Assembly (NCBI RefSeq): GCF_003012815.1
Contig: NZ_PXYJ01000001.1
Coordinates: 496,001-560,000, forward strand
Reading direction: 5' to 3'
From: Allosphingosinicella vermicomposti
Lineage (GTDB): Bacteria; Pseudomonadota; Alphaproteobacteria; Sphingomonadales; Sphingomonadaceae
Length of the DNA stretch: 64,000 nt
The notes below the pieces were generated by a model that was not told where the DNA came from, ran no database searches, and saw nothing but the letters and a program-made list of their open reading frames with translations. Of the stretch, positions 1-64,000 are shown in pieces. A program made the position numbers and the translations under genes. Numbering within the stretch: the first letter of the stretch is position 1; each line of letters opens with the position of its first letter.

Positions 1-812
1 AGATACGCGACCTTGCGCGAGGTCATTTCCTTGCGCTGGGCCCAGCAATTTCGCGCCGCCCGGTGGCGGTGAAAATCGGCGAGGTCAAAACCTCCGCGCG
101 TACGTCCAGCCCCAAGCTGACACCGCTCCCCGAAGCTGGCGGCGGCGATCTTCAATCCCTGCTCTTCGCGCCGATCGAGGCTAGTCCGCCCCCCCCTCCG
201 CCGCCGCCACCGGCCGTCGTTCCCGCCGATGATCTCATGCGCTCGATCGCAGCCCCGGTCGCCGCGCCTGCCGCCCCTCAGCTTCCGCGCATCGAGGATG
301 AGGAGAAGGAAGAGATCGTCGCCGAGGCCCTGCGCGAAATCGTCGCCGATCCGGTGTCGGCCTTTCAGCAGCCCGCCATCCTCTTTCAGGATTTCGCCAC
401 GCGCTGCCGTATGCGCCGCCTCGGCAATCCCGGCCTCGACATTGCCGCTTTCCGCCGCCGCCTCGGCATGGCCAAGGCCGGTATCTTCCGCGAAGATGAG
501 GAAGGCTGGGCCGACGCGCTCGCCATTGCGGGCACCTTGCCCGAAGACATGCTCGGCACCTTCCTCTTCATCGCCCGCGCCGCGCGGGAAGGGGCGGAAT
601 GCCCGAGCGACGATGCCATCGCCGAAATTTACGGCACGCGCTCCCCGGGCCGCGTCCGCCGCCTCCTCCAATTCATCGAGGATCAGGGGCATCTGGTGGT
701 GCGCACCGACCTCTCCGGCCGCCGCTCGATCGGCCTGCCGACGCTCGGCTGGACTACCGCTTCGGCGGAGCCGTCACCCGAACCGGTCGATCTGTTCAGC
801 CGCTCGCGCTGA
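1..812 (+). CDS. C-terminal part of a probable HerA-like (DUF87) ATPase, truncated by window edge
   Basis: The reading frame is open from the first bases of the window to TGA at 810-812, so the 5' part of the gene lies outside. A GTG at 63 is only an internal in-frame codon. The visible N-terminal stretch (HFLALGPAISRRPVAVKIG) recalls the end of DUF87/HerA-type ATP-binding proteins of sphingomonads. The rest is a linker with nine consecutive prolines, then a helical region resembling a small winged-helix module. Walker motifs are not in view, so the family assignment rests on recalled similarity of the tail only. HerA-like proteins are hexameric DNA translocases. The gene converges on dcd across an extragenic palindrome. 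Confidence 0.4.
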   Translation, partial: IRDLARGHFLALGPAISRRPVAVKIGEVKTSARTSSPKLTPLPEAGGGDLQSLLFAPIEASPPPPPPPPPAVVPADDLMRSIAAPVAAPAAPQLPRIEDEEKEEIVAEALREIVADPVSAFQQPAILFQDFATRCRMRRLGNPGLDIAAFRRRLGMAKAGIFREDEEGWADALAIAGTLPEDMLGTFLFIARAAREGAECPSDDAIAEIYGTRSPGRVRRLLQFIEDQGHLVVRTDLSGRRSIGLPTLGWTTASAEPSPEPVDLFSRSR

Positions 813-824
813 ACATCGAGCGCG

Positions 825-903
825 TTACCCCGGCGAAAGCCGGGGTCTCAGGGCGAAAAAGGCACAATCTGGTCACCAGATTCCGGCTTTCGCCGGAATG
901 ACG
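825..903. repeat. Extragenic palindromic repeat, family A, copy 1
   Basis: The arms CCCCGGCGAAAGCCGGGG (829-846) and TTCCGGCTTTCGCCGGAATG each form short hairpins. They are separated by about 40 bp and followed by ACG. A second copy with the same arms and order lies at 19264-19340. The element sits between convergent genes and could act as a transcript end. It is typical of REP/MITE-like elements scattered in sphingomonad genomes. Confidence 0.8.
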
Positions 904-906
904 AAA

Positions 907-1461
907 TTAGAGCCGCGGCAAAGTCACCCCGCGCTGCCTCATATATTTGCCCGCCCGATCGGCATAGCTCGTCTCGCAGGGCTCATTGCCTTGCAGGAAA
1001 AGGAACTGGCACGCCCCTTCATTCGCATAAATCTTCGCGGGCAGCGGCGTGGTGTTGGAAAATTCCAGCGTGACATGGCCTTCCCAACCCGGCTCGAGCG
1101 GTGTGACGTTCACGATGATGCCGCAGCGCGCATAGGTCGATTTGCCAAGGCAGATGACCAGCACATCCTTCGGCACCCGGAAATATTCGACCGTGCGGGC
1201 GAGGGCGAAGCTGTTGGGCGGGATGATGCAGCAATCGGTCTTGCGATCGACGAAGCTATTCGCCGCGAAATCCTTCGGGTCGACGATCGCGCTGTCAACA
1301 TTGGTGAAAATCTTGAATTCGTCCGCCACCCGCGCGTCATAGCCATAGGAGGAGAGGCCGTAGCTGATCGTGCCTTCGCGGCGCTGGCTGTCCACGAACG
1401 GCTCGATCATCCCGTCGGAAAGCGCCCGCTCGCGAATCCACTTGTCCGACATGATCGACAT
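907..1461 (-). CDS. dcd: dCTP deaminase
   Basis: This enzyme deaminates dCTP to dUTP in the cytosol and feeds dTMP synthesis. The 184-residue product matches the usual length of the trimeric bacterial enzyme. Diagnostic stretches are [12 protein letters not shown] and [13 protein letters not shown]; the latter carries the catalytic Glu of the family. The frame stays open upstream to 1521, but ATG at 1461 is preceded by GGGGGACTTTC, a good ribosome binding site, and the protein then starts [11 protein letters not shown] as expected. It lies 62 bp downstream of the UPF0262 gene on the same strand and is probably co-transcribed with it. The call is secure. Confidence 0.95.
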
Positions 1462-1523
1462 GAAAGTCCCCCGAATTTGGATGTAGGCGCAAGCTTTCGC
1501 GGCTCCGGCCGCGAAGGGCAAGC

Positions 1524-1988
1524 CTATTTGATGTGCAGCACGCAGATGAGGGTGAAGAGCCGCCGCGCCGTGTCGAAATCAACCGTGACCTTGCCCTCCA
1601 GACACTCTTGCAGCAGCTCGGCCGCATCATTGTGGATGCCGCGCCGCGCCATGTCGATCGCCTCGATCCCTTTAGGAGAATCGGCGCGCATGGCTTTGAA
1701 ATAGCTGTCGCAGATCGCAAAATAGTCCCGCACCGGCCTCCGGAAGCGAGCAAGGCCGAGCCGCACCGTGTCCAGCAACTCCTCTTGCGCGTCATGGATG
1801 TCGATGGCGAGGCGATTATCCTCCACCCGCATCACCACCTTGAACGGCCCGTCCAGTCCGTCCGGTTCGAAACGATTATTTTCGAGGAGGTCGAAGAGCG
1901 CGACCTCCTTTTCCCGTTCGACATCGTCATTGCGCCGGATGACCGTCCGCTCGTCCAGCTTGATATCGATGATGCGCGGCTCACCCAT
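1524..1988 (-). CDS. UPF0262 family protein
   Basis: The 154-residue soluble protein starts [16 protein letters not shown] and has the full-length pattern of UPF0262, a family restricted largely to Alphaproteobacteria and of unknown function. There is no signal peptide or membrane segment. The charged alpha/beta composition and the family's [15 protein letters not shown]-type end are visible. The start codon follows AGGGGCGG. It is first in a two-gene unit with dcd. A 70-bp perfect palindrome separates it from the divergent dnaB. Confidence 0.88.
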
Positions 1989-2030
1989 CCGCCCCTGTTA
2001 GCGCTTGCGGCGGGGTGGTGCCACCATCCT

Positions 2031-2100
2031 CGTCATTGCGAGCGCAGCGAAGCAATCCAGCGGCACCGAATTGGATTGCTTCGCTGCGCTCGCAATGACG
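2031..2100. repeat. Extragenic palindromic repeat, family B, copy 1 (perfect 29-bp inverted repeat)
   Basis: CGTCATTGCGAGCGCAGCGA... (2031-2059) is repeated in exact reverse complement at 2072-2100 around a 12-bp loop, so a transcript would form a 29-bp stem. Related copies lie at 10065-10151, 20604-20672 and, as a partial arm, at 29975-30010. This is the best-preserved copy. It lies between the divergent UPF0262 and dnaB genes. Confidence 0.9.
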
Positions 2101-2196
2101 AACTGGGAGCGATGTTACACAGGCTTTTCCAGCATTTCGCCCACAGACATGTGGATGAGCTTGCTAGGCCTCATCCCGCTTTTTCGGTAGGAACGG

Positions 2197-3711
2197 ATGA
2201 TGGCCAACCCACTGCAACTCGTCGACTCTCCCGCGCCTGAAGCGACCGCGCTCCCGCACAATATCGAGGCGGAGGCGGCCCTGCTCGGCGCGCTGATGAT
2301 CGACAATCGCCTGTGCGAAGACATTCAGATGAAGTTGCGGCCCGACCATTTCTATGAGCCGCTCCACGCCCGCATTTACGAAGCGATCCTGAAGCTCGTC
2401 GACCGCAACATGATCGCGAGCCCCGTCACACTCCGTCCGATGTTCGAGGCGGATGAGGAGATGAAGGAGCTTGGCGGGCCCGCCTATCTCGCCCAGCTCA
2501 CCGGCTCCGGCGCCGCGATCATCGGCGCGCGCGACTTTGCCGGCCAGATTTACGATCTCGCCCTGCTCCGCGCTTTGATCGGCGTCGGCCGTGAAATGGT
2601 CGAAAGTGCCCTCGATACCTCGGAAGAAGTCGACCCCAAGGGCCAGATCGAGGCTGCCGAAGGTGCGCTTTACCGCGTGGCCGAGGAAGGCGGGGGGGAG
2701 GGGAGTACCAAGACCTTCGCCCAGGCCACCAAGATGGCCGTCGAGATGGCGGAAAAGGCGCTCAACACCGGCGGCGGCCTTTCCGGCGTCACCACGGGAT
2801 TGGACACGGTCAACGTCAAGACCGGCGGCCTCCACCCGTCCGACCTTCTGATCCTCGCCGGTCGTCCGGGCATGGGCAAGACCTCGCTCGCCACCAATAT
2901 CGCGTTCAACGCCGCCCAGCGGCTGGTGCGCGACATGGAAGACGGCATTCCGGCGGAAAAATCGGCGGGTGCCGCGGTCGCCTTTTTCAGCCTGGAAATG
3001 TCGGCCGATCAGCTCGCTACCCGTATCCTGTCCGAACAATCGGGCATCAGCTCGGAAAACCTGCGCATGGGCAAGATCAGCCAGCAGGATTTCCGCAACC
3101 TCGCCCGCGCCGCTGCGGACCTTGAAAGCCTGCCGCTCTATATCGACGACACGGCTGGCCTCACCATCGCCGCGCTCCGCACCCGCGCCCGCCGTCTGAA
3201 GCGCCAGCGCGGCATCGGCATGATCATCGTCGACTATCTCCAGCTGCTCCAGGGCACTGGCAAGGGCGGCGATGGCAACCGCGTGCAGGAAATCTCGGAA
3301 ATCAGTCGCGGCCTCAAGACGCTGGCCAAGGAACTCAGCGTTCCCGTCCTCGCCCTTTCGCAGCTCAGCCGTGCGGTGGAAAGCCGCGAGGACAAGCGCC
3401 CGCAGCTCTCCGACCTTCGCGAATCCGGCTCGATCGAACAGGATGCCGACATCGTGCTCTTCGTCTTCCGCGAAGAATATTATGTCGCCGCCCGCGAGCC
3501 CAAGCGGCCCTTGGACGGTGACGACGCCAAGACCTTCGAAGCCCATGAAAGCTGGGCCCGCGACATGGAACGCGCCTACGGCCTCTCCGAACTCATCATC
3601 GCCAAACAACGCCACGGCGCCACGGGCAAGGTGAAGCTAAGGTTCGACGCCAAGATCACGCGCTTCAGCGACTATATCGAAGAAGGCTATGCGCCGGAGA
3701 TGCGGGGGTAG
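2197..3711 (+). CDS. dnaB: Replicative DNA helicase DnaB
   Basis: This is the ring-shaped hexameric helicase that unwinds DNA at the replication fork and recruits DnaG primase. The 504-residue protein has the N-terminal helical DnaB domain (about 20-125), a linker, and a RecA-like motor. The Walker A motif is GRPGMGKTS at about 222-230. A Walker B-like segment is IIVDYLQLL, and the DnaB motif LSQLSRAVE is present. The start is one of two adjacent ATGs (2197 or 2200) after TAGGAAC. It has its own leader and no obvious operon partner. It ends with TAG. Confidence 0.97.
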   Translation: MMANPLQLVDSPAPEATALPHNIEAEAALLGALMIDNRLCEDIQMKLRPDHFYEPLHARIYEAILKLVDRNMIASPVTLRPMFEADEEMKELGGPAYLAQLTGSGAAIIGARDFAGQIYDLALLRALIGVGREMVESALDTSEEVDPKGQIEAAEGALYRVAEEGGGEGSTKTFAQATKMAVEMAEKALNTGGGLSGVTTGLDTVNVKTGGLHPSDLLILAGRPGMGKTSLATNIAFNAAQRLVRDMEDGIPAEKSAGAAVAFFSLEMSADQLATRILSEQSGISSENLRMGKISQQDFRNLARAAADLESLPLYIDDTAGLTIAALRTRARRLKRQRGIGMIIVDYLQLLQGTGKGGDGNRVQEISEISRGLKTLAKELSVPVLALSQLSRAVESREDKRPQLSDLRESGSIEQDADIVLFVFREEYYVAAREPKRPLDGDDAKTFEAHESWARDMERAYGLSELIIAKQRHGATGKVKLRFDAKITRFSDYIEEGYAPEMRG

Positions 3712-3750
3712 TCATAAGACTACTGCGCTAATTTCAGTCGGAAGGTCGGA

Positions 3751-4575
3751 ATGACTGATAACCTCGAGCTGGTTGATAAGACTTCAGGAAGGGCACAGCG
3801 AAACTTTCTAAGCGCATTGGCAATGTTAGGCCACTTGGTGGCATTGTATGATCGTGGGGTATTTGAGTCTGCGCGGCTGATGTCGAATTTGATCTGTCAA
3901 ATTGCGGTAAAAAAGGCGAATAACTTGCCTTTGCTCAGTCAAGTCGGCGTTGAAGGCATTAAAATAATTGTGGATAGGAGTGCCTTGGGAGCGAGCGTTT
4001 TGAACTCTTCCTCTAGCCCCCTTGCAAGCTTATTATTCGGCGGATCTCATGATGGCTCTGGTGGGTATGAGCCTCGAGCACATTGGGTACCACTAGTGTT
4101 TCGTTTAAGTCCGCCCGATGGCTTTGTCGAACTATCCATCGACACTTGGTTAGATGATCCGGTTATTCCCACCTCAAATAAGATTATGAGCAGGCGAGAT
4201 TTGATCATAGCTGTTCGCGATGCAGACGGTGGCGCGCATTCGGATAGTGATCAAAAGTTTCTTAAGCACGTATCGTATATCGAGCTAATAAATTCGTTCC
4301 CTATTCACAAAAATAGCGAGGCCTTTGGAACGAATATCTGGAATATGCTTCCACCTGTCATATTGCCAATGCTCAGGCAAATCGCTCACGAACTCCTTTC
4401 GTCCGTATATTCTCAAGTCACTGAACTGCGTGACATCATTAATCCTCCCCCAAGCTTAGTCTGCATTTTTGAAGGGGCGGAATTTAGAGGGGCGTTCGCT
4501 CCCAAAGGTTATATCGCGCCTGGTAAAGTATACGGAAGGGAGCCAATTTTCTTGGAGTACCCCGTCAGCGTGTAG
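3751..4575 (+). CDS. Hypothetical protein, AT-richer orphan gene
   Basis: The 274-residue soluble protein is not recognised. It has no signal peptide or membrane helix. The N-terminal third is helical (ALAMLGHLVALYDRG). A middle segment, SRRDLIIAVRDADGGAHSD, resembles a motif I recall from uncharacterised proteins (LI..VA.KDGGAHVD), which hints at a real family. A proline-rich stretch (INPPPS) precedes the C-terminus. The start follows GGAAGG. Base composition and codon choice (many ATT, AAT, TTA, AAA codons) differ sharply from all neighbours, indicating recent acquisition. It is inserted between dnaB and astD with no mobility gene nearby. Confidence 0.7.
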   Translation: MTDNLELVDKTSGRAQRNFLSALAMLGHLVALYDRGVFESARLMSNLICQIAVKKANNLPLLSQVGVEGIKIIVDRSALGASVLNSSSSPLASLLFGGSHDGSGGYEPRAHWVPLVFRLSPPDGFVELSIDTWLDDPVIPTSNKIMSRRDLIIAVRDADGGAHSDSDQKFLKHVSYIELINSFPIHKNSEAFGTNIWNMLPPVILPMLRQIAHELLSSVYSQVTELRDIINPPPSLVCIFEGAEFRGAFAPKGYIAPGKVYGREPIFLEYPVSV

Positions 4576-4610
4576 ATGTTCAGCGTGGTGCTGGGGGAAA
4601 ACGAGGCTGA

Positions 4611-6065
4611 TCAATCCTCAACCATATTCGGGTCTTGCCAATCCCTTAGGCCGGTTGCGATTGCGCCTCTGATCTGTTCGGCTTCCGACGATACGACGGG
4701 ATAGGCGCAATAATCGGCGGCGTAGTAAGCGCTCGGGCGGTGGTTGCCGCTTAAGCCTACGCCGCCGAAGGGTGCATTTGAAGGCGCGCCGTTCGTGGGT
4801 TTGTTCCAGTTGATGACGCCGGCATGGACGAAGGTCCAGAAGCGTTCGAACAGCTCCGGGCTGCCGCCGATCAGGGCGGCGGATAGGCCGTAGGCGGTGT
4901 TGTTGGCTTCCGCGATGGCGGCATCGAAATCGGGGACGCGGATGACTTGGAGGATGGGACCGAAGAGTTCTTCGTCCGGGCGATCCGCGACGTCCGTCAC
5001 GTCCAGGATTGCGGGCGAAAGGAAGGGGAGGGCGGGATCGCGCCGTTCGAGCGGGCGGATCACCGTGGCGCCCTTCGCGACCAGCGCCGCATAGGCTGCC
5101 TCCAGCTGATCGGCGGCTATATTGTCGATCACCGGCCCCATGAACGGCGCGGGCTTGGCAAGGGGATGGTCCACGATCATCCGGTCGACAATCTTGAGGA
5201 GCGGCTTCAGCAATTTCTGCTCCATCCCGTCCTTGACGATCAGGCGGCGGGCATTGCTGCACCTCTGCCCGGCGGAGAGGAAGGCGGATTGCGCAACGAT
5301 GGTGGCGACCGCGTCCGTATCGCCCGCATCCCAGACGACGATCGGATTGTTGCCGCCCATTTCGAGCGCGAGGATTTTCTGCGGCGTCTCCGCGAACTGC
5401 TTGTGCAGCGACACGCCCGCGCGCGCCGAACCGGTGAACAGCAATCCGTCGATCTCCGGATGCGCCGCGAGTGCCTTGCCTTGCTCCACCCCGCCGATCA
5501 CGCAGCGGACGACGCCCGCCGGAATGCCCGCTTCGTGAAACATCTTGGTGAGGACCATGCCGGTCGCCGACGTCTTTTCCGAAGGCTTGAACACCACCGC
5601 ATTGCCCGCAAGCAGGGCCGGGACGATATGCCCGTTCGGCAAATGCGCGGGGAAATTATAGGGGCCGAGCACGGCAAGAACGCCATGCGGCTTGTGGCGG
5701 AGCGACACCTTGGCGCCCAACGCACCTTCGAAGCGGTGCTGGGAGCTGCGTTCCGAATAAGCGTTGATGGAAATGTCGACCTTGTTGACGACCGCCTCGA
5801 CCTCGGTCAGCGCTTCCCACAGCGGCTTGCCGGTTTCGCGGGCGATGAGATCGGCGAAATCATTTTGATGCGCGCGGACTGTATTCGCGAAGCGGCGCAG
5901 AGCCTCGGCGCGGACGGCAAGCGGTTCCTGCGCCCAGGCGGGGAATGCGGCGCGCGCGGCGGCAACCTCCGCATCGACATCGCCGATCGGATGTTCCCAG
6001 ATCGCCTCGCCGGTTGCCGGTTCGATCGAAACGAGTTTTTCCGCGTTGTCGGCTGCGTCAGTCAT
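4611..6065 (-). CDS. astD: N-succinylglutamate 5-semialdehyde dehydrogenase
   Basis: AstD oxidises succinylglutamate semialdehyde to succinylglutamate with NAD+ in the arginine succinyltransferase pathway. The 484-residue ALDH-superfamily protein has the catalytic Cys in GQRCSNARRL, the general-base Glu in ALEMGGNNP, and AstD-typical LGPYNFPAHLPNGHIVPAL and NWNKPTNGAPS segments. The frame is open upstream, but ATG at 6065 follows GTGGGGCGAGTGGC and gives the usual N-terminus. It lies 32 bp after selO on the same strand. No other ast genes are in the window. It could also serve other aldehydes. Confidence 0.88.
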   Translation of the reverse strand: MTDAADNAEKLVSIEPATGEAIWEHPIGDVDAEVAAARAAFPAWAQEPLAVRAEALRRFANTVRAHQNDFADLIARETGKPLWEALTEVEAVVNKVDISINAYSERSSQHRFEGALGAKVSLRHKPHGVLAVLGPYNFPAHLPNGHIVPALLAGNAVVFKPSEKTSATGMVLTKMFHEAGIPAGVVRCVIGGVEQGKALAAHPEIDGLLFTGSARAGVSLHKQFAETPQKILALEMGGNNPIVVWDAGDTDAVATIVAQSAFLSAGQRCSNARRLIVKDGMEQKLLKPLLKIVDRMIVDHPLAKPAPFMGPVIDNIAADQLEAAYAALVAKGATVIRPLERRDPALPFLSPAILDVTDVADRPDEELFGPILQVIRVPDFDAAIAEANNTAYGLSAALIGGSPELFERFWTFVHAGVINWNKPTNGAPSNAPFGGVGLSGNHRPSAYYAADYCAYPVVSSEAEQIRGAIATGLRDWQDPNMVED

Positions 6066-6097
6066 GCCACTCGCCCCACCATGTTTGGGCAAAAGGG

Positions 6098-7591
6098 TCA
6101 AGCATTGCCCAACGCCTCCCCCATTCGCCGGATCGCGGCGACCTTGGCATGAAGCGGTGCCCAATCGTTCCGCTCGTCAATCGCGCTCCAGATCGCCTCG
6201 ACCTCCTCGATATGCATGGAGCAAGGCTCGGCATCCGACCAATAAGGATGGTCCGTCGCGCCGGGGGCGGCGTCGTAGCCTGCCACCTGCTCCTTGAAGC
6301 CGCGAAATTCAGCGCCCTCATATGGGCCGCCCTCAGCGCTCGACCCGGAAATATCAAACCCGCGCGGGTGGCCACCATCGCCTCGCCCCTTATAAGGATC
6401 AAGTCCCTTATAAGGGGTATTCGGATCGGACTGTCCGGTGCTTGAGGGGTTTGGATTGGCGGTGGAATCTCCACGGAGACGCCCGCCGCGCCAGTCAAAG
6501 AAAAAGCGGTCGATCGTGACCGTCTTTTCCACAAGCGCATTTTCCATCGCGACGAGCAGAGCGGAGTCTTCCTCCCGATTTTGCGGCACGACGCCGAGCC
6601 GGGCGAGCATCGCGGCGGCCAGCTCGGCCCGGAAGAGGTCTGGAAAACTCTCGATCGCGGACGTGAGGGCATCGGCTTCCGCGATCAGGCGCAGGCAGGC
6701 GGCGAGCTGAACCAGGTTCCAGTGAATGGCCTCGGGCTGGCGGCCGAACGCATAGAGCCCGGTCTGGTCGAAATAGGCGGCGGTGAAATGTCCGTCCCAC
6801 ATCGGCGTGAACCGCCACGGCCCATAATCGAAGCTCTCGCCCGTCACATTGATATTGTCGGTGTTGAGCACGCCATGAACGAAGCCCGCCGCGATGTAGG
6901 AGGCTGCGAGCCGCGCGCAGCGGCGGGCGACATGGGCGAAGAAGCGCGCTATTCCATCGTCTCCCTCGTCTTCTCCGAAAAAGTGCGTGAGGCAATAGCT
7001 GACCAGGCGCCGCATCGCGTCCGCATCCTGATAATAAGCAAGCCGTTGGAACGTCCCGATACGGATATGGCCGTGGCTGAGGCGCACCAGCACGGCGGAG
7101 CGGGTGGGGGAGGGTTCATCGCCGCGCTCCAGCGCTTCGCCAGTCTCGATCAGAGAGAAGGTCTTGGAGGTGTCGACGCCCAGGGCTTCCAGCATTTCCG
7201 TCGCCAATATCTCGCGAACGCCGCCCTTCAGCGTCAGCCGTCCATCGCCGAAGCGGCTATAGGGTGTCGGGCCCGATCCCTTGGTGCCAAGGTCCCGCAA
7301 GCGGCCCCGCCCGTCATATAGCTGAGCGAACAGAAACCCCCGCCCATCGCCAATGTCCGGATTGTAGGTACGGAACTGATGGCCGTGATATCGAAGGGCC
7401 AGCGGCTCGGGCAGATTGTCCGGCAACGGATCGAACCGCCCGAAATGACGCAGCCATTGCGCGTCGGTGAAGGTATCGAGGCCAACCGACGCCGCGGCGC
7501 GATCGTTGCGGAAGCGCAGGATCGTCTGGGGAAAGTCGGCGGCCTTCACGGCGTCGTAAACGGATTCGCCGAGCGAGAGTATAGGCGTCAT
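6098..7591 (-). CDS. selO: Protein adenylyltransferase SelO (YdiU family) with an in-frame insertion
   Basis: SelO is a pseudokinase-fold enzyme that transfers AMP from ATP onto Ser/Thr/Tyr of proteins, with links to redox stress. The conserved core includes LRYHGHQF, GDGRGFLFAQL, LGTKGSGPTPYSR, GFVHGVLNTDN and FDYGPW. The C-terminal AEPCSMHIEEVEAIW is also present. Length is about 497 residues from ATG 7591; in-frame starts upstream (7618, 7720) are possible, and no start has an ideal ribosome binding site. Between FFFDWRGG and PYEGAEFRGF lies a Gly/Asp/Pro-rich insert of about 40 residues. It contains the DNA palindrome at 6386-6417 and is not part of the family pattern I recall. It is divergent from the hydrolase at 7719. 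Confidence 0.9.
   Translation of the reverse strand: MTPILSLGESVYDAVKAADFPQTILRFRNDRAAASVGLDTFTDAQWLRHFGRFDPLPDNLPEPLALRYHGHQFRTYNPDIGDGRGFLFAQLYDGRGRLRDLGTKGSGPTPYSRFGDGRLTLKGGVREILATEMLEALGVDTSKTFSLIETGEALERGDEPSPTRSAVLVRLSHGHIRIGTFQRLAYYQDADAMRRLVSYCLTHFFGEDEGDDGIARFFAHVARRCARLAASYIAAGFVHGVLNTDNINVTGESFDYGPWRFTPMWDGHFTAAYFDQTGLYAFGRQPEAIHWNLVQLAACLRLIAEADALTSAIESFPDLFRAELAAAMLARLGVVPQNREEDSALLVAMENALVEKTVTIDRFFFDWRGGRLRGDSTANPNPSSTGQSDPNTPYKGLDPYKGRGDGGHPRGFDISGSSAEGGPYEGAEFRGFKEQVAGYDAAPGATDHPYWSDAEPCSMHIEEVEAIWSAIDERNDWAPLHAKVAAIRRMGEALGNA
6386..6417. repeat. Palindrome inside selO coding sequence
   Basis: CCCCTTATAAGG (6386-6397) and its exact reverse complement CCTTATAAGGGG (6406-6417) flank an 8-bp loop. 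Each arm carries its own TTATAA palindrome. Read in the selO frame it encodes a repeated PYKG motif. It marks the centre of the family-atypical insert (about 6347-6480). Confidence 0.85.
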
Positions 7592-7718
7592 TGGGCGATA
7601 TGCGCTGATGGCGGCCATCGCCGCAATAACCGAGATGAGGAGCGGAGGTTTCCCCATCGCTCTTGTGAAGCGTGAATCATCCGTCGATAAATGGGGCTCC
7701 AACAAGGGGGCGCAAGGC

Positions 7719-8585
7719 ATGGCGGCATGGACCGACGGATATTGGCAGGCCGGGAATGATCTCCGTCTGCATTACCGCGATTATCCCGGGCGGGGCGATC
7801 GTCCGCCGATCCTCTGCATCCCGGGCCTCACCCGCAATGCGCGGGATTTTGAAGGCGTGGCGGCGCGGCTGGCCGGCGATTGGCGCGTCCTGTGCCTCGA
7901 TCTGCGTGGACGCGGGGATAGCGCCTACGCCAAGGATCCGATGAGTTATGTGCCGCTCACTTATGTGGGCGACGTCGCGGCGCTGATCGACGCGCTGGAC
8001 CTGAAGCGCTTCGTCCTTTTCGGCACGTCTTTGGGCGGCCTTATCACGATGCTGTTGTCGACTAGTCAGAAGGGTCGGTTGAAGGGCGCGCTGCTCAACG
8101 ATGTCGGACCGGAGCTGGACGGACGGGGCCTGGAGCGGATTCGCGGCTATGTCGGCCGGTCACAAAGCTGGCCGACCTGGCTGCATGCGGCCCGCTATTT
8201 TTCGGAAGTGCAGGGTGAGGTTTATCCGGATTGGACGCTCGATCAATGGCTCATCCATGCCAAGCGGCTGTGCAGGTTGAGCGGTGCAGGGCGCATCGTG
8301 TTCGACTATGATATGAAGATCGCCGAGCCGTTCCGGGCGCCGGACGGGCCCATCGGCGTTGACCTCTGGCCAGCCTTAATGGGCCTTAAAGGCATTCCTT
8401 CATTGATCGTCCGGGGCGAGCGCTCAGACCTTTTCACCGCCGAAACGGCCGAAAAGATGACCGCGCGGCTGCCGGAGATGGAAAGCGTGACCGTTCCGCG
8501 CGTTGGACATGCGCCGACGCTCGAGGAGCCGGAAGCTGTGGCGGGCATTGATCGCCTGCTCGAACGAGTGCTGAAAAGCCTCTGA
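7719..8585 (+). CDS. Alpha/beta-fold hydrolase
   Basis: The 288-residue soluble hydrolase of unknown substrate has the nucleophile elbow GTSLGG, an oxyanion-hole region PGLTRN, the acid Asp in GERSDLF and the catalytic His in VGHAPTLEEP. The order and spacing are those of the epoxide-hydrolase/haloperoxidase type of alpha/beta hydrolases. The longer frame begins at 7608 but overlaps the selO promoter region. ATG 7719 has GGGGGCGCAAGGC upstream and gives the conserved start MAAWTDGYWQAG. It is followed after 66 bp by a flavin oxidoreductase gene and may be co-transcribed with it. Confidence 0.85.
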   Translation: MAAWTDGYWQAGNDLRLHYRDYPGRGDRPPILCIPGLTRNARDFEGVAARLAGDWRVLCLDLRGRGDSAYAKDPMSYVPLTYVGDVAALIDALDLKRFVLFGTSLGGLITMLLSTSQKGRLKGALLNDVGPELDGRGLERIRGYVGRSQSWPTWLHAARYFSEVQGEVYPDWTLDQWLIHAKRLCRLSGAGRIVFDYDMKIAEPFRAPDGPIGVDLWPALMGLKGIPSLIVRGERSDLFTAETAEKMTARLPEMESVTVPRVGHAPTLEEPEAVAGIDRLLERVLKSL

Positions 8586-8651
8586 TACGATTTTTTGGCC
8601 AATTGGCGATTTCGTCGATATAGGCGCTCGTCGAAAAGCGTGGAGGATGGA

Positions 8652-10058
8652 TTGTTCAAGGGTATTAAGCCGATCCTGTATGCGGGGCGCGAAGTGCTTC
8701 CGCTGGTTGAGGGCGGCAAGGGTGTTTCGGCGACCAACCATATGAGTTCGGGCGCCTGGGCAGCTGCCGGAGGAATCGGCACCGTGTCCGCAGTCAATGC
8801 CGACAGCTATGACCCCGAAGGCCGGATCATTCCGCAGGTCTATCACGCACTTACCCGCCGCGACCGGCATGAAGAACTGATCAAATACGCCATTGACGGC
8901 GCGGTCGAGCAGGTTCGCCGCGCGTTTGAAATGTCGAACGGCAAGGGCGCGATCAACATCAATGTCCTTTGGGAAATGGGCGGCGCCCAGCGTATTCTGC
9001 ATGGCGTTCTTGAGCGCACGAAGGGTATGGTAGCGGGTGTCACGTGCGGCGCGGGCATGCCCTATAAGCTGTCCGAAATCGCCGCATCTTATGGCGTCAC
9101 CTATCTTCCAATCATCAGTTCGGCCCGCGCCTTCAGCGCGCTCTGGAAGCGGGCTTATTCCAAGTTCGCCGGTTATTTGTCCGCCGTTGTTTATGAAGAT
9201 CCCTGGCTGGCTGGCGGCCACAATGGTCTCTCCAACGCCGAAGACCCGCTTGCTCCGCAGGATCCCTATCCGCGCGTCAAGGCGTTGCGCGATGCAATGC
9301 GCGAAGGTGGTATTTCGGACAGCGTGCCGATCGTCATGGCGGGCGGCGTCTGGAATTTGAAGGAATGGGACAATTGGATCGATAACCCCGAACTCGGGCA
9401 GATCGCATTCCAGTTCGGCACCCGCCCGCTCCTGACGCAGGAAAGCCCCATTCCCGATGAATGGAAACAGCGTTTAATGACGCTGGAAGAAGGGGATGTC
9501 CTCCTCCACCGTTTCTCACCGACCGGCTTTTATAGTTCGGCGGTTCGCAATCCTTTTCTGCGCAATCTCGAAGCGCGCTCGCATCGCCAGATTGCCTTTA
9601 CCAAGGAAGAACTTGGCGATCATGCTTTCCAGCTAGACGTCGGCGTCGCAGGCAAGAAGAATGTGTGGGTGACGAAGGGCGACCTGCTCCATGCGCGCGA
9701 ATGGTATGCGCAAGGCTTCACGGAAACGCTGAAGACGCCGGACGAAACCCTCGTCTTCGTGACGCCGGAAGAAAAGGCGGTCATCCGTAAGGATCAGGCC
9801 GATTGTATGGGCTGTCTCAGCCAATGTGCCTTCTCGTCCTGGGCGGATAATGAGAAGAATTCGACCGGACGCCTCGCGGACCCGCGCAGCTTCTGCATTC
9901 AGAAGACGCTTCAGGACATCGCCCATGGCGGCCCGGTCGAGGAAAACCTCATGTTCGCCGGCCACGCCGCCTTCCGTTTCAAGAAGGATCCCTTCTATTC
10001 GAACGGCTTCGTGCCCACGGTGAAGCAGCTCATCGATCGTATCGCCGCGGGCGACTGA
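8652..10058 (+). CDS. Nitronate monooxygenase-like flavin oxidoreductase with C-terminal cysteine cluster
   Basis: This is an FMN-dependent TIM-barrel protein of the NMO/2-nitropropane dioxygenase superfamily. The N-terminal GIKPILYAGREVLPL, ATNHMSSGAWAAAGGIG and VTCGAGMPYKL, and the phosphate-binding VIMAGGVW-type loop, place it there. GGAGG at 8642-8646 sits 5 bp before TTG 8652, so the start is probably TTG (468 residues) rather than the TTG at 8595. The C-terminal region carries DCMGCLSQC and a further Cys about 22 residues on, which is unusual for simple NMOs and suggests an Fe-S or zinc site. The substrate is unknown. Confidence 0.8.
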   Translation: MFKGIKPILYAGREVLPLVEGGKGVSATNHMSSGAWAAAGGIGTVSAVNADSYDPEGRIIPQVYHALTRRDRHEELIKYAIDGAVEQVRRAFEMSNGKGAININVLWEMGGAQRILHGVLERTKGMVAGVTCGAGMPYKLSEIAASYGVTYLPIISSARAFSALWKRAYSKFAGYLSAVVYEDPWLAGGHNGLSNAEDPLAPQDPYPRVKALRDAMREGGISDSVPIVMAGGVWNLKEWDNWIDNPELGQIAFQFGTRPLLTQESPIPDEWKQRLMTLEEGDVLLHRFSPTGFYSSAVRNPFLRNLEARSHRQIAFTKEELGDHAFQLDVGVAGKKNVWVTKGDLLHAREWYAQGFTETLKTPDETLVFVTPEEKAVIRKDQADCMGCLSQCAFSSWADNEKNSTGRLADPRSFCIQKTLQDIAHGGPVEENLMFAGHAAFRFKKDPFYSNGFVPTVKQLIDRIAAGD

Positions 10059-10064
10059 TCCACG

Positions 10065-10151
10065 CGTCATTGCGAGTAGCGTGGCGACGAAGCAATCCAT
10101 CTTGCGGCCGGGTCCGGTGCTGCTGGATTGCTTCGCTCGGTCGCAATGATG
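10065..10151. repeat. Extragenic palindromic repeat, family B, copy 2 (diverged)
   Basis: It begins CGTCATTGCGAG and ends TGGATTGCTTCGCTCGGTCG plus CAATGATGA, with arms related to the perfect copy at 2031-2100. The loop and the inner part of one arm have diverged. It lies 6 bp after the oxidoreductase stop codon and may serve as its transcript end. Confidence 0.85.
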
Positions 10152-10200
10152 ATATCGTGCGCGCTTGAACCAGCGGCGGCCCATCGGATAAGCAAGTAGC

Positions 10201-10680
10201 ATGAAAAAAAGCGCGATCAGCCTCCTCCTTTTTGCCTGTTTCGCAACCTCCGCCTCGGCGCAGGAGGAGCGGAAGACGCCTTATTGGGCTTCGATCACGG
10301 CGGGGAAGGCGATGATGCGGACGGGGCCTGGGCGCAATTATCCGGGCACCTTCCTCTATCAGCGCGCCGATCTGCCCATCAAGGTTCTGGAAGTTTATCC
10401 GAGCTGGCGAAAAGTGCAGGATCCGGACGGCACGACGGGCTGGATGCTTGTCCATCTGCTTTCCGATCGGCGGACCGCGCTCATTACCGGCGAAGGCACG
10501 CGGCCGATCCATGACAAGCCCGATGCGTCGTCGGCCATCCGCTATCGCGCGGAACCGGGCGTTGTTGGCCGCATATCAAAATGTGACGACGGATGGTGTC
10601 GCATCGATGTGAAGGGGAAGCAGGGCTTCATTCGCGTTTCCCATTTTTGGGGCACCGATCCTGGTGAAGCGATCGATTAG
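10201..10680 (+). CDS. Exported protein with two bacterial SH3 domains
   Basis: The 159-residue product begins with a signal peptide (MKKSAISLLLFACFATSASA, cleavage before QEE). The first SH3b-like unit (about 30-90) has the typical MRTGPGRNYPG and TTGWM blocks. A second, degenerate unit ends GKQGFIRVSHFWG. SH3b proteins of this type are periplasmic and bind peptidoglycan or proteins. A Cys pair (KCDDGWC) could form a disulfide. It stands alone between a repeat and the trehalose operon. Confidence 0.85.
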   Translation: MKKSAISLLLFACFATSASAQEERKTPYWASITAGKAMMRTGPGRNYPGTFLYQRADLPIKVLEVYPSWRKVQDPDGTTGWMLVHLLSDRRTALITGEGTRPIHDKPDASSAIRYRAEPGVVGRISKCDDGWCRIDVKGKQGFIRVSHFWGTDPGEAID

Positions 10681-10746
10681 GGGACCGCACCCGTCAACGG
10701 CGGGATTTTGGGAACAGCTCTGCGTTTCGTGCTTTGAAGGGGCACG

Positions 10747-11511
10747 ATGCAGGGGCCTACATTGTCATTTAACCTCACCCCGCCGCCGCCTTCGCTTCTG
10801 GACGGCGCGGCGCTCTTCCTCGATTTCGATGGGACGCTCGTTGAACTGGCGGAGGCGCCGGACGAGATCCATGTCCCCGCGGAATTGGGGCCGCTGCTCG
10901 GCGCTCTTTCGCGGAAGCTCAAGGGGCGCCTCGCCCTCATCAGCGGGCGGGGCATCGCCGATATCGACCGCTATGTGCGCTGCTCGAACCTCGCTGTATC
11001 GGGATCGCACGGGCTGGAACTGCGCTTCGCCGATGGCCGCATCGTTGCGCCCGACCTGCCGCCTGAAATTGCCATAGCGCTGGAAGCCGTGGAAGATTTC
11101 GCGCGCGGTGTTGAAGGGATGGTTGTCGAGGACAAGAGCTTCGGTGTCGCTCTCCATTATCGGAAGGTTCCCGACATCGAGGGGCGCGCCCAGGCATTCA
11201 TGGATGAGATTGCGCGAACAACGGGCCTTCGCGTTCAGCACGGCAAGATGATGACCGAACTCCGCCCCCATGGTGCGGACAAGGGCGATGCGGTCCGCGC
11301 ATTCATGACGGAACCGGAATTTGCCTCCGCGCGTCCTGTCTTCGTGGGAGACGACCTAACAGACGAACATGCCTTCGCGGCGGCCGCCGAGCTGGGCGGC
11401 GCCGGCGTGCTGGTGGGCGCCGCACGGCCGACGGCGGCGCTCTGGCGCCTCGATAGCGTCGCATCCGTCGCGCGCTGGTTGAACGGTTTTGCCGATGGAG
11501 GCGCGTTGTGA
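10747..11511 (+). CDS. otsB: Trehalose-6-phosphate phosphatase
   Basis: OtsB removes phosphate from trehalose 6-phosphate, the last step of trehalose synthesis. The 254-residue HAD-superfamily enzyme shows the nucleophile motif FLDFDGTLVEL near residue 28, LISGRGIADI, a KGDAV segment and the acid motif VFVGDDLTDEHAF. ATG 10747 follows GAAGGGG. Its TGA overlaps the GTG of the GH15 gene, so three genes form one operon that makes and probably adjusts trehalose for osmotic or desiccation stress. Confidence 0.95.
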   Translation: MQGPTLSFNLTPPPPSLLDGAALFLDFDGTLVELAEAPDEIHVPAELGPLLGALSRKLKGRLALISGRGIADIDRYVRCSNLAVSGSHGLELRFADGRIVAPDLPPEIAIALEAVEDFARGVEGMVVEDKSFGVALHYRKVPDIEGRAQAFMDEIARTTGLRVQHGKMMTELRPHGADKGDAVRAFMTEPEFASARPVFVGDDLTDEHAFAAAAELGGAGVLVGAARPTAALWRLDSVASVARWLNGFADGGAL

Positions 11512-13298
11512 GCAATCTGTCGCTATGGCCGATCGGCAATTGCCAGGTCAGCGCGCTCGTCGATGGAAATGCGGGGTTCGTTTGGGGGTGCGCGCCACAG
11601 GTCGATGGCGACCCGCTTTTCTGCTCGCTTCTCGACCCGAAGGGCGACAGCGCCCTGCCGCGCGGGGAATGGCGGATTGCGCTCGAAAATCAGGTTCATG
11701 CTGAACAGCGCTATCTCCGTAATACGCCGATCCTGGTGACGAAGCTGACCGACGCGGATGGCGGCGCCGCCGAGATATTCGACTTCTGTCCGCGGTTTTT
11801 TCGTTCCGGTCGTATGTACCGCCCGGTCGCGTTTGTGCGCATCGTGCGCCCGGTGGCGGGCACGCCCCGGATCCGCATGCAGCTCAATCCCGCGACCCAT
11901 TGGGGTGGGGAGGATGCGGAGCGGACCAACGGCACCAATCACATCCGTTATCTTCTGAAGCCACAGCCGCTTCGTCTTACCACCGATGCTCCTGTGGGCC
12001 ATGTATTGGAAGGGCGCTGTTTCCGGCTCGAAAAATCCCTTCATTTCTTCCTGGGCCCGGATGAGCCGTTCAACGGCAATGTCAGCCACGTGCTTGCCAC
12101 TATGCTGCATGAAACCGCCGACCATTGGCGCGAATGGGTGAGGGGGCTCGCCATTCCGCTGGAGTGGCAGCATGTCGTGATCCGCGCTGCGATTACGCTG
12201 AAGCTGTGCCAGCACGAACAGACGGGCGCGATCGTCGCGGCGCTCACCACATCCATTCCGGAGGCCGCCAACAGCGGCCGCAACTGGGATTATCGCTATT
12301 GTTGGGTGCGCGACGCTTATTACACGGTGCAGGCACTTAACCGGCTGGGCGCGCTTGACGTCTTGGAGGGCTATCTCGGCTATTTGCGCAATATCGTAGA
12401 CGACGCCAAGGGCGGGCATATCCAGCCGCTTTACGCCGTAAGCGGCGCGGCGAAGCTGGAGGAATGGGAGGCCGACGCGTTGGCAGGGTATCGCGGCATG
12501 GGCCCCGTCCGGGTGGGCAACGCCGCTTATACCCAGATTCAGCACGACGCTTATGGACAGATCATCTTGTCTAACGCCCAGGCCTTTTTCGATCAGCGCC
12601 TGTTCCGGATCGCGACCGAGGCGGATTTCGCGTCGCTGGAAAAGGTTGGTGAGCGGGCGTGGGACATGCACGATCAGCCCGATGCCGGGCTTTGGGAATT
12701 CCGGACGCGAACCTCCGTCCACACCTATAGTTCGGCGATGAGCTGGGCCGCCTGCGATCGGCTTGCCAATGCAGCCGTGGCTTTGGGACTTGAAGATCGC
12801 GCGGCAGTGTGGCGGGACAGGGCCACCAAGGTTCGCGCGCGGATCGAGCAGGATGCGTGGGTGGAAGAGGAAGGGCGCTTTGCCGCGACGTTCGGGGGGC
12901 AGGAGCTCGATGCGAGCCTCCTCCAGCTTGCCGATATCCGTTTCGTCGAGCCGCGCGATCCCCGTTTTACTCGCACAGCCGAAGTGGTGGAAAAAGGGCT
13001 GCGGCGCGGCGAGCACATGCTCCGCTATGCCGACGAGGACGATTTCGGCTTGCCCGAAACTGCTTTCAACTTCTGCACCTTCTGGCTCATCGAAGCGATG
13101 CATCTCACCGGCCGCACCGGCGAGGCACGGGAGCTCTACGAAAAAATGCTGGAGCGGCTGACGCCCGCTGGCCTTCTTTCCGAGGACACCGATTTCGAAA
13201 CCGGTGAATTATGGGGCAATTATCCGCAAACCTACAGCCTCGTCGGATTGATCAACTGCGCGGTGATGCTGTCCCGCTCGTGGAGTTCTATCCGGTGA
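11508..13298 (+). CDS. Glycoside hydrolase family 15 protein (glucoamylase/trehalase-like)
   Basis: The 596-residue cytosolic GH15 enzyme has an N-terminal beta-sandwich, an (alpha/alpha)6 barrel, and the family signature NSGRNWDYRYCWVRDAYY. An acidic active-site stretch EEWEADALAGYRG is followed by PVRVGNAA. No signal peptide is present. The start is GTG 11508, overlapping otsB, and the end overlaps the otsA start in the same GTGA manner, so expression is coupled. GH15 includes glucoamylases, glucodextranases and trehalases. In this context a role in trehalose or glycogen turnover is likely, but the sequence alone does not settle the substrate. Confidence 0.9.
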   Translation: MSNLSLWPIGNCQVSALVDGNAGFVWGCAPQVDGDPLFCSLLDPKGDSALPRGEWRIALENQVHAEQRYLRNTPILVTKLTDADGGAAEIFDFCPRFFRSGRMYRPVAFVRIVRPVAGTPRIRMQLNPATHWGGEDAERTNGTNHIRYLLKPQPLRLTTDAPVGHVLEGRCFRLEKSLHFFLGPDEPFNGNVSHVLATMLHETADHWREWVRGLAIPLEWQHVVIRAAITLKLCQHEQTGAIVAALTTSIPEAANSGRNWDYRYCWVRDAYYTVQALNRLGALDVLEGYLGYLRNIVDDAKGGHIQPLYAVSGAAKLEEWEADALAGYRGMGPVRVGNAAYTQIQHDAYGQIILSNAQAFFDQRLFRIATEADFASLEKVGERAWDMHDQPDAGLWEFRTRTSVHTYSSAMSWAACDRLANAAVALGLEDRAAVWRDRATKVRARIEQDAWVEEEGRFAATFGGQELDASLLQLADIRFVEPRDPRFTRTAEVVEKGLRRGEHMLRYADEDDFGLPETAFNFCTFWLIEAMHLTGRTGEARELYEKMLERLTPAGLLSEDTDFETGELWGNYPQTYSLVGLINCAVMLSRSWSSIR

Positions 13299-14707
13299 GC
13301 CGCCTGATCGTTATCTCGAACAGGGTTTCCCCGCCCAAAGCCGATAGCGCCGCCGGGGCGCAGGGGGGGCTAGCCGTGGCGCTTGGCGCGGCGCTTCGCG
13401 AATATCGGGGCCTGTGGTTTGGCTGGTCAGGAAACCGCACCGACGAATTTACCGGTCATATCGAATTGCAGCGCGCCGATGGCGTCACGACTGCGACGAT
13501 CGATCTCGAAGATCAGGACGTTGACGAATATTATAACGGCTATGCCAACCGCACGCTTTGGCCGCTTTTCCACTATCGTATCGATCTTGCCGAATATGAC
13601 CGGAGCTTCGACGCGGGTTATCAGCGGGTCAACGAACGCTTTGCCGATACGGTCAGCCCGCTTATCGATCAGGACGACCTGGTGTGGATCCATGATTATC
13701 ATCTGATCCCGCTAGGCCAGAAGCTGCGTGACCGCGGGCTGAAGAACCGGATGGGCTTCTTTCTCCACATCCCTTGGCCGCCCGGGCGCCTGCTCGTTTC
13801 ACTGCCCGACCACCAGAAATTGGTGCGGTCGCTCCTCGCTTATGACGTGATCGGCTTCCAAACGCAGGAATGGCTGGAGGCATTTCGCGATTATGTGGTC
13901 CGCGAACTTGGCGGAACGTTGGACCCGGACGGTACACTTCACATCGGTCATCGCAGCGTACACATCGCGGCTTATCCGATCGGCATCGACTTTGCCGATT
14001 TTACCGATGCCAGCCGTTCTGACGAAGCCGAGCAAGCCTATGCGCGGCTTCGTGACAGTGCGGCAGGCCGTAAGGTGCTGATCGGCGTCGACCGGCTCGA
14101 TTATTCCAAAGGGCTGCATGAGCGTTTCTCGGGTTATCAGCGTTTTCTCGAAAACAATCCGGATAAGCGCGAGGACGTCTTCCTTCTCCAAATCGCGCCG
14201 CCCAGCCGGGGTGAGGTTTCGACCTATGAGACAATCCGCGAAGAGCTGGATGCACTTTCTGGCCGCATCAATGGCGAGTTTGCGGAAATCGACTGGGTGC
14301 CGATCCGCTATGTGAATCAGGGCTATCCGCGCGCCGATCTCGCCGGTTTTTACCGCGCGTCCCAAATTGCGCTCATCACGCCGTTGCGCGACGGCATGAA
14401 CCTTGTCGCCAAAGAATATGTCGCGGCGCAAGATCCTGATGATCCGGGCGTTCTCATTCTATCCCGCTTCGCTGGCGCGGCTCTGCAGTTGAAAGACGCG
14501 TTGCTCGTCAATCCGTACAGCGCCGATGAGGTGAGCGATGCCATCAAGACGGCCCTGGAAATGCCGCGCGAAGAACGCATCCGTCGCTGGAAGGCAATGA
14601 TGGAAAGCGTGGAGAAAGAAGATGTCGTCCAGTGGCGACTGGATTTCGTGAAGGCGCTGGGAGGCGAGAGCGCGCGAGAGCCCGAACCGGCCCCTGCGGG
14701 AAAATGA
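13295..14707 (+). CDS. otsA: Alpha,alpha-trehalose-phosphate synthase (UDP-forming)
   Basis: OtsA (GT20) joins UDP-glucose and glucose 6-phosphate. The 470-residue protein starts at GTG 13295, which overlaps the GH15 stop codon. The frame is open from 13211, but the GTG start yields the canonical N-terminus SRLIVISNRVSPPK. Further signatures are GGLAVAL, WFGWSG, DYHLIPLG and the donor-site stretch LITPLRDGMNLVAKEYVAAQ. It is last in the otsB-GH15-otsA operon and convergent with mccA. Confidence 0.96.
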   Translation: MSRLIVISNRVSPPKADSAAGAQGGLAVALGAALREYRGLWFGWSGNRTDEFTGHIELQRADGVTTATIDLEDQDVDEYYNGYANRTLWPLFHYRIDLAEYDRSFDAGYQRVNERFADTVSPLIDQDDLVWIHDYHLIPLGQKLRDRGLKNRMGFFLHIPWPPGRLLVSLPDHQKLVRSLLAYDVIGFQTQEWLEAFRDYVVRELGGTLDPDGTLHIGHRSVHIAAYPIGIDFADFTDASRSDEAEQAYARLRDSAAGRKVLIGVDRLDYSKGLHERFSGYQRFLENNPDKREDVFLLQIAPPSRGEVSTYETIREELDALSGRINGEFAEIDWVPIRYVNQGYPRADLAGFYRASQIALITPLRDGMNLVAKEYVAAQDPDDPGVLILSRFAGAALQLKDALLVNPYSADEVSDAIKTALEMPREERIRRWKAMMESVEKEDVVQWRLDFVKALGGESAREPEPAPAGK

Positions 14708-14748
14708 CGCCTGTCTTAGCTTAAAAGGGTACTCGTCCTGCCCGACGA

Positions 14749-16635
14749 TCACTCCGCCTTTTCGATACGAACTAGCAATGTGCCTTCGACCACTTGCGCA
14801 CCTTCGCTAGCGTTGAGTTCGGCGACCACGCCGTCGAAGGGCGCGGTGAGGCTGTGTTCCATCTTCATGGCTTCCAGCGTGACAAGCTTCTGACCCTTCG
14901 TGACCGTATCGCCCTGCCGTGCATCCACGGCGATGATGCGGCCGGGCATGGGGGAGATGAGCGAGCCGTCGCCGGCAACGCCGCCACCTGCGCTGCCGCC
15001 CGCGCCCGGAAGGGTGAAGGCGAAGGCCTGGCCTTCAGAGAAGACGAGGACGGCATTGCCGCCGGTCGTCGCGATGCCTTCGGGTTCGGCTTCGTCCGGG
15101 TCGATGAGCCGGGTCGCGCCGCCATGCGCGAGAGCGACCGTACGATCATCATCGGCATTGGCGCGGAAGCCGGTGAGGCCTGCCCAAGGATCGGCGCCGA
15201 TGCCGGCATTGCCATAATCGGACGCCAGCAGCGCATTGGCGGCCAGCGACCAGATGCCGTCGGTCGGCTCCGTACCCGGAACCAGATCGTCGATCCGTGA
15301 GGGGATGAACGAGGTTTCGACATCGCCCGCGCGGAAATCCGGATGGGCGGCGGCGCGTTTCAGGAAGCCCGCGTTGGTCTTGACCGGCCAGACTTCGACC
15401 TGGTCGAGCGTGTCGACCAAGCGGTCGATCGCCTCTTCGCGCGTCGAGCCGGTGGCGATCAGCTTGGCGATCATGGGATCATAATAAGGGCTGATGCGGT
15501 CGCCTTCCTCGACACCAGTGTCGATACGGATCGAGCGGCCCAGCACGAAATGGTCGAGGCGGCCGGTGGAGGGCAGAAATTCGTGCGCGGGATCCTCTGC
15601 ATAGAGGCGCGCTTCCATCGCCCAGCCGTTGATGGCGAGTTCGTCCTGGCGCTTGGGGAGCGGCTCGCCGGATGCGATGCGGAGCTGCCATTCGACGAGG
15701 TCTTGCCCGGTGATTTCCTCCGTCACCGGATGTTCGACCTGCAGGCGCGTGTTCATTTCCATGAACCAGATGCGGTCGGGGCGGAGGCCCGCCGATCCGT
15801 CCGCGATGAATTCGATCGTGCCCGCGCCGACATAGTCCACGGCCTTGGCGGCCTTCACGGCGGCTTCGCAAACGGCGGCGCGTGTGGCATCATCCATGCC
15901 GGGCGCGGGGGCTTCCTCGATCACCTTTTGATGGCGGCGCTGGAGCGAGCAATCGCGTTCGAACAGGTGGACGATATTGCCTTGGCGGTCGCCGAACACC
16001 TGCACTTCGATATGGCGTGGGCGTTCGATATATTTTTCGATGAGGACGCGGTCGTCGCCGAAGGAGGAGGCAGCCTCGCGCTTGCAGGAGAGGAGCATGT
16101 CGGCAAAGTCGGACGCAGCGTTAACCTTGCGCATCCCCTTGCCGCCGCCGCCCGCCACGGCCTTGATCAGGACGGGATAGCCGATGGTGTCGGCTTCGCA
16201 CTGGAGGCGATCCGGCGATTGATCGTCGCCAAGATAGCCGGGCGTGGTGGGCACGCCCGCCGCGTCCATCAATTTCTTGGCGGCGTCCTTCAGGCCCATG
16301 GCGCGGATCGAGGAAGGCTGCGGGCCGACCCAGATCAGGCCTGCCGCGATCACCTTTTCCGCGAAATCGGCATTTTCGGACAGGAAGCCGTAGCCCGGAT
16401 GGATGGCCTCCGCGCCGGTTTGCTTGGCGGCAGCGATGATCTTGTCACCGATCAGATAGCTTTCACGCGCTGCCGACGGGCCGATATGCACGGCCTCGTC
16501 CGCCTCCCGCACATGCAGCGCCTTCGCGTCCGCGTCGGAATAAACGGCGATTGTGCGAATGCCGAGCCGCCGGGCGGTGCGGATGATCCGGCAGGCAATC
16601 TCGCCCCGGTTTGCGATGAGGAGGGATTGGATCAT
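14749..16635 (-). CDS. mccA: Methylcrotonoyl-CoA carboxylase, biotin-carboxylase/biotin-carrier subunit
   Basis: This is the biotin-containing alpha subunit that carboxylates biotin with ATP and bicarbonate for 3-methylcrotonyl-CoA in leucine breakdown. The 628-residue protein has the biotin carboxylase domain (LLIANRGEIACRIIR, HPGYGFLSENADFA, GGGGKGMR, FMEMNTRLQVEHPVTE). A linker follows, then a biotinyl domain with the lysine in LEAMKMEHSLTAP. Acetyl- and propionyl-CoA carboxylase subunits look similar; the neighbouring mccB and ivd favour methylcrotonoyl-CoA. It is the last gene of the ivd operon. Confidence 0.9.
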   Translation of the reverse strand: MIQSLLIANRGEIACRIIRTARRLGIRTIAVYSDADAKALHVREADEAVHIGPSAARESYLIGDKIIAAAKQTGAEAIHPGYGFLSENADFAEKVIAAGLIWVGPQPSSIRAMGLKDAAKKLMDAAGVPTTPGYLGDDQSPDRLQCEADTIGYPVLIKAVAGGGGKGMRKVNAASDFADMLLSCKREAASSFGDDRVLIEKYIERPRHIEVQVFGDRQGNIVHLFERDCSLQRRHQKVIEEAPAPGMDDATRAAVCEAAVKAAKAVDYVGAGTIEFIADGSAGLRPDRIWFMEMNTRLQVEHPVTEEITGQDLVEWQLRIASGEPLPKRQDELAINGWAMEARLYAEDPAHEFLPSTGRLDHFVLGRSIRIDTGVEEGDRISPYYDPMIAKLIATGSTREEAIDRLVDTLDQVEVWPVKTNAGFLKRAAAHPDFRAGDVETSFIPSRIDDLVPGTEPTDGIWSLAANALLASDYGNAGIGADPWAGLTGFRANADDDRTVALAHGGATRLIDPDEAEPEGIATTGGNAVLVFSEGQAFAFTLPGAGGSAGGGVAGDGSLISPMPGRIIAVDARQGDTVTKGQKLVTLEAMKMEHSLTAPFDGVVAELNASEGAQVVEGTLLVRIEKAE

Positions 16636-16711
16636 GATAGGGCACCGTGCAAAGTCCTCGCCGCTACGGGCAGGATAATTGGGGATCGTGGAAGAGGCCG
16701 CATTTTGCCGT

Positions 16712-17377
16712 TCAATCGCTTGCCGAGGCGCTGATCACCACGAGGCGACCGCTTGGCTCGTTCACTATGGTGAAGAGGAACGTGCCCCAATATTCTGCGC
16801 CGGCATTGAAATAGTCCGACAAACGGGTGAGATCGTAACCGCTCCAGTTGCGGATCCGGTGACGGTCGCCAGGTTGAAGGATCAGATCGTTAATTTCGCG
16901 GAACATCGCCTCTACGACGGCATAACCGGAAAGGAGGCCGAGCGGCGGCTGAGAAAAGGCATAAGCGTAGTTGCCCATGTCATGCGAAGGATGTTCGGGG
17001 CTCCAACCACTAGGGAAGCGCCGCCGCACCTCCAGTTCGGAATAGCGAGGATTGGTGCGGCGCCCCATGCCTTCGATTTCACCTGAACCCCGCAAGATTA
17101 ACCCGTTGGAGGCCGGATCGTACCATTCACCGAGAAAATTGAGGCGGTCGATGGGCGAGCCGATCATTGTGTCGAGCACCGCCGGGTCGAATAGCGGCCT
17201 GTCACCTGGCCGCCAACGCCTGCCGCGTGTGGCAAGCAATTCAAAATGGCTCGCTACGGCCTCTCTCAAACAGGAGGCGTCATCGCTTCCCCCATCGAAA
17301 AAGCTGTACTCGACTACGACGCCAATATTTTGCGCACCGACAATCGCAACGGGCAATGAAGAAGGTTGGAGCAACAT
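16712..17377 (-). CDS. Hypothetical protein within the leucine catabolic operon
   Basis: The 221-residue protein is not recognised. It lies between mccB and mccA, 10 bp after the mccB stop. ATG 17377 is preceded by GAGGTGAAGAC, better than the GTG at 17386. No signal peptide or transmembrane helix is evident. It is rich in aromatic residues and Arg (FLGEWYDP, RRFPSGWSPEHPSHD) and looks like a compact alpha/beta domain. Its position suggests a link to branched-chain acyl-CoA metabolism, or chance insertion in the operon. No catalytic motif is apparent. Confidence 0.75.
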   Translation of the reverse strand: MLLQPSSLPVAIVGAQNIGVVVEYSFFDGGSDDASCLREAVASHFELLATRGRRWRPGDRPLFDPAVLDTMIGSPIDRLNFLGEWYDPASNGLILRGSGEIEGMGRRTNPRYSELEVRRRFPSGWSPEHPSHDMGNYAYAFSQPPLGLLSGYAVVEAMFREINDLILQPGDRHRIRNWSGYDLTRLSDYFNAGAEYWGTFLFTIVNEPSGRLVVISASASD

Positions 17378-17387
17378 TGTCTTCACC

Positions 17388-19001
17388 TCACATTCTAAAC
17401 ACGCCGAACTGAGCGCGTTCAGGGATGGGGGCGTTCAAGGTGGCCGCAAAGGCTAGGCCGAGGACGTCGCGGGTCTGTGCTGGGTCGATGATGCCGTCGT
17501 CCCAGAGGCGGGCTGTGGCGTAATAAGGATTGCCTTCGTCCTCGTATTTCTGGCGGATCGGAGCCTTGAAGGCTTCGGCTTGCTCCGCATCCCACGTGTC
17601 GGCGTCGCGGTGGACGGTGGCGAGAACGCTCGCGGCCTGTTCGCCGCCCATCACGCTGATGCGACTGTTGGGCCAAGTGAAAAGGAAGCGCGGGGAATAA
17701 GCCCGGCCGCACATGCCGTAATTGCCTGCCCCGAAGCTGCCGCCGATCAGCACGGTGATCTTGGGCACCTGCGCGGTGGCGACGGCGGTGACGAGCTTGG
17801 CGCCGTGCTTGGCGATCCCTTCCGCCTCATATTTGCCGCCGACCATGAAGCCGGAGATGTTCTGGAGGAACAGCAAGGGCGTGCGGCGCTGGCAGGCGAG
17901 TTCTATGAAATGCGCGCCCTTTTGCGCGCTTTCCGAAAACAGGATGCCGCTATTGGCGAGGATCGCGACCGGCATACCCCAGATGCGGGCAAAGCCGCAG
18001 ACGAGGGTCGAGCCGTAGAGCGGCTTGAATTCGTGGAATTCGCTGCCGTCTACGATCCGCGCGATGACTTCGTGGACATCGTAGGGCGTGCGGACGTCGT
18101 CGGGGATGATGCCGTAGAGATCTTCCGCGTCATATTTGGGCGGAACCGGATCGCTAAAGCCCGTGCCATGCTTCTCGACTTCGCTCGAAGCGAACGGAAG
18201 GCCGAGATTGGCGACGATGTCGCGGACGATGGCGAGGGCGTGTTCGTCATTTTCGGCAAGGTGATCGACCACGCCGGACTTGCGCGCGTGGAGGTCGCCG
18301 CCGCCCAAATCTTCGGCACTGATGACTTCGCCGGTGGCGGCCTTCACCAAAGGCGGGCCGCCGAGGAAGATTGTGCCCTGATTGCGGACGATCACGGTTT
18401 CGTCCGACATTGCGGGGACGTAGGCGCCGCCTGCGGTGCAGCTGCCCATCACGCAGGCAATCTGGGCGATGCCCTGGCTCGACATCTGCGCCTGATTGAA
18501 GAAGATGCGGCCGAAATGCTCCTTATCCGGGAAGACTTCGGCCTGGTGGGGCAGGTTCGCGCCGCCGCTATCGACGAGGTAGACGCAGGGGAGACGGTTC
18601 TGAAGGGCGATTTCCTGGGCGCGGAGATGCTTCTTCACCGTCATCGGGAAGTAGGCGCCGCCCTTCACGGTGGGATCGTTGGCGACGATCATTACATCGC
18701 GGCCCGACACGCGGCCGATGCCGCAGATCATACCGGCGCCGGGCGCTTCGTTCCCATACATTCCGTTTGCGACAAGCTGGCCTACCTCAAGGAAAGGCGA
18801 GCCGGGATCGAGAAGGCGGGTGACGCGATCGCGGGGGAGGAGCTTGCCGCGCGAGACGTGGCGTTCGCGATGCTTTTCGGGGCCGCCTTTCGCCGCCTCC
18901 GCAACCTTCGCGCGCAATTCTTCCACCAGCGCCCGGTTATGCGCGGCGTTGCGGCGGAAGGCTTCGGCCCCGTCATCGATCTTGGAGGTGAGAGCAGTCA
19001 T
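17388..19001 (-). CDS. mccB: Methylcrotonoyl-CoA carboxylase, carboxyltransferase subunit
   Basis: The beta subunit moves the carboxyl group from biotin to 3-methylcrotonyl-CoA, giving 3-methylglutaconyl-CoA. The 537-residue carboxyltransferase (crotonase-like double domain) shows [52 protein letters not shown] and [16 protein letters not shown], and in the second half [20 protein letters not shown]. These are MCC-specific rather than propionyl-CoA carboxylase patterns. ATG 19001 overlaps the stop of the small membrane gene upstream (ATGA), so translation is coupled. Confidence 0.95.
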
Positions 19002-19252
19002 ACCGGCCGCTTTCTAATGAGGTAGCGGTAAACGCCAACCAGGTTGATACAGAGCAGGATCGTGTTCTGGACCCAGAGCGCGCCTTCATTGTCGGTCAGG
19101 CCATAGGTGATGAAGGCGACGGACGAGGTGCAGAAAAGGACCATCGCATAGCCGGTCACCTTCCGACCGAGATCGAGGGCGACGAGAAGCGCTGCAAAGG
19201 CCGCGCTGCCCGCCGCATACCATTCGACGATTTCGACGAGCTTCTCGCTCAC
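18998..19252 (-). CDS. Small integral membrane protein
   Basis: The 84-residue protein has three predicted membrane helices (about 12-28, 33-51 and 58-77) with a basic tail (RYLIRKRPV). No signature is recognised. The last helix, [17 protein letters not shown], recalls small half-transporters of the PnuC/SWEET kind, but only weakly. It lies between ivd and mccB, and its stop overlaps the mccB start. It may be a transporter fragment or an accessory factor for the pathway. Confidence 0.7.
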
Positions 19253-19263
19253 ACTTCCTCCGT

Positions 19264-19340
19264 CACACTGGCGAAAGCCGGGGTCTGGGGACGGAAACGC
19301 GCCCTTTCGTCATGAGATTCCGGCTTCCGCCGGAATGACG
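19264..19340. repeat. Extragenic palindromic repeat, family A, copy 2
   Basis: It has the same two-arm structure as 825-903 (GGCGAAAGCCGGGGTCT... then GATTCCGGCTTCCGCCGG plus AATGACG). It lies inside the leucine operon, between ivd and the small membrane gene. It may therefore act as an mRNA stability or partial-termination element. Confidence 0.8.
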
Positions 19341-19352
19341 GGGGGAGGGGCA

Positions 19353-20507
19353 TCATGCAGCGCCGATGAGTTCGCGGCCGATCAGCATGCGGCGGATTTC
19401 ATTTGTGCCCGCGCCGATATCGAGAAGCTTGGCGTCGCGCAAGTAGCGTTCGACCGGCCAATCCTTGGTATAGCCCGCGCCACCCAAGGCCTGGATGGCT
19501 TCGAGCGAGGTCTTCACCGCATTTTCCGACGCGAGCAGGATCGCACCTGCGGCGTCGAAGCGCGTCGTCTTGCCCGCATCGCAGGCGCGGGCGACGGCGT
19601 AGACATAGGCGCGGGCCGAGTTCAGCGCGACATACATGTCGGCGACCTTGGCCTGGATGAGCTGGAAACTGCCGATCGGGTTGCCGAACTGCTTGCGCTC
19701 GCGAACATAAGGCAGGACGACGTCGAGGCAGGCCTGCATGATTCCGAGCTGGATGCCCGCAAGGACGGTGCGCTCATAATCAAGGCCGGACATGAGGACG
19801 CCAACGCCGCCGTTGAGCGGACCCATGACATTTTCTTCCGGAACTTCGCAGTCGTTGAAGACGAGCTCGGCGGTCGGCGAACCGCGCATGCCCATTTTCG
19901 GGATCTTCTGGCCGATCGAGAAGCCCGGCATGTCCTTTTCGATGATGAAGGTGGTGATGCCCCGGCTGCCCTCGCCCGTCTTCGCATAGACGACGAGCGT
20001 GTCGGCATAAGCCGCGTTGGTGATCCAGAATTTGGTGCCGTTGAGGACGTAGCGGTCTCCCTTCTTCTCGGCGCGCATCTTCATGCCGACAACGTCGGAT
20101 CCGGCGCCCGCTTCGGACATGGCGAGGCTGCCGACATGTTCACCGCTGATGAGCTTGGGCAGATATTTCGCCTTCTGCTCCGGGTTCGCCCAGCGGCGGA
20201 TCTGGTTGACGCAGAGGTTCGAGTGCGCGCCGTAGGAGAGGCCGATCGAGGCGGAGGCGCGGGCGATTTCTTCCTGCGCGACGACATGTTCGAGATAGCC
20301 GAGGCCGAGGCCGCCAAGCTCTTCCTCGACAGTGATGCCGTGTAGGCCCAGCGCGCCCATTTCCGGCCAGAGTTCGACCGGAAACCAGTCCTCCTCGTCG
20401 ATCTTCGCGGCCAAAGGCTGGATGCGATCGGCGGCGAAACGGGCAGTGGTCTCGCGGATGGCGTCCGCCATCTCGCCGAGCGCGAAATCGAGTCCGAAGT
20501 CGGACAT
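19353..20507 (-). CDS. ivd: Isovaleryl-CoA dehydrogenase
   Basis: This FAD-dependent acyl-CoA dehydrogenase oxidises isovaleryl-CoA to 3-methylcrotonyl-CoA, the step before MCC in leucine breakdown. The 384-residue protein has the N-terminal helical domain, the beta domain with LAMSEAGAGSDVVGMK and KFWITNAAYAD, and the C-terminal domain with the IVD-type catalytic Glu in LDYERTVLAG. It ends with YLRDAKLLDIGAGTNEIRR. ATG 20507 follows GGAGAGGCCTCAC and is preferred over the longer frame to 20570. It is the first gene of the operon ivd, membrane protein, mccB, hypothetical, mccA. Confidence 0.93.
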   Translation of the reverse strand: MSDFGLDFALGEMADAIRETTARFAADRIQPLAAKIDEEDWFPVELWPEMGALGLHGITVEEELGGLGLGYLEHVVAQEEIARASASIGLSYGAHSNLCVNQIRRWANPEQKAKYLPKLISGEHVGSLAMSEAGAGSDVVGMKMRAEKKGDRYVLNGTKFWITNAAYADTLVVYAKTGEGSRGITTFIIEKDMPGFSIGQKIPKMGMRGSPTAELVFNDCEVPEENVMGPLNGGVGVLMSGLDYERTVLAGIQLGIMQACLDVVLPYVRERKQFGNPIGSFQLIQAKVADMYVALNSARAYVYAVARACDAGKTTRFDAAGAILLASENAVKTSLEAIQALGGAGYTKDWPVERYLRDAKLLDIGAGTNEIRRMLIGRELIGAA

Positions 20508-20603
20508 GTGAGGCCTCTCCTTATTTTGATCCGGCCCTAGCGTGGGGGAAAGGTTTGAACAAGGCGGCAAGGGGGCTTATGTGCAGTGCACAATAGCCTC
20601 CCT

Positions 20604-20672
20604 CGTCATCGCGATGAGTGCAGCGAGGCGGCGATCCAGTGGCTGGATTGCTTCGCTGCGCTCGTAATGACG
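20604..20672. repeat. Extragenic palindromic repeat, family B, copy 3
   Basis: It starts CGTCATCGCGATGAG, and ends GGATTGCTTCGCTGCGCTCG plus TAATGACG. The right arm is close to that of the perfect copy at 2031-2100; the left arm has changed. It sits between the divergent ivd and thiolase genes, 23 bp before the thiolase start codon. Confidence 0.85.
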
Positions 20673-20695
20673 AAGTCGGAAACCAGGAGTTTATC

Positions 20696-21883
20696 ATGAC
20701 CGCCGATCCCGTTGTCATTCTTTCCTACGCCCGCACGCCGATGGGTGCGTTCCAGGGTAGCCTGTCGAACGTCAGTGCGCCGGAGCTTGGCGCGGTTGCG
20801 GTCAAGGCCGCCGTCGAGCGGGCCGGGATCGCCAATGAAGATGTCGAGCGCATCTATATGGGCTGCGTGCTGTCCGCCGGCCTCGGCCAGGCGCCAGCGC
20901 GTCAGGCGGCACTGAAGGCGGGCCTTCCGAAAGATGTCGAGGCGGTCACCATCAACAAGATGTGCGGTTCGGGCATGAAGGCGGCGATGATGGCGGCCGA
21001 TTCCATCGCGGCCGGTTCCAGCGACATCATCATCGCGGGCGGCATGGAGAGCATGACCAACGCCCCTTACCTCATGAAGAAGCATCGCGGCGGCGCGCGC
21101 ATCGGCCATGACGCAATCTACGACCATATGATGCTGGACGGCCTGGAAGACGCTTACGAGCCGGGCCGGGCCATGGGCACCTTCGCCGAGGACACGTCGC
21201 GCGAATATCAGTTCACCCGCGAGGCGCAGGACGCCTATGCGATCGAATCTCTCGCCCGTGCCGTGAAGGCGCAGGATAGCGGTGGCTTCGACAAGGAGAT
21301 CGTGCCCGTCACGGTCAAGACCCGCGCTGGCGAAGAAGTGGTTTCGCAGGATGAAAGCCCCAAGAAAGGCAAGCCGGACAAGATTCCGTCGCTGAAGCCC
21401 GCCTTCGCCAAGGATGGCACGATCACGGCGGCGACCTCCTCCTCCATCAACGACGGTGCGGCGGCGCTGGTGCTGGCGCGTGAATCGGTAGCGACGGCGA
21501 AGGGTTTGAAGCCGGTCGCGCGCATTGTGGGCCACACGGCCCACGCCCGCGAGCCGGAGCGCTTCACCACTGCCCCGATCGGCGCGATCGAGAAGCTGCT
21601 CCAGAAGACGGGCTGGAAGGTCGAGGATGTCGATCTGTTCGAAATCAACGAAGCCTTTGCCTGCGTGTCGATGGCCGCGATGCGCGATCTCGGCATTCCG
21701 CATGAGAAGGTGAACATTCACGGCGGCGCCGTGGCGCTCGGTCATCCGATCGGCGCTTCGGGTGCGCGGATTTTGTCCACCCTCCTCGCGGCCCTTGAGC
21801 GCACGGGCGGGAAGAAGGGCATTGCCAGCCTCTGCATCGGCGGCGGCGAAGCCACCGCAATGGCGGTGGAATTGGTGGACTGA
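20696..21883 (+). CDS. Acetyl-CoA C-acetyltransferase (thiolase)
   Basis: This thiolase condenses or cleaves acetoacetyl-CoA. It would receive acetoacetate-derived units from the leucine pathway on the opposite strand. The 395-residue protein has the nucleophilic Cys in NKMCGSGMKA, the active-site NEAFA, GGAVALGHPIGASGA with its His, and the second Cys in SLCIGGGEA. ATG 20696 follows CCAGGAG. Chain-length specificity cannot be read from the sequence; the compact loop and context favour a biosynthetic-type acetoacetyl-CoA thiolase. Confidence 0.92.
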   Translation: MTADPVVILSYARTPMGAFQGSLSNVSAPELGAVAVKAAVERAGIANEDVERIYMGCVLSAGLGQAPARQAALKAGLPKDVEAVTINKMCGSGMKAAMMAADSIAAGSSDIIIAGGMESMTNAPYLMKKHRGGARIGHDAIYDHMMLDGLEDAYEPGRAMGTFAEDTSREYQFTREAQDAYAIESLARAVKAQDSGGFDKEIVPVTVKTRAGEEVVSQDESPKKGKPDKIPSLKPAFAKDGTITAATSSSINDGAAALVLARESVATAKGLKPVARIVGHTAHAREPERFTTAPIGAIEKLLQKTGWKVEDVDLFEINEAFACVSMAAMRDLGIPHEKVNIHGGAVALGHPIGASGARILSTLLAALERTGGKKGIASLCIGGGEATAMAVELVD

Positions 21884-22164
21884 CTTCGAATTGGACCGCC
21901 CTCTTGATAGTGGCGGTCCTAACCGATGGCGGTCCGAGGGGGGAGGGGCGCCTTACCAGGATTAACGCCTTCCCTGCCTTTCTTCCTGTAGCTTGACGCA
22001 ACTATACCATCTCGCGATACCAGCGGCGCTGGGCGCATCGCCAAAGCGCAGTCGCAGCAGCCAACTACCCCGCAGGCGCGCTATGCCTCCGATCTATTAT
22101 CCCTAATTTAGTATCGAGGTTATCGCGCTACTGAGGCCACGAACGCCTCGAACCGATTAGCGCA
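21884..22164. other. Intergenic region with an 8-bp stem-loop
   Basis: This stretch separates the 3' ends of the thiolase and the P-type ATPase. GGACCGCC (21893-21900) pairs with GGCGGTCC (21912-21919), and a third GGCGGTCC copy follows at 21928-21935. No T-run follows, so a classic intrinsic terminator is not evident. The remainder (to 22164) shows no convincing reading frame or RNA gene. Confidence 0.5.
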
Positions 22165-24582
22165 TTATTGGTTTCTTTTGGCTAGTGCAGGCATGGATCC
22201 GAGCACGCCTATGCCAAAGACGAGCAGCCAATCTCCGAGCGGGAGCGGAGCCGCGTGCAGCAAGTCCGCCAAGCCGGGGATCGATAACAAGCTGGACGAG
22301 AGCCAGGTCAGGGCGATTATCGCCATCGAAACGATGCTTCGACGCGAAAGGAATAGTGTTACGGCGCCTAATGCGGCGGTTAGGCAAACGAGCGCGCTAG
22401 ATCGCGCCGCTTCGATCCCCAGCCTGTCAAGATTACTGAGGAAAGCGTAAATGACGGCGCCGGTTACCAAGGTGCCTGTGCTGATAATGACCGCCCAATC
22501 CCGCGCTGAAAAGAAGGTAGAGCCCGGGAAGGGCACGGGCTCTTCGGTCGACTTGTCGGCAAATGCGAGGATCGAGGCCGGATGAATGAGCAGCTCCAGC
22601 CAGACGATGTGAATGGGCAGGTAGAGTAAGGGATAGCCGAAAAATGGAATTACCGCCGCCGAGCAAACGAGCGGTATATGGATCATCAGCAAAAAGGCGA
22701 AGCTGCGCTTCAGGTTGGCGAAAAGCTGCCGTCCCTCCGCGATTGCGTCGATAATCGTTCCGAGATTATCGTCGAGGAGGACGATGTCTGCCACTTCACG
22801 TGCGCTACGGGTGCCCGTGAGGCCCATGGCGATGGAGACATCCGCCTCTCGCAAGGCGAGAACGTCATTCACGCCGTCCCCCGTTGCCGCTACGACCTCG
22901 CCGGGCTGCCGGAGTGCGATGACGATCTGCTTTTTCTGAATTGGCGATACCCGCGCGAAGATGTCAGCGGCTCCTGAGACGCTATTCGCCGTCAGCTGGT
23001 CTCCGGTCATGACCTTGGAGTCTTCGGGGAACCCTGCCATTCGGGCGATCGCCGCGGCGGTTTCCGGGTGATCGCCCGTCACCATTACCACTCTCACGCC
23101 GAACTGGCGTGCACGTGCCAATGCCTCCTTGGCACCGGACTTCAGGAGATCGGAGAAGCCAAGAAGGCCGACAAAGTGATAGCCGCCCGCCGGTTCGGCT
23201 AGAGGACTGGAGGGCAGACTTTGAGATGCACAGCCAATCACCTTCTCCGCCCGACTGGCCGCCTTGCTGACTTCGGCGAGCCAACGCTGGCGTTCATCGG
23301 GGCTAAGCTTGCACATCGCAATCACATCTTCGGCAGCACCCTTGAGCATGATGCGAGCCTCCCGAGGACCAATCCAGAATGCCGCTTCATGACGACGACC
23401 TTCCGTAAAGGGATAAGAGGTTCGCAGGGACCATGAGGAATCGAGAGGCGGCGCCTGCGCCGCAATCGCATCGTCCAGGGGATCCTGGGCGCCGCTCTGC
23501 GCCGCCATAAGCGCGGACTTCAGGACGTCGGCGCGGCTATATCCGGCTGCGGGCGTCACAGATGAAAGGCTCAGCCTCCCTTCGGTGATTGTGCCCGTCT
23601 TGTCGGTGCATATGATCGATACGCGGCCGATATTCTCGACCGCCATGGCATGCCGGACCAGCGCGCGCCGCCGTGCGAGCCGGACAACCCCGGCAGCCAG
23701 GGAGAAGGTGAGGACGACCGGGAATTCTTCCGGTATTGCGGCGACCGCCAGGGTGGCGGCGCTCATGAGTGCATCGATAAGCCCAAAACCCTGCCACAGC
23801 CGGACCGCCGCGAGCAGCAAACAGAGGGCGAGAGCAGCGCCCAGCAGGATGCGGACGAGGCCCAATACGGCCTTTTGAAGCCGCGTCTGGCCCGCAGGGC
23901 CCGCAACGGCAGTCTGGACGATCTGGCCATAAAGGGTGTCTGAGCCGGTAAAAATGGCTATCATGACAGCCTTCCCGGTCAACAGACGCGCGCCTGCGAA
24001 AGCCCAATTTTCATCCGACAGGCTTCCGCCGGTGGGCTTGGCCGTCCAACCGGTCTGGACCGGCGCCTTGCCAACAGGTTCAGCCTCGCCCGTCAGGACC
24101 GATTCATCGGCCTTTGCTCCCTCGCTTAAGAGGATGAGACCGTCGACGGGGAAGGACGCGCCAGCCTCTAGCAAGATAGCGTCGCCGGGCACCAGATCTT
24201 CGGCAGAGATCAGTCGCTTTTCGCCTTGCCGGATGACGAGGGCGGAGGAAGCAAGGACGCTTCCGAGCGCCTCGATCGAGACTTCCGCCCTCCGGTGAAG
24301 GAAGAAATCCATTCCGACGAGGGGGACGACGGCAAAGGCCAGAATCCAGGCGTCGCGATAGTCGCCGACCATCATGAAGAGCAGCCCGGTCAGAAGGAGA
24401 AACCAGATCATAGGGTCGCGAGCCGTATCCCGCGCCAATGCTGTGCCGGAATGAGGCGGGCGTTCCGCGATCCGGTTGGTTCCGAAGCGTGCGCGCCGCT
24501 TCGCCGTCTCTTCCTCGGTCAATCCTGCTGCCGGATCGGTCTGGAGGAGCGTTAGTCGGTCGGTGGGCAGCGTTCGCCGCAC
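22165..24582 (-). CDS. Cation-transporting P-type ATPase
   Basis: The 805-residue membrane pump has the actuator motif TGE (164-166), the membrane motif PEEFP (284-288), the phosphorylated Asp in DKTGT (327-331), and the hinge GDGVNDVLALREADVSIAMG. There are several transmembrane pairs. The architecture is that of P2-like pumps (Ca2+/H+/Mg2+), not the heavy-metal P1B type: there is no CPC and no N-terminal metal domain. The ion is not determinable. GTG 24582 follows GAGGGAATGAG, just after the universal stress protein gene, so it is third in a CBS-USP-ATPase operon. That placement suggests ion homeostasis under low oxygen or stress. Confidence 0.9.
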   Translation of the reverse strand: MRRTLPTDRLTLLQTDPAAGLTEEETAKRRARFGTNRIAERPPHSGTALARDTARDPMIWFLLLTGLLFMMVGDYRDAWILAFAVVPLVGMDFFLHRRAEVSIEALGSVLASSALVIRQGEKRLISAEDLVPGDAILLEAGASFPVDGLILLSEGAKADESVLTGEAEPVGKAPVQTGWTAKPTGGSLSDENWAFAGARLLTGKAVMIAIFTGSDTLYGQIVQTAVAGPAGQTRLQKAVLGLVRILLGAALALCLLLAAVRLWQGFGLIDALMSAATLAVAAIPEEFPVVLTFSLAAGVVRLARRRALVRHAMAVENIGRVSIICTDKTGTITEGRLSLSSVTPAAGYSRADVLKSALMAAQSGAQDPLDDAIAAQAPPLDSSWSLRTSYPFTEGRRHEAAFWIGPREARIMLKGAAEDVIAMCKLSPDERQRWLAEVSKAASRAEKVIGCASQSLPSSPLAEPAGGYHFVGLLGFSDLLKSGAKEALARARQFGVRVVMVTGDHPETAAAIARMAGFPEDSKVMTGDQLTANSVSGAADIFARVSPIQKKQIVIALRQPGEVVAATGDGVNDVLALREADVSIAMGLTGTRSAREVADIVLLDDNLGTIIDAIAEGRQLFANLKRSFAFLLMIHIPLVCSAAVIPFFGYPLLYLPIHIVWLELLIHPASILAFADKSTEEPVPFPGSTFFSARDWAVIISTGTLVTGAVIYAFLSNLDRLGIEAARSSALVCLTAALGAVTLFLSRRSIVSMAIIALTWLSSSLLSIPGLADLLHAAPLPLGDWLLVFGIGVLGSMPALAKRNQ

Positions 24583-24583
24583 C

Positions 24584-25006
24584 TCATTCCCTCACGATGA
24601 AGACGGAACAATGGGCGTGACGGACCACGCGCGCGGCATGGGCGCCGAGCAGGTAGTCCTTCATCTCCGGCCGGTGGGCCGACATGACGATTAGGTCGGC
24701 CCCCATCACCCGCGCGTCTTCAACGATGCTCCTATAAACACTGCCTCGGCCGACCCGGGTTGACACGCCCGGCGCGTCCTCAATTTCAGCGGCGAGGTTC
24801 GACAGCCGCGCTTCGGTAACGGAGACGAATTCGCGATAGCCGATCGCCGACCATTCCGCCGCTTCCGCGGCATCGGGATTGCTGATGACGGTGTAGAGGG
24901 TGAGGCGGCAGCTGAAATTGCGGGTAAGAGAGAGTGCTGCCGGCAGCGCCTTGCGCCAACTACTCGGCTCGTCGAGGTCGAGGGGGAGAAGGATGTGGGA
25001 AAACAT
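24584..25006 (-). CDS. Universal stress protein (single domain)
   Basis: The 140-residue UspA-fold protein starts FSHILLPLDLDEPS and has the C-terminal DLIVMSAHRPEMKDYLLGAHAARVVRHAHCSVFIV. This resembles the nucleotide-binding end of the family, but the usual G-x2-G loop is degenerate (SAHRPEMKDYLLG). An upstream ATG at 25027 overlaps the CBS gene stop, but ATG 25006 has GGAGAAGGT in front and gives the expected start. It is one of four intact USP genes in 22-43 kb. Confidence 0.88.
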   Translation of the reverse strand: MFSHILLPLDLDEPSSWRKALPAALSLTRNFSCRLTLYTVISNPDAAEAAEWSAIGYREFVSVTEARLSNLAAEIEDAPGVSTRVGRGSVYRSIVEDARVMGADLIVMSAHRPEMKDYLLGAHAARVVRHAHCSVFIVRE

Positions 25007-25023
25007 ACCTTCTCCGCGCACGC

Positions 25024-25467
25024 TCATGCCGGGATCGTCTGGCAGTGGCGGCCAGAGGGTCGCGCAATGCTGCTCAGTGCCTCTCCGACATCCTCTTCAT
25101 CGTCGCCCTCGCGTGCGGCATCGCCGATCGAAACGATGCCGATCAGCGCGCCATCCTTGGTCGTGACCGGCATACGGCGGATCTGCTCGTCTCCCATGCG
25201 GTCGAGGACGTCTTCCAGATCGTCATCTTCCATACAGGTTTCGACATCTTCGGACATGACACGCATCACCGGCGTACCGTGGTGCAGCCCAGCGCCGACG
25301 CCGCGAATGGCGATGTCGCGATCGGTCACCATCCCCACCAGCAATCCGCCATCTACGACGGGCAGGACGCCGACGTCCATTTCCCCCATCATCTTGGCGG
25401 CATCGACGATTGTATCGGTAGGGCCGATCGTTTCGACAGACGGGGTCATGATATTCTTGACCTTCAT
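25024..25467 (-). CDS. CBS-pair domain protein
   Basis: The 147-residue protein has two CBS motifs (about 1-60 and 68-128), with NIMTPSVETIGPTDTI, GVLPVVDGGLLVGMVTDRDIAIR and RRMPVTTKDGALIGIVSIGD. CBS pairs bind adenine nucleotides and act as energy sensors; the standalone type is common in stress and hypoxia regulons. It is followed directly by a USP gene. About 80 bp upstream lies the 18-bp motif shared exactly with the USP gene at 42408. Confidence 0.92.
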   Translation of the reverse strand: MKVKNIMTPSVETIGPTDTIVDAAKMMGEMDVGVLPVVDGGLLVGMVTDRDIAIRGVGAGLHHGTPVMRVMSEDVETCMEDDDLEDVLDRMGDEQIRRMPVTTKDGALIGIVSIGDAAREGDDEEDVGEALSSIARPSGRHCQTIPA

Positions 25468-25533
25468 GGCTCTCTCCTTGTGATTGAGGCGACTCTGCTG
25501 CGGTCATGATCGACCGGGAGGCGAGCCCGACAA

Positions 25534-25551
25534 ATCCGGGATGTTACGGAT
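25534..25551 (-). promoter_or_regulatory. Conserved 18-bp motif upstream of CBS and ABC genes
   Basis: Read on the minus strand this is ATCCGTAACATCCCGGAT, identical in 18/18 positions to 42334-42351. It carries inverted ATCCG/CGGAT ends. It lies 80 bp before the CBS start and about 60 bp before the divergent ABC gene. It is a candidate binding site for the FixJ-type regulator of this island. Confidence 0.6.
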
Positions 25552-25608
25552 TGGGCGCCGTTTCTTCCTTGCCTAGCCTCGGTTGTCCTCGGCTCGATCG
25601 GAAAAAGG

Positions 25609-26313
25609 ATGGCGGCGGTCTACAGGGTGGAAGGTCTCACGAAGACCTACGGCAGCGGTGCCGGTATCGTGCACGCGCTCCGAGGCGTAGACCTCACGAT
25701 CGAGGAAGGGACGATGGCGGTCCTCCTCGGTTCTTCCGGCTCCGGCAAGTCAACCTTGCTCAATATTCTCGGCGGCCTGGACACGGCGACGGCGGGACAA
25801 GTGTTATTCTACGATCTCGATCTCACCGCCTGCAACGAGGATCAACTGACGGAATATCGACGGCAAAGCGTCGGCTTCGTTTTCCAATTCTACAATCTGA
25901 TCGCATCTTTGACCGCGCGGGAAAATGTAGCGCTGATTACCGAAATTGCGGAGAATCCCCTCGATCCAGCCGAGGCGCTCCGGCTGGTCGGGCTCGAGGC
26001 AAGGCTCGACCATTTCCCATCTCAGCTTTCAGGTGGCGAGCAGCAACGGGTGGCTATCGCCCGCGCCATCGCCAAGCAGCCCAGGGTGTTGCTTTGCGAC
26101 GAGCCGACAGGGGCATTGGACAGCGCGACCGGAACACGCGTGTTGGCGGCGATCGAGGAGGTGAACAAGGCACTTGGCACCACCAGCCTGGTTATCACCC
26201 ACAATGCGGTGATTGCCGACATGGCCGACGAGGTCATCTTGTTCGGCGATGGCCAGATCGCCGGACGCAGGCGGAATAAGGCGCGCAAGCCGGTAACGGA
26301 GCTTCGCTGGTGA
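25609..26313 (+). CDS. ABC transporter ATP-binding protein (LolD/MacB type)
   Basis: The 234-residue ATPase shows Walker [11 protein letters not shown]-loop VFQFYNLI, signature [14 protein letters not shown], Walker [12 protein letters not shown] and a switch His in ITHN. It belongs with FtsX-partner ATPases that drive mechanotransmission-type exporters. It overlaps the start of the permease gene by 4 bp. ATG 25609 follows GGAAAAAGG. The substrate is unknown. Confidence 0.93.
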
Positions 26314-28700
26314 TCGCACCGCATTCCATGCTGACAAGGAAGCTGTTCCGGGATCTCTGGCGGCTTCGAGCACAATCTTTTGCCATCGCGCTGGTCATCG
26401 CGGCCGGGGTCGGCATGGCAGTCATGTCCTTTGGCATGATCCGCTCACTGGAAGCGACGCGCGAGGCCTATTACGATCGCTACCGTTTCGCCGACATTTT
26501 CGCCCCACTGAAGCGCGCGCCGGAAAGCGTAATGGCGGAGGTGCGGGCGATCGACGGCATCTCGGTGGCCGAAAGCCGTGTGAGTGCCGGGGCCATTCTC
26601 GACATTCCCGGAATAGTGGAGCCGGTCGCGGCGCGCGTTCTTGCTCTGCCACCGGAAGGTCAGCCATCGCTCAACCGGCTCGTGCTGCGCAGCGGTCGCC
26701 TGCCGGAGCCGGGCCGCCCCGACGAGGCCGTCGCCAGCGAAGCCTTTGCCGTCGCCGCCCGCTTGGCTCTTGGCGATACGTTCACCACGCTCCTCTATGG
26801 CAAGCAGGTGGAGCTTCGTCTCGTCGGCACCGTGTTGTCGCCCGAATATGTGTATGCCGTGCCGCCGGGTCAGCTTTTCCCGGACAATCGCCGTTTCGGC
26901 ATTCTCTGGATGAACCGCGAACCGCTAGCCGCGATGCTGGACCTTACCGATGCATTCGACGAGGCCATGGTCAGGCTGGAGCCGGGCACAAGCGAGGCAG
27001 AAGTGATCCGTCGTCTCGACCTGCTGCTCGAGCCTTATGGTGGGGGCGGCGCCTATGGACGGGACGAGCAGATTTCGAACCGGTTTGTGACGAACGAGAT
27101 CAGCCAGCTCCGCACGACGGTGGAAATATTGCCGCCCATCTTCCTTGGCGTCGCGGCCTTCCTCCTCAACATCGTGCTCGCGCGCCTTGTCGATACGGAG
27201 CGGGAAGTGATCGGCCTGATGAAAGCGTTCGGCTATCGCAGACGCGACGTCATGCGCCATTATGCGGGCCTGGCATTGCTCCTGTCGACGGGCGGCATGG
27301 TGCTCGGCGCCGTTCTCGGCACCTGGTTGGGGCGGGAATTGTCCACGCTCTATCAGCGCTTCTTCACCTTTCCGTTTCTGGAATTTCGGGCGGGCGTCGA
27401 CGTATATCTAGTCTCGGCCGGGGTGACGCTCGCAGCGGTTTTGGCGGGCTCGGCCCTCGCCGTGCGGCGGGCCGCGCGGCTCGCCCCCGCCGAAGCGATG
27501 CGCCCGCCGTTGCCGCCCGACTTCTCGGGACGCCTGGTCGCGGTTGCCAGCCGCCTCGGGCCGGACGAACCCACGCGGATGATCTTGCGTGGACTCCTCC
27601 GCCGACCCCTGCGGTCGTGCCTCACTGTCGCGGGGCTCGCGCTTGCCCTCGGCCTCTACATCGCTTCGGCGAGCGCAACGGACAATGTCGAGCGGATGAT
27701 TGACCTTATTTTCGGCAAATCCCAGCGTGCCGACATCATCGTTTCCTTCGCCGAGGCCCGGGATGAAGGCGCGCTCTATTCCCTGAGCCGCCTGCCGGGG
27801 GTGATCCGCGTCGAGCCGTTCCGCGCGACCGCGGCGCGCCTGATCGCCGCGCAACACGAGGAGCGCGAAGGGCTGAGCAGCGCCGACGCGGGAGCCAATC
27901 TCCGCCGCCTGATCGACATTAACGGCGCGCTCGTGGAGCCTCCTCCCGCAGGTGCCATCCTGTCGCGGCGGCTGGCCGAGCAGCTTGAGGTCGGGCCAGG
28001 GGACATCGTGCGCGCGGAAGTGACGGAGGGCGACCGACCAGTTCTCGACATCCCGGTTATGGGGGTGATCGAAAGCCCGATCGGATCATCGGCGACGATC
28101 GACCGTGCGGTGCTCAACCGCTTGCTTATTGAGGGGCGAAGCATTTCCGGCGCCTATCTGCTGGTCGACGATAATCAGCTTCCGGCGCTTTATGCAGCGC
28201 TTAAGGGAACTCCGTTCGTTGCCAATGTCACGAGCTTTGCGGCCACCGTCCAGAGCCTTCGCGACACGATCGCGCAGAATATGGGCATCGTCACCATGTT
28301 CAACACCGGCTTTGCCTGCCTGATCGTCGTCGGGGTCGTTTATAACAGCGCGCGGATCAGCCTTGCCGAGCGCGCGCGCGATCTCGCCTCGCTCCGGGTG
28401 CTGGGCTTTCGACGAGCGGAAACCGCTTTCGTGTTGCTTGGCGAACTCGCGATCCTGGTGCTTGCCTCCCTCCCGCTCGGCATTCTGTTCGGGATCGGCC
28501 TGTCGCGCTATATTACGCAGCGTTACAGCACGGCGGGAGACGGCCATGCCGACCTTTACACGATACCGTTCGGCATGAACGCCAGCACAATGGCGGATGG
28601 AGTGCTGATCGTCGGCGCCGCGGCTGCCATCACCGCGCTTGTCATCCGGACGCGGGTTGATCGTCTCGACCTCATCCGTGCGCTCAAAACGCGGGAGTGA
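26310..28700 (+). CDS. ABC transporter permease, duplicated FtsX domains
   Basis: The 796-residue protein has a membrane helix near the N-terminus ([20 protein letters not shown]), a periplasmic MacB-like domain, and a first FtsX core (about 270-390). A second helix, periplasmic domain and FtsX core end [17 protein letters not shown]. This is the fused two-half permease arrangement of LolCE/YbbP-like exporters. Its start overlaps the ATPase gene, and a HlyD-type adaptor follows after 4 bp, so the three proteins probably form one efflux or lipid-export system. Confidence 0.9.
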
Positions 28701-28704
28701 GGCC

Positions 28705-29910
28705 GTGAAGACGAAGCTCCTTACCGGTCCGCGCATCATCACCGTCCTCGTTCTGTTGGCGGTGGCCGTCGCCACCCTCTTCGCGCTGCGCACGCCGGCG
28801 CTGGAAGTGGAGGTGGGTCAGGTGTCGCGCGGACCGTTGGTGGTCACGGTCAGTGACCTGGGCCAAACCCGGGTACGCGACCTTTATGTCGTGTCAGCGC
28901 CCGTCGCGGGCGAGGCGCAGCGCGTGCCGCTCAAACCCGGCGCGAAGGTCGTTCCCGGCCAGACGATACTCGCCCGGATTGTCCCCGCCGATCCAGCCCC
29001 GCTCGACGCCCGCAGCCTCGCCCAAGCGCGGGCCAATGTCCGTGCGGCCGAGGCCGAGCTCGCCGCCGCGCGCGCGCGCGTCGCGAACGCGCAGGCCAGC
29101 GCTGTGGCGGCGGAGCGGACATTCGGCCGGATCGCGGATCTTGCGGATCGCGGCTTCGCCTCGCGCGCGCAGTTCGACGAAGCGCGCGCCGCGCGGGATG
29201 CCAACGCCGCAGCCGTTTCGGAAAGCCGGAACATGGTTGGGGCGGCGGCGGAAAAACTCGCCGCCGCGAACGCCGCGCTGATCGTGCCCGGCGGTGGGCG
29301 GCAGAGGCGCGGCATAGTCGCTGTCACGTCGCCGGTACCCGGCTATGTCCTCACGGTCCCGCAGGAAAGCGCCCGCGTCGTCCTTGCCGGCACACCGCTG
29401 GTCGAGGTCGGCGATCCTTCTCGCCTGGAAATCGTCAGTGATCTCCTGTCCAGCGACGCTGTCCAAGTGCAAGCGGGAGCGCCGGTCGAAATCGACGCCT
29501 GGGGCGGGGAACGGCCGCTGAAGGGCCGGGTGCGACTTGTCGAACCGTTCGGCTTCACAAAATTTTCGGCGCTCGGTGTGGAGGAGCAGAGGGTGAACGC
29601 GGTCATCGACTTCGCCGAGCCCCGAAGCGCCTTCTCCCGGCTCGGCCATGGTTACCGGACCACCGTGCGGATCGCGACCTGGTCGGCTCGGGACGCGCTG
29701 CGCGTGCCGGTCAGCGCCTTGTTCCGGTCAGGACGTGACTGGGCCTTGTTCGTGGTCGAGGGGGGGCGAGCCAAGCTTCGCCGCGTTCGTATCGGTCATA
29801 TCACCGACGCGTTCGGCGAAGTAAAAGGCGGCCTGGAAGCGGACGAGACCGTCATTATCCACCCCAGTGACAAGGTGGCCGATGGTGTAAAGGTCAGGGC
29901 GTCGAACTGA
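28705..29910 (+). CDS. HlyD-family periplasmic adaptor
   Basis: The 401-residue membrane-fusion protein starts at GTG 28705 after GGGAGTGAGGCC. It has an N-terminal membrane anchor (IITVLVLLAVAVATLFAL), a lipoyl half-motif (APVAGEAQRVPLKPGAKVVP), and a long Ala/Arg-rich coiled-coil hairpin (about 100-200). The second lipoyl half follows (VTSPVPGYVLTV), then beta-barrel and proximal domains. It would connect the FtsX-type permease to periplasmic or outer-membrane partners. No TolC-like gene is adjacent. Confidence 0.9.
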   Translation: MKTKLLTGPRIITVLVLLAVAVATLFALRTPALEVEVGQVSRGPLVVTVSDLGQTRVRDLYVVSAPVAGEAQRVPLKPGAKVVPGQTILARIVPADPAPLDARSLAQARANVRAAEAELAAARARVANAQASAVAAERTFGRIADLADRGFASRAQFDEARAARDANAAAVSESRNMVGAAAEKLAAANAALIVPGGGRQRRGIVAVTSPVPGYVLTVPQESARVVLAGTPLVEVGDPSRLEIVSDLLSSDAVQVQAGAPVEIDAWGGERPLKGRVRLVEPFGFTKFSALGVEEQRVNAVIDFAEPRSAFSRLGHGYRTTVRIATWSARDALRVPVSALFRSGRDWALFVVEGGRAKLRRVRIGHITDAFGEVKGGLEADETVIIHPSDKVADGVKVRASN

Positions 29911-29974
29911 CGGACCGCTCGGGCGAGGCTCCTCATTCAGCGCCACCAGCGATATCGACGCGGGCTGCAACCTA

Positions 29975-30010
29975 GGGATTGCTTCGTCGCTACGCTCCTC
30001 GCAATGAGGA
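29975..30010. repeat. Extragenic repeat, family B, partial copy
   Basis: GGGATTGCTTCGTCGCTACG followed by CTCCTCGCAATGAGG matches one arm of the family B palindrome; no facing arm is found. It lies between the convergent adaptor and PEP synthase genes. Confidence 0.65.
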
Positions 30011-30017
30011 AAGCTCA

Positions 30018-32411
30018 TCAAGCGAACCGCGACACCGGAACAGCATCGTTCCGCATCCCGGCCATCGCCTCCACGGTCTTCACGAAACTGTCGGGATTGA
30101 GCGAGATGGAATCGATGCCCTCGTCGATCAAAAAGCGGGCGAAGTCCGGATGATTACTCGGGCCCTGTCCGCAAATGCCGATCTTGATCCTCGCTTCATG
30201 GGCGGCGGATATAGCCGAGGCTATCATGCGCTTTACCGCCTCGTCCCGCTCGTCGAACAGCTTCGCAAGTTCGGCCGAGTCGCGGTCGACGCCGAGGACG
30301 AGCTGGGTGAGGTCGTTGGACCCAATGGAAAAGCCGTCGAACCGGCGCGCAAACTCCCGCGCCATCACCACGTTCGACGGGATTTCGCACATCATATAGA
30401 CCTGAAGCCCCGCCTTGCCGCGCGCTAAGCCGTTCTCCGCCATGACGGCGAGCACTTGGTCAGCTTCCCCGACGGTCCGACAGAAGGGGATCATCACGAC
30501 GATGTTGGAAAAGCCCAGCCGCTCTCGCGCCCGCTTCAGCGCCCGGCATTCCAGCGCGAAGCCGTCCTTGTAGCGCGGATCATAATAACGGGACGCGCCC
30601 CGGAAGCCGAGCATCGGATTCTCCTCCCCAAGCTCGAACGCGCCGCCACCGGTGAGGCCGGCATATTCGTTCGATTTGAAATCGCTCAGGCGGACGATGG
30701 CGGGATGGGAATGAAAGGGCGCGGCGATCTTGGCGATGCCTTCGGCCAGCGTCTCGACAAAATAGTCGGCCGGGCTGGCATGGTTAAGCGCCAGTTGCTG
30801 GACCGTCTCCCCATCCTCCGCCGAAAGCCGCTCGGGATGGGCGGCGGCCATCGGATGAAGCTTGATGATCCCGCTGATGATGAACTCCATCCGCGCCAGC
30901 CCGACGCCCTTGGCTGGAAGCCGCCACCAGCGAAATGCGGCGGAGGGATTGGCCATGTTGACCATGATTTCGACGCCGGGATCAGGAAGCTTCGCCGTCT
31001 CAACAGTCTGCCGCTCGAATGTCAGCAGGCCCTGATAGACGGCGCCTCTCTCGCCTTCGGCGCAACTGATGGTGATCGGCTGGCCGTCGGCGATGCGGCG
31101 GGTGGCTTGGCCGGTGCCGATCACCGCCGGAAGGCCAAGCTCGCGGCTAACGATCGCCGCATGGCTGGTGGGGCCGCCATGATCGGTGACGATTCCGGCG
31201 GCGCGCTTCATCAGCGGCACCCAATCGGGGTTCGTGGCATCGGCGACGATAATCTGGCCGTCGCGGAAGCGGCTGGCATCAGCGGAGCTTCTCAGCAGGC
31301 AGGCCTCGCCCGCCGCCATGCCCGATCCAACCGCGGAACCTGTGACAAGAATCTCTCCCTTATCCTTCAGGGCATAGACGTCGAAGGAGGAGCCGGATGC
31401 GGCGGCGTGTACCGTCTCCGGCCGGGCCTGGAGGATGAACAGTGCGCCCGTCTCTCCATCCTTTCCCCATTCGATGTCCATGGCGCGGCCATAATGTCGC
31501 TCGATCGCGACGCCCCAGCGAGCGAGCGTCAGGACATCGTCTTCGGGCAGGACGAAGGCGGACCGCTCCGCGTCTGTCGTTTCAATTGTGCGGGTGCGTT
31601 CCGCCGCCGTCTCCCCATAGACCATCTTGATCGCCTTCACGCCGAGACTACGCTCCAGCAGTGGCGCGATGGCGGGGCGATCGAGAAAAGGCTTGAACAG
31701 CATATATTTGTCGGGGTCGACCGTGCCCTGAACCACGGTTTCGCCAAGGCCCCAGGCGGCGCTGATCACCACCGCATTGGGAAAGCCGGTTTCGGTGTCC
31801 ACGGTAAACATCACACCCGACCCGCCAAGATCGGTCCGCACCATTTGCTGGATGCCGACGGACAGGGCGATCTGTAGGTGGTCGAACCCCTTTATCTCTC
31901 GATAGGTGATCGCGCGGTCGGTGAAGAGGGAAGCGTAGCATCGGCGACAAGCGTCAATGAGCGCGGTCTCTCCCCGAACGCTGAGGTAGGTTTCCTGCTG
32001 CCCCGCGAAGCTTGCGTCCGGCAAATCCTCCGCGGTTGCGCTGCTGCGGACGGCAACCGCCACGTCGGCGATCCCTGTTTCGCGGCACAATGCTGCGTAG
32101 AAACACTTGAGCTCCATCTCCATCGCTGGGGAGAAGCGTCCGGCAAGAATCCGCTCGCGCACCTGCACACCGAAGTCCCGGAGCGACAGCGCGCCCTCCT
32201 GGAACCGGCGGAGTGCCGTCAGAATGAAGGGCGACAAGGCGTTGCCGTCCAGGAAGTCCCGATAGGCCGAGGCAGTAGTGGCAAAGCCGGTGGGCACCCG
32301 GATCCCGTGTGACGAGAGGCTTCGGATCATCTCCCCCAAGGATGCGTTCTTGCCGCCTACGTCAGCCACATCGCTGATCCCGACATCTTTGAACCACAGC
32401 ATGTTTGTCAT
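30018..32411 (-). CDS. ppsA: Phosphoenolpyruvate synthase
   Basis: PpsA converts pyruvate and ATP to PEP, AMP and phosphate. The 797-residue protein has the N-terminal ATP-grasp domain (VGGKNASLGEMI, VAVRSSATAEDLPDASFAGQ), and the swivelling phosphohistidine domain GGPTSHAAIVSRELG. The C-terminal PEP/pyruvate barrel carries GSNDLTQLVLGVDRD and the catalytic Cys in GICGQGPS. ATG 32411 follows GGAGAGGA. A GTAACATCCCG element lies about 62 bp upstream. Its place in a hypoxia/stress island suggests carbon rerouting during low-oxygen survival. Confidence 0.95.
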   Translation of the reverse strand: MTNMLWFKDVGISDVADVGGKNASLGEMIRSLSSHGIRVPTGFATTASAYRDFLDGNALSPFILTALRRFQEGALSLRDFGVQVRERILAGRFSPAMEMELKCFYAALCRETGIADVAVAVRSSATAEDLPDASFAGQQETYLSVRGETALIDACRRCYASLFTDRAITYREIKGFDHLQIALSVGIQQMVRTDLGGSGVMFTVDTETGFPNAVVISAAWGLGETVVQGTVDPDKYMLFKPFLDRPAIAPLLERSLGVKAIKMVYGETAAERTRTIETTDAERSAFVLPEDDVLTLARWGVAIERHYGRAMDIEWGKDGETGALFILQARPETVHAAASGSSFDVYALKDKGEILVTGSAVGSGMAAGEACLLRSSADASRFRDGQIIVADATNPDWVPLMKRAAGIVTDHGGPTSHAAIVSRELGLPAVIGTGQATRRIADGQPITISCAEGERGAVYQGLLTFERQTVETAKLPDPGVEIMVNMANPSAAFRWWRLPAKGVGLARMEFIISGIIKLHPMAAAHPERLSAEDGETVQQLALNHASPADYFVETLAEGIAKIAAPFHSHPAIVRLSDFKSNEYAGLTGGGAFELGEENPMLGFRGASRYYDPRYKDGFALECRALKRARERLGFSNIVVMIPFCRTVGEADQVLAVMAENGLARGKAGLQVYMMCEIPSNVVMAREFARRFDGFSIGSNDLTQLVLGVDRDSAELAKLFDERDEAVKRMIASAISAAHEARIKIGICGQGPSNHPDFARFLIDEGIDSISLNPDSFVKTVEAMAGMRNDAVPVSRFA

Positions 32412-32462
32412 AAGACGTCCTCTCCATGCTGAACTGTCAGAGCTCGGGCAGGATTGTCAGTG

Positions 32463-32473
32463 CGGGATGTTAC
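32463..32473 (-). promoter_or_regulatory. GTAACATCCCG motif upstream of ppsA
   Basis: An 11-bp core is identical to that in the motifs at 25534-25551 and 42334-42351. It lies in the same orientation relative to the downstream gene, 62 bp before the ppsA start. It abuts the stop codon of the upstream gene (32474). Confidence 0.55.
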
Positions 32474-32983
32474 TTAGGGGCCCTGCGCCGGCCCCTCTGC
32501 CACGACCGCCTCAGCTGCCAAATGCACGGCATCGTTGCATCCGAGGAGAGAAAAGGCCGCCTGAGTATTGCGGCCTTTGTCCAATGCGATGTCGAAAGTG
32601 AGGGAAGGGCTTTCCGACAAGGCCGTCAGGTAGGCGGGCGACATATCGATTATGAAGATTTTCCGATCCTCCAGCGGATGGCAGGTGAGGCCAAGGTCGA
32701 AGCGCCGGTCATCCACGTTTGCGACTGCTCGATAAGAACTGCCGTCGCGGCATTCCTCCTGAACGTCGAGGAAGTGTACGCATTGCTGCCCGCAGACGAA
32801 GCCAAGGGCGTTACCCGCCGGGTTCAAGGTTCCCGCTTCGCTCGCGCCAGGCGTGATAATCACGGCCCAATCCTGGAATTGCATGGCCACGAAATCCGGT
32901 GACGGCCCGCCGCTTTCCTGAGCTGATGCTGGTTCGACGGCTCCAATGAGCATCGAGAGGCCAGCGAGTATCAAGTTCGTCAT
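32474..32983 (-). CDS. Exported hypothetical protein
   Basis: The 169-residue product starts at ATG 32983 (a GTG two codons earlier is possible). A signal peptide is evident (LILAGLSMLIGAVEPASAQ). The mature part contains four cysteines (CGQQC, EEC and TC) and ends with an LLGCNDAVHLAAEAVVAEG stretch. I do not recognise a family; the layout resembles invasion-associated-locus-B-like periplasmic proteins, but only loosely. A GGTAATTTCC element lies about 85 bp upstream, like other island genes. Confidence 0.7.
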   Translation of the reverse strand: MTNLILAGLSMLIGAVEPASAQESGGPSPDFVAMQFQDWAVIITPGASEAGTLNPAGNALGFVCGQQCVHFLDVQEECRDGSSYRAVANVDDRRFDLGLTCHPLEDRKIFIIDMSPAYLTALSESPSLTFDIALDKGRNTQAAFSLLGCNDAVHLAAEAVVAEGPAQGP

Positions 32984-33077
32984 CCGCACAGCCTGGCTCC
33001 TCGTGCGCGATTGTGCCCGCGAAACGAACGATGCGTCCGCCCTCTCCGTGAAAATATAAGGAAATTACCGGGACGGG

Positions 33078-34596
<1,519 letters not shown>

Positions 34597-34657
34597 TCGT
34601 CTCCGTCAATCTCAGAACCGTCATAAAGACAACGCGCTCGCAGACCGATCAGGTTGA

Positions 34658-34671
34658 TTACTTATTACGGG
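34658..34671. promoter_or_regulatory. Candidate shared operator between acetyl-CoA hydrolase and GNAT genes
   Basis: TTACTTATTACGGG, read on the minus strand as CCCGTAATAAGTAA, has the CCGTAA core seen upstream of other island genes. It is 72 bp before the hydrolase start and about 55 bp before the divergent GNAT start. Confidence 0.4.
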
Positions 34672-34722
34672 GCGAAGAGGGCCGAGCGAGGATGACGCCA
34701 TTCGCCAACAAGGAGTCGCGCC

Positions 34723-35265
34723 ATGGCCGCCGATCTGCAGCAACGATCCGCGCACGCGGAAGTCACACGGCTGACGGCGCGCAGCGGCGCCGCGTTTGAT
34801 GTCCGCGCTACCCGTCCTGAGGATGAGGCCGCGCTCGGCGAATTCTTCACCCATGTCGCCCACGAAGATTTGCGGTTCCGCTTCCTGACGGCCCTCAACA
34901 CAGTCGGACAAGAGCTGCTCGAGATGATGGTGGATGTCGATCACGACCGGACCGAGAATTTTCTTGCTGTCGATCCGGCGAGCGGCACGATCATCGCCAC
35001 GGCAATGGTCGCAGGAGACGAGAAGAAGGAGCAGGCCGAAGTCGCGCTGTCGATCCGGGCCGACTACAAGAAGAAGGGCATCAGCTGGACTTTGCTGGAG
35101 CATGCCGCGCGCTGGGCGAAGGCGCGCGGCTTCAAGTCGCTGGAATCGATCGAGAGCCGGGAAAATCATCAGGCGATCGAGCTCGAGCGCGAGATGGGGT
35201 TCAAGGCGGAGCAGTATCCCGGAGACTCAACGCTCATCCTGCTTCGCGCCAGCCTCAATCCGTAG
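34723..35265 (+). CDS. GNAT-family N-acetyltransferase
   Basis: The 180-residue protein has a GNAT fold from about residue 25 (FDVRATRPEDEAALGEFF) with the acetyl-CoA-binding segment around RADYKKKGISWTLLEHAARWA and the closing EREMGFKAEQYPGD. It resembles the acetyltransferase module of protein lysine acetyltransferases fused to or near acyl-CoA synthetases, which fits the acetyl-CoA hydrolase next door. ATG 34723 follows CAAGGAGTCGC. The target is unknown. An alcohol dehydrogenase pseudogene starts 11 bp after it. Confidence 0.87.
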   Translation: MAADLQQRSAHAEVTRLTARSGAAFDVRATRPEDEAALGEFFTHVAHEDLRFRFLTALNTVGQELLEMMVDVDHDRTENFLAVDPASGTIIATAMVAGDEKKEQAEVALSIRADYKKKGISWTLLEHAARWAKARGFKSLESIESRENHQAIELEREMGFKAEQYPGDSTLILLRASLNP

Positions 35266-35276
35266 ATCGGCAGCGC

Positions 35277-36263
35277 ATGCGGGCGATGGAGCTTCAGGAG
35301 GTTGGTGGCCCGCTCCAGTTCGTCGAGCGGGAAACGCCGGTGCCGGGCGCGGGGGAGCTTCTCATCCAGATATCTGCCTGCGGCGTATGCCGCACCGATC
35401 TTCATATTATCGACGGGGACATAAGAGATCATCTGCCGATCGTCCCCGGCCACGAGATCGTTGGTCATGTCCTTGCCAGCGGGCTGGGCGTGTCACACTT
35501 CGCCGCTGGAGACCGTGTCGGCGTACCGTGGCTTGGGCGCACATGTGGAGAATGCCGCTACTGCCACGCGGGACAGGAAAATCTCTGCGATCACCCCCTC
35601 TTCACTGGGTTCACCCGGGACGGGGGCTTTGCCACCCATTGCATTGCCAATGCTGCGTTCTGCCTTCCGATACCGAAAGAGTTTTCCGATGCAGAAGCCG
35701 CGCCACTCCTTTGCGCGGGGCTTATAGGATACCGGTCGCTCCGCATGGCCGGCCATGCCCGGCGTATAGGGCTATACGGTTTCGGCGCCGCGGCACATAT
35801 CCTGACGCAGGTCGCCTTGTGGCAAGGACGGGAAGTCTATGCCTTTACAAAGCCTGGTGATGTGCAAGGCCAAGCCTTCGCACGTGCGCTGGGCTGCGTT
35901 TAGGCGGGCGGCTCGGATGAAACCCACCGGCATGAACTCGATGCGGCAATCATCTTCGCACCGGTGGGGAAGCTCGTGCCCGCCGCCCTGCGCGCGGTTC
36001 GTAAAGGCGGCAGGGTCGTCTGCGGCGGTATTCATATGAGCGATATCCCGGCCTTTCCTTACCACGATCTTTGGGGGGAGCGGTCGGTTATGTCGGTCGC
36101 AAATCTCAGCGGCGCCGACGGCAGGGAGTTCCTGCGGATCGCGGCCCAAATTCCCGTGGAGACACGTACCCGCTGCTATCCGCTTGAACAGGCGAACGAC
36201 GCCATCGACGCGGTCAGGTCAGGGGGAATCCAGGGGGGCGCCGTGCTCCTTCCTCCGCGTTAA
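35277..36263 (+). pseudogene. Zinc-dependent alcohol dehydrogenase interrupted by an in-frame amber codon
   Basis: The frame encodes a complete medium-chain ADH of about 329 residues except for TAG at 35901-35903. N-terminal features are the catalytic-zinc Cys (CGVCRTDLHI) and GHE, the structural-zinc cysteines in CGECRYCHAGQENLC, and the nucleotide-fold GLYGFGAAAH. After the stop the same frame continues with AGGSDE..LDAAIIFAPVGKLVP and ends QGGAVLLPPR. At the stop the family usually has Trp before AG.SDE, so one G-to-A change (TGG to TAG) explains it. The truncated product lacks part of the coenzyme domain and should be inactive unless the codon is read through. Confidence 0.87.
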
Positions 36264-36340
36264 GGGACATTCCGTATCCATGAGCGGCCATTGGCGCGAT
36301 AACGAGATCGCCGTCCATTTTCTTTGAGGAGACGGCAAAA

Positions 36341-36826
36341 ATGGCACGCGACAATGGCAATGCGCCGATGCTTCCCGCGCGGCGCTCCCTCTTCGGCGAT
36401 ATGGAGCCGATTACGAGGTTGAGGGACGAAGTGGACAGATTGTTCGAAGACTTTCCGGTCTTCCGGTTCGGGCGTTCGATGCAGATGCCCGTCCCGGCGC
36501 TGGAAATGACGGAGGCCGAAGGAGCCTACAAGGTCACTGCCGAGCTGCCGGGCATAAAGCCGGAAGATGTCGAGGTGACGGTGGAGGAAGGGATGCTCTG
36601 CATTTCCGGCGAAAAGAAGGAGGAGCGCGAGGAGAAGGAGCGCGGCTTCATGCTTTCCGAACGCTCATACGGTGCCTTTGAAAGGCGCATCGATCTGCCC
36701 ACGGGCGCAGACCCGTCCAAGATCAAGGCGCAGTTCAAGGACGGAGTGCTCAAGATCTCGCTTCCGAAGAATGAGCAGGCGCAGCAACAGAAGCAGCGGA
36801 TCGCGATCGAGGCCGATGGCCGGTAA
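36341..36826 (+). CDS. Small heat shock protein, Hsp20/alpha-crystallin family
   Basis: The 161-residue ATP-independent holdase has an N-terminal arm with LRDEVDRLFEDFPVFRFG and the alpha-crystallin domain (about 50-145): YKVTAELPGIKPEDVEVTVEEGM and the conserved ending AQFKDGVLKISLPK. ATG 36341 follows TTGAGGAGACGG. A TTCCGTATCC element is about 70 bp upstream. Its end overlaps the next USP gene by 11 bp, so the two are translated from one mRNA. Confidence 0.94.
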   Translation: MARDNGNAPMLPARRSLFGDMEPITRLRDEVDRLFEDFPVFRFGRSMQMPVPALEMTEAEGAYKVTAELPGIKPEDVEVTVEEGMLCISGEKKEEREEKERGFMLSERSYGAFERRIDLPTGADPSKIKAQFKDGVLKISLPKNEQAQQQKQRIAIEADGR

Positions 36827-37724
36827 TCCCGGCAGTCTCAAGCCCGAGGGCGCGGTCGACCCCCAGCCGGAGGCCGGCCATGCCCTGCACTGCATCATCG
36901 CCGCGATCGATCTTGGAGCACGTTCGAACAAGGCGTTGATGCGGGCGTGCCGGATCGCGGCGCGTAGCGGCGCCAGTCTTCGTATCATTCACGCCGCGCC
37001 GACGCCGCTCGATCATTCCAGGCAGGCCGCGTTTCGCGTCAATGTCCGCAAGCAGGTGTGCCAGATCGTGAAGGATGTTTCCGATCTGGAGGTCGACTTT
37101 TCCGTGCATATGCTGGACGGCCATCCGGAGGAGGTGATTTCCCGGGAGGCCGAGCGGACCAAGGCCGATCTCGTCATTATTGGCGGGCATGGCGAACCGC
37201 GCTTCCGGGATACGATTTTCGGCATTACCGCCAGCCATATTCTCCAGCGCTTGGCCGTGCCGCTCCTCGTCGCGCAGAGAGAGGGAGGCGACTACCAGCG
37301 GGTCATGGCGGCGTCGGATAATGATATCTTCGCAGCCGATCTCGCCCGCTTCGCCCTCCAGATCGCGCCAGGCGCCGAGATTCATGTCGTCCAGGCGGTG
37401 GAGACCGGCGGTTCCGCCTTTATCGAGAATGCGGCAGCGGGCGAGAAGAGGCGTTACGACAGGGAGCATAACCTGCAGCAGGCACTCGCCCGAGCGCTTG
37501 GGCCGGGCACGGCTCCGGAGCGCCTTTTCACCTGCGTCGAGGAAGGCGACCCGATGGAAGTGATCGAGCGTTGCTCCGATCGCCTGCAGCCCGACCTGAT
37601 CGCTATGGGCACCCATGGTTGTATGGGCATGGAACGGCTGATCCAAGGGAGCTTCGCCGAATATGTCCTCCTTTGGGCGAGCGCGGACGTGCTGGTGCTT
37701 CCGGTGGGCTGGAAGGCCACGTGA
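36816..37724 (+). CDS. Universal stress protein, tandem domains
   Basis: The 302-residue protein has two UspA domains. The first (about 20-150) ends DLVIIGGHGEPRFRDTIFG...VPLLVAQ. The second (about 155-300) ends LIAMGTHGCMGMERLIQGSFAEYVLL with an ATP-loop-like pattern. ATG 36816 lies inside the hsp20 end and follows GAGG; the frame is open earlier. Its stop overlaps the GTG of the downstream nuclease gene (GTGA). The hsp20-usp-nuclease order forms one stress operon. Confidence 0.9.
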   Translation: MAGNPGSLKPEGAVDPQPEAGHALHCIIAAIDLGARSNKALMRACRIAARSGASLRIIHAAPTPLDHSRQAAFRVNVRKQVCQIVKDVSDLEVDFSVHMLDGHPEEVISREAERTKADLVIIGGHGEPRFRDTIFGITASHILQRLAVPLLVAQREGGDYQRVMAASDNDIFAADLARFALQIAPGAEIHVVQAVETGGSAFIENAAAGEKRRYDREHNLQQALARALGPGTAPERLFTCVEEGDPMEVIERCSDRLQPDLIAMGTHGCMGMERLIQGSFAEYVLLWASADVLVLPVGWKAT

Positions 37725-39352
37725 GCACGCCGGTTCTGACCATCCACGGCGCGGGCCAGACCGTGACCGGATCCTGTTTCGAGTTCGCGGCGGGACAGCA
37801 AAGACTGCTCATCGATTGCGGCCTTTTTCAGGGATCGCGAAGCCTCGAGACGCTGAATCGCCAGCCGTTCGCATTCGACCCGGCGCGGATCGACGCGGTC
37901 CTCCTGACCCATGCCCATCTCGATCATAGCGGCTTGCTCCCCCGCCTTGCGAAGGAAGGTTTTGGCGGGCCGATCTGGTGCACGCCTGCGACGCGGGAAC
38001 TGCTGACGGAGATGCTGCGCGACGCAGCCCGCATTCAGGAGCAGGAGGCCGACCGGCGAAACCGCCGGGCCGACAGGGCGGATGAAGCACCGATCGAACC
38101 GCTCTACACCCTGACCGACGCCGAAGACGCACTGGCGCTGGTGCGGCCGGTTGAGCTCGGAACCGACTTCCATCCCTGTCCGGATGTCACCGCACGAATG
38201 TGGAATGCCGGACATATATTGGGTTCCGCATCGATCGAGGTGACCGCAGGGGGCGTCCGGACGCTCTTTTCGGGCGACATCGGCCCGGATCACAAATCGT
38301 TTCACCTCGACCCTGCCGGGCCGTCCGGAATGGATCATGTGATATGCGAAAGCACCTATGGCGATCGCGAAAGAGAGCAGGTGACGTCCGATGAACGGCG
38401 GGCCGCTCTGGCGCTGGAAGTTGAAGAAGCCCTGGCTCGGGGCGGTAATCTCATCATCCCGGTTTTCGCCCTCGAGCGGACACAGGAGCTGTTGCTGGAT
38501 CTCGCGAGGCTGATGAACGAGGGCCGCATCGCGCGGCGGCAGGTCTTCATCGACTCTCCTCTCGCCACCCGTGCCACCGTCATCTTCCAGAAACACCGGA
38601 GAGAGCTTGAGGATCTTGGCGACGGCGAGGTCTTCAGGCATCCGGCTTTCCATTTCGTGGAGACGGTCGATGCGTCTATGCGGCTCAACGCCATGTCGGG
38701 GGCGATCATCCTTGCGGCGTCGGGCATGTGCGAAGCGGGCCGCATTCGCCATCATCTCCGCTTCAACCTGCCGCGCTGGGATTCGACGATCCTGTTCGTC
38801 GGCTTTTAGGCGCAAGGCACGCTGGGGCGGGTCATTCTCGACGGAGCGAAGCGCGTTCGCATATCGGGTCGCGATGTCGCGGTGCGGGCGCATATACGGC
38901 GCCTAGACAGCTATTCGGCCCATGCGGACAGAAGTGAACTGCTCCACTGGATCGCGGCGCGAGAGCCGATCCGAGGCAGCCTGTTCCTCGCCCATGGGGA
39001 GCAGGGTGCTATCGAAGCCCTGCGGAATGCTCTGCCAGACATGTCTTCGGTTATCGTTCCCGAGATAGGGGAAGCCTATGAACTTGCACCGGCGGCGCCG
39101 GCACGGCGGCTTAGGACCGGAAGGAGGGATCTGCGGTCGATCCTCAGCCGCGATTGGCAGAATGAGTATGCCGATCTAGCCGTCAATCTCAAAAGCAAGC
39201 TGCAGGATATCGATGCCGAAAGGCGGGCGGAAGCCCTTGCCAGGGTTCGGGCTGTGCTGGACGAATATGCCGCCTTTCGGTCGCGCAAGCGGGATAAAAC
39301 TAGTGCGCGAGAAGCAGCGGCACCTCACTCTCGCTTAGCAGATCGGCGGTAA
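37721..39352 (+). pseudogene. Beta-CASP metallo-beta-lactamase RNA nuclease interrupted by an in-frame amber codon
   Basis: Starting at GTG 37721, the frame encodes an RNA-processing exonuclease type protein of about 540 residues. The metal site THAHLDHSG, GAGQTVTGSCF, the beta-CASP region with FALERTQELLLDLARLM, and AASGMCEAGRIRHHL are present. TAG at 38807-38809 interrupts ILFVGF.AQGTLGR, where the family has Gln (CAG to TAG by one C-to-T change). The same frame then continues to the SAHAD motif needed for metal binding and to 39352. The truncated form would lack that motif. The 3' end overlaps the convergent USP gene by 53 bp. Confidence 0.87.
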
Positions 39353-40109
39353 CGCCGCCGAGCAGGAATTCGCGCAGCCGTGAGTGGCCGAACGCGCCCA
39401 TGACGATCAGCCCGGCACCGATCTCCGCCGCAGCGCTCCGCAAGGCCCCGGCGACGTCTCCACGGTCTGCCTGACGTTCGGCGATATGAACGTGGACGTC
39501 GTGGCGCGAAAGGTAGCGGGCGGCGAGATCGAGCGGATAGAGCCGCCGTTTCTCCTCGACCTCCACCAGCTGCACTTCCGAAGCGGTTCGCAGCAGCGGC
39601 ATGGCGCCGCGGACGGCCGCCGCGCCTTCGGGGGAGCCGTTCCAGGCGATGATCACCGGCTTTTCCACGTCGAACCCGCGTTGCTCTTCCGGGATGGCGA
39701 GAACGGGGGCTCTGGCGCTCATCGCGACGGCGGCGGCGATCGGGCGCGGCTCGTCCTTGAACAGCGCGCGATCGGCCCGAGTGATGACGACAACGTCGGA
39801 GAGCATGGAATAGCGAATGAGCGCCGTCGATATGAGCTCGTCGCGGTGGACCCAGTCCCAGCCCATCCCCTCCGCGCGAAGCCGGTCTTCGATATGATGC
39901 TGGAGCGCCAGCCTGATGTCCCGCATCTTCGTTGAGAATTCCTCGGGCAGGGCTGCCGCGACGAGCGGATCGGTGACGAGATAATCCTCAAGCGGCGTCG
40001 CATGAAGGCAGGTGATATGCCCTTTAAACGCCCGGGCGAGGTCGAGCGCCGCCTGAAATCGGCTCTCAAAGCCGGTGTCGTCATAGACGTGCAGGAGTAT
40101 CGATCTCAT
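39300..40109 (-). CDS. Universal stress protein, tandem domains
   Basis: The 269-residue protein starts MRSILLHVYDDTGFESRFQ at ATG 40109 after GGAGGCGAAG; the longer frame to 40199 is not supported. The N-domain includes LARAFKGHITCLHATPL. The C-domain ends LIVMGAFGHSRLREFLLGGVTADLLSESEVPLLLAH with a good G-x2-G...G-S/T ATP loop. It is close in design to the USP at 42408 and is probably a paralogue. A GCGTAAATACGG element lies about 80 bp upstream. Confidence 0.9.
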   Translation of the reverse strand: MRSILLHVYDDTGFESRFQAALDLARAFKGHITCLHATPLEDYLVTDPLVAAALPEEFSTKMRDIRLALQHHIEDRLRAEGMGWDWVHRDELISTALIRYSMLSDVVVITRADRALFKDEPRPIAAAVAMSARAPVLAIPEEQRGFDVEKPVIIAWNGSPEGAAAVRGAMPLLRTASEVQLVEVEEKRRLYPLDLAARYLSRHDVHVHIAERQADRGDVAGALRSAAAEIGAGLIVMGAFGHSRLREFLLGGVTADLLSESEVPLLLAH

Positions 40110-40177
40110 CTTCGCCTCCGGCGGCCTGCCCGCGCTTTTTATGCGATCCTCTAAAATCAAATAGGGGAAGCCGGACT

Positions 40178-40193
40178 TGCCGTATTTACGCAG
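40178..40193 (-). promoter_or_regulatory. GCGTAAATACGG motif upstream of USP gene
   Basis: On the minus strand CTGCGTAAATACGGCA lies with its GTAA 80 bp before ATG 40109, at the same distance as the CBS-gene motif. The same CTGCGTA start occurs about 62 bp before the alcohol dehydrogenase gene (45617-45623). Confidence 0.4.
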
Positions 40194-40293
40194 TTTCACT
40201 GAGTGGAGGCGCTGCTGCTAATATCAGGGCGCTTATCGGGGGCCCTGAACAACCCCGGTGTAGGAAAAAGCCAGTGAAACGGCACATTTGATT

Positions 40294-40953
40294 TCACCGG
40301 GAGGCGAGAGGCGGCATCGGCATAGGAGCCGTGTTCGACGCGGACTCCTCGCCCAGCCCGGCCGCGAAGGCGATGCGCAGGGCTTCGGACAGGCTGGCGA
40401 CCTTGAGCTTTGTCATCACGTTGGCCCGGTGGATCTCGACGGTGCGCGGGCTGATGCCCAGGTCGTAGCCGATTGTTTTGTTGGGAAGCCCCCGCGCCAG
40501 CCCTTCCAGTACATCCCGTTCACGAGGGGTCAGGGCGTGCAGCATGATCTCGGCTTCCGACGCACGCGCCTGCGCCTTGTCGGACCTGTCGAGGCGGTCG
40601 AATCCATGTTCCACGGCCTGAAGCAGCGTCGCGCGTTCGAACGGCTTTTCGATGAAATCGCTCGCGCCGAACTTCATGGCCTGAACGGCGACCGAGACGT
40701 CGCCATGGCCGGTCATCACGATCACCGGGTAGGTCGTTCCCCGGTCGCGAAGTGCCTGCTGCACTTCGAGCCCGTCCATCTCAGGCATTCGTACGTCGAG
40801 GAGGATGCAGCCGGGCGGCAATTCCCGCACTTTCAAAAATTCGGCACCCGAGGCGTAAGTCTTCACAAGGTAACCCGACGTTTTGAGCATGAAGCTCGCG
40901 GAGCGCCGGATCGCTTCGTCGTCGTCGACGAGATGGACGATGCGGTCAGTCAT
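40294..40953 (-). CDS. fixJ: Response regulator FixJ
   Basis: The 219-residue two-domain regulator has a receiver domain with the acidic pocket LVDDDEAIR, the phosphoacceptor Asp53 in CILLDVRMPEMDG, and the Lys in DFIEKPF. After a linker comes the LuxR/FixJ helix-turn-helix (LTPRERDVLEGLARGLPNKTIGYDLGISPRTVEIHRANVMTKL). FixJ is phosphorylated by FixL at low oxygen and activates target promoters. Its ATG lies within the end of fixL (8-bp overlap). No fixK is in the window, so it may act directly on the surrounding island. Confidence 0.93.
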   Translation of the reverse strand: MTDRIVHLVDDDEAIRRSASFMLKTSGYLVKTYASGAEFLKVRELPPGCILLDVRMPEMDGLEVQQALRDRGTTYPVIVMTGHGDVSVAVQAMKFGASDFIEKPFERATLLQAVEHGFDRLDRSDKAQARASEAEIMLHALTPRERDVLEGLARGLPNKTIGYDLGISPRTVEIHRANVMTKLKVASLSEALRIAFAAGLGEESASNTAPMPMPPLASR

Positions 40954-42112
40954 CCTTCACTCCCGCGTTGACCAAGGTAAAACTGAACGTGGTGCCGCCA
41001 AGGCGCGAGGGCTCGGCCCAGATGCGCCCCTCGTGGCCCCGCACGATCGTCTGGCAGATGGAAAGACCCAAGCCCATGCCCGACGCCTTCGTGCTGATGA
41101 AAGGCTGGAACAGCCTGGATGCGACATCGGGATCAAGACCGGGGCCGCTGTCGGAAACGGAAACGCGCACGAAGCCGTCGGCGTCGGGTGAAGATCTGAT
41201 CTGCAGGATTTTCGTCTGACTGCCATCCATCGCCTCGATCGCGTTGCGCATCAGGTTGAAGAGAACCTGCTGGATCTGGATGCGGTCGACGAGGACGGCG
41301 TCAGCGCCCTGGTCGAGGCTGATCTCCACTTCGACGCCGCGATCCCGCGCGCTGACCAGGGCCATGGCGCTTGCTTCGTTAATCAGGCGGCTGAGACTCT
41401 CGACCCGCCGCTCCGGCTGACCACCCGAGATGAAGTCCCGCAGGCGCCGCACGATCTGGCCAGCGCGGATCGACTGCCCAGCGCATTCCGCCAATGCCTC
41501 CTGGACCGTGGTCAGGGTAGCAGGATCGGGTGAGTTCAGAAGCTCCCGCGCGGTTTCAGTGTAATTGGCGATGGCTGTGAGGGGCTGATTAAGCTCATGG
41601 GCAATGGACGTCGCAAGGGTGCCCATCGTGGTGACGCGCGAGACATGCGCCAGCTCCGATTGCAGGCGATGAAGCTGCCTTTCGGTTTCCTGCCGCTCCG
41701 AAAGGTCGTGAATGAAGCCGGTGAACACCCGGTCCTCGCCAAGCCGCGCCTCGCCGATATGCAGATCGATCGGAAAGGTCGTTCCATCGCGCCGCCGGGC
41801 CGTGGTGACACGGCCGATACCGATGATCTTGCGCCGCCCGGTTTCATAATAACGGCGCAGATATGCGTCATGCCGCTCCCTGTCCGGCGAAGGCATGAGC
41901 GTGCTGACATTCTCGCCGAGAAGTTCGGCCTCGTTATAGCCGAACATTTTTTCGGCGGCGGCGCTGAAGGAGATGATGAGCCCGCCTTCGTCGATCACCA
42001 CCATCGCATCGGGCACGGTGTCGAGGATCGAGCGCAAATGTTCCTCGCGCGCAAAGGGCTGCGGCGCTTCCAGGCGCTTGCCATTCTTCATGATCTCGCG
42101 CTTCGCATGCAT
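40946..42112 (-). CDS. fixL: Oxygen-sensing histidine kinase FixL
   Basis: The 388-residue soluble kinase has a single PAS domain (about 22-135), then HisKA and HATPase modules. The heme-PAS signature is intact by recalled alignment to Bradyrhizobium FixL: His81 (RHDAYLRRY) matches the heme ligand, and Arg87 and Arg101 (GIGR) match residues of the oxygen pocket, while the position of His214 is Lys95. The phosphoacceptor is His172 in AHELNQPL. ATP-binding boxes are NAIEAM, SDSGPGLD and GMGLGLSI. No membrane segments precede PAS, unlike Sinorhizobium FixL. The start may be 42112 or 42091. Confidence 0.92.
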   Translation of the reverse strand: MHAKREIMKNGKRLEAPQPFAREEHLRSILDTVPDAMVVIDEGGLIISFSAAAEKMFGYNEAELLGENVSTLMPSPDRERHDAYLRRYYETGRRKIIGIGRVTTARRRDGTTFPIDLHIGEARLGEDRVFTGFIHDLSERQETERQLHRLQSELAHVSRVTTMGTLATSIAHELNQPLTAIANYTETARELLNSPDPATLTTVQEALAECAGQSIRAGQIVRRLRDFISGGQPERRVESLSRLINEASAMALVSARDRGVEVEISLDQGADAVLVDRIQIQQVLFNLMRNAIEAMDGSQTKILQIRSSPDADGFVRVSVSDSGPGLDPDVASRLFQPFISTKASGMGLGLSICQTIVRGHEGRIWAEPSRLGGTTFSFTLVNAGVKDD

Positions 42113-42206
42113 GCCGCACTCACGTCGCAGGGAGTCTTGTTATAGGGAATACTCCTGATGGAGGGACATGTCGCCTTGGTACATTCACCCATGTGAGGAG
42201 GCGGCC

Positions 42207-42341
42207 ATGGCGCCATCCGGAAAAGCAAATGGCTTCGTCCAGGTAATGAAACTGATGTCCGCCCAGGAAGGATCTCGCGAAAATGACGGGTTTCGGACGG
42301 CGGCGCCAACGATCCTGGGTGACCTGAAACGGCATCCGTAA
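42207..42341 (+). CDS. Possible small protein (44 residues)
   Basis: A short frame with a very strong ribosome binding site (GTGAGGAGGCGGCC before ATG 42207) lies between the divergent fixL and USP genes. It encodes a hydrophilic peptide with an amphipathic start (NGFVQVMKLMSAQEG). Its TAA stop falls within the conserved ATCCGTAACATCC motif. No family is recognised. It may be a real micro-protein or a leader of the USP transcript. Confidence 0.3.
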   Translation: MAPSGKANGFVQVMKLMSAQEGSRENDGFRTAAPTILGDLKRHP

Positions 42342-42351
42342 CATCCCGGAT
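42334..42351 (+). promoter_or_regulatory. Conserved 18-bp motif upstream of USP gene
   Basis: ATCCGTAACATCCCGGAT, exact copy (inverted) of 25534-25551, with its GTAA 70 bp before ATG 42408. The two sites are 17 kb apart and serve genes of one functional class, which argues for a regulator site rather than chance. Confidence 0.6.
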
Positions 42352-42407
42352 ATTCGCTCAGGCCCTCCCTCTCCATCCTCAACGGAAAGCAGCCGAGGAG
42401 CGCCTCC

Positions 42408-43211
42408 ATGAAAAATGTCCTCCTTTTGATTCATGACGATGCCGGACAGGAGGCACGATTCCAGGCGGGCCTCGATCTTACACGCGGTCTCAAGGGCCAT
42501 TTGACCTGCCTCGACGTCGTTCAGCTGCCCGTGCTGGTTGGCGACTATGCCAGCGCGTCAGGTTATGCCGTTCTGCTCGAAGACAGTGAAGCGCGGGAAG
42601 CGGGTAATCGGGCCCGGATCAGGGAGCGTCTTTCCGGCGAGGATGTGACTTGGGATGTGTACAAGAGCACAGGCGACATTGCCGATTGCCTTGAAGCATC
42701 GGCCGGTCTCGCGGACATCGTCGTCGCCAACGCGCGCCTGCAAGACGCGGCAGGCCCCCAGATGGCGAGCATCGTCTCCTCCCTCGTCTTGCGGCTGCAC
42801 AAGCCTGTTCTGGCCATGCCGCAGAACTGGTTGCGGCTCGATGTTGCCGGCAACGTGCTCATCGCCTGGGACGGCTCGGTACCCGCCATGGCGGCACTCA
42901 CCGGGGCGATCCCGCTCCTGAAGCTGGCAGGCGCTGTCCACATAATTCAGGTTGGCGAACCGGCATCCGCAGCCACGATCGAGGAAGCGGCCGTCTATCT
43001 TTCCCGCCACGGCATCGAACCGGAGGTGAAGGAGATTGAGGGGAACGGCGCGCAAGCGGACGAGATCGTCGCCGAACAGGCCCGCAGATTGAATGCGGCC
43101 TATCTTGTCATGGGCGCCTATGGTCACTCTCGCATCCGGGAGGCGATATTCGGGGGCGTCACGCAACGGATGCTCGACCGCGCGGAAATCCCGCTGCTCC
43201 TCGCCCATTAA
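42408..43211 (+). CDS. Universal stress protein, tandem domains
   Basis: The 267-residue protein starts MKNVLLLIHDDAGQEARFQ; ATG 42408 follows GAGCGCCTCC with a modest ribosome binding site. The first UspA domain is degenerate. The second contains LIAWDGSVPAMAALTGAIPLL and ends YLVMGAYGHSRIREAIFGGVTQRMLDRAEIPLLLAH with a complete ATP loop. It is very similar in layout to the USP at 39300-40109. It is flanked by fixL and a peroxiredoxin and sits under the best-conserved island motif. Confidence 0.92.
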   Translation: MKNVLLLIHDDAGQEARFQAGLDLTRGLKGHLTCLDVVQLPVLVGDYASASGYAVLLEDSEAREAGNRARIRERLSGEDVTWDVYKSTGDIADCLEASAGLADIVVANARLQDAAGPQMASIVSSLVLRLHKPVLAMPQNWLRLDVAGNVLIAWDGSVPAMAALTGAIPLLKLAGAVHIIQVGEPASAATIEEAAVYLSRHGIEPEVKEIEGNGAQADEIVAEQARRLNAAYLVMGAYGHSRIREAIFGGVTQRMLDRAEIPLLLAH

Positions 43212-43233
43212 CGGGACGGCGGGATTAGTTTCG

Positions 43234-43443
43234 ATGGAAGGAGAGGGGGATTTTCTCAGGCTGGCTGAGCATCTTCTGTCCCGGCCTACCGAGCTATGGG
43301 CCGATGAGGAGCGTATCGTCATCGAGCGGGCCGTACACAGGCACCGCAATCCCCGCCTCACGGCCTGGACACCGGAGCCGTCGATAAGGGCACTAAGGAC
43401 ATTTACGGGAAGGCGCGGCGTGTACCCGGGTCTAACCTCCTGA
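43234..43443 (+). pseudogene. Possible remnant of a DUF1003-type protein
   Basis: The 69-codon frame MEGEGDFLRLAEHLLSRP...DEERIVIERAVHRHRNPRL resembles, from memory, the N-terminal helix region of DUF1003 membrane proteins. The membrane part is missing, and the sequence ends at TGA 43441-43443. No clear ribosome binding site precedes ATG 43234. It may be a decayed gene or chance coding potential. Confidence 0.3.
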
Positions 43444-43473
43444 TGCAGCCTTATACCGATCAGGTGGATGAAG

Positions 43474-43917
43474 ATGATATCAACGGGCAGCTTTGCCCCG
43501 GAAATTCGGTTTCGAACCCAGACCGGCGACTGGTTCTGCCCAAAGGATCTTCGCGGACAGAAGCTGATCCTGTTCTTTTGCCCTTTGGACGCCGAAGAGC
43601 GGGACTATGAGATCGCGGACTTCGCCATGCTCGCTTCGGCCTTCGCTAGATGTGGCGCATGGATCGTGGGTATCCTGCCGTCCGGGGCGGCGTTGGAAAA
43701 ACGCAGTTTCGGCAAAGGCATAAGCCTCGTCGAGGACGTCGACGGATCGGGCGCCTCGTCATTTTCCGTTTGGCTGAATGGGGGTGCGCCAGCGCAAGGG
43801 ACCGCGCCCGCCACATTTTTCTACGATCGGGATGGCCGGCTTTGTCATATCTGGCGCAACGCACCCCTGGCGGGCCATGCCTGCAAGGTTCTGGAAGCGG
43901 CGGAAGGGTTCAAGTGA
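43474..43917 (+). CDS. Peroxiredoxin-like (AhpC/TSA fold) protein
   Basis: The 147-residue protein has a thioredoxin-like fold with ISTGSFAPEIRFRTQTGDW, LRGQKLILFFCPLD and GTAPATFFYDRDGRLCHIWRN. The FFCPLD segment matches the position of the peroxidatic Cys in Bcp-type peroxiredoxins, although the usual P-x3-T/S-x2-C context is shortened. ATG 43474 follows AGGTGGATGAAG; ATG 43468 is too close to that site. The stop overlaps the GTG of the lipoprotein gene. Confidence 0.8.
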   Translation: MISTGSFAPEIRFRTQTGDWFCPKDLRGQKLILFFCPLDAEERDYEIADFAMLASAFARCGAWIVGILPSGAALEKRSFGKGISLVEDVDGSGASSFSVWLNGGAPAQGTAPATFFYDRDGRLCHIWRNAPLAGHACKVLEAAEGFK

Positions 43918-44489
43918 GGCGGTCCGGGATCACATATCCGATCCTGGCCGCGAGCCTCCTCGTCGCGGGATGCGGTACGGTGACGCCCTATCAGCCCAAC
44001 CTTGCCCGACAGAAAATTCCGGGGGGATATTCGGAAAGGCGCCTCTCACCCGACAGCTTCGAGGTGAGCTTTGCCGGAACTCGCCCAACCTCGCCGGAAG
44101 TGGTCGAACGTTATTTGCTCTATCGGGCGGCCGAACTGACGCTTCAAAGCGGCTTTGATTGGTTCATGGTAGGCGATCACTGGGTCGAACGGGACGCTTA
44201 TACCTACATCTCTCCAAACAGCAGCTTCAGCATCCGTTATGGTGCTGGTTATGGTGAATGGCGCACCTACTGGCGGCTGTTTCGCTATCGCCTGGGGGCT
44301 GGCAAAATCGCCGGTGATCCATTGTGGTGGCAAAAGACAAATCCCAGAGACGTTCGCCGGATCGAGGCCCGGTCAGTCATCCGGATGCGGGGCGGACCGT
44401 TTCCGGCCGGTGAGCCGCGCGGCTTCGATGCGCGCAAAGTGATTGCCGACCTCACCCCATTGATCAGGGTGCCGACCAGTGTGCCCTAG
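43914..44489 (+). CDS. CC0125/CC1285-family lipoprotein
   Basis: The 191-residue product starts at GTG 43914, overlapping the peroxiredoxin stop. A lipoprotein signal peptide ends in the lipobox LLVAGC. The mature part matches the pattern I recall for the CC0125/CC1285 lipoprotein family: GCGTVTPYQP, GGYSERRLSPDSFEVSFAG, and YLLYRAAELTLQSGFDWFMV. Function is unknown; it is probably outer-membrane anchored. It converges on an alcohol dehydrogenase gene, and the two stop codons overlap by two bases. Confidence 0.85.
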   Translation: MRRSGITYPILAASLLVAGCGTVTPYQPNLARQKIPGGYSERRLSPDSFEVSFAGTRPTSPEVVERYLLYRAAELTLQSGFDWFMVGDHWVERDAYTYISPNSSFSIRYGAGYGEWRTYWRLFRYRLGAGKIAGDPLWWQKTNPRDVRRIEARSVIRMRGGPFPAGEPRGFDARKVIADLTPLIRVPTSVP

Positions 44490-45559
44490 GGACGGATAGC
44501 GACCTTGAGCACGCCGTCCCGCTGATGCCCGAAAAGATCGTAGGCCGTCTCGATATCGTCTAGGCTGAAATGATGGGTGACGAGCGGCTCGGTGTCGACC
44601 CGCCCGCTATTCACGATGGAAAGCAGGCGCCGCATCCGCTCTTTCCCGCCCGGGCAGAGCGTCGTGACGATCCTGTTGTCGCCTAACCCGGCGGCGAAGG
44701 CATCGAGCGGGATTTTGAGGTCGCCGGAATAGACGCCCAGGGAAGAAAGCGTCCCACCCGGGCGCAGGACGCGAAGGGCGGCTTCGAACGTTTCCTGCCG
44801 CCCGAGGGCTTCGATCGCCACGTCCACTCCGCGGCCATCGGTCAGTTCCATGATTATTTCGACCGGATCATCCTGGCTGAAATCGATCACATGGTCAGCG
44901 CCCATCTTGTGGGAGATTGCGGCGCGTTCGGGCAATGCCTCAACTGCGAAGATGCGTGCTGCGCCCATCAGCCTGGCGCCGGCCGTGGCGCAAAGGCCGA
45001 TCGGGCCCTGCGCGAAGACGGCGACAAAGTCGCCAATCCTGATCTTGCCCGATTCAGCGCCCGCAAAGCCGGTGGACAGGATATCCGGACACATCAGCAC
45101 CTGCTCGTCCGTCAACGCTTCGGGCACCTGGGCAAGATTGGCCATGGCGTCGGGCACGAGGAGATATTCCGCCTGCGCGCCGTCGATCGTATTTCCGAAC
45201 CGCCAACCGCCGATATGCTTCCACCCATGCCTCGTCCCGGCCCCACACTGCGCACCGCAGCCGTAAAGGGAGGCATTGGAGTAGCCTGAAGGCGTGATTG
45301 CTCCGGCGATGACGCGTTGACCTTCCTCGAAGCCTTTTACCGCCGATCCGAGCTTCTCGATGACCCCCACAGGCTCGTGGCCGATGGTGAGGCCGCTTTG
45401 CACGGGATATTCGCCCTTCAGGATATGGATATCGGTGCCGCAGATCGTCGTTGTGGTGATCCGAAGCAGGGCGTCGAGAGGCCCCACGTCCGGAACCGGC
45501 TTCTCGCCCAGGACAATCTTGCCCGGTTCGATAAAGATGGCTGCCTTCATCTTCTCCAT
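44486..45559 (-). CDS. Zinc-dependent alcohol dehydrogenase (medium-chain, Clostridium-type)
   Basis: The 357-residue NAD(P)-dependent dehydrogenase starts MEKMKAAIFIEPGKIVLGE. ATG 45559 follows GGAGGCGCGCG. It has the catalytic Cys in TTICGTDIHILKG and HEPVG with the zinc-binding His. It lacks the four-cysteine structural zinc lobe, as in Clostridium beijerinckii secondary ADH. The nucleotide domain is VFAQGPIGLCA. In the hypoxia island it could dispose of reducing power, and it is intact, unlike the ADH at 35277. A CTGCGTATTT element lies about 62 bp upstream. Confidence 0.9.
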   Translation of the reverse strand: MEKMKAAIFIEPGKIVLGEKPVPDVGPLDALLRITTTTICGTDIHILKGEYPVQSGLTIGHEPVGVIEKLGSAVKGFEEGQRVIAGAITPSGYSNASLYGCGAQCGAGTRHGWKHIGGWRFGNTIDGAQAEYLLVPDAMANLAQVPEALTDEQVLMCPDILSTGFAGAESGKIRIGDFVAVFAQGPIGLCATAGARLMGAARIFAVEALPERAAISHKMGADHVIDFSQDDPVEIIMELTDGRGVDVAIEALGRQETFEAALRVLRPGGTLSSLGVYSGDLKIPLDAFAAGLGDNRIVTTLCPGGKERMRRLLSIVNSGRVDTEPLVTHHFSLDDIETAYDLFGHQRDGVLKVAIRP

Positions 45560-45661
45560 CGCGCGCCTCCGTATCCATTGGGCGGCATGATGGGCTTCGG
45601 GCGGCACGCGCGAAATACGCAGTGTTCCGGGGTTCACGCGGGCAGGGGGACGGAAGCCCGT

Positions 45662-46441
45662 TCACAGCGCGGCGGCGCTCTTCCACAGCATGTAAATGGC
45701 GACCGCGAAGATCAGGCCGGCGAAGATCGTTGTGAGGCGGCCCTGCGTGCCGGACAGACGCTTTGCGAGGCGCGCTCCGAAAAAGCCGCCAGCGACACCT
45801 CCGGCTATGAAGGCCGCCGCGAGCGCCCAATCGACCAGCCCTGATAAGGCGTAATTTGCAGCCGTCGTCAGCCCGAACGCGCTTACCGCGACGAGGGACG
45901 AACCGATTGCGTTGATCATCGGCATACCGGTCGCGGCAACGAGACCCGGAACGATCAGAAAACCGCCGCCAATGCCGAAGAAACCGGAAAACAAGCCGGT
46001 TCCAGCGCCATAGCCGACGAGCTTGGCCGCATTCTCCCGGCCCAGCATGACCGAAGGATTGCCCGCGTGACCCCGCTTGCGAAGCATGAGGATGCCGACG
46101 ACGATCATCACGATTGCGAAGAGGAACAGAAGCCTTTGTCCGTCAAAGGCCTTGCCCGCGCTGGACCCCGCGAATGCCCCCGCAATGCCCGCAGCGGCAT
46201 AGACCAGCGCGCATCGCGATTTCACGGTGCCTGCGCGAACGTGGTTCAGGAGCCCCGTCAGCGCGTTCGCTGCCACTGCCAGCGCGCTCGTGCCGATCGC
46301 GACATGCGGATTGGGAACGCCGACAAGATACACCATGAGAGGAACGGCGAGGATCGAGCCACCGCCGCCCACCAAGCCCAGGACGAACCCCACCAGCACG
46401 CCCGATGCGGCGCCGAGCAGATATTGAATTATATCAAGCAT
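45662..46441 (-). CDS. Sulfite exporter TauE/SafE (TSUP) family permease
   Basis: The 259-residue membrane protein has about eight helices in two repeats: GFVLGLVGGGGSILAVPLMVYLVG near the start and GLFSGFFGIGGGFLIVPGLV in the middle, the paired TSUP signatures. It exports sulfur oxyanions or organosulfonates. It follows the rhodanese-like gene by 13 bp and ends the bigR operon, so sulfite or thiosulfate efflux after persulfide oxidation is the likely role. Confidence 0.92.
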   Translation of the reverse strand: MLDIIQYLLGAASGVLVGFVLGLVGGGGSILAVPLMVYLVGVPNPHVAIGTSALAVAANALTGLLNHVRAGTVKSRCALVYAAAGIAGAFAGSSAGKAFDGQRLLFLFAIVMIVVGILMLRKRGHAGNPSVMLGRENAAKLVGYGAGTGLFSGFFGIGGGFLIVPGLVAATGMPMINAIGSSLVAVSAFGLTTAANYALSGLVDWALAAAFIAGGVAGGFFGARLAKRLSGTQGRLTTIFAGLIFAVAIYMLWKSAAAL

Positions 46442-46454
46442 CCGCGTCGTCCGC

Positions 46455-46805
46455 TCACGATAGGGATGAAAATTGTGCGGCCTTCCACAAAGCCGTAGAG
46501 CGATTACCCGTACGGCAGAAGGCAAGCACCGGCCCGTCTGCCGCAGCCAAGACGGCGCGAAAGTTGGCCACGTCCTTGCTGGTCATCTCTCCAGGAACCA
46601 CAGGGATATGCCAGTAAGCGAGGCCCACCCGCTTCGCCTCTGCCTCGAGCTCCTGCGAACTCGGCTGCTCCGGCGCTTCGCCGTCAGGGCGGTTGTTGAT
46701 GATGCCGGCAAATCCTGACGAGGCAATCTCGCGAAGTTCTTCCAGCTGCACCTGCGGGGCAACCGCAACCTGATCGGACAGACGCGTATAGTTCATCTTG
46801 CTCAT
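46455..46805 (-). CDS. TIGR01244-family sulfur transferase/phosphatase-like protein
   Basis: The 116-residue protein has a dual-specificity-phosphatase/rhodanese fold with the active-site loop FCRTGNRST (Cys-x5-Arg) and the family stretch GFAGIINNRPDGEAPEQP. Such domains occur alone or fused to the BigR-operon dioxygenase (Blh) in other bacteria, which supports a role in sulfane-sulfur transfer. ATG 46805 overlaps the stop of the upstream YeeE gene. Confidence 0.88.
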   Translation of the reverse strand: MSKMNYTRLSDQVAVAPQVQLEELREIASSGFAGIINNRPDGEAPEQPSSQELEAEAKRVGLAYWHIPVVPGEMTSKDVANFRAVLAAADGPVLAFCRTGNRSTALWKAAQFSSLS

Positions 46806-47236
46806 CCTTTGCGAGCGGAAGCTTGATTGGAAGTGAAGAGCCGGTGCAGAACCATCCCGGCGAGCATGGCGACAACGAACAGCCACGGTTGCCAGGCGCC
46901 GAGCACCAATCCTGCGATGGCGGGGCCTGGACAAAAGCCGACGAGGCCCCAACCGATACCGAACATCGCCGCGCCGATTAGCAGCGGGGAATCCAGTTTG
47001 CGGTTTTCCGGAATGAAAAAGCGGGCGGCGAACACAGGGCGAGCGATGCGGCCCCGGACCAGATAGGCGATCGCGGACGGCAGCAGCGCGGCACCCATCA
47101 CAAACGCGAGCGTCGGATCCCAAGCGCCCGCGACATCGAGGAAGGCCTGTACACGTGCGGGATTGACCATGTCGGACAACACCAACCCCGCGCCGAAGAT
47201 GATACCCGCAGTCAGCCCTGGAAGAAGTTTCCGCAT
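46802..47236 (-). CDS. YeeE/YedE-type (DUF6691) sulfur transporter half
   Basis: The 144-residue membrane protein has about four helices. It has the conserved GWGLVGFCPGPAIAGL containing the Cys of the YeeE/YedE family, which carries thiosulfate or polysulfide. ATG 47236 follows GGAGGTTGAG. It pairs with the next gene; together they correspond to one full YeeE-like carrier split in two (PmpA/PmpB type). Confidence 0.9.
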   Translation of the reverse strand: MRKLLPGLTAGIIFGAGLVLSDMVNPARVQAFLDVAGAWDPTLAFVMGAALLPSAIAYLVRGRIARPVFAARFFIPENRKLDSPLLIGAAMFGIGWGLVGFCPGPAIAGLVLGAWQPWLFVVAMLAGMVLHRLFTSNQASARKG

Positions 47237-47237
47237 C

Positions 47238-47666
47238 TCAACCTCCAACCACGTGGCGTTGGATGAACACGACCAAGGCCGCGCTTGCCATGAAAGTGGC
47301 CGTGGCGGCAATGGACCGATGCGACAGCCGAGCGATGCCGCAAACACCGTGCCCGCTGGTACAGCCATTGCCCAATCGCGTTCCGAAGCCGACAAGCAAC
47401 CCGGCGATGATCAAGAGCGGAACTGAAGACGTCACGATCAAATCCGGCTTTCGGACCAAAAATGCAATCAATGTTGCGCCGAGCGGCAGTCCGGCGACGA
47501 AGGCAACGGCTTGCGACCGGGGGGCTCCGCCTGCGCCGATGGTCGATGCGGTCGCCAGCATCCCGCTCACGCCTGCAATGCGTCCGGCCAGGAGGAGGAG
47601 CAACGCGGCAGCGATGCCGATCAGCAGGCCTCCACTTATCGCGACGAGCGGCGCTATCGGTTCCAT
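47238..47666 (-). CDS. YeeE/YedE family sulfur transporter half
   Basis: The 142-residue membrane protein has the signature GFGTRLGNGCTSGHGVCGIARLS, with both family cysteines that hand sulfur through the membrane. It lies directly upstream of the second half. ATG 47666 follows AAGGAGAGACTG. Role in the operon: movement of sulfane sulfur compounds. Confidence 0.92.
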   Translation of the reverse strand: MEPIAPLVAISGGLLIGIAAALLLLLAGRIAGVSGMLATASTIGAGGAPRSQAVAFVAGLPLGATLIAFLVRKPDLIVTSSVPLLIIAGLLVGFGTRLGNGCTSGHGVCGIARLSHRSIAATATFMASAALVVFIQRHVVGG

Positions 47667-47680
47667 GATCAGTCTCTCCT

Positions 47681-48610
47681 TCAAAGCTGGTTGAGCGGGA
47701 GCTTGAGGTAGCTGACCCCATTCTCCTCGGGCTCCGGCATCCGGCCGCCACGCATGTTGACCTGGATCGACGGCAGGATAAGCTTTGGCATCGAAAGGGT
47801 GGCGTCGCGCTGCGTGCGCATCGCGACAAAGTCCTCCTCGCTGACGCCTTCGTGCATGTGGACGTTGCCGGTCCGCTCGGCGCGCATGGTCGTTTCCCAG
47901 ACATATTCGTCGCGGTTCGGGGCCTTGTAATCGTGGCACAGGAATACGCGGCTCTCGTCCGGCAGCTTCATCAGGCGGCGGATCGAGCGATAGAGCTGAC
48001 GCGCGTCGCCTCCCGGAAAGTCCGCCCGCGCCGAACCGTAGTCCGGCATGAACATCGTATCCCCGGTGAAGACGGCGTCCCCAATGATATAGGCCATGTC
48101 CGCCGGCGTATGACCGGGAACGTGGAGCGCGATCAGGGGGATTTCCCCGATCATCAGCGTATCGCCGTCGATCAGCAGACGGTCGAATTGGGAGCCGTCA
48201 CGGGCGAAGCGGGTGCCCTCGTTGAAGATCTTCCCAAAGACATTTTGCACGGTGATGATTCCCGCCCCGATGACGAGCTTTCCGCCGAGTTTCTCCTGAA
48301 GATAGGGTGCGGCGGACAGATGATCGGCATGGGCGTGCGTCTCCAGTAGCCACTCCAGCTTGAGCCCTTCCTCTTTCACATAAGCGATCATCGCATCGGC
48401 GGAGTTAAGGCTCGTCCGCCCCGACGGCTGATCGAAATCGAGCACGCTGTCGATGATCGCAGCCACCTTGGTGACCGGATCGTGCACAACGTAGCTTGCA
48501 GTAAAGGTCGGCTCGTCGAAGAAAGCCTTCACATGCGGGCTACGGATGCGCCCCTGCAATACCGCCTCGGCTTGAGATATTGCACGCTCCAGATTGGTGT
48601 CCTTGTCCAT
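47681..48610 (-). CDS. blh: MBL-fold persulfide dioxygenase (Blh/ETHE1-like)
   Basis: The 309-residue metallo-beta-lactamase-fold protein has the iron site in THAHADHLS, the HVPGHTPADMAYIIGDAVFTGDTMF segment (quoted only in part as GHTPADM and FTGDTMF), and LCHDYKAP. These are typical of persulfide dioxygenases that oxidise glutathione persulfide to sulfite. ATG 48610 follows GAAGGG. It is the first structural gene after the BigR-type repressor, an arrangement established for the bigR operon of Xylella and Agrobacterium in H2S detoxification. Confidence 0.9.
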   Translation of the reverse strand: MDKDTNLERAISQAEAVLQGRIRSPHVKAFFDEPTFTASYVVHDPVTKVAAIIDSVLDFDQPSGRTSLNSADAMIAYVKEEGLKLEWLLETHAHADHLSAAPYLQEKLGGKLVIGAGIITVQNVFGKIFNEGTRFARDGSQFDRLLIDGDTLMIGEIPLIALHVPGHTPADMAYIIGDAVFTGDTMFMPDYGSARADFPGGDARQLYRSIRRLMKLPDESRVFLCHDYKAPNRDEYVWETTMRAERTGNVHMHEGVSEEDFVAMRTQRDATLSMPKLILPSIQVNMRGGRMPEPEENGVSYLKLPLNQL

Positions 48611-48612
48611 GA

Positions 48613-48957
48613 TCAATTTCCCTTCGTTCCGGCGTGTCTCTCCTGTCCAAGTTCCGGGCAGAAGAGGTCGTGGAGAAGTGCGAGCACCTGCTCCGCCTTC
48701 GGATCGCAGACGCGGTAAAAGACGGTCTGGGCTTCCTTCCGGGTGGCAACGAGACCTTCTTCGCGCAATCGCGCAAGGTGCTGTGACAATGCCGATTGGC
48801 TAAGGCCCACAGACTCAGTCAGGTCGCCCGCGGACATCTCGCCAGTTTCGGCGAGATAACAGAGGACAAGCAGGCGCGGCTCACTGGCCAAAGCCTTTAG
48901 CAAATCCACGGCCTGGGCAGCGTGCCGGCTAAAACGGTCAAGAAATTCAGTCTGCAT
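48613..48957 (-). CDS. bigR: ArsR-family repressor, BigR/SqrR type
   Basis: The 114-residue winged-helix repressor has ALASEPRLLVLCYLAETGE, the recognition helix LSQSALSQHLARLREEGLV and YRVCDPKAEQVLALLHDLFCPE. Cys33 and Cys100 match the pair that forms a disulfide or polysulfide bridge in BigR/SqrR and releases DNA when persulfides rise; Cys84 is extra. ATG 48957 is preferred to the GTG just before it. A palindrome lies 6 bp upstream, so the gene is probably autoregulated with the whole operon. Confidence 0.9.
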   Translation of the reverse strand: MQTEFLDRFSRHAAQAVDLLKALASEPRLLVLCYLAETGEMSAGDLTESVGLSQSALSQHLARLREEGLVATRKEAQTVFYRVCDPKAEQVLALLHDLFCPELGQERHAGTKGN

Positions 48958-48962
48958 CACAC

Positions 48963-49013
48963 TCTCTATTAGAGAATGCTAATTTAGAAGAATATAATTA
49001 AATTTCAAGCGGC
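48963..49013 (-). promoter_or_regulatory. Promoter and operator of the bigR sulfur operon
   Basis: On the minus strand, TTGAAA (about 49008-49013), a 16-bp AT-rich spacer, and TAAATT form a good -35/-10 pair. Downstream lies the palindrome TCTCTAATAGAGA (48963-48975), extended with one mismatch to ATTCTCTAATAGAGAGT, just before the start codon. ArsR-type repressors commonly bind in this position. Confidence 0.65.
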
Positions 49014-49189
49014 CACAGGCCGAGGGTAAAGGTCGCCGCAATGACCTCTTCGGGCAGCTATCGGATCATATGCATATTCGCGGACGCCCGAGGTCCGGTT
49101 TGTCCGGCGACAGTCGCGGAAATCCATGATCGCTTATTGCCAAGCGATCACCGAAAGGTGGGGCGTGGACCCGCTAAGCCATCGATTTC

Positions 49190-49264
49190 TGGTGACCCCT
49201 ACGGGAATCGAACCCGTGTTTTCGCCGTGAGAGGGCGACGTCCTGACCGCTAGACGAAGGGGCC
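49190..49264 (-). tRNA. tRNA-Glu (anticodon CTC)
   Basis: The minus strand reads GGCCCCTTCGTCTAGCGGTC... with acceptor stem GGCCCCT/AGGGGTC (one G-U pair). The anticodon loop is CTCTCAC closed by TCGCC/GGCGA, the T-arm has GGGTTCGATTCCC, and CCA is encoded. The anticodon CTC reads GAG. It stands alone between the bigR promoter and the MFS gene. Confidence 0.95.
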
Positions 49265-49311
49265 GCGCGGTGTTTGGAGAAGGCGCGGATATGGGTTTGT
49301 GGCGGCGGCTG

Positions 49312-50541
49312 TCAAGCTCCCGGAGGGCTTAGATCGCGCCGTGCGAACATCATGATGAGGCCACCGCCCGCAGTAACCAGGCCAAGGAAGGCGAAGATCG
49401 GGGCGAGGGCTTGGCCTCGTGTCAGAATGACAAGCGGGACGATCAATGCCGGGATGGTGTTGGTGAGGTTTAGAATGCCGAGATCCCGGGCCCGGTGCCT
49501 GGGCGCCGGAAGTGTTTCCATCGCGAACGCCGAATGAAGCGCGATGAAGATGGAATAGCCCGAGACGAATAATCCATAGGCAAAGGCTGCCATTGACCAG
49601 CTCCCAGCCGTGGCAAGCGTGGGGAGCGCGATCGTCATTGTTAGGGCCGCAAGCGCGATGAAGGGCCTTCGCCGGCCGGAGAAATCTGAGAGGCGGCCGG
49701 CTCCAAGCGTCACCCCAACCGCAACAAGAGTTGCACTGGCGATGAGGGATGCAATGAACTGGTCGTTAGTCATGTTGAATGGGGCAGGGCCGAAACTGCG
49801 ACCTGCGGACATCAGGAAAAGAAAAACATAGGTCGAGACAGTGACGCCAGCAGTTTGCACGAGCAGGCGTGCAAGCCAGACGAGAAAGTAATTGGCGGAA
49901 CGGCGAAGAGGCACGGTCGATGCCTCGACACGCGCGCCTGCGCCTTTTTCCCGGAAGAGGGCGGAAAAAGGCAGTAGGGCCGCGCTTATCAACATACACA
50001 GAACGAAATAGCGTTGCCCCTCGCTTGCCGCGGGTATGACGAGAAGCGCGCCCGACAGGGAAGCAAGAGGGTGGGCGATCGCCAGGAGAGCGGCAACGCG
50101 GCCCTTCTGGCGGTCCGGCACCTCGTCCGCCATCACGGCCACTAAAGGCCCGAGCAGCATATTGATCGCAACCTGAAGGGCGATCACCGCCAGGATCAGA
50201 TCTTGCGGCTCCGTACTTGAATGTATGGCAATATAAGCAGCAAGCGTCCCGATGAAACCCGCGGTGATCCATGGGCGCCGTGTTCTTGATCGCGCCCATG
50301 TGCGATCACTCATCGCGCCGAACAGGATGTTGGCAGCGCTGGCGGCGAGCGCACCCCAGGTTGCAATCGCGCTCATCAGCCGGACTTCATCAGATGGGGC
50401 CACTGCAACGACTTTCAGTGGCAGCAAAATGCTGAAGAACGGGACGAAGGTCAGAAAGGCGCCGAGATATGCAAGCGCGTAAAGGAGAATGGAAGACTGT
50501 CTAATGTGCGGAGCCGGGCCAGGGTCCGCGAGGCCGGTCAT
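49312..50541 (-). CDS. Major facilitator superfamily transporter
   Basis: The 409-residue protein has 12 predicted helices. The loop motif GAMSDRTWARSRTRRPW after helix 2 matches glycoside/sugar-type MFS carriers of the GPH-like kind, and RLSDFSGRRRPF occurs in the second half. Its ATG overlaps the lacI stop (ATGA), so it is co-transcribed with the regulator. With the divergent GH3 glucosidase, it probably imports the glucose or short beta-glucosides released in the periplasm. Confidence 0.88.
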   Translation of the reverse strand: MTGLADPGPAPHIRQSSILLYALAYLGAFLTFVPFFSILLPLKVVAVAPSDEVRLMSAIATWGALAASAANILFGAMSDRTWARSRTRRPWITAGFIGTLAAYIAIHSSTEPQDLILAVIALQVAINMLLGPLVAVMADEVPDRQKGRVAALLAIAHPLASLSGALLVIPAASEGQRYFVLCMLISAALLPFSALFREKGAGARVEASTVPLRRSANYFLVWLARLLVQTAGVTVSTYVFLFLMSAGRSFGPAPFNMTNDQFIASLIASATLVAVGVTLGAGRLSDFSGRRRPFIALAALTMTIALPTLATAGSWSMAAFAYGLFVSGYSIFIALHSAFAMETLPAPRHRARDLGILNLTNTIPALIVPLVILTRGQALAPIFAFLGLVTAGGGLIMMFARRDLSPPGA

Positions 50542-51605
50542 CGCGGGCAGGGCGCGGTCGACTGGCGGACAATCAACTCGAACGGAAGAATGTGCGATCG
50601 CTCCTGCGCCTCGCCATTTTTAACGGTGATCAGCAACTCGGCGGCGGTGGCAGCCATTGGGGCGATCGGTTGCCGAATGGCAGTAAGTGGGGGGAGGGTG
50701 AGCCGCATAGTTGGCGTGTCGTCGAAACTGACGATGGACAGCGCATCGGGGACCGCGATGCGTTGCTCGCGCGCAACGCCAAGGACCGCAAGGGCCATTT
50801 CGCCGCTGCTCGCAATGATCGCAGTGGGCGGATTGTCGAGGGCGAGGAGGCGCCGCGTCGCCTCTGCGCCAGCTTGATAGCTGAAATCGCCAGGTTCGAT
50901 CAGACCCTCGTCCAGGCACTGATGTTTGTGCATCGTATCGCGGAAACCCGCGAGGCGATCCTCGCTCGCACGATATTCGGGAGAGCCGGTAATAAAGCCG
51001 ATCCGGCGATGGCCAAGGCCGTGAAGATGGTCGACCGCCGCGCTGGCTGCGGCCGCATCGTCCATCGCGATGCTGAACCCGTCTTCGCCGCCGCGCGATC
51101 CAAGCCGCGCGAAGGGCACGCCGTAGCGAGAGAGCAAGTCAGAGATAGCTTGATTTTCCGTGTGGGGCGGAGTCAGGATCACGCCGTCAGGGCGGAGCGA
51201 AAGGAGCGCAGCCTCGATCTGCTCGATCATCTTGCCCGAATGGGAATCGACCAGTTCGAAGAGCATGCGATAGCCGAAGTCTGCGGAACGCAGCATGCCG
51301 CCGAGCAGCATCTGGTCGATCCAATCGTTTCCGCGCCCTTCGCGCCAGCCTTCGACCGTCGGCTCTTTGTCGTTCAATGCGAGGATCAGATAGGAGCGCG
51401 ATCCGCTGAGGCCGCGCGCGGCGAGGCTCGGCACATATTTCAGTTTCTCGATCGCTGCCTTCACCCGCTCCTTGACGGCGGGCGTGACGTTCGGACCGTT
51501 GTTGATGACGCGCGACACAGTTTGCAGTGAAACGCCAGCTTCAGCTGCGACATGCTTGATGGTCACGGCCTGACGCTTGCGGGGCGGGTTAAGAGTATCG
51601 CTCAT
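50538..51605 (-). CDS. LacI-family transcriptional regulator
   Basis: The 355-residue protein has an N-terminal HTH (VTIKHVAAEAGVSLQTVSRVINN, positions about 14-36), hinge helix PSLAARGLSG, and a periplasmic-binding-type sugar domain. SIVSFDDTPTMRLTLPPLTAIRQP is typical of the family's C-terminal half. It overlaps the MFS gene and is divergent from the GH3 gene, which it probably represses through the paired GAACG/CGTTC sites at 51752-51774. Confidence 0.92.
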   Translation of the reverse strand: MSDTLNPPRKRQAVTIKHVAAEAGVSLQTVSRVINNGPNVTPAVKERVKAAIEKLKYVPSLAARGLSGSRSYLILALNDKEPTVEGWREGRGNDWIDQMLLGGMLRSADFGYRMLFELVDSHSGKMIEQIEAALLSLRPDGVILTPPHTENQAISDLLSRYGVPFARLGSRGGEDGFSIAMDDAAAASAAVDHLHGLGHRRIGFITGSPEYRASEDRLAGFRDTMHKHQCLDEGLIEPGDFSYQAGAEATRRLLALDNPPTAIIASSGEMALAVLGVAREQRIAVPDALSIVSFDDTPTMRLTLPPLTAIRQPIAPMAATAAELLITVKNGEAQERSHILPFELIVRQSTAPCPR

Positions 51606-51751
51606 CTGTCAATCCTGTGCCTGTCCGGCATCGCGGCGATCGGCGCAGCGGACCACACGTCCGCGCGATTGTTTATATTCGCCCTGAAAGGCCGCTCTCC
51701 CCATCCTTCGGGTGTTAGCTGTAACCTCCACAATCGTCCAGCCCGACATGG

Positions 51752-51774
51752 GAACGTTCTTGAGAGCGTTCACA
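51752..51774. promoter_or_regulatory. Candidate LacI-type operators upstream of the GH3 gene
   Basis: GAACGTTC (51752-51759) is a perfect palindrome with the central CG expected of LacI-family sites. TGAGAGCGTTCACA (51761-51774) is an imperfect second palindrome 12 bp further on. They lie about 95-115 bp before the GH3 start, in the region shared with lacI. The rest of 51606-51867 shows no other clear signal. Confidence 0.5.
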
Positions 51775-51867
51775 AAAATGCTTGCATGACGGATGCTCCG
51801 CCTTCAAACACCGAAGGGCATAGGCGTCCGATGAGAAGCGCCACACGACGATCTTAAGGGGATAAAG

Positions 51868-54381
51868 ATGATGCTGAAACGAGCCTTTGGCGGCGCCTTT
51901 CTGCTATCGACAACGATGTTCGCGGCGATGCCAAGCTTTGCCCAGGATGTGGCGCGCCCCGAAGGGGCTTGGCCCGCCATACAGAGCAAGGTTCAGAAGG
52001 ATGCGGCGATCGAAGCGCGCATTGACGCGATCCTGAAGAAGATGAGCGTCGAGGAGAAAGTCGCGCAGACGATCCAACCCGATATCGGGAGCATCACGCC
52101 GGAGGATGTGCGCAAATACAAGTTTGGCTCGGTCCTCAACGGTGGCAATTCCTCGCCCTACGGCAATGAAACGGGCCCCGCATCGGATTGGGTGAAGCTC
52201 GCCGACGCGTTCTGGGACGCAGCGATGTCGGCTGACTGGGCAGGCGAAAAGATTCCTGTCATGTGGGGATCGGACGCCGTGCACGGCCATGCCAATGTCG
52301 TCGGCGCGACGCTCTTTCCCCATAATATTGGCCTTGGCGCCACCCGCAATCCGGCACTGATCCGCAAGATCGGCGAAGTGACTGCTCGGGAGATGGTTGT
52401 GACCGGCCTCGACTGGGATTTTTCGCCGACCCTCGCCGTCGTTCGCGACGATCGCTGGGGGCGGACTTATGAAGGCTTTTCGGAAGATCCGGAAATCGTG
52501 CGCTCCTATGCGGCGGAGATGGTTGAGGGACTTCAAGGTAAGGCCGGAACGCCGGAGTTCATGGGGCCGGGCAAGGTCATTTCCACCGCCAAGCATTTCA
52601 TCGGCGACGGCGGCACGGAAGGCGGCAAGGATCAGGGGGACAATGTTTCGCCCGCAGATTCCCTGCGCGACATTCATGGCGCCGGCTATGCGCCGGCTGT
52701 GGAAGCGGGCGTACAGTCGATCATGGCGTCCTTTTCGAGCGTACGCGGCGAGAAGGTGCATGGCAGCCGGAGCCTCCTGACGGGCGCGCTCAAGGAACAG
52801 ATGAAGTTTGACGGTTTCGTCGTGGGTGACTGGAACGGCCATGGCCAGGTGCCGGGCTGCACCGTCACGTCCTGCGCCAATTCGATCAATGCAGGCCTCG
52901 ACATGTTCATGGCCCCCGATAGCTGGAAGGGGCTGTACGAAAGCACCCTTGCCCAAGTGAAATCTGGTGAAATCCCGGCGGCGCGGCTCGATGATGCCGT
53001 GCGCCGCATCCTGCGCGTGAAGTTCCGCGCGGGTCTGTTCGATAAGCCCAAACCCTCGGCACGCCCGTTCGCGGGCCGATACGAACTGCTCGGCTCGGCC
53101 GAACATCGCGCCGTCGCACGGCAGGCGGTGCGGGAATCGCTCGTTCTTCTAAAGAACCAAGGCAAGGTGTTACCGATCGCGGCCAACGCCAAGATATTGG
53201 TTGCAGGGGACGGCGCCAATAACCTGCCGAAGCAGTCGGGCGGCTGGACGCTGACCTGGCAAGGGACCGGCATCGACAACAGCCATTTCCCGAACGCCCA
53301 GTCCATTTATGCGGGGATTAAGGAGGCCGCGGATGCGGCAGGTGGCACGGCGGCATTGAGCCCCGACGGCAGCTTTACGGCCAAGCCCGACGTTGCGATC
53401 GTCGTCTTCGGTGAGGAGCCCTATGCCGAATTCATGGGCGACCGCCCAAACCTCGAATATAGCCCGGCCGATAAAAAGGATCTGGCGCTCCTGAAAAAGC
53501 TGAAGGCGGCGGGTATTCCCGTGGTCGCCGTTTTCCTTTCTGGCCGTCCGATGTGGGTTAACCCGGAGATCAACGCGTCCGACGCTTTCGTCGCGGCCTT
53601 TTTGCCGGGTAGCGAGGGCGGCGGCATCGCCGACGTGCTGGTGCGCAAGAAGGACGGTAGCGTCAATCACGACTTCAAGGGCAAGCTTTCTTACTCTTGG
53701 CCGAAGCGGGCGGACCAGACGCCGCTGAACCGGGGCGACGCGAATTACGATCCGCTCTTCGCCTACGGTCATGGCCTCACTTATGCCGACAATAGCGCGG
53801 TTCCGATCCTGTCTGAAGAACGGCCAGTCGGGGCTCAGGCGGGTGCCGACGGCGTCGTGTTCGGGCGCGGCAGCGTTCCTGCAGGATGGCTTTTGACCCT
53901 GACCGACGAGGGCGGGCCGGATGCGACCATCACCGGCAACAAAGGCGCGACGGCGAGCAACCGTTTGAGCATCGCCGGCGTCGACCGGCGGGCGCAGGAA
54001 GATGCGCGGCTATTTACATGGGACGGCACCGGTGCCGCGACGGCACAGATCGCAGCCGCCCAACCGCTGGACCTGTCTCGTGAAACCAATGGCGAACTCA
54101 GCCTTATCGTAGATTATCGCTTGGACGGCGCGCCGACTGGGCCGGTAACGCTGGGAATCGCCGGAACTACGGTGCCGATAACGGGCGCGCTCCGCAGTGC
54201 GAAGGCGAATGAATGGACAAGCATCGCCATTCCGCTCATCTGCTTCAAGAAAGCGGGTGCGGATATGCAGCGGGTCGCAGCGCCCTTCACCATGACGACG
54301 ACCGGGAAGCTGGCTTTCGCGGTGTCCGACGTCCGCATCTCTTACGCTCAAGTGCCGCTCGATCGTTGCGGCGCTGAATGA
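51868..54381 (+). CDS. Exported glycoside hydrolase family 3 beta-glucosidase
   Basis: The 837-residue enzyme has a signal peptide (FLLSTTMFAAMPSFAQ, cleavage before Q or D). The GH3 N-terminal barrel shows GSDAVHGHANV, FSEDPEIVRSYAAEMV and KHFIGDGGTEGGKDQG, with the nucleophile Asp in GFVVGDWNGHG. The alpha/beta sandwich domain (HRAVARQAVRESLVLLKNQG, LSGRPMWVNPEI) ends SWPKRADQTPLN. An extra beta-rich domain of about 190 residues follows. It matches exo-1,4-/1,3-beta-glucosidases (ExoP-like). It acts in the periplasm or outside the cell. ATG 51868 follows AAGGGG. Confidence 0.94.
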   Translation: MMLKRAFGGAFLLSTTMFAAMPSFAQDVARPEGAWPAIQSKVQKDAAIEARIDAILKKMSVEEKVAQTIQPDIGSITPEDVRKYKFGSVLNGGNSSPYGNETGPASDWVKLADAFWDAAMSADWAGEKIPVMWGSDAVHGHANVVGATLFPHNIGLGATRNPALIRKIGEVTAREMVVTGLDWDFSPTLAVVRDDRWGRTYEGFSEDPEIVRSYAAEMVEGLQGKAGTPEFMGPGKVISTAKHFIGDGGTEGGKDQGDNVSPADSLRDIHGAGYAPAVEAGVQSIMASFSSVRGEKVHGSRSLLTGALKEQMKFDGFVVGDWNGHGQVPGCTVTSCANSINAGLDMFMAPDSWKGLYESTLAQVKSGEIPAARLDDAVRRILRVKFRAGLFDKPKPSARPFAGRYELLGSAEHRAVARQAVRESLVLLKNQGKVLPIAANAKILVAGDGANNLPKQSGGWTLTWQGTGIDNSHFPNAQSIYAGIKEAADAAGGTAALSPDGSFTAKPDVAIVVFGEEPYAEFMGDRPNLEYSPADKKDLALLKKLKAAGIPVVAVFLSGRPMWVNPEINASDAFVAAFLPGSEGGGIADVLVRKKDGSVNHDFKGKLSYSWPKRADQTPLNRGDANYDPLFAYGHGLTYADNSAVPILSEERPVGAQAGADGVVFGRGSVPAGWLLTLTDEGGPDATITGNKGATASNRLSIAGVDRRAQEDARLFTWDGTGAATAQIAAAQPLDLSRETNGELSLIVDYRLDGAPTGPVTLGIAGTTVPITGALRSAKANEWTSIAIPLICFKKAGADMQRVAAPFTMTTTGKLAFAVSDVRISYAQVPLDRCGAE

Positions 54382-54393
54382 AGATGAGCGGTG

Positions 54394-54419
54394 AAGGCCG
54401 GGGCTTTAGCCCCGGCCTT
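54394..54419. terminator. Bidirectional intrinsic terminator
   Basis: AAGGCCGGGGC (54394-54404), loop TTTA, and GCCCCGGCCTT (54409-54419) form an 11-bp GC-rich stem ending in TTTC. It lies between the convergent GH3 and DAHP synthase genes and overlaps the last codons and the TAA (54406-54408) of the latter. Confidence 0.85.
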
Positions 54420-55761
54420 TCACTGCATCGTTCAGGATTTCGCTGAGCAGAAAAGCAAGCTCGATCGCCTGGCCGCCATTGAGGCGGGGGTCGCAATGGG
54501 TGTGATAGCGGTCGCCGAGATTGTGCTCGCTCGCACCCCAGGTTCCCCCCGTACATTCGGTGACATCCTGCCCCGTCATTTCGATGTGGATGCCGCCGCC
54601 GATCGTTCCCTCTGCGGCATGAACAGCGAAGAAGCCGCGCACTTCGTCCAGGATGCGGTCGAACGGACGCGTCTTGTAGCCATTGGCCTTGATCGTATTG
54701 CCGTGCATCGGGTCGCACGACCACAAGACGGGGTGGCCCGATAGACGCACGGCTCGGATAAGGGGAGGGAGGAGCCGCTCCACATCGCCATGACCCAAAC
54801 GCGTGATGAGCGTGATACGGCCCCGTTCATGCCCGGGATTGAGCGTATCCAATAGCCGTACCAGCATGTCGGGATTGGTCGAGGGGCCGCATTTGATCCC
54901 GATCGGATTGTCGAGCCCCCGCAGGAACTCGACATGAGCCGATCCTTCAAAACGCGTGCGGTCTCCGATCCACAGGAAATGAGCGGAGCTGCCATAAGCC
55001 CGCCCCCTGGGGCCATCGGACCGCACCAGGGCTTCTTCATAGGGCAGCAACAGCGCTTCATGGCTGGTATAGAAAGATGTGGTCCGAAGCTGCGGAGCGC
55101 TCGCCGGATCGAGGCCGCAGGCGGCGAGGAAATCGAGCGCCTCGTCAACCCGCGCGGCCAGTTCGCGGAACCGGCCTGCCGAGGGGCTGGCGTCTATGAT
55201 CCGGCTGCTCGTTGCCGCCTGATCCATCCGCCCCTGCGCGCCGCTCGCAAAAGCGCGCAGCAGATTGAGTGTTGCTGCCGCCTGCGCATATGCGCGCAAC
55301 ATTCGGGAGGGATCCGCCTGGCGCCCAGTAGGGGCAAAGCCGATGTCGTTGATGATATCGCCGCGATAGGCGGGTAGGGCCACCCCTTCCTTTTCCTCCA
55401 GCTCTGTCGAGCGCGGCTTGGCGAATTGCCCCGCAAGCCGCCCGACCTTGATCACCCGCAGCTTGGAAGCAAAGGCAAGCACCATCGCCATCTGCATGAT
55501 CAGCTGAAAGGTGTCGCGAATATTGTCGGGCGAAAATTCGGCGAAACTCTCCGCGCAATCGCCGCCTTGAAGGAGAAAGGCTCGCCCGTCTGCCGCCTCG
55601 GCAAGGTCTGCCTTGAGGTCGCTGATTTCGTTCGGAAAAACGAGAGGCGGAAAGGATCCGATCTGCGCCAGCGCGTCGGCTAACGCTCCCCGATCGCGAT
55701 AAACGGGCTGCTGCCGTGCTTCAAACTGCCTCCAGCTCGCGGGGGACCATATGTTCGCCAT
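54406..55761 (-). CDS. 3-deoxy-7-phosphoheptulonate synthase, class II
   Basis: The plant-type (AroA-II) DAHP synthase condenses PEP and erythrose 4-phosphate, the first step of the shikimate pathway. The 451-residue protein starts MANIWSPASWR at ATG 55761 after CCGGAGCG. Signatures are LLQGGDCAESF, KVGRLAGQFAKPRS, GPSTNPDMLVRLL, LWSCDPMHGNT and the C-terminal HTHCDPRLNGGQAIELAF. Its start lies inside the end of the epimerase gene (41-bp overlap in another frame). Confidence 0.95.
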   Translation of the reverse strand: MANIWSPASWRQFEARQQPVYRDRGALADALAQIGSFPPLVFPNEISDLKADLAEAADGRAFLLQGGDCAESFAEFSPDNIRDTFQLIMQMAMVLAFASKLRVIKVGRLAGQFAKPRSTELEEKEGVALPAYRGDIINDIGFAPTGRQADPSRMLRAYAQAAATLNLLRAFASGAQGRMDQAATSSRIIDASPSAGRFRELAARVDEALDFLAACGLDPASAPQLRTTSFYTSHEALLLPYEEALVRSDGPRGRAYGSSAHFLWIGDRTRFEGSAHVEFLRGLDNPIGIKCGPSTNPDMLVRLLDTLNPGHERGRITLITRLGHGDVERLLPPLIRAVRLSGHPVLWSCDPMHGNTIKANGYKTRPFDRILDEVRGFFAVHAAEGTIGGGIHIEMTGQDVTECTGGTWGASEHNLGDRYHTHCDPRLNGGQAIELAFLLSEILNDAVKGRG

Positions 55762-56905
55762 CGCTCCGGCTCTTCGCGGATATCTTGACAGCTGGCAAGG
55801 CCGTAAGGGTGCGGCGATCTTCCAGCCAGCGGGCGATGATATTGGCGATGCGGGGAGCCGCCTGGCCGTCGCCAAAAGCCAGGGAAGGGACGGACATGCG
55901 GCGATAAAGCCGCGGGTTTTGGAACAGGCTGGTTACGGCCGCCACAATCTGATCGCTGCTCGTGCCAATGAGGCGTAGGTTGTCGGTTGCGAGCGCTTCC
56001 TGACGCTCCGTGGTTTTGCGCAGAACGAGGACCGGCTTGCCGAGCGCGGCGCCTTCCTCCTGAAGCCCGCCACTATCGGTGACAATTGCCCAAGATCGCG
56101 CCATGAGTTTGACCATCTCTTCATAAGGTAAAGGCGCGATGAGATCGATATTCGCCGCGTCACCCAAAACCTCGATGATCGGTTGTCGAACCTGAGGATT
56201 GCAGTGAAGTGGGAGTACGATCCGCACCGGCAAGCTGGCAGCAATGCGCTTTAGCGCAGCGCAGATGCGGGCTGTTGGCTCACCGCCATTTTCCTTGCGG
56301 TGGCACGTGACGAGAATGATCGGCCTATCCGCCATGGGTGGGGCGGAGGACATGGCCTTGCGAACGGCGAACAGTGCATCGATGCCCGTATTGCCAGTCA
56401 CATATATCCCGCCCTTGACGCGGTGATCGTGGGACAGATTTGCGGCAGCATCGGGTGTAGGGGCGAACAGAAGATCGGATAAGATGTCGATTGCGATGCG
56501 GTGGCCTTCCTCCGGCCAAGGGTGGCGCAGGTCGAAGGAGCGCAAGCCCGCTTCGACATGGCCCAACGGTACGCGCAGATTATGCGCGGCGACTGCCCCC
56601 GCTATGGCGCTGGTCGTGTCGCCGTGGACCAGCAGAAGATCGGGCCGGGACTGAAGCATTCGCCCGGTTAGTTGCGCGCGAAAGTGCCTGCGCAACGACC
56701 CCAGGCTGCAATCGATTGGGCGAGCGCGCGCAGTCGGAAGGGCTCCTACGGTATTCGGGAGCATGTCCGCCAGTCCATCATGCTGGCCAGTCAAGAGGAT
56801 CGTTTGACGAAATCCCAAATGATTCAAGGCAATAAGAATGGGTGCCATCTTAATCGCTTCGGGCCTGGTGCCGATCACCGATGCGATATGGAAAGTCCCG
56901 TCCAT
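55721..56905 (-). CDS. wecB: UDP-N-acetylglucosamine 2-epimerase (non-hydrolysing)
   Basis: This enzyme converts UDP-GlcNAc to UDP-ManNAc for surface polysaccharides. The 394-residue GT-B-fold protein shows GTRPEAIKMAPIL, HGDTTSA, HVEAGLRSFD, TCHRKEN, and IVTDSGGLQEEG with its conserved active-site residues. ATG 56905 is preceded by GGAGG, which is part of a perfect hairpin (56912-56948) followed by TTTTT. Its initiation may therefore be controlled. The C-terminus extends into the DAHP synthase start. Confidence 0.93.
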   Translation of the reverse strand: MDGTFHIASVIGTRPEAIKMAPILIALNHLGFRQTILLTGQHDGLADMLPNTVGALPTARARPIDCSLGSLRRHFRAQLTGRMLQSRPDLLLVHGDTTSAIAGAVAAHNLRVPLGHVEAGLRSFDLRHPWPEEGHRIAIDILSDLLFAPTPDAAANLSHDHRVKGGIYVTGNTGIDALFAVRKAMSSAPPMADRPIILVTCHRKENGGEPTARICAALKRIAASLPVRIVLPLHCNPQVRQPIIEVLGDAANIDLIAPLPYEEMVKLMARSWAIVTDSGGLQEEGAALGKPVLVLRKTTERQEALATDNLRLIGTSSDQIVAAVTSLFQNPRLYRRMSVPSLAFGDGQAAPRIANIIARWLEDRRTLTALPAVKISAKSRSDGEHMVPRELEAV

Positions 56906-56911
56906 GAAAAA

Positions 56912-56948
56912 CCTCCAAAACGAACTGGGAGTCAGTCCGTTTTGGAGG
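56912..56948 (-). promoter_or_regulatory. Hairpin that contains the wecB ribosome binding site
   Basis: On the minus strand CCTCCAAAACG pairs perfectly over 11 bp with CGTTTTGGAGG around a 15-nt loop. TTTTTC and the wecB ATG (56905) follow. The GGAGG ribosome binding site is the 3' side of the stem. The stem plus T-run also looks like an intrinsic terminator of the upstream cell-wall hydrolase transcript. Confidence 0.75.
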
Positions 56949-56992
56949 GAAATTCAGTCGATGATTTCGATATTTTATTACAGGTGATTGAT

Positions 56993-57688
56993 TCAGCTGT
57001 AAAAAATATGAGCGCCAATTTTTGCTACACGATTGAGCCGCCGCCCCCAAGATGGTGCGACATAATCGGCATGATACCATAAGACGTCCGATGTGAGGCC
57101 GCTTGCGAAGCGGGCGCTCGCCACATGGGCAATCCCCACTGCCTTGCGCCACGCTTCATTGCGCGGTGCAGCAGGAATATGGCCGCGCCGCACGAAGGAG
57201 AATTGCGCGGGCTGACGAACAACGGCGCAGAGCGAAGCGGGATAACGGCCCGACGCCGCACGGTTCAAAACGACGTTGGCGACCGCGAGCTGGCCTTCCA
57301 GCGGTTCGCCGCGCGCCTCATAATAGATTGCGCGCGCAAGACACTCCTTTTCGGCATCGATCGCTTCGAAGCCTGTATAGCTCGCGATCATCTGCTCAAG
57401 ATTGAGCGGTTGTGAGAAAGGCAGTGGCTGCGCCTGAATCTGCGCCGGATATTGTACACCGGGAAGCGCGGCTTTGATCGCGCGTCCCACGGCACGGAGG
57501 CCGCCAGATTGCTCAGGCGCGGGTGGCGTCGCCACAGGCGCGATCGTCGCGCTGGCGTGGTCAGTGTAGACCGGGACAGGCTGAGCCACGGCGTTTTCAC
57601 CGGCAATGGAAGGGGCGGCCGACGCGATGGCCGCAGCAAAGCCAAGGGAGGCCGCGGCAATGGCCGCAGTCCGGAAAATTGAAGTCAT
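56993..57688 (-). CDS. Cell-wall hydrolase, SleB (Hydrolase_2) family
   Basis: The 231-residue exported protein has a signal peptide (IAAASLGFAAAIASAAPSIAG), a Pro/Ala linker, and a C-terminal SleB-like catalytic domain with CLARAIYYEARGEPLEGQLA carrying the catalytic Glu, NVVLNRAASGRYP and FSFVRRG. Such lytic transglycosylase-like enzymes cleave peptidoglycan in non-sporulating Alphaproteobacteria too. The 5' region (57689-57954) holds no other gene that I can support. Confidence 0.9.
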   Translation of the reverse strand: MTSIFRTAAIAAASLGFAAAIASAAPSIAGENAVAQPVPVYTDHASATIAPVATPPAPEQSGGLRAVGRAIKAALPGVQYPAQIQAQPLPFSQPLNLEQMIASYTGFEAIDAEKECLARAIYYEARGEPLEGQLAVANVVLNRAASGRYPASLCAVVRQPAQFSFVRRGHIPAAPRNEAWRKAVGIAHVASARFASGLTSDVLWYHADYVAPSWGRRLNRVAKIGAHIFYS

Positions 57689-57954
57689 TCATGATCGCAA
57701 TTATGCGGCCGGCACTGCCCTAGGAACCGCCTTCGTCTGTCCGCGAAGGTCGCCTGCATCACCGTCCGTCTTGCTTATCGCCGCCCCCATGCGGCGAACC
57801 CGCTCGTTCAAATGCAGGTCGCACATCGCGGGTGGATCAAGCTGAGTCAACCAATGGTCGATTAAGGCGGGACGAGCCGTGCTGGTAGATCGATGGTGTG
57901 TGAAAAGGAGCGGAACATTAATAGCTTAACGACGTGCAAACGCCTGCATGTAGG

Positions 57955-58881
57955 TCAAACAGGCTTCGTGTTCAGCCAATTACGCCCACTTTCCAGCATC
58001 TTAATCCGCTTGGCGGCCATCGGCGCGACATATGCATTGCCACCCCGGGCCGCCGCTTCAAAAACCGCCAACCGTGCATCGATATCGCCTGCCGCTGAAG
58101 CCTGAGCGGAAACAGCCATCATCTGCACCCGCGCGCTTGGATGAAACCGCGCATAATGATCCAACAGTTCCTTGCCCTTGTCGCCGCCAAAATGCGCCGA
58201 GAGAGCGAGAAGCGGTTCGATCGTCAGCGTATTGACGATTTTCGATACCGCCCCGCTGTCCAAGTCGAAGCGATATTGATCGCGGTAATGCACGCCCGGA
58301 TTGGCTTCGAGGATGTTTATGGACATCGACATCGCATCGGCAGGAAGCTGGCGGTGCACATCCTTGTGCGCGCGATAGAGCATCACCTTACCCTGATCGA
58401 GGCGTGCTTTCTCGATAAATTTCAACTCAACCTTTTCGCCATCGTAACCGGCGGCGGACTCATAGTCGAATTCGTAATAGTCGCTCCAATATCCCGGACC
58501 GAGATAGCCTACTGTCAGGAATGAGAAATTGTGATCGTGGGCAACGTCGTAGAGAAAGGGCGCTGTGCCGCTATGCTTGATCACGCTATCGGTCAGCGCG
58601 GGCCAGAAATTCGCCCGCACGATAAATTCCGAGTCCCGATGCAGGATGATAACCTGACTGCTATATTCGTTGTTAGTCACCTGACCGTCGCAACGATCCT
58701 TAAGCTCCCCAACGACGAGATCGGTCAGGAATGTCCGGTTGTTAGCCAGCTTCTTCAGCAGCGGCCCCCAAGATGAAAAATTGTCCTCATCCCGTGGATC
58801 GAAGCGGCCGCCCTTGAGCGCGTCGACCAGATCGCCGAGCTCAATCTTCTCTTCTGAATCGGCATGGATCACGCGGGGCAT
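57955..58881 (-). CDS. Cupin/cysteine-dioxygenase-like protein, function unknown
   Basis: The 308-residue soluble protein starts MPRVIHADSEEKIELGD. A cupin-like core (about 75-195) includes VAHDHNFSFLTVGYLGPGYW with a His-x-His pair (115, 117) and a second His cluster YRAHKDVHRQLP (172, 176), consistent with a mononuclear metal site. A helical C-terminal part (about 215-305) looks like HEAT-type repeats (ARVQMMAVSAQASAAGD). I recall relatives in sphingomonads carrying a misleading transposase label; nothing here resembles a transposase. The ATG overlaps the stop of the HEAT-like gene (ATGA), so the two are translationally coupled. A peptide-modifying oxygenase is one possibility. Confidence 0.65.
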   Translation of the reverse strand: MPRVIHADSEEKIELGDLVDALKGGRFDPRDEDNFSSWGPLLKKLANNRTFLTDLVVGELKDRCDGQVTNNEYSSQVIILHRDSEFIVRANFWPALTDSVIKHSGTAPFLYDVAHDHNFSFLTVGYLGPGYWSDYYEFDYESAAGYDGEKVELKFIEKARLDQGKVMLYRAHKDVHRQLPADAMSMSINILEANPGVHYRDQYRFDLDSGAVSKIVNTLTIEPLLALSAHFGGDKGKELLDHYARFHPSARVQMMAVSAQASAAGDIDARLAVFEAAARGGNAYVAPMAAKRIKMLESGRNWLNTKPV

Positions 58882-59855
58882 CAGGCAATTCCCCTATCGC
58901 CATCGGGGAAAAAGGTTTCGAGCGTTTGGCGTGCTGCGTCGCGCACTTCTTCATGCGGATCTTCCAGCGCCAATCGGCGGAGATGCGGCAGCGCGGCTTC
59001 GGCGTTCAAAGCCAGGAACTCGCGCATTAAATGCCACCGGGTGAAAAAGGGCTGATTGGTCAGGAATTGCTCGATGAGGGGAACTGCATCGTCCCGGCCC
59101 ATCAAACGGAGCAAGGTCACCATCATCTGAACGCGTGAACTGACTTCGTCCGTCGCGGTCGCGCCCGCAAGGGCTCCGGTTTCCACATCATATTCGACGG
59201 CCAGCGGCGCACTGTCGATTTTGATCTGCGCTTGAAGCTGTACGATATCGGAAGACGCGTGTTCAATGATGAAGCTTTCCCGGCGACCATCTATCATCCA
59301 GACTTCGCCATCGCTCATTTGCCGCCTGCCGGTCATGCGCGGGCCCGCGGCTGTCCCAGCCGAAAAATCCGACCCAGCCTCCGGCGCTTCCCATAAAGAC
59401 AACAGGGCATTGCCCGATTTGAGGTAACGGTAGACAGTGACAATGCCCGGAAAACCAATCGTTCCCTTACCGCGATTGGCGACCTTCTTCGCAGCCAGGG
59501 CATCCGCGTTGATCACGTTTAACGTGATATCCAGGGGGCTGCTCTCAAACAGCACAATGCCAGTGCTAAGGTCGGTGCGCGGCGCTGAAAAAGGTGGGCT
59601 GAAGAATGGGTCGCCAGCAGCCTCCGCAATCAGATCATCGACCAGGGCCGTGATATCGGCATCCCGCTCCAGAAAGGCATGCGCAACGGCGAGCACAGCC
59701 TCAAACGACCCATTTGCCGCCGCGAGTTGCCGCTCCGTGTCCGTGTAAAGCGGATGCTGAATCCAGCGATTGGAAAAGGCGACAACGCGTTCATGAGTGG
59801 CGGCTTGACGCGCAGGATCGCTCAGCCATTCGTGCAATAGGCTCGTCGTGAACAT
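58881..59855 (-). CDS. HEAT-like repeat protein, function unknown
   Basis: The 324-residue soluble protein has an N-terminal helical domain (HEWLSDPARQAATHERVVAF), a middle beta-rich domain (about 105-225: GIVLFESSPLDITLNVINAD, GTIGFPGIVTVYRYL, MTGRRQMSDGEVWMIDGR), and C-terminal helical repeats (LPHLRRLALEDPHEEVRDAA). The beta domain may itself be cupin-like, which would make it a distant relative of the next gene. ATG 59855 has only a weak ribosome binding site. It lies 110 bp after the small peptide gene, separated by a strong stem-loop. No catalytic residues are certain. Confidence 0.65.
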   Translation of the reverse strand: MFTTSLLHEWLSDPARQAATHERVVAFSNRWIQHPLYTDTERQLAAANGSFEAVLAVAHAFLERDADITALVDDLIAEAAGDPFFSPPFSAPRTDLSTGIVLFESSPLDITLNVINADALAAKKVANRGKGTIGFPGIVTVYRYLKSGNALLSLWEAPEAGSDFSAGTAAGPRMTGRRQMSDGEVWMIDGRRESFIIEHASSDIVQLQAQIKIDSAPLAVEYDVETGALAGATATDEVSSRVQMMVTLLRLMGRDDAVPLIEQFLTNQPFFTRWHLMREFLALNAEAALPHLRRLALEDPHEEVRDAARQTLETFFPDGDRGIA

Positions 59856-59927
59856 AACATTATCTTAGCATAGCCAGCAGGCAGCTACAGGGGGTCGTCC
59901 AAGGGTTGGGGCGGGGACGATCATGCT

Positions 59928-59954
59928 GAGGGCGGCTCGTGGGGTGCCGCCCTC
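59928..59954 (-). terminator. Stem-loop between the peptide gene and the enzyme genes
   Basis: GAGGGCGGC (59928-59936) and GCCGCCCTC (59946-59954) form a perfect 9-bp GC-rich stem with a 9-nt loop. It begins 11 bp after the peptide stop codon. There is no T-run, so it is more likely an mRNA-processing or partial-termination element that would give more peptide mRNA than enzyme mRNA. Confidence 0.6.
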
Positions 59955-59965
59955 GCACGCACGAA

Positions 59966-60121
59966 TTACTTACCCTGCAAGTGCTGGCCGACGAGATATA
60001 CGCCAGCTGCGGCAATGATGCCTGCGCAGAACGGGCCAGCGACTTCGCGCTGCTTCGCCGAACCCTGGATTCCAACGCTGGTCTTGATTTCCGGCACGGA
60101 TGCGATGTCGATCTTGGTCAT
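59966..60121 (-). CDS. 51-residue peptide, candidate precursor (RiPP-like)
   Basis: A short frame starts at ATG 60121 after GAGGGAAATCAA. The product begins MTKIDIASVPEIKTSVGIQG, continues SAKQREVAGPFCAG and ends IIAAAGVYLVGQHLQGK. The first about 28 residues are charged and leader-like. The last about 22 are hydrophobic with a single Cys. Such a two-part layout, a strong ribosome binding site, a stem-loop directly after the gene and two uncharacterised putative enzymes downstream are all typical of a modified-peptide precursor. Alternatively it is a small membrane peptide (the IIAAAGVYLVG stretch could insert). No homologue is recalled. Confidence 0.6.
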   Translation of the reverse strand: MTKIDIASVPEIKTSVGIQGSAKQREVAGPFCAGIIAAAGVYLVGQHLQGK

Positions 60122-60399
60122 TTGATTTCCCTCGTAACTTCAGTGCTACTTCGGGGGTCGCGATGGTCTCGGCTTGGCCAAAAGCCGTCAACCGACTTGC
60201 ATTCTGTTTTCGCCTCATGGCGAGAGCTGAACACCGTCCGGACAGGTAGATTCTCTCTTCCCCCAAAGCGCTTAGTCCCGGCGAAATTAAAAACCTGTCG
60301 CTATGGTAAAAAAAAATTTTACCAAGAATGGAAATGGTTCAGTTTTCAGAGGAAATTAGCATGTCGGGATGGGTCAATCGGGGGTGAAAACGGCAAAGC
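60122..60399. other. AT-rich intergenic region with an 8-bp inverted repeat
   Basis: TGGTAAAA (60302-60309), five A, and TTTTACCA (60315-60322) form a perfect inverted repeat in the leader between the membrane-protein gene and the peptide gene. On the minus strand GGTTGACGG (about 60195) is a possible -35 for the peptide gene, but no clear -10 follows. It could also be the 3' end of the sigma-factor transcript. Confidence 0.5.
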
Positions 60400-61032
60400 T
60401 CAGCTCTGCGGTTCGGCAAGTTCATCAAGTCGCGCCTCTCGCAGATATTGCTCCTGTCGCTCTCTTAGATGATCGAGTTCGCGCTGGATGTCGCGATGAG
60501 CCTTCAGGAAGAAGGCGAACAGGCCACCCAGAACAAATATGGTCGCGATGCCAGGGCGTGTTAGCGGCGAGGCGTGGAGGAGAAGGACGTTGAGAATATC
60601 GTCCAGATTGCGCTTCTCCATGGCATGGAGGGTCATGATTCCCAGAACATATCCGGGGACAATCAGCCACAAGCCGAAGCGCGACCGCCGCAAGCGAAGG
60701 TCGGCGCTCCTGATCGCATTATCGAGCAGGGTTGAACGATCGCTCGTGTCGACCAAGAGTGCAATTTTCGTCAGCGTGTAGCGGCGCCAGGACGACCAGA
60801 TCAGGACGACGATCAGCAAAGTCACGGTAAACAGAACCGCCGGTGCCGGCGTCAGGATAAGCCCGGCGGCAAGGGCGAGCATCACGATAACCCCGCCGCC
60901 AATTTCCAGCTGTTGCATAAGCCGGGCGCGCCGGCTCGTGCGCCGGGCAAGCGCCTCCAGCGCCGCCTGCTCCTCAGGCGACGGCTCATCTCGCCACAGA
61001 GCGGCGAAATCGTCGAATTCCTCCCCCGTCAC
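60400..61032 (-). CDS. Membrane protein coupled to an ECF sigma factor (candidate anti-sigma)
   Basis: The 210-residue protein has a soluble N-terminus (about 1-42: EEFDDFAALWRDEPSPEEQ) and two closely spaced helices (about 45-82). A middle region (TSDRSTLLDNAIRSADLRLRR) is followed by two more helices (about 122-140 and 163-178) and a coiled-coil tail (REARLDELAEPQ). No zinc-binding anti-sigma motif is seen. Its GTG start overlaps the sigma gene stop (GTGA), and this coupling plus topology is the evidence for an anti-sigma role. Confidence 0.65.
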   Translation of the reverse strand: MTGEEFDDFAALWRDEPSPEEQAALEALARRTSRRARLMQQLEIGGGVIVMLALAAGLILTPAPAVLFTVTLLIVVLIWSSWRRYTLTKIALLVDTSDRSTLLDNAIRSADLRLRRSRFGLWLIVPGYVLGIMTLHAMEKRNLDDILNVLLLHASPLTRPGIATIFVLGGLFAFFLKAHRDIQRELDHLRERQEQYLREARLDELAEPQS

Positions 61033-61538
61033 GACCTTTTCCCTATAATGGCTTTAAGCGTCGTTTTAGCCCGCTGGCAGCGAAGCATCGCGGCATTGGC
61101 CGTGATGCCCAGCATGTCCGCCATTTCACCGTAACTGAACCCCTCCAGGGACAATACTATGGCTTCCCTCTGTGGAAGTGGCAATTGCTGGATCGATTCC
61201 ACAAGGTGCTTCTTCATGTCGTTTTCGAGAGCGATTTCGTCCGGTGCGGGGTTCCGCGCCACGAGATCGTCGGGAAGGTCCACATGCCTTGGCTCCCTGG
61301 CCCTCTTTGTCACGTGGGAAATGGACCGTTTCTGAGCAATGCTCGCAACAAAGGCCTTCAACGTGGATTCTTCCCGGAATGAGGGTAGAGCCAGCCAGAT
61401 GGCGAGCATGATGTCCTGAATAAGTTCGCGGCGCAGGGCATGGTCAGCCTCGTAAGACAGCGCGATGCGAGAGATGAGGCCGGAGCAGGTCTTGGAAACG
61501 TCCTTGAACAAAAGTTCTGTGGACTTCGCTTCGCTCAT
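61029..61538 (-). CDS. ECF-type sigma-70 family sigma factor
   Basis: The 169-residue protein has region 2 (RRELIQDIMLAIWLALPSFREESTLKAFVASIAQKR; the part LIQDIMLAIWLALPSF is diagnostic) and region 4 (LPLPQREAIVLSLEGFSYGEMADMLGITANAAMLRCQRAKTTL, with a helix-turn-helix in its second half). ATG 61538 is preferred within a longer open frame. It overlaps the membrane-protein gene and is upstream of the peptide genes on the same strand, so it may control them. It is divergent from the phosphotransferase gene. Confidence 0.88.
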   Translation of the reverse strand: MSEAKSTELLFKDVSKTCSGLISRIALSYEADHALRRELIQDIMLAIWLALPSFREESTLKAFVASIAQKRSISHVTKRAREPRHVDLPDDLVARNPAPDEIALENDMKKHLVESIQQLPLPQREAIVLSLEGFSYGEMADMLGITANAAMLRCQRAKTTLKAIIGKRS

Positions 61539-61636
61539 TGCCAGACCTGACGCGCGCACAACCCGCTTGCGCGCGCTGGATTTTCCCCGGATGCTGCCAT
61601 TTCGTCTGTCATACCGCCGGAGAAATGAGGTGGCCC

Positions 61637-62701
61637 GTGAGTAGGAGCGTCGAGAATAGCGGCACCGCCGAAGTTCGCAACGCGCATCGCTTCGACCCAT
61701 TACGGCTCGAAAAGTGGATGAAAGGTAAAGTTGCGGGCTTTTCAGGACCGCTCACTGTTCTTCAGTTCAAAGGCGGGCAATCGAATCCTACTTACCGCTT
61801 GGATACGCCCGGCTGTTCCTATGTTCTGCGACGCAAGCCTCCGGGCACTTTGTTGCCTGGCGCCCATGCGGTGGACCGCGAATATCGCGTGATCAGCGCG
61901 CTGGCAGGCGAGGGTTTTCCCGTAGCGGAACCACTCGGCTTTTGTGCCGATCCGGATGTGATTGGCACCGAATTTTATGTGATGGCCCTCGTCGAGGGCC
62001 GCATTTTCTGGGACTCGGCCTTTCCGGACGTCGCGCACGACGAGCGCCCCCTCTACTTCGATGCGATGAACGAGACCATTGCCCGGCTCCATAGCCTCGA
62101 TCCGGAGGCGATCGGCCTTGGCGATTTCGGCAAGCCCGGCAACTATTTCGAGCGGCAGATCGGGCGCTGGGCGAAGCAGTATATTGGCGACGCCGAAGCG
62201 GGGCGGGTGGCATCCATGGACAGGCTCGTCGAATGGCTGCCCGCCAACATTCCGCCGGGAGAAGATGAGGCTCGGATCGTCCACGGCGACTTTCGCTGCG
62301 ACAATATGATCTTCCATCCGGGCGAGCCGAGAGTGCTGGCGGTCCTCGATTGGGAGCTTTCAACGCTCGGCCACCCGCTCGCGGACTTCGCCTATCATCT
62401 GATGATGTACCGCATGCCCGCGGGCATTACGGCGGGCCTCGCGGGCCTGGACCTTGCCGCGCTCAACATCCCTTCCGAAGCGGATTATGTCGCCGCTTAC
62501 TGCCGCCGCACCGGGCGCGCGGGTATTCCGCATCTCGATTTTTACATCGCTTTCAACATGTTTCGTCTCGCCGCGATCATTCATGGCATCAAGGGTCGAA
62601 TGGTGCGCGGCACCGCGTCTTCGGCTCATGCGGCCAAGGCCGTGGAGGGCCTGGAGCCGCTTGCCGATCTTGCCTGGGCGCAGGCGATGCGGGCGGCATA
62701 A
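61637..62701 (+). CDS. Phosphotransferase family protein (APH/ACAD10-like)
   Basis: The 354-residue protein has an aminoglycoside-phosphotransferase-like kinase fold: FKGGQSNPTYRL, YVLRRKPPG with the ATP-contacting Lys, the catalytic loop HGDFRCDNMIFH and the metal-binding Asp in LDWELSTLGHPLADFAY. It is the type found beside acyl-CoA dehydrogenases and resembles the kinase part of ACAD10/11, which phosphorylates hydroxyacyl-CoA. GTG 61637 follows GAGGTGG; ATG 61625 is also possible. Confidence 0.88.
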   Translation: MSRSVENSGTAEVRNAHRFDPLRLEKWMKGKVAGFSGPLTVLQFKGGQSNPTYRLDTPGCSYVLRRKPPGTLLPGAHAVDREYRVISALAGEGFPVAEPLGFCADPDVIGTEFYVMALVEGRIFWDSAFPDVAHDERPLYFDAMNETIARLHSLDPEAIGLGDFGKPGNYFERQIGRWAKQYIGDAEAGRVASMDRLVEWLPANIPPGEDEARIVHGDFRCDNMIFHPGEPRVLAVLDWELSTLGHPLADFAYHLMMYRMPAGITAGLAGLDLAALNIPSEADYVAAYCRRTGRAGIPHLDFYIAFNMFRLAAIIHGIKGRMVRGTASSAHAAKAVEGLEPLADLAWAQAMRAA

Positions 62702-62793
62702 GATATGTTGTAACCCGTTCAGGCTTGTTCCTATAGTAAGGGCATCGACGCCGCGCGCGGGGAGCCTCTCGCGGCACCATTGGGAGATAGATT

Positions 62794-64000
62794 TTGAAGA
62801 CTTTGCTTCTCGCAAGCGCAACCGCGCTCGCGCTCGGCGGTTCAGCCGCTGCAATGGCCCAGACCGCACCCTCTACCGCCGCGCCCGCAGCCGCGGCCAG
62901 CAATCCGTTGCTTGCCGACTGGACCGGCCCCTATGCCGGTGTTCCACCGTTCGACAAGGTGACGCCGGAACTCGTTTCGCAGGCACTTGGCGTCGCGATC
63001 GAAGAACAGCGCAAGGAAGTGCTCGCCATCGCGAACAATACCGCCGCGCCGACTTTCGCTAACATGGTGGAAGCGCTGGAGAAATCCGGCCAGCGCCTCG
63101 GCAATGTTTTCGCTCCCTTCGGCGTGATGACGAGCAATATGTCGAACCCGGCCTATCAATCTGTGCAGCGCGAATGGTCGCCCAAGCTTGCCGCCGCATC
63201 GGATGAAATCACGCTCAATCCCAAGCTCTTCCAGCGCGTAAAGGCCGTTTACGATGCGCGCGAAACCTCGGGATTGAATGAAACGCAGAAGCGGGTGGTC
63301 ACGCGCCTCTACGACAGCTTCGTGCGGCGCGGTGCCAATCTGAATGATGCGCAGAAGCAGCAGTTGTCGGCGTACAATCAGCAGCTCGCCGCAGCCTTCG
63401 CGGAATTCAGCGAGAAAGTGCTGGCCGACGAAAGCACCTATATCACCGCGACCGAAGCCCAGATGAAGGGCGTTCCGGACGACATCAAGGCAGCCGCCGC
63501 TGCCGCTGCCAAGGAGCGGAAGCTTCCCGCCGGCACCTATGCCATCGTCAACACGCGCTCGGCCGTGGACCCGGTTCTGACCTTCGCCGATGATCGCGCC
63601 CTTCGCGAGAAGGCGTGGAAGGCCTTCGTCAATCGCGGCGACAATGGAGACGCGAACGATACCAATGCGACGATCGCCAAGATCGTGAAGCTGCGCGCGG
63701 ACCGCGCCAAGCTCCTGGGCTTCAAGAGCCATGCCGAATGGCGGATGCAGGACACGATGGCCAAGACGCCGGAAAAGGCGAACGAGCTGATGATGAAGGT
63801 CTGGCCGGCCGCCGTCGCACGCGTGAAGGACGAGGTGCGCGACCAGCAGGTGATCGCCGACAAGGAAGGCGCGAAGATCAAGATCGAGCCGTGGGACTAT
63901 CGTTATTATCAGGAGAAGGTCCGCAAGGATCGCTACAACCTGACCCAGGACGAGGTGAAGCCTTATTTCGAGCTCAACAACATCATCAACGCGTCCTATT
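62794..64000 (+). CDS. M3-family metallopeptidase (Dcp/oligopeptidase A type), 5' part
   Basis: The frame starts at TTG 62794 after GGGAGATAG and runs off the window. The product begins with a signal peptide (KTLLLASATALALGGSAAAMAQ), an Ala-rich linker, and the M3 N-terminal helical domain: PFDKVTPELVSQAL, NTRSAVDPVLTFADDRALRE and KLLGFKSHAEWRMQDTMAKTPEKA (quoted only as LLGFKSHAEWRM). The zinc motif HExxH lies beyond the end. The family degrades short peptides; the signal peptide implies a periplasmic dipeptidyl carboxypeptidase. Confidence 0.9.
   Translation, partial: MKTLLLASATALALGGSAAAMAQTAPSTAAPAAAASNPLLADWTGPYAGVPPFDKVTPELVSQALGVAIEEQRKEVLAIANNTAAPTFANMVEALEKSGQRLGNVFAPFGVMTSNMSNPAYQSVQREWSPKLAAASDEITLNPKLFQRVKAVYDARETSGLNETQKRVVTRLYDSFVRRGANLNDAQKQQLSAYNQQLAAAFAEFSEKVLADESTYITATEAQMKGVPDDIKAAAAAAAKERKLPAGTYAIVNTRSAVDPVLTFADDRALREKAWKAFVNRGDNGDANDTNATIAKIVKLRADRAKLLGFKSHAEWRMQDTMAKTPEKANELMMKVWPAAVARVKDEVRDQQVIADKEGAKIKIEPWDYRYYQEKVRKDRYNLTQDEVKPYFELNNIINASY

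Follow-up and report, generated by a model that had tools for sequence, protein, structure and literature searches.

A conserved peptide, HEAT-like and cupin-like gene unit in Sphingomonadaceae as a candidate RiPP-type peptide-maturation cassette

We have analysed a 64,000-nucleotide window of the Allosphingosinicella vermicomposti genome (contig NZ_PXYJ01000001.1, beginning at base 496001), in which five minus-strand genes at 57955-61538 encode, in the order given by the initial annotation, an ECF sigma factor, a membrane protein, a short peptide, a HEAT-like protein and a cupin-like protein. The 169-residue sigma factor (61029..61538) matches Pfam Sigma70_r2 and Sigma70_r4_2 above cut-off as well as TIGR02937, and its gene is coupled through a GTGA overlap to that of the 210-residue membrane protein (60400..61032), in which hydrophobic segments are seen by eye. 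While this overlap had been described correctly, the ATGA reported between the HEAT-like and cupin-like genes is a single shared base, TGATG. A 51-residue precursor-like peptide with a conserved leader and a hydrophobic tail (59966..60121; profile match E 1.1e-14) is separated by a gap at 59856..59965 from the gene of the 324-residue HEAT-like protein (58881..59855), which is followed by that of the 308-residue cupin-like protein (57955..58881). HEAT repeats in the HEAT-like protein are supported by Pfam, and nothing above the curated Pfam cut-offs is observed for the cupin-like protein, the peptide or the membrane protein. The locus is flanked on one side by genes for DAHP synthase, UDP-GlcNAc 2-epimerase and a cell-wall hydrolase and on the other by an APH-family kinase gene.

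Searching sphingomonad genomes for co-occurrence and gene order, as the initial annotation had proposed, identified the peptide, HEAT-like and cupin-like genes as a conserved unit. In a profile search of 120 non-redundant loci, the peptide lies just 5' of the HEAT gene in 112, or in 95 of 103 when the 17 loci that seeded the profile are excluded, and a second peptide profile with a stricter threshold detects it in 109 of the 120. Fifty-seven of 8135 ORFs from 60 loci match the peptide profile at E<=1, all 57 just upstream of a HEAT gene, a count in which 17 loci are profile seeds, three matches have weak scores (E 0.07-0.92) and the window locus is not included, the window peptide having been scored in the 120-locus search. 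When 298 whole genomes were searched with the peptide alignment, 95 of 101 matches had a cupin gene no more than 3 kb away. Counted over 298 family genomes, with two 298-genome draws treated as one set, the cupin gene is present in 103, the peptide in 99 and both in 95, so that 95 of the 99 genomes with the peptide also carry the cupin; eight have the cupin only, four the peptide only and 191 neither. The unit is found in approximately one third of the sampled Sphingomonadaceae genomes.

Three exceptional loci lacking the full arrangement are split or remnant, and no peptide match to the profile is detected at the divergent cupin loci L066, L105 and L106. Tandem duplication of the unit is observed at six loci, where a second HEAT and cupin gene are found by profile; a second peptide is recognised by profile in L114 and L115 and by eye in L078, L113 and L125. 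Many loci share recurring chromosomal neighbours, and no further biosynthetic gene was seen alongside the unit in all contexts, both results being rough, as the simple gene caller made antisense errors. Broad plasmid mobility is ruled against by the finding that only 2 of 72,556 plasmid records match, in a set from which records near the window's genome were possibly left out. A phage or viral origin was rejected, there being no match in the phage collection and no encoded relative among seven pattern matches in viral contigs (0/7), as was an anti-phage defence system, the five proteins giving no PADLOC match at E<=0.1.

The peptides are approximately 50 residues long and consist of a leader resembling IDxxxLPELxTxVGxxGS followed by a hydrophobic tail. 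With peptide starts picked by rule, the pooled pN/pS is 0.34 over 34 independent pairs, compared with 1.26 for a control shifted frame, and the short gene in the middle of the operon is real. Purifying selection acts on both halves, with a modest difference between leader (0.26) and tail (0.42; 33 pairs). Because the three-gene unit is conserved and its peptide is under purifying selection, neither of the outcomes named initially as counting against a peptide system, homologues lacking a small conserved upstream frame or codons free of purifying selection, is what we observe. The hydrophobic, cysteine-containing C-terminus noted in the window is general in its first property, the most hydrophobic 12-residue stretch falling in the C-terminal half of 113 of 114 peptides, but not in its second, as any cysteine is present in only 36 of 114. 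Tail sequence differs strongly between clades, and among the 114 peptides no tail residue is universal, nor do all tails share a residue open to modification. Cysteine dioxygenation as the general reaction was rejected on the basis of the cysteine count.

The suggestion that the cupin-like protein has a CDO-type fold is borne out by its AF2 single-chain model (pLDDT 94.7), for which the best Foldseek match is 4tlf_D (E 3.2e-8, probability 1.00, TM by target 0.59). The HEAT-like protein, modelled with the same pLDDT of 94.7, gives 8vni as its best Foldseek match, and each model comprises a CDO-type cupin with a helical-repeat end. In an hhalign comparison, the HEAT-like and cupin-like families can be aligned across most of the length of both (probability 96, E 3.9e-9). 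Thus, rather than the plain HEAT protein first described, it is, as judged from predicted fold and profile alignment, a degenerate cupin-HEAT paralogue of its neighbour. Four histidines had been listed for the cupin-like protein, of which three stood: H115 and H117 are found in 53 of 53 cupin-family proteins and H176 in 52 of 53, and none of the three varies in a more diverse set (n=16), indicating that they are the likely, putative metal-ligand triad. His172 is disfavoured as a ligand, being present in 45 of 53 and replaced in several of the 16. A near-invariant arginine precedes the HxH in 51 of 53 family members. The three histidines are kept in the cupin family only; the window HEAT-like protein has V141, R143 and F195 at the aligned columns, one aligned-column histidine occurs in 9 of 49 HEAT-like proteins, and an HxH in the region in 2 of 49. 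The cupin-like protein matches no CDO family of Pfam or NCBIfam at E<=5, and a designed protein is its sole PDB sequence match at E<=10. In CDO, a Ser-His-Tyr triad assists catalysis. As the corresponding stretch in the cupin-like protein appears to be S185-x-S187-x-N189, the protein may not be a thiol dioxygenase.

Of the 120 loci, 20 have a homologue of the ECF sigma factor linked to the unit, and, in the locus subset examined, all 15 loci carrying the sigma homologue also carry the membrane-protein homologue. The membrane protein matches no family above cut-off in Pfam or NCBIfam; its pairing with the sigma gene makes it a candidate anti-sigma factor or sensor. A candidate ECF promoter, CGACAGGTT-N14-GACT, was found by motif search at 60274..60300 (minus strand; contig coordinates 556274-556300), 179 nt 5' of the peptide start. 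The exact two-part motif occurs in 8 of the 20 loci with ECF linkage and in none of the other 92 peptide-bearing loci, counted in the same loci in which it was discovered; independent support comes from a whole-genome scan. This promoter motif, shared at ECF-linked loci only, agrees with the proposal that the ECF pair controls the locus, and supports, at the level of sequence, ECF control in the window's clade. Autoregulation of the sigma gene is not indicated: a dyad count over the 20 loci gave no strong motif common to the sigma-gene and peptide-gene upstream regions, and none shared by the two is seen by eye in the window. The GC-rich hairpin between the peptide and HEAT genes, GAGGGCGGC...GCCGCCCTC, is strong (z -4.06 versus dinucleotide shuffles), and comparable hairpins occur in many related loci, 14 of 22 with a gap of at least 30 nt falling below z -2.

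That no transporter or protease gene adjoins the locus holds for the window, where neither a transporter nor a peptide protease is found among the four flanking genes examined, but not for a sister clade in which the unit is directly followed by ABC/HlyD/MacB-type exporter genes. These lie directly 3' of the unit in L078, L113, L114, L115, L125, L169 and Tahibacter L165, whereas on an Alteromonas plasmid (L200) an HlyD/MacB-type set lies 5' and an ABC-2 pair 3'. The clade was defined from a quickly built tree with several long branches and without the second cupin of L114. With ten exporter proteins as queries, homologues are found directly behind the unit in only 7 of 120 loci, within a range of approximately 7 kb, some flanks being shorter. 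In other clades an OmpR-type winged-helix protein is encoded downstream of the unit, as identified by Pfam on one representative.

We consider it probable that the peptide/HEAT-like/cupin-like unit is a RiPP-type peptide-maturation cassette. The N-terminal half of the peptide would act as a leader bound by a complex of the two related cupin-HEAT proteins, one with and one without a three-histidine metal site; the metal-bearing subunit would oxidise a residue of the hydrophobic C-terminal region, after which the leader would be cut off. For the window's clade, the operon would be turned on by the linked ECF sigma factor, and the hairpin 3' of the peptide gene would result in more peptide message than enzyme message. 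One clade would export its products through dedicated ABC/HlyD systems, the others through unlinked ones. Points that weigh against the cassette are the lack of a universal tail residue as target, the few loci with adjacent exporters, the recurring chromosomal neighbours, the missing Pfam CDO match, the divergent cupin loci lacking a peptide match and the occasional HEAT-like proteins that keep a histidine. The chances appear about even for the more specific proposal of a new RiPP class in which two CDO-type cupin-HEAT proteins, one active and one catalytically dead, form a heterodimer that oxidises non-cysteine residues of a hydrophobic core. Such a class would occur widely in Sphingomonadaceae, under ECF control in one clade; in a second clade, which extends to Gammaproteobacteria and a plasmid, it would be linked to exporters and possibly resemble bacteriocins. 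Among the listed titles and abstract beginnings of open-licence PMC papers, the RiPP and dioxygenase literature included, no account of this system was found. If the proposal is correct, peptide biosynthesis gains a peptide-modifying enzyme of the CDO type that comes with its own pseudoenzyme partner, together with a new precursor family found in about a third of the Sphingomonadaceae genomes sampled. As the unit consists of three small genes, it is directly testable in E. coli.

Retention of the metal-site histidines in one paralogue and not the other, and direct linkage to ABC/HlyD/MacB-type exporters, with the ABC-2 pair in Alteromonas, argue against an unlikely reading in which an unmodified small membrane-active or regulatory peptide binds to a cupin-HEAT heterodimer that senses oxygen, a metal or a metabolite, a reading with which selection on both peptide halves, the C-terminal position of the hydrophobic stretch, the lack of a common modifiable residue and the linked regulators (ECF in one clade, OmpR-type in others) would nonetheless agree. 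PQQ and 3-thiaglutamate systems use a peptide as scaffold or co-substrate. A comparable role here for a small molecule or cofactor, as a chromosomal and vertically kept function, would suit the recurring neighbours and the presence of the unit in a third of family genomes; it is very improbable, however, as the strong divergence of the tails is not needed by a scaffold and, in the rough gene calls, no further biosynthetic gene accompanies the unit throughout. An exported hydrophobic pheromone or bacteriocin, with the cupin pair serving immunity or secretion rather than modification, would account for the hydrophobic tails, the exporter linkage and the Alteromonas ABC-2 pair, but is more doubtful still, as most loci have no exporter homologue nearby and no immunity module that has a three-histidine CDO-type site is known to us.

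The peptide-maturation cassette favoured here can be set against several known systems. MNIO (DUF692) bufferin operons are ECF-linked in Proteobacteria and resemble the window locus in combining an ECF sigma factor, a membrane protein, a small peptide, an enzyme and a partner protein; unlike in these operons, the DUF692 signature is absent by Pfam from all five window proteins. A typical mobile bacteriocin cluster differs from the unit, which has many loci with recurring chromosomal neighbours. With the CDO family (PDB 4tlf, 8vni), which provides the best Foldseek matches of both proteins, the unit shares the HxH...H pattern and the upstream arginine, but it departs from that family in its extra helical repeat domain, the lack of a Pfam CDO match, the paired inactive-looking paralogue and the Ser-His-Tyr pattern, which the cupin-like protein does not keep. 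The proposed oxidation of a ribosomal peptide by a cupin-fold protein has a precedent in PbsQ/BpmG of biphenomycin-type RiPPs, PbsQ being described as a cupin-like hydroxylase acting on an Orn residue (PMC12257519). According to the same paper, the biphenomycin-type cluster also holds an MNIO, a B12-rSAM enzyme and an arginase, unlike the unit, and PbsQ is JmjC-related, which by description only sets it apart from the cupin-like protein with its nearest CDO-type structures (PMC12257519). No known RiPP maturase family is recognised among the proteins of the unit. It resembles RiPP systems in general in its short gene-encoded peptide, leader-like conserved part, co-operonic enzyme-like genes and, in one clade, exporters, and would differ from them in that the maturase is a CDO-type cupin-HEAT pair.

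All five genes proposed in the initial annotation are borne out on the minus strand of the window, coding for an ECF sigma factor (61538-61029), a membrane protein (61032-60400), a 51-residue peptide (60121-59966), a HEAT-like protein (59855-58881, 324 aa) and a cupin-like protein (58881-57955, 308 aa), the last three genes being referred to here as the unit. The proposed GTGA overlap of the sigma and membrane protein genes is present but the HEAT-like and cupin-like genes share a single base, in TGATG, not ATGA. Pfam recognised only a sigma factor and HEAT repeats in the five proteins, the ECF superfamily assignment being added by NCBIfam. The claim that no transporter or protease gene is adjacent holds for the nearest neighbours tested: DAHP synthase, UDP-GlcNAc 2-epimerase and cell-wall hydrolase genes flank the locus at one end, an APH-family kinase gene at the other.

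The peptide gene is consistently associated with the other two members of the unit. Sixty fetched loci, the window and the best 80 of the 375 relatives from a named-genome scan, minus 21 redundant entries, gave 120 loci for comparison. A HEAT-family match is detected in all 120 and a peptide profile built from 17 seeds matches 112, each time just upstream of the HEAT gene, confirming the expected co-occurrence and gene order; a second profile (26 peptides) matches 109 at E<=1e-3. The eight profile-negative loci are cut at contig ends (L056, L155, L178), contain weak candidates (L085, L104) or are divergent (L066, L105, L106). In the divergent cupin-like loci L066 and L204 a JmjC/cupin-8-like gene was seen nearby by eye and the peptide is not recognisable. 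Two adjacent hotdog (4HBT) thioesterase genes lie upstream of the peptide gene in L139, divergent from it on the opposite strand, and their cluster turned up in 62 of the 120 loci with a rough gene caller.

Across the family, the cupin-like protein occurs in 103/298 genomes, spread over 45 of 96 genera, and a search with the 26-row peptide alignment detected the peptide in 99/298; 95 genomes contain both, eight the cupin only and four the peptide only, counts from two 298-genome draws treated as one set, as handles and counts agree among the rows listed. A cupin gene lies within 3 kb of 95 of the 101 peptide matches. The other six comprise a locus split ~40 kb apart (G185; L236/L237), remnants in G253 (L238) and G313 (L239), and matches in G246, G043 and G138, the last two weak. 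The locus thus seems to decay as a whole, judging from the split and remnant units. Within the genus, 15 of 26 genomes encode the cupin-like protein, which is rare beyond the family: a sample of the window's class gave matches in 6/385 genomes (four of the same family, one of the other two weak) and a phylum sample in 10/299, one outside the family (G804), whose order and class have matches in 2/197 and 2/369 genomes, respectively, G804 being included both times. A Vibrio plasmid (L201, 7177-8745) carries a shorter, very divergent HEAT/cupin-like pair adjoining restriction-modification genes, with a small ORF downstream.

The peptide frame is under purifying selection, as had been expected, with a pooled pN/pS of 0.34 (34 independent pairs) versus 1.26 one base out of frame; values are 0.26 for the leader, the conserved N-terminal half, and 0.42 for the hydrophobic C-terminal tail (33 pairs). 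Leu at column 14 (95%), Thr at column 16 (77%) and Gly at column 22 (96%) are conserved among 114 peptides. The hydrophobic C-terminus described for the window peptide is general, the C-terminal half holding the most hydrophobic stretch in 113/114, but its Cys is not, occurring in only about a third of peptides, and no single residue is common to all tails. Most of the 53 loci measured have only a short peptide-HEAT gap (median 16 nt). Where the gap reaches at least 30 nt, 14 of 22 fold with z < -2 against mononucleotide shuffles, as do six of eight tested against dinucleotide shuffles (window, -4.06).

HEAT-like and cupin-like proteins are paralogues, their family profiles aligning over 257 columns (probability 96, E 3.9e-9, 13% identity). 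Both AlphaFold2 models have a mean pLDDT of 94.7 and match CDO-type (cysteine dioxygenase) cupins in Foldseek, the cupin-like model finding 4tlf best (E 3.2e-8, TM-score by query 0.40), in line with the earlier CDO-like guess, and the HEAT-like model 8vni (E 2.6e-6, 0.34), low TM-scores being expected if the match covers the cupin part only. Of the four His residues initially listed, H115 (53/53), H117 (53/53) and H176 (52/53) are conserved in the cupin family but H172 less so (45/53). Several of a set of 16 diverse members carry another residue at position 172; H115, H117, H176, R89, Q178, S185 and S187 are invariant throughout that set. R89 sits 26 residues before H115, matching the Arg60-His86 spacing of rat CDO. 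At the aligned columns His is not conserved in the HEAT-like family, occurring in 9, 6 and 2 of 49 members, with HxH in the region of 2/49. Because these His residues are conserved in one family and not the other, a metal site is probably present in the cupin-like partner and, for the most part, absent from the HEAT-like one.

An ECF homologue is linked in 20/120 loci. Control of the locus by the ECF pair, as first suggested, gains support from a candidate promoter motif upstream of the peptide, CGACAGRTT-N14-GACT, exact in 8/20 ECF-linked and 0/92 other peptide-bearing loci. A different, TTAGCRAARTRTMAA-like motif occurs in six further ECF-linked loci and in 0/92 non-ECF peptide loci; six of the 20 have neither exactly. 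Near matches (up to 2 mismatches) are found in L048, L052, L053 and L055, none of which has an ECF gene linked to it. The loci used to derive the motifs are those on which they were counted, the whole-genome scan being independent. The window's genome has two exact sites (reversed control, 0), one starting 179 nt before the peptide gene and one (L246, G000:C2:303547) preceding a gene for a 303-aa winged-helix protein, a homologue of which (47% identity, 302 columns) follows the second site in G007 (L241, G007:C14:115937). This suggests an ECF regulon with two putative targets, the peptide unit and the winged-helix protein gene. The exact motif is missing in 5 of 9 genomes scanned, and no target is apparent for the extra sites in G002 and G012. 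Other clades have an OmpR winged-helix type gene following the cupin (rough gene caller; Pfam on one). Two units are carried by a number of genomes in the genus (G018, G022 and others; loci L061-L065 and partners). The second group of sets has an ECF homologue of its own and differs in its promoter-like motif, as though the two groups were run by separate ECF circuits.

Exporter genes accompany some relatives. Ten exporter queries detected same-strand homologues in 10/120 loci, directly behind the unit in seven (L078, L113, L114, L115, L125, L165, L169) and, by distance, apparently unrelated in L059, L060 and L069. In six of the seven the preceding unit is the second, tandem one. An ABC exporter gene in L113 and an HlyD gene in L078 each overlap the cupin gene by 4 nt (Pfam-supported). 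In a quick tree a single branch (SH-aLRT 92-93) separates the exporter-linked cupins (7 rows) from the rest. In Alteromonas stellipolaris, a plasmid (L200) carries HlyD, ABC ATPase and MacB/FtsX permease genes ahead of two small ORFs, candidate peptides by eye, which are followed by HEAT-like and cupin-like genes and then by an ABC ATPase with an ABC-2 permease.

Taken together, the order of the genes, the selection on the peptide, the pair of paralogues, the regulation and the exporter genes of relatives lead us to prefer a peptide-maturation cassette over a sensor complex or a neighbourhood due to chance. We favour a mechanism in which the putatively metal-bearing cupin-like partner would oxidise a tail residue and its inactive-looking HEAT-like twin may serve as leader-binding or scaffold subunit. 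Among the papers listed for the open-licence RiPP (ribosomally made, post-translationally modified peptide), cupin and Sphingomonas literature, titles and abstract openings yielded no description of this peptide/HEAT/cupin system. There is precedent for a cupin-like hydroxylase acting within a RiPP pathway (PMC12257519).
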